IMG/VR virus record: IMGVR_UViG_3300015366_000115
Span: 1-21,231 of that record
Source: a virus
DNA: 21,231 nt
Strand: one strand, 5' to 3'
Made by a program: the position numbers and the translations under genes. The notes under the pieces were generated by a model. The model ran no database searches. It worked only from the letters and a program-made list of their open reading frames with translations, and was not told the origin of the DNA. Shown here in pieces: positions 1 through 21,231 of this stretch (position 1 is its first letter; the number at the start of each line of letters is the position of its first letter).

Positions 1-2502
1 CTGCATAATCTGTGTTGTTAAGTTAGATACGTTAAGTTTAATATGATTGAGTTCTTTAATCACTCTTTGATAGATACGTTCTAAATCATAATTAACAATG
101 CCAGCATCAATAGCAAGTTCACCAGCAGTGAATACAGCCGCTACAAAGTTCTGATGAAAACGATATGCTGAATCCCCACCTGTATCAGTTAGATATCTAT
201 TAATCCAATGACCGATACGCATCTGGATATGATCATCGCCAACCGCATAAACTTTCTTAATAAATATAGGTCCTGCATGACCGTAGTTGTAATTGAACGC
301 ATCAAATATTTCTACACCAAGTTTAGCTCCTTCTGGTCCTTTTAAATCTTCTGGATGATCCATTAAGAACTCAATCAAACGTGCCGCTTCTCCATCTGGG
401 CTTCCCTTAAAAATCTCAAACTTGTTGTAAACAGATTCGTTTGTAGTTAATACTGCGATCAATGACGCCATCATTTCTGTTACTCGTTCAGCATTAACTG
501 AAGCTTGCATACGGATTTTGGCTTTACCGTTTGATACGTTATGAACTAATTGTGATAGCGGTCTGGGATCTTTATTACCTACCTCATCTACTCCAAACAT
601 TAAGTTTTTAAGAGCAAGCATACGACCTGTTAAACCGTTATCTGTACTTTCAAAAACGCTAAGTGCTTTAGGGTCTCCAAAAATACTAATACCAGCATTC
701 ATTGCGCCAGTCTTAGCGCTACCTGACCTACCAAGCAAAGATATAACAACGCCTGGGGTAGATGTATAACTCATAAGAGTAGAACCGAATCCTGCAAGGC
801 AAGTCATAGCGTGCAACTCAAACCCTAAACGGTTAAGCTGATTAGCTGATTGTTGCCAGCGTTCAAACGTACCAATCTTTTTAAAGTGCTTAGCGATACC
901 TCTAATGTATGGGGATATAGGAGCATCATTAATTTCACCACTTGAAGTTATTTCTGTTTCACCTATAACAAACCCACGCTTTTCCCATTTGTCTGAAGAT
1001 CTTTCTTCTGTCCAGCCTAATTGCATACGCATTTCATGTGCCTTTCCTAAGTTAATCATATATTGACTCCATTTAACAAGATATTCTTGTATGTTTGTAA
1101 AGTACTGCGGTGTGTATATTACCTGATGAAACGCTAATAACTTCTTTAGCTCTGCATCTATAACTACTGATCTCATCGGTAATAAAAACTCTTTTAAACC
1201 ATCTTTTGGTAAAACTAAATTCATAGTCATACACTCTCCATCCAGTTGACTAAACAGTCTACGAGTCGGGTATAAAACGTGAGCAAGTATCTGTACTGGA
1301 TCTTTCTGTTTGACAACACCTTTTTTATCTACGGCTGGCGGCGGTTGATAATAGACACCCCCATTCTCACCACGAAAGAAAGGTCTTAAGAATTCTGGGA
1401 AGACTGGAATACTTTTGGCACTCTGTGTCTCCCGAACTGATTCCTCCTGATTGGATATTGGGGTTTCTTCTGTTGCTTCTTTGATAACTTTTCCGAGGAC
1501 GATGGGGGTGTTGATCTTTCCTCTGTATTTACATCCTTCACATTGTTCGGGGAAGTTATCAGTAAACCATTCACAAGTTCTCGGCCCACCAAAAGAGCGG
1601 GCAGTTTTTTCTGTTTCATTTGGGTCATATTTATCGTATTCGTTAGACATATCATGGATAGCTGTATCTCCGTCCACACAGTGAACTGCTATTGTTAAAC
1701 CGCCAGCCCATTGATCTCTTGGTGCATCTTTTTGGTGTTCCAGCAAATATTTAATCTGATTACATCCATCATCCTTTAGAGAGCGCAGAGCAATTTTCTG
1801 AAAGCTCCACTCTACATTGTCTAAATTCTTCATAGCCAACGTGTCTTCGTCTAAACCTTTTTTAACTGTTGACAACACGTCATCAGTGGACCCAGCACTT
1901 TGGCTCGTTAAAAAGTTTTTAAACTCATCGAAATCATAAACATCTATAGTGTCACTTATCACCTGTGCCATAAATGGCGGGTCATATCTATAGTTAAGAG
2001 TTTCTGGGCATCTCATCAATCGTGCGCCGTCGGCTGTCACGGACTTATCAATCCTGATGTGTTTCATGCAGATGGCTTTAAACTTCTCTGCTAATGGTTT
2101 CCATTCATCATAGGGTAAATCCCTATCCATAATCCAGTAGGCATGGATACCACCACCTGAATCTATACAAACTGGTTGGGGAAAACCCGCAGTTTCTACT
2201 AAATAATTTAATGCTTCTAGTGTTTCTTGTTTAGTGCCATAAGCATTTTTACCATGAGTATCTATATCTAAGAAAAAACTTCTAACAAATACACAGTTAT
2301 CTGCTTTTCTACTCCACCCATCAAAGGATGCTGGTGTTACATATATATTAAGTTTTTTTCCTTTAAGGCTTTCAATATTTGTATATACATCTTCAAAAGT
2401 TTCTGCAAAGCGGCTTGTCGTCTTTCCCGTTTCTGGATCAATACCGCAAACGCAATAAACTCCTTGTGATGGCAATGCTTTCTCGTAAAATTGTTTTAAC
2501 AT
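1..2502 (-). CDS. Primase-helicase (AEP-like primase fused to DUF927-type ATPase), 3' end cut by window edge
   Basis: This large open frame (834 codons, no stop before the window edge) starts at the only usable ATG after an in-frame TAA at 2536-2538. The N-terminal third looks like an archaeo-eukaryotic-type primase: FLDID at about residues 77-81 supplies the acidic metal ligands and SGGGIHAYW at about 115-123 the histidine motif, followed by a RLMRCPETLN segment near 161. A cysteine cluster (C-x10-C-x2-C, near residue 310) may bind zinc. The C-terminal half carries a Walker A motif (GRSGSAKTG, about residue 588) and a Walker B-like GVDEVG (about 634), as in DUF927 helicases. It probably primes and unwinds phage DNA with the polymerase at 8191-10080. 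No ribosome-binding site is evident; a hairpin lies just upstream. Confidence 0.88.
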   Translation of the reverse strand, partial: MLKQFYEKALPSQGVYCVCGIDPETGKTTSRFAETFEDVYTNIESLKGKKLNIYVTPASFDGWSRKADNCVFVRSFFLDIDTHGKNAYGTKQETLEALNYLVETAGFPQPVCIDSGGGIHAYWIMDRDLPYDEWKPLAEKFKAICMKHIRIDKSVTADGARLMRCPETLNYRYDPPFMAQVISDTIDVYDFDEFKNFLTSQSAGSTDDVLSTVKKGLDEDTLAMKNLDNVEWSFQKIALRSLKDDGCNQIKYLLEHQKDAPRDQWAGGLTIAVHCVDGDTAIHDMSNEYDKYDPNETEKTARSFGGPRTCEWFTDNFPEQCEGCKYRGKINTPIVLGKVIKEATEETPISNQEESVRETQSAKSIPVFPEFLRPFFRGENGGVYYQPPPAVDKKGVVKQKDPVQILAHVLYPTRRLFSQLDGECMTMNLVLPKDGLKEFLLPMRSVVIDAELKKLLAFHQVIYTPQYFTNIQEYLVKWSQYMINLGKAHEMRMQLGWTEERSSDKWEKRGFVIGETEITSSGEINDAPISPYIRGIAKHFKKIGTFERWQQSANQLNRLGFELHAMTCLAGFGSTLMSYTSTPGVVISLLGRSGSAKTGAMNAGISIFGDPKALSVFESTDNGLTGRMLALKNLMFGVDEVGNKDPRPLSQLVHNVSNGKAKIRMQASVNAERVTEMMASLIAVLTTNESVYNKFEIFKGSPDGEAARLIEFLMDHPEDLKGPEGAKLGVEIFDAFNYNYGHAGPIFIKKVYAVGDDHIQMRIGHWINRYLTDTGGDSAYRFHQNFVAAVFTAGELAIDAGIVNYDLERIYQRVIKELNHIKLNVSNLTTQIMQ

Positions 2503-2515
2503 ATGCGCAAGGGAT

Positions 2516-2537
2516 AAAAAAGCGGATTGCTCCGCTT
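2516..2537 (-). terminator. Rho-independent terminator-like hairpin directly upstream of the primase
   Basis: Read on the minus strand, AAGCGGA and TCCGCTT form a 7-bp stem closed by a GCAA tetraloop (GNRA class) and run into a T tract at 2516-2521. It lies 3' of the helix-turn-helix gene and its T tract ends 13 bases before the primase ATG. It could end or attenuate the transcript coming from 2923. Confidence 0.65.
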
Positions 2538-2608
2538 AGGTTAATGGGTGGGGAATTCGTTAGTTTACTGTTTTTTTATCTACACGAGCTAACTATCTTC
2601 CTCATAAA

Positions 2609-2923
2609 TCATATAGGTTTGCCAATCATCTCCTCTATATACTTCTTCGCATGAGCGGTGTTCTTAGCGGGTAATATACCATTGTCCAAATCCTCCTCAA
2701 TCAATTCAGTAAATACGGCTACCAATCGGCGTTTCTTGTCACGAATAGGATTGCCACGGAACCAACTATGAACCGTCATACGAGTAACTTCTAGAGCATT
2801 AGCAACGTACAGCGCTGGGATGTTTGCCCTTATGCACGCTTTTGCTAACTGAATACCTGTCGTATCGAAAGGCTTCAGTGTTCCTAACTCTTTAATAAAT
2901 TCTTTGCTATATGTCCGTGGCAT
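2609..2923 (-). CDS. Small helix-turn-helix DNA-binding protein
   Basis: A 104-residue protein. Residues about 36-60 (ALYVANALEVTRMTVHSWFRG) read as a helix-turn-helix: a helix with VANALEV, a turn, then the recognition helix TRMTVHSWF. A basic RDKKRR patch follows. Proteins of this form (an N-terminal MPRTY segment, then an LAKACIRANIPA-like helix) are common next to replication genes in podovirus-like phages. It may be a transcriptional regulator; the target is unknown. The start has an AAGGAT ribosome site, and the gene follows the 284-residue gene after 8 bases. A terminator-like hairpin follows it, so it may be the last gene of one transcript. Confidence 0.8.
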   Translation of the reverse strand: MPRTYSKEFIKELGTLKPFDTTGIQLAKACIRANIPALYVANALEVTRMTVHSWFRGNPIRDKKRRLVAVFTELIEEDLDNGILPAKNTAHAKKYIEEMIGKPI

Positions 2924-2931
2924 TTCTATCC

Positions 2932-3786
2932 TTATTTCTTAGACCATTTTTTTACAATATCTGAAACATCAGATGCCTTTTCACCTGCGGGAGCTTTTGA
3001 CTCACGCTTGACTGGCTCTGCTACTTCTTCAGGTGCTTCAGGTTGGGCTACATCAACATCACCACTATTATCAATCTGATACACATTTAACTTAATAGCT
3101 TTCTCAGCTTCCGAACTTTTGGATTGGCGCTGGATAATCTCTAAGTCTGCATCGGGTACTGCACCGACTGGTGAAAATAATACCTTTGGCGCTGTAGCTT
3201 TTGTATCGAAAGCCATGCGAGTAATCACACGACCTGCGCTTACATTGTGCGACGCCAAGTGCTGAATGTATGGTCTAAAAGGCCATCTTCCATTATCTTC
3301 TTTACCAAACGAAGAAGTAGCTGGCAACACTAACTGCATAACATCACCTGCTGGGTCGTTCGGTAGAACAACTGCGGTGCGCCATGACAATCTGCATTTT
3401 GCGCTTGTGCCATTATCACTAGAACCCTTTGCACTATTAGGGCAACTAATACAACTTGTTGCAACAGGTGATTTTACATCAGTATCGGGTGTTTCAGAAT
3501 CAGATGACCAGCAAGCTGGGCTAACCTTCTGACCTTCTTGATATGCGCCTTCATAGTACATACGAGAAGCTTTGTGCGCCATCTTAACGAAGATAACATT
3601 CATATGACGGTCTTCAATAGAGCCAACTTCTTTACCACCAGAATACTTACGGAACACACCGCCTTTAATAGAAATGCGTTTATTACCATCACGCTTACCA
3701 CCAGCAACAGCTAGTGTATCTTCATCTAATTCTCCCGCTACGGTCAATGCGCCTAATGCACTTAAATCTAATAATTCATTACTCAT
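2932..3786 (-). CDS. Phage four-cysteine protein, possible single-stranded DNA-binding protein
   Basis: A 284-residue protein. The middle holds four cysteines in the order PACW, TSCISC and AKC (about residues 92-131), which suggests a zinc site; a beta-rich stretch then contains VMQLVLPATSSFG and GRVITRMAFDTK. The C-terminal 60 residues are low in complexity (Pro, Glu, Ala, Lys) and probably flexible, as in many single-stranded DNA-binding proteins, though the extreme end (IVKKWSKK) is basic rather than acidic. I recognise the layout from replication regions of other phages, where it is usually unnamed. The DNA-binding role is inferred from neighbours and layout. The start has a strong AAAGGAG site. 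Confidence 0.75.
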   Translation of the reverse strand: MSNELLDLSALGALTVAGELDEDTLAVAGGKRDGNKRISIKGGVFRKYSGGKEVGSIEDRHMNVIFVKMAHKASRMYYEGAYQEGQKVSPACWSSDSETPDTDVKSPVATSCISCPNSAKGSSDNGTSAKCRLSWRTAVVLPNDPAGDVMQLVLPATSSFGKEDNGRWPFRPYIQHLASHNVSAGRVITRMAFDTKATAPKVLFSPVGAVPDADLEIIQRQSKSSEAEKAIKLNVYQIDNSGDVDVAQPEAPEEVAEPVKRESKAPAGEKASDVSDIVKKWSKK

Positions 3787-3814
3787 TTAAAACTCCTTTA
3801 TTAACTTAATTAAA

Positions 3815-4219
3815 CTAATCTGAGCTTGGTTTACGTACAACTACTGTAAACTCTCTCATTACATTCACTCCTGGGGGTAGCCCTTCGGATTCCCTTTCAG
3901 AAATAAATTCTTTAAAGTTGCCCTGATGAATACGTGCTTCATACAACTCTACTGCATCGTGTTCACGGACAAACGCATCGAATGCTGATCTGTCTGAAAG
4001 CGTAAAACGCTCGTTTAATTTCTTAATCACAGTGCCTTCATTCGTCTTAATACTTGTTGCATTCGATTCATTACATACTCCTAACATCTGCTGAGCCAAG
4101 AAATCTAAATCGTTCTTAAACTCTTTATCTTTTTCTTTGAACTCAGCTTCTAGTTTTTCACGTTCACTTCTTATTGTCAAGTAAATTTTTACTAATTCAT
4201 CTAAATTTAAATCATTCAT
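3815..4219 (-). CDS. Conserved phage protein of unknown function with N-terminal coiled coil
   Basis: A 134-residue protein. Residues about 15-45 (RSEREKLEAEFKEKDKEFKND) are strongly charged and heptad-like, so a coiled coil is likely. The C-terminal part is compact and ends in ESEGLPPGVNVMREFTVVVRKP, a pattern I associate with phage proteins encoded beside the single-stranded DNA-binding-like protein and helicase. Its ATG lies inside the helicase stop region (8-base overlap), so translation is probably coupled to the helicase. No catalytic motif is visible and I do not assign a function. Confidence 0.75.
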   Translation of the reverse strand: MNDLNLDELVKIYLTIRSEREKLEAEFKEKDKEFKNDLDFLAQQMLGVCNESNATSIKTNEGTVIKKLNERFTLSDRSAFDAFVREHDAVELYEARIHQGNFKEFISERESEGLPPGVNVMREFTVVVRKPSSD

Positions 4220-5780
4220 TTTTTATTCCTAATTCTTCTTTATATAAATCAACCAACTTCTCGTGGCTATCAACTTTGCCTTGTAGCATTACGTACATCT
4301 TGCGCTCTACTTCTGAGCCTTGTAAATGAACTACAGTCATATTGTTAACCTGACCTACACGATCAATACGAGCAATGCACTGCAAATATGTTTCCACACT
4401 CATAACGGGCGACCAGAAAACTACAGTATCAGCTGCCGTTAGAGTCACACCATGCGATGCGGCTTGTGGTTGAATGACTAGAACCCGTGGAAATTCTGTA
4501 TTTTGAAAACGGTTAATAATATTAGACCGTTCTGTTGCACTTACGCTTCCTTGAATAATTTCATTTGTAACTCCCTCTCCTGTTAAATGTTTAGAAACTA
4601 AATCAATAGTGTGACCATAAGGAACAAATATAATTACTTTATGCTCCGTCTCGTCAAGCACTTCCATTAGGGCATTTAGTCGTGGCGATACATCAAACTC
4701 CACAACATCTCGAGTATCTGTATAGACTGCCCCACCCGAAATCTGTAACAACTTTGTTAACTTGGCTGCCGCATTGACAGCACTAATTTTTTCTCCTGCG
4801 GCTTCGATTAACATTTGATTTTTTATAGCGTTGTAATATTTATTTACTTGCGTACTAAGCGGTACTTCACGTGTCTGATACATGACTGGCGGTAGATCCA
4901 AACACTGCGCTTTCTCAAACCGTATTGCTGGTTGCAGTGCATCATATACATCCTGTCTTGAAGTCGCTTTTGGTACAAATTTAAAACGAGCAATCTGATG
5001 CAGGACTTTATCTCTCCATGCCGTAAGATACTTTGGCACGTTAGCGGGCGAGACAAGCTTTGCTAGACCGTAAGCATCCACTGGTGATTGAGAGGCTGGA
5101 GTACCTGTTAGCATCCATAAACGTGTAGTCGGTGTAATTAATTTTGCTAAGGTTCTCCAACGCTTAGTCGTTACAGTTTTATAAGCGTTTGCTTCGTCGA
5201 CAACAATTAGGTCAAAACCTGCCTTGCTTATATCTTCACGAACGATATTGACACCGTCATAGTTAATAATTACAAACTCATAAATACCATTGATAATCTT
5301 TTTGCGTTTGTCTGCATCTCCATATGCCACAGCAACAGTGCGGTGCATAGCGGTTTTAAAAATATCAGCTTGCCATGCTGAATACATAATTGATAGTGGG
5401 CATATAACTAGCACACGTTTGACTAGCCCTTGACTCATTAAATAGTCTATTGCCCATATCACAGAAGATGTTTTACCTGTACCCGCTTCATTAAAACAAA
5501 AAGCGCGTTGATGTAAAGACAAGAACGATGCTGTAACTTTTTGATGATGAAAAGGTGTGTACATTCCTGGCCAGGGGTAATCTTTTTCCATCGGTGAGGG
5601 AACTTTTTTACCAAGAACTTTTGTTAGGTGTTGCATCTCTTCGATGCCCCAATAGACTAGCACTTCGGCATGGTTGCCGTTGTCAGATAATACTTCGCTT
5701 TTTTCTAAATGATTAGTAATTATTTTAACTTGATCTGACTGAATAATAACTTTAACCGCTTGGTTCTGTACTATTTCCAC
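4212..5780 (-). CDS. SNF2/DEAD-like superfamily 2 helicase
   Basis: A 522-residue protein with the full superfamily 2 motif set in order: motif I NEAGTGKT (about 97-104), Ia VLVICPLS, motif II VVDEAN (about 193-198), motif III LTGTPAS (about 224-230), motif IV VIIFVPYG, motif V around ASHGVTLTAADTVVFW, and motif VI QCIARIDRVGQ. The DEAN box and the RIDRVGQ ending match SNF2-type phage helicases, which move on double-stranded DNA and act in recombination or replication restart. The chosen start is GTG at 5778-5780 behind AAAGGA. The gene follows a 168-base spacer and overlaps the next gene by 8 bases. Confidence 0.92.
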   Translation of the reverse strand: MEIVQNQAVKVIIQSDQVKIITNHLEKSEVLSDNGNHAEVLVYWGIEEMQHLTKVLGKKVPSPMEKDYPWPGMYTPFHHQKVTASFLSLHQRAFCFNEAGTGKTSSVIWAIDYLMSQGLVKRVLVICPLSIMYSAWQADIFKTAMHRTVAVAYGDADKRKKIINGIYEFVIINYDGVNIVREDISKAGFDLIVVDEANAYKTVTTKRWRTLAKLITPTTRLWMLTGTPASQSPVDAYGLAKLVSPANVPKYLTAWRDKVLHQIARFKFVPKATSRQDVYDALQPAIRFEKAQCLDLPPVMYQTREVPLSTQVNKYYNAIKNQMLIEAAGEKISAVNAAAKLTKLLQISGGAVYTDTRDVVEFDVSPRLNALMEVLDETEHKVIIFVPYGHTIDLVSKHLTGEGVTNEIIQGSVSATERSNIINRFQNTEFPRVLVIQPQAASHGVTLTAADTVVFWSPVMSVETYLQCIARIDRVGQVNNMTVVHLQGSEVERKMYVMLQGKVDSHEKLVDLYKEELGIKNE

Positions 5781-5833
5781 AACTATCCTTTAACTAAATT
5801 TAACGACTCCTTACGGGAGTTAATCGGTTGAGC

Positions 5834-5923
5834 CTAACATGACAGGAGAAGTGTTGTTACGGGGATAACAATCTTCATATTCACTGCCCAACTGACATGG
5901 TTATTTGGAATACGCTCACTCAT
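5834..5923 (-). CDS. Possible membrane micro-protein (29 residues)
   Basis: The only notable frame in the 168-base gap between the HNH-like gene and the helicase. It would encode 29 residues: a polar N-terminus (MSERIPNNH) and a hydrophobic tail (MKIVIPVTTLLLSC) that could cross or enter the membrane. The upstream TAAGG sits too close to the ATG for an ideal ribosome site, so translation is uncertain. The gap could equally be a leader for the helicase gene. I do not assign a function. Confidence 0.2.
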   Translation of the reverse strand: MSERIPNNHVSWAVNMKIVIPVTTLLLSC

Positions 5924-5948
5924 GCCTTACAGCGCTTCACCGAAAGAA

Positions 5949-6290
5949 CTACTTAACCTTAACTACTTTGCTTAGTTTCTTATCGCCCTTTTCTTTCTTA
6001 GCACGTTCAGAAACTAAATTACCTTTTGAATCTCTTTTAAATGATCGGTTGCCGTGTTGACTCTCAATAAATAAACCGTTCTTATTTGAGCCACCTTTAT
6101 CCAGCGCTTTGACGTGTGCCACATCTTTGCCTTCACGGATATCAGCTTTACCGTTCTTATTCTTGTCTGCAAATTTCTTATCTATCGCACGTCTAGCACG
6201 TTGACGCTCCATGCGACGTTCGTGTTCACCACGGGATTTTTCCTGTTCATATTCTTTTGCGTATGGTCTGGGTTTGTTAACGTAGGGCAT
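5949..6290 (-). CDS. HNH-like basic phage protein with an EF-hand-like loop
   Basis: A 113-residue, very basic protein. Residues about 56-86 (KDVAHVKALDKGGSNKNGLF...NRSFKR) follow the pattern of small phage HNH-like proteins (D-V-x-H, K-G-G-x-N, N-R-S-x-x-R), which are common beside RecB-like nucleases and polymerases. Just before this core is DKNKNGKADIRE, a 12-residue D-x-N-x-N-G-x5-E loop resembling a calcium-binding EF hand, which I do not recall in this family. It may nick or bind DNA. The ATG overlaps the nuclease stop as TAATG and has an ideal AAGGAG ribosome site. Confidence 0.7.
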   Translation of the reverse strand: MPYVNKPRPYAKEYEQEKSRGEHERRMERQRARRAIDKKFADKNKNGKADIREGKDVAHVKALDKGGSNKNGLFIESQHGNRSFKRDSKGNLVSERAKKEKGDKKLSKVVKVK

Positions 6291-6943
6291 TATCTCTCCT
6301 TATGGAATTCGCAAGACTTAACGGGACACCAACCACAAAGCGGGTTAGGGTTTGCTTGCCAAACATCATTTTCATACGAAAGCTTCAATCTTTCAAGGTA
6401 CTCATCAAAAGATTCCCATATCTTGTGAATATTCTCACGTCGATAAACCTCTGTAACGAAAGCATCATTCACGATAAATAACAAACCAGCTTTAATGTTC
6501 TCTACCTCAGGAAAATGCGCAAAGGTCATAAGCGCCATCAATGCTAACTGTTTTGTATCAGGGTATTTTGAACTGCCTGTTTTGTAATCAACTATAAATG
6601 CTTCTTTGCCATCTATAATCAACAAATCTACAATCCCTCTAACCCAATAACCTTTACCGTATTCGCATGGTTCTTTATCAAACGACAGAGCCATCTTATG
6701 TTCGGGGTACTTAACACCTTGAATGTCTTTTAATATATCTAACGTGGTTTTAAATCTCTCGTAATTTTTGGCTAAAGGTTTATCTTCACCAACATATTCT
6801 TCGCAAGCCTTATGCACTTCCGTACCATAACGCATCTGCTCCGTCGGGTATTTGACGTAGCGTTTAAGGACTTTAACTTCCTGATACTGCTTGGGACAGT
6901 TAATATAGTCTTTAAGAGAGGAAAATGACCATGTAAAGTTCAT
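6290..6943 (-). CDS. Cas4/RecB-type PD-(D/E)XK exonuclease with Fe-S cluster
   Basis: A 217-residue protein with the RecB nuclease motifs: H44 in GTEVHKACE, D106 in GIVDLL, D119 and K121 in FIVDYKTG, and Q132 in KQLALMALM. Four cysteines, C16 near the N-terminus (NCPKQY) and C203, C206 and C211 near the C-terminus (CGWCPVKSC), are placed as in Cas4 and AddB nucleases that hold a 4Fe-4S cluster. It probably resects phage or host DNA ends in recombination-linked replication. No CRISPR genes are nearby, so a Cas4 role in adaptation is not supported. The ATG lacks an obvious ribosome site. Confidence 0.92.
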   Translation of the reverse strand: MNFTWSFSSLKDYINCPKQYQEVKVLKRYVKYPTEQMRYGTEVHKACEEYVGEDKPLAKNYERFKTTLDILKDIQGVKYPEHKMALSFDKEPCEYGKGYWVRGIVDLLIIDGKEAFIVDYKTGSSKYPDTKQLALMALMTFAHFPEVENIKAGLLFIVNDAFVTEVYRRENIHKIWESFDEYLERLKLSYENDVWQANPNPLCGWCPVKSCEFHKER

Positions 6944-6952
6944 CTATACATA

Positions 6953-7138
6953 TTACACTAAAAGATCTTCTTTTGTGAAGTTTTTTTGTTTTAAAATATA
7001 CCGTAATTTTCGCAACGCTAATTTCTCTAGGGTATCAACCTGCGATCTTGATATTCCCATTACTTCAGCAACCTCATGCTGTGTCATATTATTTTGGCGA
7101 CCTAATATTTCTTCTAAAGATATACGCTTCTCAGACAT
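6953..7138 (-). CDS. Stand-alone sigma-70 region 4-like protein
   Basis: A 61-residue protein. Residues about 18-47 (MTQHEVAEVMGISRSQVDTL) and the following EKLALRKLR match sigma-70 region 4.2, the helix-turn-helix that reads the -35 element. Nothing else of a sigma factor is present. It could compete for the beta flap or act as a small co-activator or repressor of host RNA polymerase. It has a clear AGGAG ribosome site and lies between the Fe-S nuclease and a lysine-rich gene. A larger sigma-like protein lies about 450 bases upstream at 7590-8201. Confidence 0.85.
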   Translation of the reverse strand: MSEKRISLEEILGRQNNMTQHEVAEVMGISRSQVDTLEKLALRKLRYILKQKNFTKEDLLV

Positions 7139-7152
7139 TTAACTCTCCTAAA

Positions 7153-7593
7153 TTATTTAACTTTATTTTCTTTGATCTTTTTAATGTGGGCCGCCTTGCG
7201 TAGGTCATGGCTATGAAGTTTTTTACCGACTGACTTCGGTACTTCGCCAACTTTTTCAGCTACCTTCGCCGCCTTCTTGCGATTAACTATTTCACCATCG
7301 GTCAACGCAAACTCATGTTTAGCCCCTTTAGCTTTCTTGCCTTCTTTAGCAATCAACTCGTCATGCGACCACGCTTTACTTGGGGCTTTAACAATCTTGC
7401 CCGACTTCTCTTTAATTGCTGGTACTTTAACCTCTAATTTCTTAGCCATCTTTTTACCTTTCTTAAATAGTTTTTCATCAGTATATATGGGTATGTCATA
7501 TCCGTCACGCTTGCGTCTACTAAACCAAAAAAATTTAAGTTGTTTAGTATGCAGTGCGCCCGATGACATCCATCCAATTCTTTTCGCTTTCAA
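7153..7593 (-). CDS. Lysine-rich phage protein of unknown function
   Basis: The full frame is 146 residues from a TTG codon (7591-7593) that overlaps the stop of the sigma-like gene as TTGA, with GAGG about 10 bases upstream. An internal ATG near 7449 behind AAAGG gives a 98-residue alternative, so the true start is uncertain. The stretch HEFALTDGEIVNRKKAAKVA followed by LHSHDL resembles a motif seen in several small phage and bacterial proteins (x-I-T-x-G-x-x-x-x-R-x-x-A-A, then L-H-S-x-D-L). The rest is very basic. Function unknown; nucleic-acid contact is plausible from charge only. Confidence 0.65.
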   Translation of the reverse strand: MKAKRIGWMSSGALHTKQLKFFWFSRRKRDGYDIPIYTDEKLFKKGKKMAKKLEVKVPAIKEKSGKIVKAPSKAWSHDELIAKEGKKAKGAKHEFALTDGEIVNRKKAAKVAEKVGEVPKSVGKKLHSHDLRKAAHIKKIKENKVK

Positions 7594-8201
7594 AACGGTG
7601 CATCCTCAATTTTTGGTTTTAGTCTTGCTTGCATTAATTTTAATTGGGCTTCATGCGTTCTTTTTTGTTCTTCCCATTTTTCAAAAGCTCTATTAAATTG
7701 TTCATACCCACCCTTTTCCCAGTCATATTCGTAATCTTCCATTTTAGGTGGTGGAGTATCAAATATTAACGATGATTTTGCATCGGGATCAAGTAATGAT
7801 TTATAAAATATTGTTCTAGTAGGATGACGCATTTTACGTAATGCTTTGGCTTCAATTTGTCTAACCCGCTCTCTACCCACTCTATACATACTTGCTATTT
7901 CTTCAAGTGTATGATCAGTATTCAGATTTATACCAAACCGTAAACGTAATAATTTTGCCTCTCTTGGTGTAAGTGAATCAATTATGTTATTCATAACTTC
8001 GTTTGCTTCATTATTGGTATATAAATCTTCAGGCGTAGTCAGATTGATTAATTCCTCAATAGTTTCAGGGTCAACCGAATCACTAAAAGTTTCTTCTTCT
8101 ATGTAATGTTTAGGGGTGTATTGATCAAGTGATACGTTTCCTAAAGTGCTTCTTACTTCTTTTTCCCGATAGTCATACAAATTTTTTAATTTAGTCCTCA
8201 T
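7590..8201 (-). CDS. Truncated sigma-70-like protein (regions 3.2 and 4 only)
   Basis: With the start at the ATG at 8199-8201 the protein has 203 residues. Residues about 78-128 (LTPREAKLLRLRFGINLNTD, then HTLEEIASMYRVGRERVRQI and EAKALRKMRHP) are a close match to RpoD region 4. Residues about 24-60 (SLDQYTP...EEETFSDSV) resemble the region 3.2 linker. Regions 1 and 2, which bind core polymerase and melt the -10, are absent. About 75 extra residues rich in charge and aromatics follow. A start at 8321 is possible but would lie deep inside the polymerase gene. It overlaps the polymerase stop by 11 bases. Confidence 0.87.
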   Translation of the reverse strand: MRTKLKNLYDYREKEVRSTLGNVSLDQYTPKHYIEEETFSDSVDPETIEELINLTTPEDLYTNNEANEVMNNIIDSLTPREAKLLRLRFGINLNTDHTLEEIASMYRVGRERVRQIEAKALRKMRHPTRTIFYKSLLDPDAKSSLIFDTPPPKMEDYEYDWEKGGYEQFNRAFEKWEEQKRTHEAQLKLMQARLKPKIEDAPF

Positions 8202-10080
8202 TTTTCCACTCTTCCATTTCTCCATAGTTGTATCCATAATGAGCCTCACAAGCAACGGGTAGTCCTTTAGCCCAATCTGGCGGTGTTGACATGACCTCGA
8301 CGATCCATGCACAAGCTTCATCTACGTCATCCTCAGGAACGACACATACCGCAGCGTCGTGTACTGTTAGCACTGGGCGATATCGCTCAGTTAATTTCAG
8401 CATTTGCTCCCCTACAATAATCCTAGCAAGTGCTTGAACTACGTTTTCCGCTATTGACCCGCCCCATAAGCTTATCGGGCCCTTGCGTGATTTGTATTGG
8501 TATCCGCTTTTACTATCATCAGTATTGAGTTGCAATTCGGGGTAGCGTATATAAAGCCCGTTTGGTAATAAAAACCCGTCTTGATGCACTTGAACACATC
8601 GATGCTTCCCGTAGTAAAAAGGCTTCTTATCTTTTGGCCAGTCAGCCATTGCTTTTAATGCTTTGTCGCCTTCTTTCCATAGTTTTACAATCTTGTCATT
8701 TTCTTCTCTGTATAGCTTAACAATATCATCACAGACGCTTTCCTCAAGGTCAGCTCCAGGAGGTTGTGTTTTTAATGTGTGTTGAAGTTTTAACGCACCA
8801 GTCCCATAGCCCAATCCAAGGATGCAGGTTTTACCCACAAACCTTTCGATAGGATCTTTTTTGCTGATGGGGCGTTTATAGATCTTCGTCGCAAACTCGG
8901 AGTAAACATCATTTCCTTTCGAGAATGACTGTACCAAGTCCTCCTGACCTGAAAGCCATGCGAGTACTCTTGCTTCAATCTGAGACGAGTCGCAGTTGAT
9001 AACCATATATCCCTCGGGGGCAACCACTGCATTCTTAAGAGTCTTTTTCTTCTTGTCTCTACTCGGCAAGTTTTGAAAGTTGACCTTATCACTCCCTGCC
9101 CACCTACCCGTATGCGCCCCGTAGTACTTAAGTGGTATCGGTAAGAAACTCTTATTTCTTGCTCCAATGTCGATAAATCTTTCAATCCTACTCTCCTCTA
9201 TTGTTGACTTAGTTCCCAAACGCACGGCAGCGAGTTGTTGTACAAACGGATCTTCATGTTCTACTAACTCAATAAAGCCTGTATCGTTTTTCGCCAGCGC
9301 AAATGTTTGCTTGCCAGTGGTAGGGCTTACTTTCATCGGTACTGGGATATTAAATTCTTTTAGTAATTCAGCAAACTGCTTATTACTTGCCAAGCGTTTA
9401 CGCACCGCTTCTTCATCCTCACATTTGAGTTTTTCTTTGAGCGTGCCTAGTAATAGTAATTTCTCATGCTTGAGTTCATCAAGCCGTTCTTGTAACAAAT
9501 CGTAGTTTACTTTTAATACAGGTTTGATAAACATACGTAAAGTCATGTCAATCAGATTAAGTTCTTCTTGTGGGAACGCACTAGACAATACTTGGAAAAG
9601 ATTGAAAGTTAGTTCCACATCATTTTTACAATACTCGCCATACTGAACAAGCTCGCTATTTGTGAAACCAGTTATATTTTTACCTTTAGCCTCAACTACC
9701 TCGTGTCCCTTTTTCCCTAAAGAATATCTCTCGGCGAGGAAAGCTAAAGACCCCCCTACATCAACACCGTTCGTAGCCCTACCCATACATAAAGTATCGA
9801 GATAAAACTTAGGTTCAAGATTAAATCTCCACTTAAGAATCGCACCGTCAAACATTGTATTGTGGCAAAGTAAAGCACTATCCTTCCACGGTAACGTGGA
9901 AAGGTATTTAGCGATATCAAGGTGCGATCCTGTAACCCACACAGTAGAATCATCATTTAACTTGACCCCAACACCGATCACTTCAAAGCGTTTATCTTTG
10001 ATGTACTCCTCAGTAGTAAGTTTCGTCAAAGAATATTCTTGAGAATAAAAAGTCTCGAAGTCAAGTGTAATTAGATTCAT
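8191..10080 (-). CDS. polA: Family A DNA polymerase with 3'-5' exonuclease
   Basis: A 629-residue replicative phage polymerase. The exonuclease residues are all present: D7 and E9 (LDFET), D78 (NTMFD) and Y150/D154 (YCKND). The polymerase domain has TGRW near 324, motif A DSSQIEAR (D364), motif B with K417 followed by LGLGYG, and motif C VHDA (H574, D575). There is no 5'-3' flap nuclease domain, as usual for phage enzymes. The residue four after K417, equivalent to Phe762 of E. coli Pol I, is Leu421. The ATG overlaps the preceding stop as ATGA. Confidence 0.97.
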   Translation of the reverse strand: MNLITLDFETFYSQEYSLTKLTTEEYIKDKRFEVIGVGVKLNDDSTVWVTGSHLDIAKYLSTLPWKDSALLCHNTMFDGAILKWRFNLEPKFYLDTLCMGRATNGVDVGGSLAFLAERYSLGKKGHEVVEAKGKNITGFTNSELVQYGEYCKNDVELTFNLFQVLSSAFPQEELNLIDMTLRMFIKPVLKVNYDLLQERLDELKHEKLLLLGTLKEKLKCEDEEAVRKRLASNKQFAELLKEFNIPVPMKVSPTTGKQTFALAKNDTGFIELVEHEDPFVQQLAAVRLGTKSTIEESRIERFIDIGARNKSFLPIPLKYYGAHTGRWAGSDKVNFQNLPSRDKKKKTLKNAVVAPEGYMVINCDSSQIEARVLAWLSGQEDLVQSFSKGNDVYSEFATKIYKRPISKKDPIERFVGKTCILGLGYGTGALKLQHTLKTQPPGADLEESVCDDIVKLYREENDKIVKLWKEGDKALKAMADWPKDKKPFYYGKHRCVQVHQDGFLLPNGLYIRYPELQLNTDDSKSGYQYKSRKGPISLWGGSIAENVVQALARIIVGEQMLKLTERYRPVLTVHDAAVCVVPEDDVDEACAWIVEVMSTPPDWAKGLPVACEAHYGYNYGEMEEWKNED

Positions 10081-10451
10081 TTCTTAATTCCTGCCGTTCC
10101 ACCGCTTATACTTCTAATTACTGCGATCTGTGCATCGCTAAGTCCGTCTTCTTTCATGTCCTCTTCATCAATATTTAATTTCGTATAACTATTAAACATC
10201 ATCGAGGTGCTAGTCATATAATTTTTAATAATATTTCTGTCTTCTTTTTCTTCGTTGACTAAACGCTCTAAAACTATCCCTGTAAATTCTTTTTGACGGC
10301 ATTCTCTCAGTTTATTTTCTAATGCTTGAATGTCCTCTTTAGGCAAGTCCCTAGCAAAATCAATAATAAGAATGCGCCATCTACTATCTTGAAAGAACTC
10401 CTCAGGATGAGTGTCCATTCTCGCTAACAATATTTCTACACCACCGTTCAT
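10077..10451 (-). CDS. MDTHPEEF-family phage protein, second copy
   Basis: The start at 10451 gives 124 residues and has a GAGGAAG ribosome site; the frame opens earlier at 10493 but that part lies over the preceding micro-gene. Residues 9-18 (LARMDTHPEEFF), then WRILIIDFARD and KLRECRQKEF, align with the 92-residue protein at 11177-11455, so the two are paralogues. This copy has an extra C-terminal 45 residues with an acidic NIDEEDMKEDG segment. It immediately precedes the polymerase with an ATGA overlap. No fold or activity can be named. Confidence 0.78.
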   Translation of the reverse strand: MNGGVEILLARMDTHPEEFFQDSRWRILIIDFARDLPKEDIQALENKLRECRQKEFTGIVLERLVNEEKEDRNIIKNYMTSTSMMFNSYTKLNIDEEDMKEDGLSDAQIAVIRSISGGTAGIKK

Positions 10452-10467
10452 TTCTTCCTCGCTTTCT

Positions 10468-10572
10468 TTAATTTTTACCAACAAAATAACCAAGAGTATA
10501 AAAAATAACTGCTACTACCATTGGGTGTCTTAAAAAACGACCAGTAAAATACCAATCAAAAAACTTATTCAT
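10468..10572 (-). CDS. Membrane micro-protein (34 residues)
   Basis: A 34-residue frame whose ATG overlaps the stop of the 25-residue gene before it as ATGA, behind GGAGAGAGAA, a good ribosome site. After a basic N-terminal part (MNKFFDWYFTGRFLRHP) comes one hydrophobic segment, MVVAVIFYTLGYFVG, ending in KN. One membrane crossing is likely. The tight coupling to both neighbours supports real translation. Function unknown; with its neighbour it might act on the membrane or anchor another early protein. Confidence 0.6.
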   Translation of the reverse strand: MNKFFDWYFTGRFLRHPMVVAVIFYTLGYFVGKN

Positions 10573-10646
10573 TTCTCTCTCCGTTTCAAAATAACTCCAA
10601 GAACAATACCAACTAAAAACATTCCTAACCATAAAAATTCAATCAT
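10569..10646 (-). CDS. Membrane micro-protein (25 residues)
   Basis: A 25-residue frame (MIEFLWLGMFLVGIVLGVIL, then KRREK) that is nearly all one transmembrane helix with a positive tail, so the C-terminus probably faces the cytoplasm. Its ATG overlaps the stop of the 95-residue gene as ATGA, and its own stop overlaps the next ATG the same way. The ribosome region GCGAGTGAGAA is part of a 40-base duplicated sequence. Function unknown. Confidence 0.55.
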   Translation of the reverse strand: MIEFLWLGMFLVGIVLGVILKRREK

Positions 10647-10682
10647 TTCTCACTCGCTTTCTTTAGTATTGCTCTTGCAAAT
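10643..10682. repeat. 40-base direct repeat, copy 1 (3' end of 95-residue gene plus next ribosome site)
   Basis: Forty bases identical to 10927-10966. They encode the shared C-terminus (FARAILKKASEK) and the stop, and supply the ribosome site of the following gene. A shorter, imperfect relative lies at 10448-10470 before the next gene. Confidence 0.95.
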
Positions 10683-10930
10683 ACAGTAATTTCATCATTA
10701 AGATGCGTCTGCCATAATTTCCATATTTTCTCATCTGTTAAATAAGGTTCATTGGCTGGTTTTACAAATTGTCCGATGTTTTGGTTTAAATTGTTTGCGT
10801 CAATAATTTGTTTCAACGCTTCTATTTCAGCTTGTTGTTGACGCACTATGTCTGCAAGTTGTCTTGAAATACTATCTCCTCTGTTTTTTGCCATCCATAC
10901 CAATTCATCAGCTAATTCATTTGCGTTCAT
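10643..10930 (-). CDS. ANELADE-family phage protein, second copy
   Basis: A 95-residue protein. The N-terminus (MNANELADE), the middle (RQQQAEIEALK, a short coiled coil) and the C-terminus (FARAILKKASEK) all match the gene just upstream at 10927-11190, so these are tandem paralogues. The middle part between the coiled coil and the DEKIWKLW segment is longer here. The last 40 bases including the stop are identical to those of its paralogue. Overlaps with both neighbours are ATGA. No enzymatic motif; function unknown. Confidence 0.78.
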   Translation of the reverse strand: MNANELADELVWMAKNRGDSISRQLADIVRQQQAEIEALKQIIDANNLNQNIGQFVKPANEPYLTDEKIWKLWQTHLNDEITVFARAILKKASEK

Positions 10931-10966
10931 TTCTCACTCGCTTTCTTTAGTATTGCTCTTGCAAAT
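10927..10966. repeat. 40-base direct repeat, copy 2
   Basis: Identical to 10643-10682. The exact identity at the 3' ends of two otherwise diverged paralogues suggests recent duplication or gene conversion at this boundary. Confidence 0.95.
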
Positions 10967-11190
10967 TCTATAAACGCTTGCTCTATTGTGGTATCGTCAA
11001 ACGGCTCTATTTGGCTACATACTTGCATTATTTCCTCATCGCTTAACTCACGCAACTTCAACGCTTCAATCTCAGCTTGTTGTTTGCGTAGCATAGTCGC
11101 TGCTTCTTGCATCCAGTTAACATTAAAACCTCGTGGTAGCTCGGCCCTATAGTGCTCCATAACTTCATCAGCCAGTTCATTTGCAGTCAT
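10927..11190 (-). CDS. ANELADE-family phage protein, first copy
   Basis: An 87-residue protein paralogous to 10643-10930: MTANELADE at the N-terminus, RKQQAEIEALK in the middle and FARAILKKASEK at the end. Proteins with an N-terminal NELADE and a central QQAEIEAL helix are frequent in phage early regions and have no known role. The ATG lies inside the last codons of the preceding gene (14-base overlap), which suggests coupled translation. Confidence 0.78.
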   Translation of the reverse strand: MTANELADEVMEHYRAELPRGFNVNWMQEAATMLRKQQAEIEALKLRELSDEEIMQVCSQIEPFDDTTIEQAFIEFARAILKKASEK

Positions 11191-11455
11191 TTTCCTCTTC
11201 CTCTTCTTCCTGTGGCACGAGAGTCTGCATTACCTTCTGATTAAATTCTTCTCTGCGAACCTGTTTCAACTTATCAAATATCATTCCCTTTTCAGTCTCG
11301 GTCATGCTATCTCTAAAATAATCTTGGTAGATGAATCGCCACTTATCGCTATTAGCCCAAAACTCTTCGGGGTGTGTATCCATTCTCGACAACACTACAC
11401 CGATCATGCCCTTCTCAATACCTGTTAACAATACTTCTTTTTCTTTTTCGCTCAT
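11177..11455 (-). CDS. MDTHPEEF-family phage protein, first copy
   Basis: A 92-residue protein. VVLSRMDTHPEEFWANSDKW, then RFIYQDYFRD and KLKQVRREEF, align with the 124-residue protein at 10077-10451. The C-terminus is acidic (QEEEEEEND). It is the first gene after the terminator at 11490-11522. The ATG lies behind a poor GGGAAA site. Family members occur in other phage early regions without known function. Confidence 0.75.
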   Translation of the reverse strand: MSEKEKEVLLTGIEKGMIGVVLSRMDTHPEEFWANSDKWRFIYQDYFRDSMTETEKGMIFDKLKQVRREEFNQKVMQTLVPQEEEEEENDCK

Positions 11456-11489
11456 TTTAATTTCCCTAAATAACGTGCTGTATAGTTAC

Positions 11490-11522
11490 AAAAAAGGGGA
11501 GCAAGACATAGCCTTACCCCCC
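11490..11522 (-). terminator. Probable rho-independent terminator after the DUF3310 gene
   Basis: On the minus strand GGGG pairs with CCCC around an inner AAG/CTT pairing with an internal loop, and six T residues follow (11490-11495). It lies 5 bases after the DUF3310 stop. The GC-rich outer stem and the T run are typical; the interrupted inner stem makes it moderate in strength. Confidence 0.6.
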
Positions 11523-11527
11523 GAAAA

Positions 11528-11941
11528 TTACTTCGCTAAATTATCTATTGCACGATTCAAATACCACTGAGCTTTCTTAAGGTTATCCAACTTATCATCC
11601 TTATGGTCTGCTCTAGAAATGTACTTGACGACATTACCTAGATGGTAATCCAACTGTTTCGCTTCGATGAAGTCGATCGTCTCAATGCCACCCACTTTGT
11701 AATGAGGGGGGTGATTAACTAAATCTCCTGTGTGGTCAAGATTAGATATTTTTTTATTATCTGTATTAGCTTCTTTTACTACCTCATCAGCTTCTTTCTT
11801 AATCGCTTTAGCCTTAGACATCAAGACATAAGCATAAGACAATGCAACCTTAAACTTCTTAGCGACTTGTCTTCCTGTCGCTTTAGGATTATTGTTTAAA
11901 AAGTTTGCTACCACTAATACTTTAGTTTCTTTATTACTCAT
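11528..11941 (-). CDS. DUF3310 protein with N-terminal helix-turn-helix-like region
   Basis: A 137-residue protein. Residues about 75-135 (VNHPPHYKVGGIETIDFIEA, then YHLGNVVKYISRADHK, then LDNLKKAQWYLNRAI) are a textbook DUF3310 domain, a small phage domain sometimes called a nucleotide kinase in annotations but without a proven activity. The first 45 residues (NNNPKATGRQVAKKFKVALS) look like a winged-helix or helix-turn-helix fragment, and a Lys/Asp-rich linker joins the two. Last gene before a terminator. The ribosome site is AAGGAGAAGTGAAATG. Confidence 0.88.
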   Translation of the reverse strand: MSNKETKVLVVANFLNNNPKATGRQVAKKFKVALSYAYVLMSKAKAIKKEADEVVKEANTDNKKISNLDHTGDLVNHPPHYKVGGIETIDFIEAKQLDYHLGNVVKYISRADHKDDKLDNLKKAQWYLNRAIDNLAK

Positions 11942-11942
11942 T

Positions 11943-12422
11943 TCACTTCTCCTTTTTTTGGTCTTGTGCTACTTTAAATAACTGCTTGGTCAAATACTCT
12001 GCAAAATGCAATTCAATTTCTTCGTCGGATAAACCATACTTATCTAACATTTCTTGCTTATGTGCGTAATGTGCTATCTTATGTCTATCACTCTCAAGGC
12101 AATTATCAATGATAGAATCGAGTTGTTTCTTTTCTATACTTCTATTCCATCCATTAGCGTGACCCCAGCAGAGTATTGGCGATGAATTAATCCTATGTTC
12201 GTAACCACTAATTACATTACTGATACGATATATTTCGTTCTTATCGCCCTTACCGCAAATGTCGCATCTGCCATCCCACTTACGATTCATAGCGTTTTTG
12301 TATATGGTAGAAATCTCATCAAACAAAGCTAATATTTGTTCTCTTTCGTCGCCATATATTTCGTTTAAGCGTTTGTCGTGGGCGAAGTTTATAACATCGC
12401 TAGGATGCACATAGTTAATCAT
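11943..12422 (-). CDS. Putative zinc-binding phage protein
   Basis: A 159-residue protein. CDICGKG near residue 53 and LCWGHANGW near 84 make a C-x2-C ... C-x2-H set, spaced like a treble-clef or HNH-related zinc site, although no catalytic H-N-H set can be traced. The remaining sequence is helical and charged, ending in KKEK. Its ATG overlaps the stop of the gene before it by 8 bases. Function unknown; a degenerate endonuclease VII-like protein is one possibility. Confidence 0.68.
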   Translation of the reverse strand: MINYVHPSDVINFAHDKRLNEIYGDEREQILALFDEISTIYKNAMNRKWDGRCDICGKGDKNEIYRISNVISGYEHRINSSPILCWGHANGWNRSIEKKQLDSIIDNCLESDRHKIAHYAHKQEMLDKYGLSDEEIELHFAEYLTKQLFKVAQDQKKEK

Positions 12423-12666
12423 GGGTTAGCCCAATAGGGATACCTTTAGCAGTTAAAGCCAATGGCACAAATTTTAATCCTGACTTATGAAAAGTCGCAG
12501 CTTCTATTTCTAACTTCTTGGTATTAATAATTTGTACGGCTATCTTTGCTATTGAAGACGCTCGGTGTGCGTCGCTTCGCCCATTGCGTAGCAAATCGAA
12601 TTCTTCAAATAAAGCTTCGCATAAACCAGCGCTTGTTTGTTGTGTTACTTTTAATTTCTTACTCAT
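12415..12666 (-). CDS. Small conserved phage protein
   Basis: An 83-residue protein. The core EALFEEFDLLRNGRSDAHRA, followed by SIAKIAVQIINTKKLEIEAA, resembles a short helical family in phages and plasmids (L-R-N-G ... A-R-x-x-A ... I-I-N-T-x-x-L-E-I-E) with no known role. Its ribosome site AGGAGAAGTAAATG also encodes the last residues of the preceding gene, whose stop overlaps this ATG. Confidence 0.72.
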   Translation of the reverse strand: MSKKLKVTQQTSAGLCEALFEEFDLLRNGRSDAHRASSIAKIAVQIINTKKLEIEAATFHKSGLKFVPLALTAKGIPIGLTHD

Positions 12667-12845
12667 TTACTTCTCCTTTTAGGTTCAACTGCAGTTATTC
12701 CCATACTGGGTTCTTTCATCATGGCTTTCGCCATTTTGTCTGCTAGGGTAGGTATATCATCAATGTCGTATCTACTAATAATAAAACCTACCATAGCAAA
12801 TCCTTTATACAACTTCTCTAAATATTCTTTATCTTGTTCATTCAT
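12663..12845 (-). CDS. Small phage protein of unknown function
   Basis: A 60-residue protein with an acidic start, a hydrophobic GFAMVGFIISRYDI stretch near residue 15, an IPTLADKMAKAMMKEP helix and a basic end (EPKRRSK). The hydrophobic part is too short and mixed for a sure membrane segment. No ribosome site precedes the ATG; a 9-codon frame starting inside the upstream stop region ends exactly over this ATG and may pass ribosomes on. Confidence 0.62.
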   Translation of the reverse strand: MNEQDKEYLEKLYKGFAMVGFIISRYDIDDIPTLADKMAKAMMKEPSMGITAVEPKRRSK

Positions 12846-12860
12846 ACTGAAGCCAGTTAT

Positions 12861-13169
12861 CTAGCATCTCCCATCATCTGTATCATCAAATAAACCTTCT
12901 AGCATTGTGTCGACGTTTGACTCATTGACTACAACTGCCGTTCCACCCCCACGTTGAATTCTCTTTATGTGTTCTGCTTGTAAAGCCGTTGGCTTGTTAC
13001 TGCCAGACTTGCACTCGATTCCTATAAACTTGCCTTGAAAACATACAAGGATATCAGGTACACCACTAGCACCATATCCAGCAGTGAACGGCATTGTGAA
13101 GTAGATCCCTCTATCGGTTAAGTATTTCTTTACTCTTGCTTTTAATTTAGCTTCTGGTGTTTGTGCCAT
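12861..13169 (-). CDS. VRR-NUC domain nuclease
   Basis: A 102-residue single-domain VRR-NUC protein of the PD-(D/E)XK superfamily. GVPDILVCFQGKFIGIECKS gives the catalytic D39, E52 and K54, and Q64 (ALQAEH) follows as expected; E6 could be the N-terminal acidic residue. Stand-alone phage VRR-NUC proteins are thought to cut Holliday junctions or other branched DNA, so it may resolve replication intermediates before packaging. It has a strong GAGGAGA ribosome site and overlaps the preceding gene by 23 bases. Confidence 0.92.
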   Translation of the reverse strand: MAQTPEAKLKARVKKYLTDRGIYFTMPFTAGYGASGVPDILVCFQGKFIGIECKSGSNKPTALQAEHIKRIQRGGGTAVVVNESNVDTMLEGLFDDTDDGRC

Positions 13170-13506
13170 TGTCTTCTCCTCTTAAATTAAATAAAGATAC
13201 GTAGGGCAACACGACGATAAACCATGAGTCGCTCGCTTGCCATCCTACATCGCTCAGTTCATTATCCCTTGTCGTCATCAATCCTAAATGTGTTAGTTCA
13301 TGGTCATACAATATCTGTTGACTTCTCGCTAAAATCATAGCCATCTTAGTTTTGATTTCATCAGGTAAAGTGTTCTCATCAAACTCTCGTTTATAACCAT
13401 CAGCAACATATATGGTGTAATGGTTTCCTTGCTTACGTAATGGCACACGATATAAGTCATAGTTATATTGATGAACGATAGGGCTTAGATTATCTATCAC
13501 TATCAT
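13147..13506 (-). CDS. Small HExxH (zincin-like) phage protein
   Basis: A 119-residue protein when started at the ATG at 13504-13506, which overlaps the previous stop as ATGA; the earlier in-frame ATG at 13545 lies inside that gene. Residues 66-76 (LYDHELTHLGL) hold H69-E70-x-x-H73, the zincin motif, with E83 as a possible third ligand. DVGWQASDSWFIVVL follows. The length is close to that of minimal zincins. It may be a protease or a non-catalytic metal-binding protein. The next gene but four encodes another HExxH protein with a VWA domain. Confidence 0.7.
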   Translation of the reverse strand: MIVIDNLSPIVHQYNYDLYRVPLRKQGNHYTIYVADGYKREFDENTLPDEIKTKMAMILARSQQILYDHELTHLGLMTTRDNELSDVGWQASDSWFIVVLPYVSLFNLRGEDNGTNTRS

Positions 13507-14426
13507 TGGGCTTGGTGGACAGATAAGCATGGTATGAATGTCCACAAAAATTTATCTGTTGCAGGTCTATCATTGGACACTTGTATAATATCAAAGTCTT
13601 TTAAGATTCCATCGTGGGGTGGAATATAATTTCCCCAAAAGGTATGGTATTTGCCTTGTTGTTCGTGGTATACCTTCTGCATTAGCATAATAGGTAATAA
13701 GTGCTCGTGCTTACTTAGATCTTTTACTCGTACAAAATTATCTAATACTTGATACTTTCTCATTCCATTCTCCATAAACATTTTAACTTTGCCGACTATT
13801 AAATGATTAAACTTATCAGCACCAATAGCATAAAAGCCGTATGTGCTAAAGAACCTATCAACATCTTCGTTCGTTGCTTGTTCTATTCTATCTGCCTGAT
13901 TGTATTTGTCAAGTAGTTTTTTACATATTTCTAAATTATTTAATTCAGTAGTTTCCCCTAGAGCATATTTCAATAGTCCATGTATTGTGTTTACAGAAAG
14001 TTCATCTCGCTTATGAGTATTGCCATGTGAGTCTTTCAAATAGGCTATAGCAGAGTTAAAGTTCGGAGAGTAGTTGGCTAATATGTATCCCTCGTCAGGC
14101 ACAAGATTATTTTTGTTTATAGTCTGCATCAAGTTTGACAGTTTCTTACTATAGAAAGTTTCTCTATCTTGTGTAGTGCGACCTCTATCTTTTCTGTGGA
14201 AGAAAGATCTAAAGAAATACTCTCCATCTTCTATCCACGCAGTTGCAATAACAAACGTGCCTGTTTTCTCAGTCAACAATACTGATTTATTATTAAGTAT
14301 TTCTTGAATTCCTATTGCTTTCACACCGAACTTAAAGTTTAATTCGTATATGAATTTCTTTATTGATGTGCTTTCAATAAAATCTATTGTTTCTTGTGAT
14401 GTAAATCCATCTATAACATACTTCAT
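13503..14426 (-). CDS. Unrecognised 307-residue phage protein
   Basis: I do not recognise this family. It has mixed alpha/beta composition, no signal peptide, no membrane segment and no clear nucleotide-binding motif. Notable stretches are FVIATAWIEDGEYFFRSFFH in the first third, GRTTQDRETFYSKKL, FFSTYGFYAIGADKFNHLIV in the middle, and HTFWGNYIPPHDG near the end. It starts with AAAGGAGAAGTGAAATG and overlaps the HExxH gene as ATGA, so the two are probably co-translated. It could be an accessory of the MoxR/VWA cassette. Confidence 0.72.
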   Translation of the reverse strand: MKYVIDGFTSQETIDFIESTSIKKFIYELNFKFGVKAIGIQEILNNKSVLLTEKTGTFVIATAWIEDGEYFFRSFFHRKDRGRTTQDRETFYSKKLSNLMQTINKNNLVPDEGYILANYSPNFNSAIAYLKDSHGNTHKRDELSVNTIHGLLKYALGETTELNNLEICKKLLDKYNQADRIEQATNEDVDRFFSTYGFYAIGADKFNHLIVGKVKMFMENGMRKYQVLDNFVRVKDLSKHEHLLPIMLMQKVYHEQQGKYHTFWGNYIPPHDGILKDFDIIQVSNDRPATDKFLWTFIPCLSVHQAQ

Positions 14427-14491
14427 TTCACTTCTCCTTTGGTAACATAAAAACTTTGGTTAATAAAATATATAATTCTGCGTCGTCAAGA

Positions 14492-15532
14492 TTAGTAATG
14501 TTCTACTTCTTTACCGTTCACTGTTATAGTTAAACCCCATTCACTTGGTGGATACATCTCACCCATCGTATGCTCGATAGGTTTCATCACTTCGTTATGT
14601 CGTCTATACAATTCTTTATTCAACCTACGCTTAAGGTTATCGAATAAAGTAATCGGCTCGATTTGGTATCCCATGTTTCTACCATACTTCATGTTATTTA
14701 TATAGACTCTTGTGATGTAACCTAATCTAGATATATCGTGTGCTAATGCGTAAGCCAACGCTGAGTCCAACGGTGCAATGTTAATGTTATTGTCTGCCCA
14801 CTCAATCATTCGCTTTGTAGACGTCCGACTAAAGTAATAACTTTCTAATTCATCTTTCTCTGCTAACGAATGGATGACGTCTATAGTAGTATCCAATACT
14901 GTCTTCATATCAATCGTCTTAAACATTACCTCGTTTATTTTGTAGAAATCTTCATACTTCTTAAGGAATTGTTTAGCGTCTTTACGAGATACCCTCTTAC
15001 CTGTTACCTGATAGATAGAAGATTCATGTGGCATCATCGTGTCAATATGTAGTCTCATACCTTTGAATATAGGATGAAATATATCCATAGTTCTGTCGTA
15101 ATATACCATTCCACCATGACGTGAACTCCTAAAGAAGTATCCTCTACTCCATTGGCTCATCACAGAATTATGTCCTTGCCCATAGTAATCCCCAGTAAAC
15201 TCAAAGGTATTGTCCGAACGCACCACGCCTAACACATTAGGCGTTGTTGTATATGTGCAATATTTTCTACTCTCGTCGGTCTCCCAATCACGACATGAAA
15301 TAATAGGTTTAGCTTTCTTTTGATCTTTTAAATATTCTTCTTTCGTGTGGAAGTGTTCTAGGTATTTGTAACCGTAAGTTATTTCGTATACAATCTCACC
15401 ATCAATTTCTTTCACGTAGAAACATTTTGTATTATGTCTTCTATCTGCTATTGGATAACGGTTGGTTGAATTACGATAGGGTTTTACATTCTTAGTTATC
15501 TCGGTCAATCTATTCCAATCTAATGCTCTCAT
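14492..15532 (-). CDS. Unrecognised 346-residue phage protein in the MoxR/VWA cassette
   Basis: Not recognised. The N-terminal half is rich in Tyr, Arg and His (ITYGYKYLEHFHTKEEYLKD, RGYFFRSSRHGGMVYYDRTM); the C-terminal half is helical, with a SLAEKDELESYYF segment and an LDSALAYALAHDISRLGYIT helix. No catalytic motif is evident. It lies directly after the 107-residue gene, with only a single base between stop and ATG and a shared KEK-stop/ribosome junction. A substrate or adaptor of the ATPase/VWA pair is a reasonable guess from position only. Confidence 0.72.
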   Translation of the reverse strand: MRALDWNRLTEITKNVKPYRNSTNRYPIADRRHNTKCFYVKEIDGEIVYEITYGYKYLEHFHTKEEYLKDQKKAKPIISCRDWETDESRKYCTYTTTPNVLGVVRSDNTFEFTGDYYGQGHNSVMSQWSRGYFFRSSRHGGMVYYDRTMDIFHPIFKGMRLHIDTMMPHESSIYQVTGKRVSRKDAKQFLKKYEDFYKINEVMFKTIDMKTVLDTTIDVIHSLAEKDELESYYFSRTSTKRMIEWADNNINIAPLDSALAYALAHDISRLGYITRVYINNMKYGRNMGYQIEPITLFDNLKRRLNKELYRRHNEVMKPIEHTMGEMYPPSEWGLTITVNGKEVEHY

Positions 15533-15533
15533 T

Positions 15534-15857
15534 TCACTTCTCCTTATCTAGTAAAGTTAATACTGCTTTCCATAGTTTCACTTCTTCTTCACTGCTCGTA
15601 TTGCTAACTACTCTTTCCAACGCATAGTAATGAGCCTTATCACCATGCGTTTGTTTTAATAACTCTGCTATATCATCTGCAAATTTTGGGTTTTTTGCAT
15701 CGGTGCTATACCATTTTTCTTCTCCATCAGGCATATATATCCTTATAAAAAATGTTTTCCAATCATGGCTTTGATAATAAAAATCACTGCCGTCTTTAAT
15801 GTTATTATTTACTCTGACGTAATTTTTAAAGACTTCAGTAGTCGCTAGTTCAATCAT
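15534..15857 (-). CDS. Small phage protein of unknown function
   Basis: A 107-residue protein with a beta-like first half (DWKTFFIRIYMPDGEEKWYS) and a helical second half (SSEEEVKLWKAVLTLLDKEK). No known motif. The ATG overlaps the stop of the VWA gene by 8 bases, which ties it to the cassette. The C-terminal codons double as the AAGGAGAAG ribosome site of the next gene. Confidence 0.7.
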   Translation of the reverse strand: MIELATTEVFKNYVRVNNNIKDGSDFYYQSHDWKTFFIRIYMPDGEEKWYSTDAKNPKFADDIAELLKQTHGDKAHYYALERVVSNTSSEEEVKLWKAVLTLLDKEK

Positions 15858-17139
15858 TGTTAACCATGACTTTCTTACCTGTTGGAACGTCGAGGTCTTT
15901 ATTCTCAGTAATCATCCACAGGGTAGGGGAAGAGATAGTCCACTCAATATTATTTTCTACGTAGCCGTCAGTAAACACGATGACACATTCTGCGTTAATC
16001 TTATTCTCATTGATGTAGTGGTTCACTGAAGAAACTCTTGTGCCACCCCCACCCACAGGCTTAAGCAATGATGCGATGTTTGAATACTGGTCAGGCTTGA
16101 AGTATTGTTCCCCATGCACATCGTAATCCCACCATATAACTCTAACTGCCTCAGGCGATACAATGTCAACAATTGATGCCAGTTCCGTAGCAAATTCAGT
16201 TAACTCCTCAGTGCCAATAGAACCTGACGTATCAATAGCAACCACCACCTCACCGATCGTCTCGTTCTCCATGCTTGGTAGATAATAGTCATTAGCCAAG
16301 TGTCGCTTATTCATCTTACGCCAAGTGTATTCATCGTTCCCCCTCATCGTGGAAGACACAAACTCTCGTAAGGCATCTCGCCAATCGACCTTCGGTTCAA
16401 GCAAGTCGGATATCTGTCTAGGCATCTTGCCACCCATACGACCAGCAAGCATACCACCTTCACGTAAGGCTCGATCAATCTTATCACCCAACTCCTTACG
16501 TTCCTCGTCGCTAAGACCTTCAACATACGACTCCCAGTCATGTTCGTCGAAGTCACTACCCATGTCATATTCTCTGCCGTTTGCTTTGATGATGTTATCT
16601 TGCTTTCCACCCCCACGTGAATCGCTATTGTCATTGCATGGCTCATCTCCTGAACTACTCTTAGGTTTCTGTCTTTGAGGATTCTCCTTACGGATATGGT
16701 TATAGACCTCACGCATAGACCAATTATGAAAGAACGGGTCATATAACGCACCATCAGGTAACATAACAATAGGCTCGCTGCCGTTTGCTATCTTTCCTGT
16801 AATATTCTTTATGATATCGTTCACCACAAAATCGGCTGACATATTTGCAATCTTTGCATCTTCCTTGAACATATCCCTACCTCTTGGAATCTGTTTCAAT
16901 CCGACATGAAGATTCTCATGCAAGACTAGACCACGCAACTTGGCTTCTTCGATGATAGTCTGTAAGAATGGTTTAGAATACCTCTTATTGACACCGTCGG
17001 TATACGCAGTGAATAGACTATCACTTACCTCGCTCTTACCCATTAACATAACACCCGAATACAATGCAGTTTCGGGATGCTTCATCAATGCGATGTGTGC
17101 TTTCTTCAAGCGTATCTCTTCTTTGTTTTTCGTTTCCAT
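15850..17139 (-). CDS. DUF2201-like protein: N-terminal HExxH domain plus C-terminal VWA domain
   Basis: A 429-residue protein. The N-terminal domain has H74-E75-N-L-H78 (VLHENLHVGL) and a later SADFVVND at 101-108, the layout of putative metallopeptidases of the DUF2201 N-terminal family. A Ser/Gly/Asp-rich linker (about 155-190) joins it to a helical segment and a von Willebrand A domain with an intact MIDAS: D303-T-S-G-S307, T367 after a GGGG turn, and D391 (VFTDGY). DUF2201 proteins are usually encoded with MoxR ATPases, and one lies two genes upstream. The VWA part probably recruits a client for the ATPase. Confidence 0.92.
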   Translation of the reverse strand: METKNKEEIRLKKAHIALMKHPETALYSGVMLMGKSEVSDSLFTAYTDGVNKRYSKPFLQTIIEEAKLRGLVLHENLHVGLKQIPRGRDMFKEDAKIANMSADFVVNDIIKNITGKIANGSEPIVMLPDGALYDPFFHNWSMREVYNHIRKENPQRQKPKSSSGDEPCNDNSDSRGGGKQDNIIKANGREYDMGSDFDEHDWESYVEGLSDEERKELGDKIDRALREGGMLAGRMGGKMPRQISDLLEPKVDWRDALREFVSSTMRGNDEYTWRKMNKRHLANDYYLPSMENETIGEVVVAIDTSGSIGTEELTEFATELASIVDIVSPEAVRVIWWDYDVHGEQYFKPDQYSNIASLLKPVGGGGTRVSSVNHYINENKINAECVIVFTDGYVENNIEWTISSPTLWMITENKDLDVPTGKKVMVNND

Positions 17140-17140
17140 A

Positions 17141-17332
17141 TTAATCCTTTACTCTAACTATTTCGATTGATTCGCCATTGTCGACAATCTTTGCTTTACC
17201 TCTTGCAACCTCTTGAAGTTTGAAGACTGTAAACTTTTTAAATTCCACTGACTCGTGTAACGCTCTTTGCCATAAGACAGTCGTTACTATCCCCCATATA
17301 AACAACACTATTTCACTGTTAGTTATTAACAT
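17141..17332 (-). CDS. Small single-pass membrane protein
   Basis: A 63-residue protein. Residues about 4-22 (TNSEIVLFIWGIVTTVLW) form one hydrophobic helix at the N-terminus, followed by a polar tail with LQEVARGKAKIVDNG. It has an AAGGAGAA ribosome site and sits exactly between the MoxR-type ATPase and the VWA gene, with 1 base to the next ATG. It could tether the cassette to the inner membrane. No homologous family comes to mind. Confidence 0.68.
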   Translation of the reverse strand: MLITNSEIVLFIWGIVTTVLWQRALHESVEFKKFTVFKLQEVARGKAKIVDNGESIEIVRVKD

Positions 17333-17347
17333 TTAAATTCTCCTTAA

Positions 17348-18421
17348 TTAAAACAACTCATGGTTATTCTTAGCCCACTCTGCGATCTGTGCATTGTTAC
17401 GGGCTAACTTGATTGCTTTGGCATTACGCATCATCATAGTAAAGAATACTGCTTGAACCTCTGAACTAGGAATCTTATTAACGAACTGCATGAACTTCGT
17501 CAACTCGTCTTGCGTCTCCAATACATCTACTGCTTGAAACATAATCATTAACTGTGCTGATACCTCGTCAGGAATCTTTACAAGGTCAGGTGCTTTGATG
17601 ATATCCTTGACGTCGATAAGAGTTTTCTCTAACGATAGAAACGCTGACATATCTGCCGATGCACTCTGACCGATAGTGCCAGCAAGTGAAACCATCGTAG
17701 CGTTCTCACCTAAGATATCTCTATTCTTTACAATCACGTCGCACTTCGCCAAAGAACGAGGGGAACAGAATGATAACTGAGACTTCTTAGGGTTAAAGAC
17801 ATACGGGTTATCGTCTTGGTTACCATCTCTATATGATGCTAAGACTCTCGGGAACAAGGCAACGAAAGCACGAACAACACGAGAGATATTATTCTCCGAT
17901 GCCCATTGCAACCATGTATTAACATCAGGCTTTGCCATCTCTACCTTACACACACGATTGCCTGCGTGGGCAAGCATCGAGTCGCCTACACCATCGCTTG
18001 CATTGTTGCTTGTTGCGAAGATTATGCTTCCACGTGGTAGTGGAACATCACCCACCATACGCTCTAACATAAGACGTGTAAAGATAACTTGCAATAACTT
18101 CGGTGACTTCATAAACTCGTCAAGGCAAATTACTTTAGGTCTTGGGTCTTCAAGACAGAACAACGATGACACATAATATTCTAGTGTCTTGGTCGCATGA
18201 TTTGGAATAGTCATACCTATGTCTGACATATCTTTTACAGGACAGTCAACGTAGATGTATTGATACTCGTCTCCAAGATCAGTTTCCATCATACGTAATA
18301 GAGAGGTCTTGCCACAACCCGGCTCACTCGTTACGACTACCGTCAATTCTTTACCTACAATTGGGATAAGTCTACGCAACTCATCAATAGAAACAGTAGG
18401 GACAAAATTTATATTACTCAT
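17348..18421 (-). CDS. MoxR-type AAA+ ATPase
   Basis: A 357-residue AAA+ protein. Walker A is SEPGCGKTS (32-40, K38, T39), Walker B is VICLDEF (97-103, D101, E102), and sensor 1 is FATSNN (135-140). LAHAGNRVCKVEM after it matches the arginine-containing segment that follows sensor 1 in MoxR proteins, and a helical C-terminal lid follows. MoxR ATPases work with VWA proteins to remodel or load metal cofactors into targets. The DUF3150-like gene precedes it and the VWA gene follows. Ribosome site AGGAGAAGTAAATG. Confidence 0.92.
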   Translation of the reverse strand: MSNINFVPTVSIDELRRLIPIVGKELTVVVTSEPGCGKTSLLRMMETDLGDEYQYIYVDCPVKDMSDIGMTIPNHATKTLEYYVSSLFCLEDPRPKVICLDEFMKSPKLLQVIFTRLMLERMVGDVPLPRGSIIFATSNNASDGVGDSMLAHAGNRVCKVEMAKPDVNTWLQWASENNISRVVRAFVALFPRVLASYRDGNQDDNPYVFNPKKSQLSFCSPRSLAKCDVIVKNRDILGENATMVSLAGTIGQSASADMSAFLSLEKTLIDVKDIIKAPDLVKIPDEVSAQLMIMFQAVDVLETQDELTKFMQFVNKIPSSEVQAVFFTMMMRNAKAIKLARNNAQIAEWAKNNHELF

Positions 18422-18431
18422 TTACTTCTCC

Positions 18432-18503
18432 TTATATAGAATTAAAAATAAAAATACACATAATAAACACATACAACAATGCAACTACAAACAAATTAAA
18501 CAC
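18432..18503 (-). CDS. Possible membrane micro-protein (23 residues, GTG start)
   Basis: A 23-residue frame in the 74-base gap between the DUF3150-like and ATPase genes. It begins with GTG overlapping the upstream stop by 8 bases, with GGTGGG about 7 bases before it, and is one hydrophobic helix (FNLFVVALLYVFIMCIFIF, then NSI). It ends just before the ATPase ribosome site. The AT-rich gap could produce this by chance, so confidence is low. Confidence 0.35.
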   Translation of the reverse strand: MFNLFVVALLYVFIMCIFIFNSI

Positions 18504-19431
18504 AACTAAACCCACCGAACTTAGACAGAATGTCGTCAATGCCTTCCTTCACATTCGAACGCACTGCGTCTGAGTCGCGTATATCTTCTGCCTTTACACC
18601 TTGTAATACTTTCTCTAACGATGCTCGTGCCAACTCCAGCTCACTATCGTGCTTGAGATTAAATCCTTTGAAACTCTCACACATCTCCAATGCTTTTTGG
18701 ATTGTCGTATCATAAATCTTTCTACGCTTATATCGCACATCATCATGCCCTGATGGGTTTTTAGTCCGTATCTCATCAAAGTCGCAACAATGAGAAATAC
18801 TCTGCATGACGTCAATTAGTCTTCTACTTTGCTCTTCTGCGATTGAATCAATAATGTTCTTACTTTGCTTGGATAATGTAATAAACAAATCATCAGCGAT
18901 ATCCTTCGCAATGCCACAACGAAAGTCGTTCGTAGGAACTTCACTCACATACAAATCCAACGAGAACTTACTTGCAACTTGTTCTTTTGGGGGATAGTCC
19001 ATACGATTAAACATAGTGCCTTGTTTGAAAGCCATATCCGACACGATATTGTCGTAGTCGATTATTAACGAGTCCACTAGAGCGTGGAAGGCTACTTCAT
19101 GCTCGTGATACTCTTGCTTGAACTTAGGCATATCAATACTTGGCAATAAGTTTTGGCTTTGATTCCAGCGATAAGTCCGACGTTGAAGCCAGTTATAGAT
19201 GGTCTGCCTATAATTAACTACTGCCTTGTGCTTGGGGTGGTTTGCCAATAGGTTCTTGACATAACGACCAGCACTTTCATCAGCGTTCTTTGCCGTAGTG
19301 ATTTCATTACTGATACCACGATCTTGCTTTGTTGCTGACCATACGCTGACATCAACACTCACCAACACGGCACTGCTCGCTAATGAGATTAAATGCTCAG
19401 GCATTTCTAATTCCATATGTAACATATTCAT
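18496..19431 (-). CDS. DUF3150-like phage protein
   Basis: Started at the ATG at 19429-19431, which has the GGAGAAG site and overlaps the previous micro-gene stop as ATGA, the protein has 311 residues. The first half matches the DUF3150 layout as I know it: LVSVDVSVWSATKQDRGIS, then ADESAGRYVKNLL, then RTYRWNQSQNLLPSIDMPKF, followed by long helices. The second half is helical and charged. DUF3150 proteins recur in phages beside MoxR/VWA genes; their role is unknown. It probably works with the ATPase encoded next. Confidence 0.85.
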   Translation of the reverse strand: MNMLHMELEMPEHLISLASSAVLVSVDVSVWSATKQDRGISNEITTAKNADESAGRYVKNLLANHPKHKAVVNYRQTIYNWLQRRTYRWNQSQNLLPSIDMPKFKQEYHEHEVAFHALVDSLIIDYDNIVSDMAFKQGTMFNRMDYPPKEQVASKFSLDLYVSEVPTNDFRCGIAKDIADDLFITLSKQSKNIIDSIAEEQSRRLIDVMQSISHCCDFDEIRTKNPSGHDDVRYKRRKIYDTTIQKALEMCESFKGFNLKHDSELELARASLEKVLQGVKAEDIRDSDAVRSNVKEGIDDILSKFGGFSCV

Positions 19432-19526
19432 ACACTTCTCCCTATACATAAATCCACGACCACGTGGAAGATTAAATAAATAAATGCAACTGCTATGACT
19501 AACTTCACTACAAAATCTTCTAACAT
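19428..19526 (-). CDS. Membrane micro-protein (32 residues)
   Basis: A 32-residue frame with an excellent GGAAAGGAG ribosome site, beginning 12 bases after the promoter-like element. It has an acidic start (MLEDF) and one hydrophobic helix (VVKLVIAVAFIYLIFHVVV), ending in DLCIGRSV. The stop overlaps the ATG of the DUF3150-like gene as ATGA. The codons for YLIFHVVVDL lie over the CCACG-N4-CGTGG repeat. A leader-peptide role for the cassette is possible. Confidence 0.6.
   Translation of the reverse strand: MLEDFVVKLVIAVAFIYLIFHVVVDLCIGRSV
19454..19480. repeat. Dyad repeat CCACG-N4-CGTGG plus AT-rich flank, copy 1
   Basis: CCACGACCACGTGG (19454-19467) is followed by AAGATTAAATAAA. The same dyad and flank occur at 20947-20974. 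Both copies lie between a promoter-like element and the next AGGAGAAG or GGGAGAAG ribosome site. It could be an operator or an RNA hairpin; here it also lies inside a micro-gene. Confidence 0.65.
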
Positions 19527-19537
19527 AAAAACTCCTT

Positions 19538-19574
19538 TCCCATTAGATATAAGTATACTATAACTTTACATATT
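19538..19574 (-). promoter_or_regulatory. Promoter-like repeated element, copy 1
   Basis: On the minus strand this 37-base stretch matches 30 of 37 positions of 21010-21046, including ATGTA, AGTTAT and TATACTTATA. TATACT (19552-19557) could be a -10 with TTGTAT 17 bases upstream as a weak -35. It lies in the only sizeable gap between 19591 and 19526 and just before the micro-gene and the MoxR/VWA cassette, so it probably starts that transcript. Confidence 0.6.
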
Positions 19575-19590
19575 ATACAAGTCTTTTATT

Positions 19591-19770
19591 TTATAAAGTT
19601 ATTTCGTTCGCTTGCATGACAATCTCATAGCCTAATTGTTTAATAGTGGATATGTCTTGCTTGGTTAGCGTTACATGGTTCGCTAGTTTCGCTAATAGTT
19701 TGGCAGTATCGCACTTCGGGTATATGCACTCGTTGCCATACACCATACGCATCTCAACGTAGATTCTCAT
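19591..19770 (-). CDS. Small phage protein (59 residues)
   Basis: A 59-residue frame. The ATG overlaps the stop of the 155-residue gene as ATGA, behind GGGGAAGAG. The sequence is MRIYVEMRMVYGNECIYPKC, then a helical stretch AKLLAKLANHVTLTKQDIST and EIVMQANEITL. Two cysteines (C15 and C20) might pair or bind metal but no full zinc site is present. Last gene of the first leftward cluster before the internal promoter-like element. Function unknown. Confidence 0.7.
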   Translation of the reverse strand: MRIYVEMRMVYGNECIYPKCDTAKLLAKLANHVTLTKQDISTIKQLGYEIVMQANEITL

Positions 19771-20234
19771 AACTCTTCCCCATCCATGTAAATGTGTCTA
19801 CCGATCCCAAGCCACTCGTTATCACCTGTGCCAAAGTAAGACTCGTCATTGTCGTCTATCTCCTCACCTATGCGAACGGACGCACCGCCTATGTAGTCGT
19901 TGTCCTCTGACCACTCACTCGCTAATGAGAATAATGCATCATGGCACTGGACATCAGGGTAGTCAGGATACCACTTGACGTGCCACGCTAAGAACCTGAT
20001 CTCAAGTTTCTCCTCATCTACAAAGAAACCCGTTTTGCCATCTTTCACGTTAATCGGTTCTTCCTCGTTAAAACATAAGGCCGTATCCGTGTTGGCTTTT
20101 GCATCGGCTAAGAATGTATAGAACGAAGCCTTACAATTAGCCATGTCCTCTTCTTCGCTTGGAATGACATCTTGGTTTCCACGAAAGGGTGGAACGAAAC
20201 GTATCACGTATGCTACTTCTGACCTATATCCCAT
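19767..20234 (-). CDS. Acidic phage protein of unknown function
   Basis: A 155-residue protein beginning MGYRSEVAYVIRF, an opening I recall from uncharacterised phage proteins. It is strongly acidic: clusters SEEED, NEEEP, VDEEKLE, EWSEDND, GEEIDDNDES and MDGEEL far outnumber Lys and Arg. Trp and Tyr are frequent (WHVKWYPDYPDV). Such charge would suit a DNA mimic or an inhibitor of a DNA-binding host protein, but this is only a charge-based guess. AAGGAG ribosome site; 1 base after the preceding stop. Confidence 0.75.
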   Translation of the reverse strand: MGYRSEVAYVIRFVPPFRGNQDVIPSEEEDMANCKASFYTFLADAKANTDTALCFNEEEPINVKDGKTGFFVDEEKLEIRFLAWHVKWYPDYPDVQCHDALFSLASEWSEDNDYIGGASVRIGEEIDDNDESYFGTGDNEWLGIGRHIYMDGEEL

Positions 20235-20235
20235 T

Positions 20236-20400
20236 TTAAATCTCCTTCTTTGGTTTGGGTGTTAATAAATAAAAATACGGATTAAACTCTCTTACTGCTT
20301 CGATCTTCTCTGCTAGGGTAGCCCCCGTTAGGATTCGGCTAAGTGTATTTCTAGCGTAGGCATCTTGCTCTTTGGCTTTATCTTTGTCCTCTTTCGTCAT
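20236..20400 (-). CDS. Small phage protein (54 residues)
   Basis: A 54-residue frame whose ATG overlaps the zinc-finger gene stop as ATGA and whose stop lies 1 base before the next ATG. The N-terminus is highly charged (MTKEDKDKAKEQDAYARN), followed by a helical LSRILTGATLAEKIEAVREF and an NPYFYLLTPKPKKEI end. The last codons supply the AAGGAG ribosome site of the next gene. Function unknown. Confidence 0.7.
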   Translation of the reverse strand: MTKEDKDKAKEQDAYARNTLSRILTGATLAEKIEAVREFNPYFYLLTPKPKKEI

Positions 20401-20615
20401 TTCACTAAACCCCCTTTGTTGTTAATGCCGATTAAGTCGGCATGGTTTGTTACAAGCATATAATTACTCTTGTGCATTGGCACTACTGTTCGCTTCACAT
20501 TACGTGCGATTTCATCTCCACATGGAAGACAAAACAAATAACCGATAGTAAAACGATCAGCAGAGTAGGTGCTACCACATAGTTTGCACTGTGGTTCGAA
20601 AGTTTCATCAATCAT
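20397..20615 (-). CDS. Small zinc-ribbon protein
   Basis: A 72-residue protein with C10-x2-C13 (CKLCGS) and C29-x2-C32 (FCLPCGDE), a four-cysteine zinc ribbon like those in many small phage and cyanophage proteins. The C-terminal half has HKSNYMLVTNHADLIGINNK. It may bind nucleic acid or another protein; no partner can be named. The start overlaps the previous stop by 8 bases and the stop overlaps the next ATG as ATGA. Confidence 0.78.
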   Translation of the reverse strand: MIDETFEPQCKLCGSTYSADRFTIGYLFCLPCGDEIARNVKRTVVPMHKSNYMLVTNHADLIGINNKGGLVK

Positions 20616-20754
20616 ACTGAACCTCCATTCCTCTAGGCAAATGCTTCACATACTGCACAGTCCAACCCACACCATTAATAAAACCACAAGTGCCAAGACA
20701 CCCTTTAGGTCGGATAGCCCAACCTTCTCTTAATTTAGTTGCTGTATATATCAT
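20608..20754 (-). CDS. Small phage protein (48 residues)
   Basis: A 48-residue frame: MIYTATKLREGWAIRPKGCL, then GTCGFINGVGWTVQYVKHLP and a short acidic end. Its ATG overlaps the previous stop as ATGA, and its stop lies inside the next gene. Gly- and aromatic-rich with two cysteines (C19, C23), it probably folds as a small beta sheet. Coupling on both sides supports it as a real gene. Function unknown. Confidence 0.68.
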   Translation of the reverse strand: MIYTATKLREGWAIRPKGCLGTCGFINGVGWTVQYVKHLPRGMEVQYD

Positions 20755-20927
20755 TGTTCATCTCCCTCATCTCTAGAATACTTCTTGGCGATACCATCTA
20801 ACCAATCCTCAAACTCTTTACGCCATGCTTCATGTTGCAAATCATCTAATGCCTGAGCTTCGGCTGAGTCAGGTTCGATGTCGTTTTTCTCACACCAATC
20901 TTGATACGCTTTTTTAACTGCTCCCAT
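20751..20927 (-). CDS. Small acidic helical phage protein, first gene of the leftward cluster
   Basis: A 58-residue frame with a strong AGGAGAAG ribosome site. It is helical and acidic: MGAVKKAYQDWCEKNDIEPD, then AEAQALDDLQHEAWRKEFED and WLDGIAKKYSRDEGDEQ. It is the first gene after the 21010-21046 promoter-like element and so is probably expressed early. A longer frame in another register over this region (20846-21043) begins inside that element and is less likely. Function unknown. Confidence 0.7.
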   Translation of the reverse strand: MGAVKKAYQDWCEKNDIEPDSAEAQALDDLQHEAWRKEFEDWLDGIAKKYSRDEGDEQ

Positions 20928-20946
20928 GAACTTCTCCTAAGTAATT

Positions 20947-20974
20947 CCACGTGGACGTGGAAGATTAAATAAAA
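20947..20974. repeat. Dyad repeat CCACG-N4-CGTGG plus AT-rich flank, copy 2
   Basis: CCACGTGGACGTGG (20947-20960) is followed by AAGATTAAATAAA, the same flank as copy 1 at 19454-19480. Here the inner bases extend the inverted arms to CCACGT/ACGTGG. It lies in the leader, 12 bases before the AGGAGAAG ribosome site of the first gene, so a repressor bound here could block elongation, or an RNA hairpin could affect translation. Confidence 0.65.
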
Positions 20975-21009
20975 ACAACAGGTAAATAGATGTAGAGTTA
21001 AGTTGCTTC

Positions 21010-21046
21010 TCCCATCTGTTATAAGTATAACATAACTATACATATA
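21010..21046 (-). promoter_or_regulatory. Promoter-like repeated element, copy 2
   Basis: It shares 30 of 37 positions with 19538-19574 on the minus strand, with TATACT at 21024-21029 as a candidate -10. No good -35 is seen, so it may need a phage factor or an activator. It lies upstream of the first leftward gene. Its core TATATGTATAGTTA recurs in the opposite direction at 21166-21179. Confidence 0.6.
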
Positions 21047-21231
21047 AGAATACCCTTCTAGATAACTTTTTAATTTGACGGCAGTGAGATTGGATGGGGC
21101 AAGAGGCGAAACCAGTTTTTTTAAATTCTAAAAAAATTCTAATGTTCTGAAAAAAATTCTAAGTTTATATGTATAGTTAGAATTTTTTTGATGAGGGGTT
21201 GGGTGGTGTAAGTCATTGATATATATATATA
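21047..21231. other. Non-coding control region at the right edge (divergent promoter or origin candidate)
   Basis: No gene is supported here. The stretch 21073-21115 is relatively GC-rich (GACGGCAGTGAGATTGGATG and onward) and ends in a T run. Then come TTCTAA at 21126, 21137 and 21157, TTCTGA at 21145 and an inverted TTAGAA at 21177. The window closes with GATGAGGGGTTGGGTGG and a TA run. The layout fits a switch between leftward genes and rightward genes beyond the window, or an origin. Confidence 0.5.
21150..21189. repeat. Perfect 13-base inverted repeat around a promoter-core copy
   Basis: AAAAAAATTCTAA (21150-21162) and TTAGAATTTTTTT (21177-21189) are exact inverted copies with 14 bases between them. 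The core TATATGTATAGTTA (21166-21179), shared with the 21010-21046 element, lies in the centre facing right. The arms hold a single GC pair each, so a strong RNA terminator is unlikely; an operator or DNA-unwinding site is more plausible. Confidence 0.8.

Follow-up and report, generated by a model that had tools for sequence, protein, structure and literature searches.

An uncultured group of water-dwelling phages appears, from its sequences, to turn on early in infection a conserved ATP-driven protein-remodelling trio: a DUF3150-like protein, a MoxR-type AAA+ ATPase and a protein that combines a zincin (HExxH) domain with a VWA domain. Our best explanation, held tentatively and at a little less than an even chance, is that the three proteins would act as an early AAA+ remodeller or protease, expressed from its own promoter, on nucleoprotein or host complexes for the benefit of replication and recombination. 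MoxR/VWA machines are widespread, and their targets are known for few. The phage MoxR-vWA/metallopeptidase pair is already known; the three-component version with the DUF3150-like protein is new. Its interest lies in the sharing of the trio by plasmids and phages, in a replication-linked operon with a conserved promoter-like element, and in two uncharacterised folds.

Gene content and conservation of the cassette

The window analysed, 21,231 bp in length, is a whole IMG/VR virus record with a minus-strand cassette at positions 13147–19431; the record is probably a genome fragment rather than a full genome. A broken primase gene considered at positions 1–2600 was rejected, as the frame is open and continues past the contig end. 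All ORFs named in a preliminary description of this DNA, where they were taken as one coupled gene string, are present on the minus strand with coordinates exact or nearly so. Read from 19431 to 12861, the order is DUF3150-like protein, ATPase, 63-aa protein, DUF2201 zincin/VWA protein, u107, u346, u307, u132 and nuclease (Table 1). Neighbours overlap at the VWA/u107, u307/u132 and u132/nuclease junctions.

Table 1. Genes and promoter-like elements of the cassette region (window coordinates)
Feature	Positions	Strand	Remarks
DUF3150-like protein	18496..19431	(-)	311 aa; start ATG at 19431; third component
MoxR-type AAA+ ATPase	17348..18421	(-)	357 aa; PHROG 1297
63-aa protein, single N-terminal hydrophobic segment	17141..17332	(-)	
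Zincin (HExxH) + VWA protein	15850..17139	(-)	429 aa; PF13203, PF09967
u107	15534..15857	(-)	8 bp overlap with VWA gene; subset of relatives only
u346	14492..15532	(-)	confident predicted fold
u307	13503..14426	(-)	confident predicted fold
u132	13147..13521	(-)	overlaps u307 gene; ATG 13521 or GTG 13545; alignment A6
VRR-NUC/Hjc-like nuclease	12861..13169	(-)	overlaps u132 end; PHROG 93 endonuclease; first replication-group gene
Promoter-like element	19538..19588	(-)	TTGTAT-N17-TATACT; repeat family D2; 5′ of DUF3150-like gene
Promoter-like element, second copy	21010..21060	(-)	75% identical; 5′ of small early genes

Scans of IMG/VR revealed 30 relatives of the VWA protein, DUF3150-like relatives at 206 loci and 388 ATPase relatives, the best 80 of each of the latter two being kept. 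Counts refer to 85 loci with distinct ATPases, and presence of a gene was scored only where sufficient flanking sequence was available. Gene order was identical in 85/85 loci. The DUF3150-like gene was found in 70/70 scorable loci and the VWA gene, genetically coupled to the ATPase, in 72/72; u346 was present in 53 of 57, u307 in 52 of 53 and u132 in 46 of 51. The conserved core of the cassette is the trio of DUF3150-like protein, ATPase and zincin/VWA protein. All 85 loci belong to one phage clade, and the synteny therefore owes part to co-inheritance. The four loci without u346 belong to two divergent branches, in one of which (L026 and L028) the u307 position is taken by a 335-aa protein that resembles u307 weakly (hhalign 68%, E 5e-5).

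Mean column identity is 62–74% for the trio (68% in A1, the DUF3150-like alignment) versus 38–40% for u346 and u307. Comparison of the window with its nearest relatives gave dN/dS of about 0.07–0.13 for the trio, which is close to the 0.06–0.07 of DNA polymerase and reflects strong purifying selection. In comparisons without saturation of synonymous sites, the values were 0.11–0.32 for u346, u307 and u132, while u107 reached 0.36. Such low ratios indicate purifying selection, so all cassette ORFs are real, selected genes. The 107-, 346-, 307- and 132-aa ORFs have homologues in the same order in related phages.

Proteins of the trio and their neighbours

The family assignment of the ATPase in the preliminary description stands: the protein matches PHROG 1297 with E=5.5e-52. 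Its Walker A, Walker B DE, sensor 1 N, Arg-finger-like R and sensor 2 SPR align with those of N4 gp24 and of other phage and plasmid homologues, and key Walker A and B residues are invariant in 33 aligned ATPases. Pfam scores fall below the cut-offs (AAA_5 14.9 bits, cut-off 22; AAA_3 13.6 bits, cut-off 27), and the label “MoxR-type” rests on homology, motif order and the VWA partner, not on Pfam. The gene between the ATPase and VWA genes, described earlier as coding for a small membrane protein, does encode one hydrophobic segment; a TM-like small ORF is located there in 53 of the 96 loci having both flanking genes.

The 429-aa protein exceeds Pfam cut-offs for both DUF2201_N (PF13203, 88 bits vs 23) and the DUF2201 VWA-like domain (PF09967, 64 bits vs 26). 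The HExxH residues (H74, E75, H78) and those of the MIDAS (D303, S305, S307, T367, D391) are invariant in 43 aligned sequences, which agrees with the earlier call of a DUF2201 HExxH plus VWA protein with an intact MIDAS. Both motifs are also present in N4 gp25, phage G gp576, plasmids and MinM2. To our knowledge, no peptidase activity has been demonstrated for DUF2201_N proteins. The label “HNH endonuclease” of PHROG 1314 was rejected as a misannotation: the DUF2201 domains fit, and no Pfam HNH match was detected.

The DUF3150-like protein of the window has no match to PF11348 (DUF3150) in Pfam, and no relative genome has one above the cut-off; at E<=1, PF11348 is hit weakly by 12 of 38 homologues (best E=0.0047). 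Profile-profile comparison of the widened family with four plasmid DUF3150 proteins gave an hhalign probability of 91% (E=9e-7), versus 15% (E 0.0018) for a profile built from the clade only, and comparison with a single PF11348 protein, from pRA1, was not significant, so that support comes from the widened profile only. The earlier call of a DUF3150-like protein holds, with a distant tie to Pfam DUF3150 proper that is borderline at the level of single sequences. Closer homology was found to the gene lying between ATPase and VWA genes on Burkholderiales plasmids (hhalign 98.6 and 99.3%; whole-plasmid profile searches, E 7e-21 to 6e-31) and to a protein of the cultured cyanophage MinM2 annotated “DUF3150” (E 1.7e-17). 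Plasmid genes of the PF11348 type too lie near AAA+ ATPase and HExxH-VWA genes. A limited set of papers searched for DUF3150 contained none on this family.

The 107-, 346- and 307-residue proteins are, as first described, unrecognised; like the 132-aa protein, they have no Pfam or PHROG match. AlphaFold2 models built from deep alignments reached pLDDT 94.4 for u346 and 93.6 for u307. Neither model has a significant structural match in the PDB. The nearest structural relatives of u346 are proteins of uncultured phages, one of which, A0A6J5QYP6 (E 2.7e-9), is its sole significant BFVD match. Searches of the PDB with the profiles of alignments A1–A5 gave no informative match, the match of A4 to a “circular tendon repeat protein” spanning 42 residues. 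Visual inspection hinted at paralogy of the u307 C-terminus with u132 and u346, but the idea was rejected by hhalign (probability below 0.5%).

The preliminary description had put forward u346 and u307 as possible clients of the ATPase/VWA pair, their constant co-occurrence with it being the proposed check. Within the clade they do accompany the trio. Profile searches, however, detected neither in N4, phage G, Enterobacter phage SABI, cyanophage S-TIM54 or three plasmids, all of which carry the pair or the trio, and neither is found in the MinM2 region examined. MinM2 genes MM2_63 and MM2_64, downstream of the VWA gene, encode proteins of matching sizes (346 and 300 aa) that have no detectable homology to u346 and u307. 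As neither was found in any of these, the outcome named beforehand as refuting the client idea, u346 and u307 are not obligatory clients, and the idea is weakened and not general. They may be clade-specific partners of the trio and form a distinct, rapidly changing trait of the phage group.

Genome position, promoter-like element and possible role

In four larger relatives of 53–66 kb (G001, G003, G004 and G009) the trio is located upstream of, and on the same strand as, genes for the VRR-NUC nuclease, polA, a Cas4-like nuclease, a SNF2 helicase and primase, and is divergent from the terminase, portal and capsid genes. The VRR-NUC/Hjc-like nuclease gene keeps its place in the order in each of them. 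Of 70 distinct loci, 59 have a promoter-like element, TTG(ACT)-N17-TATACT, whose spacer is conserved (ATGTAAAGTTATGT), no more than 300 nt 5′ of the DUF3150-like gene, versus 0/70 for a control stretch inside the gene. The second copy in the window matches the core exactly, with 0 such matches expected by chance. G001, G003 and G004 each have two copies of the element, separated by about 1.5 kb, and G009 has one; all head the trio strand. None was found in the virion regions of these four genomes, and a single match was seen across all control sequences; a generic scan of the window revealed no excess of sigma70-like sites. The element fits sigma70 recognition by host RNA polymerase, which would mean early expression. 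Judged from the element and its position, the trio probably has a sigma70-type promoter of its own, from which host RNA polymerase would transcribe it early.

The 50 kb examined of HTVC023P and 023Pt_psg01, phages with a capsid protein 62% and a terminase about 50% identical to the G001 proteins, contain no trio, and none was detected in the 47.5 kb examined of DSL-LC04. Since the trio is missing from the regions examined in phages with related virion genes, the machine seems not to be tied to virion type.

Gene content and order, motifs, conservation, the promoter-like element, the separation from virion genes and the homologous plasmid trio were observed; early timing, complex formation, protease activity and target class are inferred, with NorQD as the model for the mechanism. 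The functional unit would consist of the DUF3150-like protein, the ATPase and the zincin/VWA protein, heading the replication gene block. By analogy with NorQ/NorD, an ATPase hexamer would hold the VWA domain on its ring, the MIDAS metal would grip an acidic patch on the target, and ATP hydrolysis would twist or pull the target, which the HExxH domain may cut. The DUF3150-like protein would be the adaptor or scaffold specific to the three-part version. The likeliest target class would be a nucleoprotein or host protein complex that has to be opened up, cleared away or cut before phage DNA can be replicated and recombined. Proteins u346, u307 and u132 would be lineage-specific early proteins, possibly adaptors or effectors, not needed by the machine elsewhere.

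Early remodelling for replication is preferred because of genomic context: replication genes here, recombination genes on plasmids (three of the pRA1, pCAR1, Comamonas and Providencia sets adjoin bet/exo/RecT-type genes, and bet/exo/ssb/RecT genes are found on several plasmids), helicase/polymerase genes in N4 and, in SABI, a RecD-like gene. This explanation is limited in that nearness to replication genes amounts to guilt by association, and on two of the three Burkholderiales plasmids viewed, pBMC401 and Robbsia p3, the trio lies beside T4SS genes, not recombination genes, which counts against it. The main rival, which we consider somewhat unlikely, is counter-defence or host takeover, whereby host defence or transcription proteins would be remodelled or cleaved early and u346, u307 and u132 would be variable effectors or adaptors choosing the targets. 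Gene position and the promoter-like element agree with this possibility, as do the occurrence of the machine on plasmids and phages, which face the same defences, and the faster divergence of u346 and u307 than of the trio. However, u346, u307 and u132 have no family match to known anti-defence proteins in searches that included Pfam and PHROG, and selection is purifying, not diversifying. A role in virion assembly, with the machine maturing or assembling structural proteins as a chaperone and protease, has been put forward for the MoxR-vWA/metallopeptidase pairs of group 2.2 jumbo phages (PMC7824862); tail formation in Acidianus two-tailed virus offers an analogy, and in S-TIM54 a virion structural gene follows about 240 bp downstream of the pair. 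This proposal fits the present clade poorly and we regard it as rather improbable here: the trio is divergent from virion genes and has its own promoter-like element, phages with related capsid and terminase lack it in the regions examined, and N4 gp24/gp25 are encoded among nucleotide and DNA metabolism genes. We found neither a link of the trio to virion genes nor a need for it by virion type.

That the string is a run of unrelated early genes, with shared function limited to the ATPase/VWA pair, would explain why u346 and u307 do not accompany the pair or trio outside the clade; it is very doubtful given that ATPase and VWA genes have the DUF3150-like gene with them in the clade, in a cyanophage from a different lineage and on a number of plasmids. 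Insertion of metal into a phage or host enzyme, as auxiliary metabolism of the cobaltochelatase, NorQD or CoxDE kind, is highly improbable: some plasmid VWA partners are annotated as CobT/NorD-type and NorQD inserts iron, but we recognised no gene for a chelatase large subunit, a cofactor enzyme or a metal pathway in the part of the window near the cassette, and the window ATPase, unlike that of pRA1, has no CbbQ_C match in Pfam. A bolder form of the preferred remodelling hypothesis, speculative and in our view unlikely, is that MoxR ATPase, DUF3150 adaptor and zincin-VWA protein constitute an as yet unnamed three-component system of plasmids and of early operons of an abundant lineage of aquatic phages, serving genome establishment, with the new-fold proteins u346 and u307 recruited as target selectors.

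The presence of the trio on plasmids and phages, where in this clade it always heads the replication strand and stands apart from virion genes, provides a specific, testable alternative to virion assembly. The cultured cyanophage MinM2, with the trio, and N4, with the pair, are genetically testable systems, and u346 and u307 are two confidently folded phage proteins without solved relatives.

Comparison with known systems

The role of such a pair in a phage had been called unclear in the preliminary description; this needs to be qualified, as a role in virion assembly was published for group 2.2 jumbo phages, whose MoxR ATPase is paired with a vWA domain fused to an N-terminal metallopeptidase (PMC7824862), and the conservation of N4 gp24/gp25 as an AAA/vWFA pair had been pointed out in 2009 (PMC2784036). 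The jumbo phage system is two-component and assigned to virions, whereas the window encodes three components heading a replication-linked block. In N4-type phages (Schitoviridae) the genes for a homologous AAA+ ATPase and a DUF2201 HExxH and VWA protein lie side by side, upstream of those for helicase and DNA polymerase; identity to such phage homologues is only about 20–27%, and N4 lacks the DUF3150-like protein, u346 and u307. No gene-fitness data were found for gp24/gp25. Phage G, SABI and S-TIM54, like N4, have the ATPase/VWA pair only, without a DUF3150-like gene. MinM2, a cyanophage of another lineage, carries MoxR ATPase and VWA-like genes alongside its DUF3150 homologue. With the trio on plasmids and in MinM2 and the pair alone in N4 and others, both three-part and two-part versions exist.

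Homologues of all three proteins are encoded by Burkholderiales plasmids (pBMC401, Robbsia p3 and Simplicispira). The order there is ATPase-DUF3150-VWA, with other genes in between in Simplicispira, and u346 and u307 are missing; no described function was found for these ATPase, hypothetical and VWA-like genes. Plasmids pCAR1, IncA pRA1 and those of Comamonas and Providencia likewise carry AAA+ ATPase, DUF3150 and VWA genes near one another. Of the VWA partners, those of pRA1, pCAR1 and Providencia were examined, and all three have the N-terminal HExxH and the MIDAS. These plasmids differ from the phage cassette in that their DUF3150 proteins are only distantly related, the VWA partner of pRA1 is CobT-like and its ATPase has CbbQ_C, and recombination genes separate ATPase from DUF3150 in pRA1 and Comamonas.

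NorQ/NorD and RavA/ViaA also consist of a MoxR ATPase with a VWA partner. Their targets are respiratory enzymes, and we know of no DUF3150-like component in either. The likeness extends to the presumed mode of action, as in NorQD a VWA finger enters the AAA+ pore, the MIDAS of NorD is required for target activation and twisting is driven by ATP (PMC9976466, PMC13036017).

Genes and repeats in the window

Features of the window discussed in this section and the next
Feature	Position	Strand	Remarks
DUF927-type primase gene	19-2556	minus	runs off contig end
243-aa ORF with sigma-70 region 4 domain	7590-8321		Pfam E 4e-17
HExxH plus VWA protein	15850-17139	minus	429 aa
Near-palindromic repeat	19449-19480 and 20942-20973		plus-strand reading TCCACG..C.CGTGGAA then GATTAAATAAA

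The reading frame of the DUF927-type primase gene is open within the window, and the gene is missing from the ORF list because it is truncated by the contig end. The ORF with the sigma-70 region 4 domain shares approximately 130 bp with the 3' end of polA. Since its match in relatives covers only 38-42 amino acids, both its extent and its conservation are uncertain.

Directly downstream, as read along the minus strand, of each of the two promoter-like copies, which precede the DUF3150-like gene and the small early genes, a near-palindromic repeat was observed. A possible role for these repeats is that of an operator or leader structure.

Database records of the trio

The HExxH plus VWA protein belongs to PHROG 1314, a family labeled 'HNH endonuclease', and the same label is found in many phage records. 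The label was rejected for the protein of the window, which has the DUF2201 HExxH and VWA composition; the annotation looks like a propagated error.

The records of Synechococcus phage MinM2 (OQ594354), a cultured cyanophage carrying the DUF3150-like/ATPase/VWA trio, Planktothrix phage Pag-Yong1 (OL906435) and Planktothrix phage Pra-JY27 (PP438419) are all 65,014 bp long and have identical match scores but different stated hosts. They probably represent one phage.

The trio was also observed on a 7.6-kb contig (L123) binned in the MAG of an uncultured actinobacterium, a placement that may point to the host or may result from misbinning.

Plasmid VWA partners

CobT/NorD-like VWA partners adjoining DUF3150 genes in pRA1, pCAR1 and a Providencia plasmid (loci L145, L150 and L152, respectively) likewise contain an N-terminal HExxH followed downstream by a conserved Asn/Asp motif, which suggests that the zincin-VWA architecture is shared.
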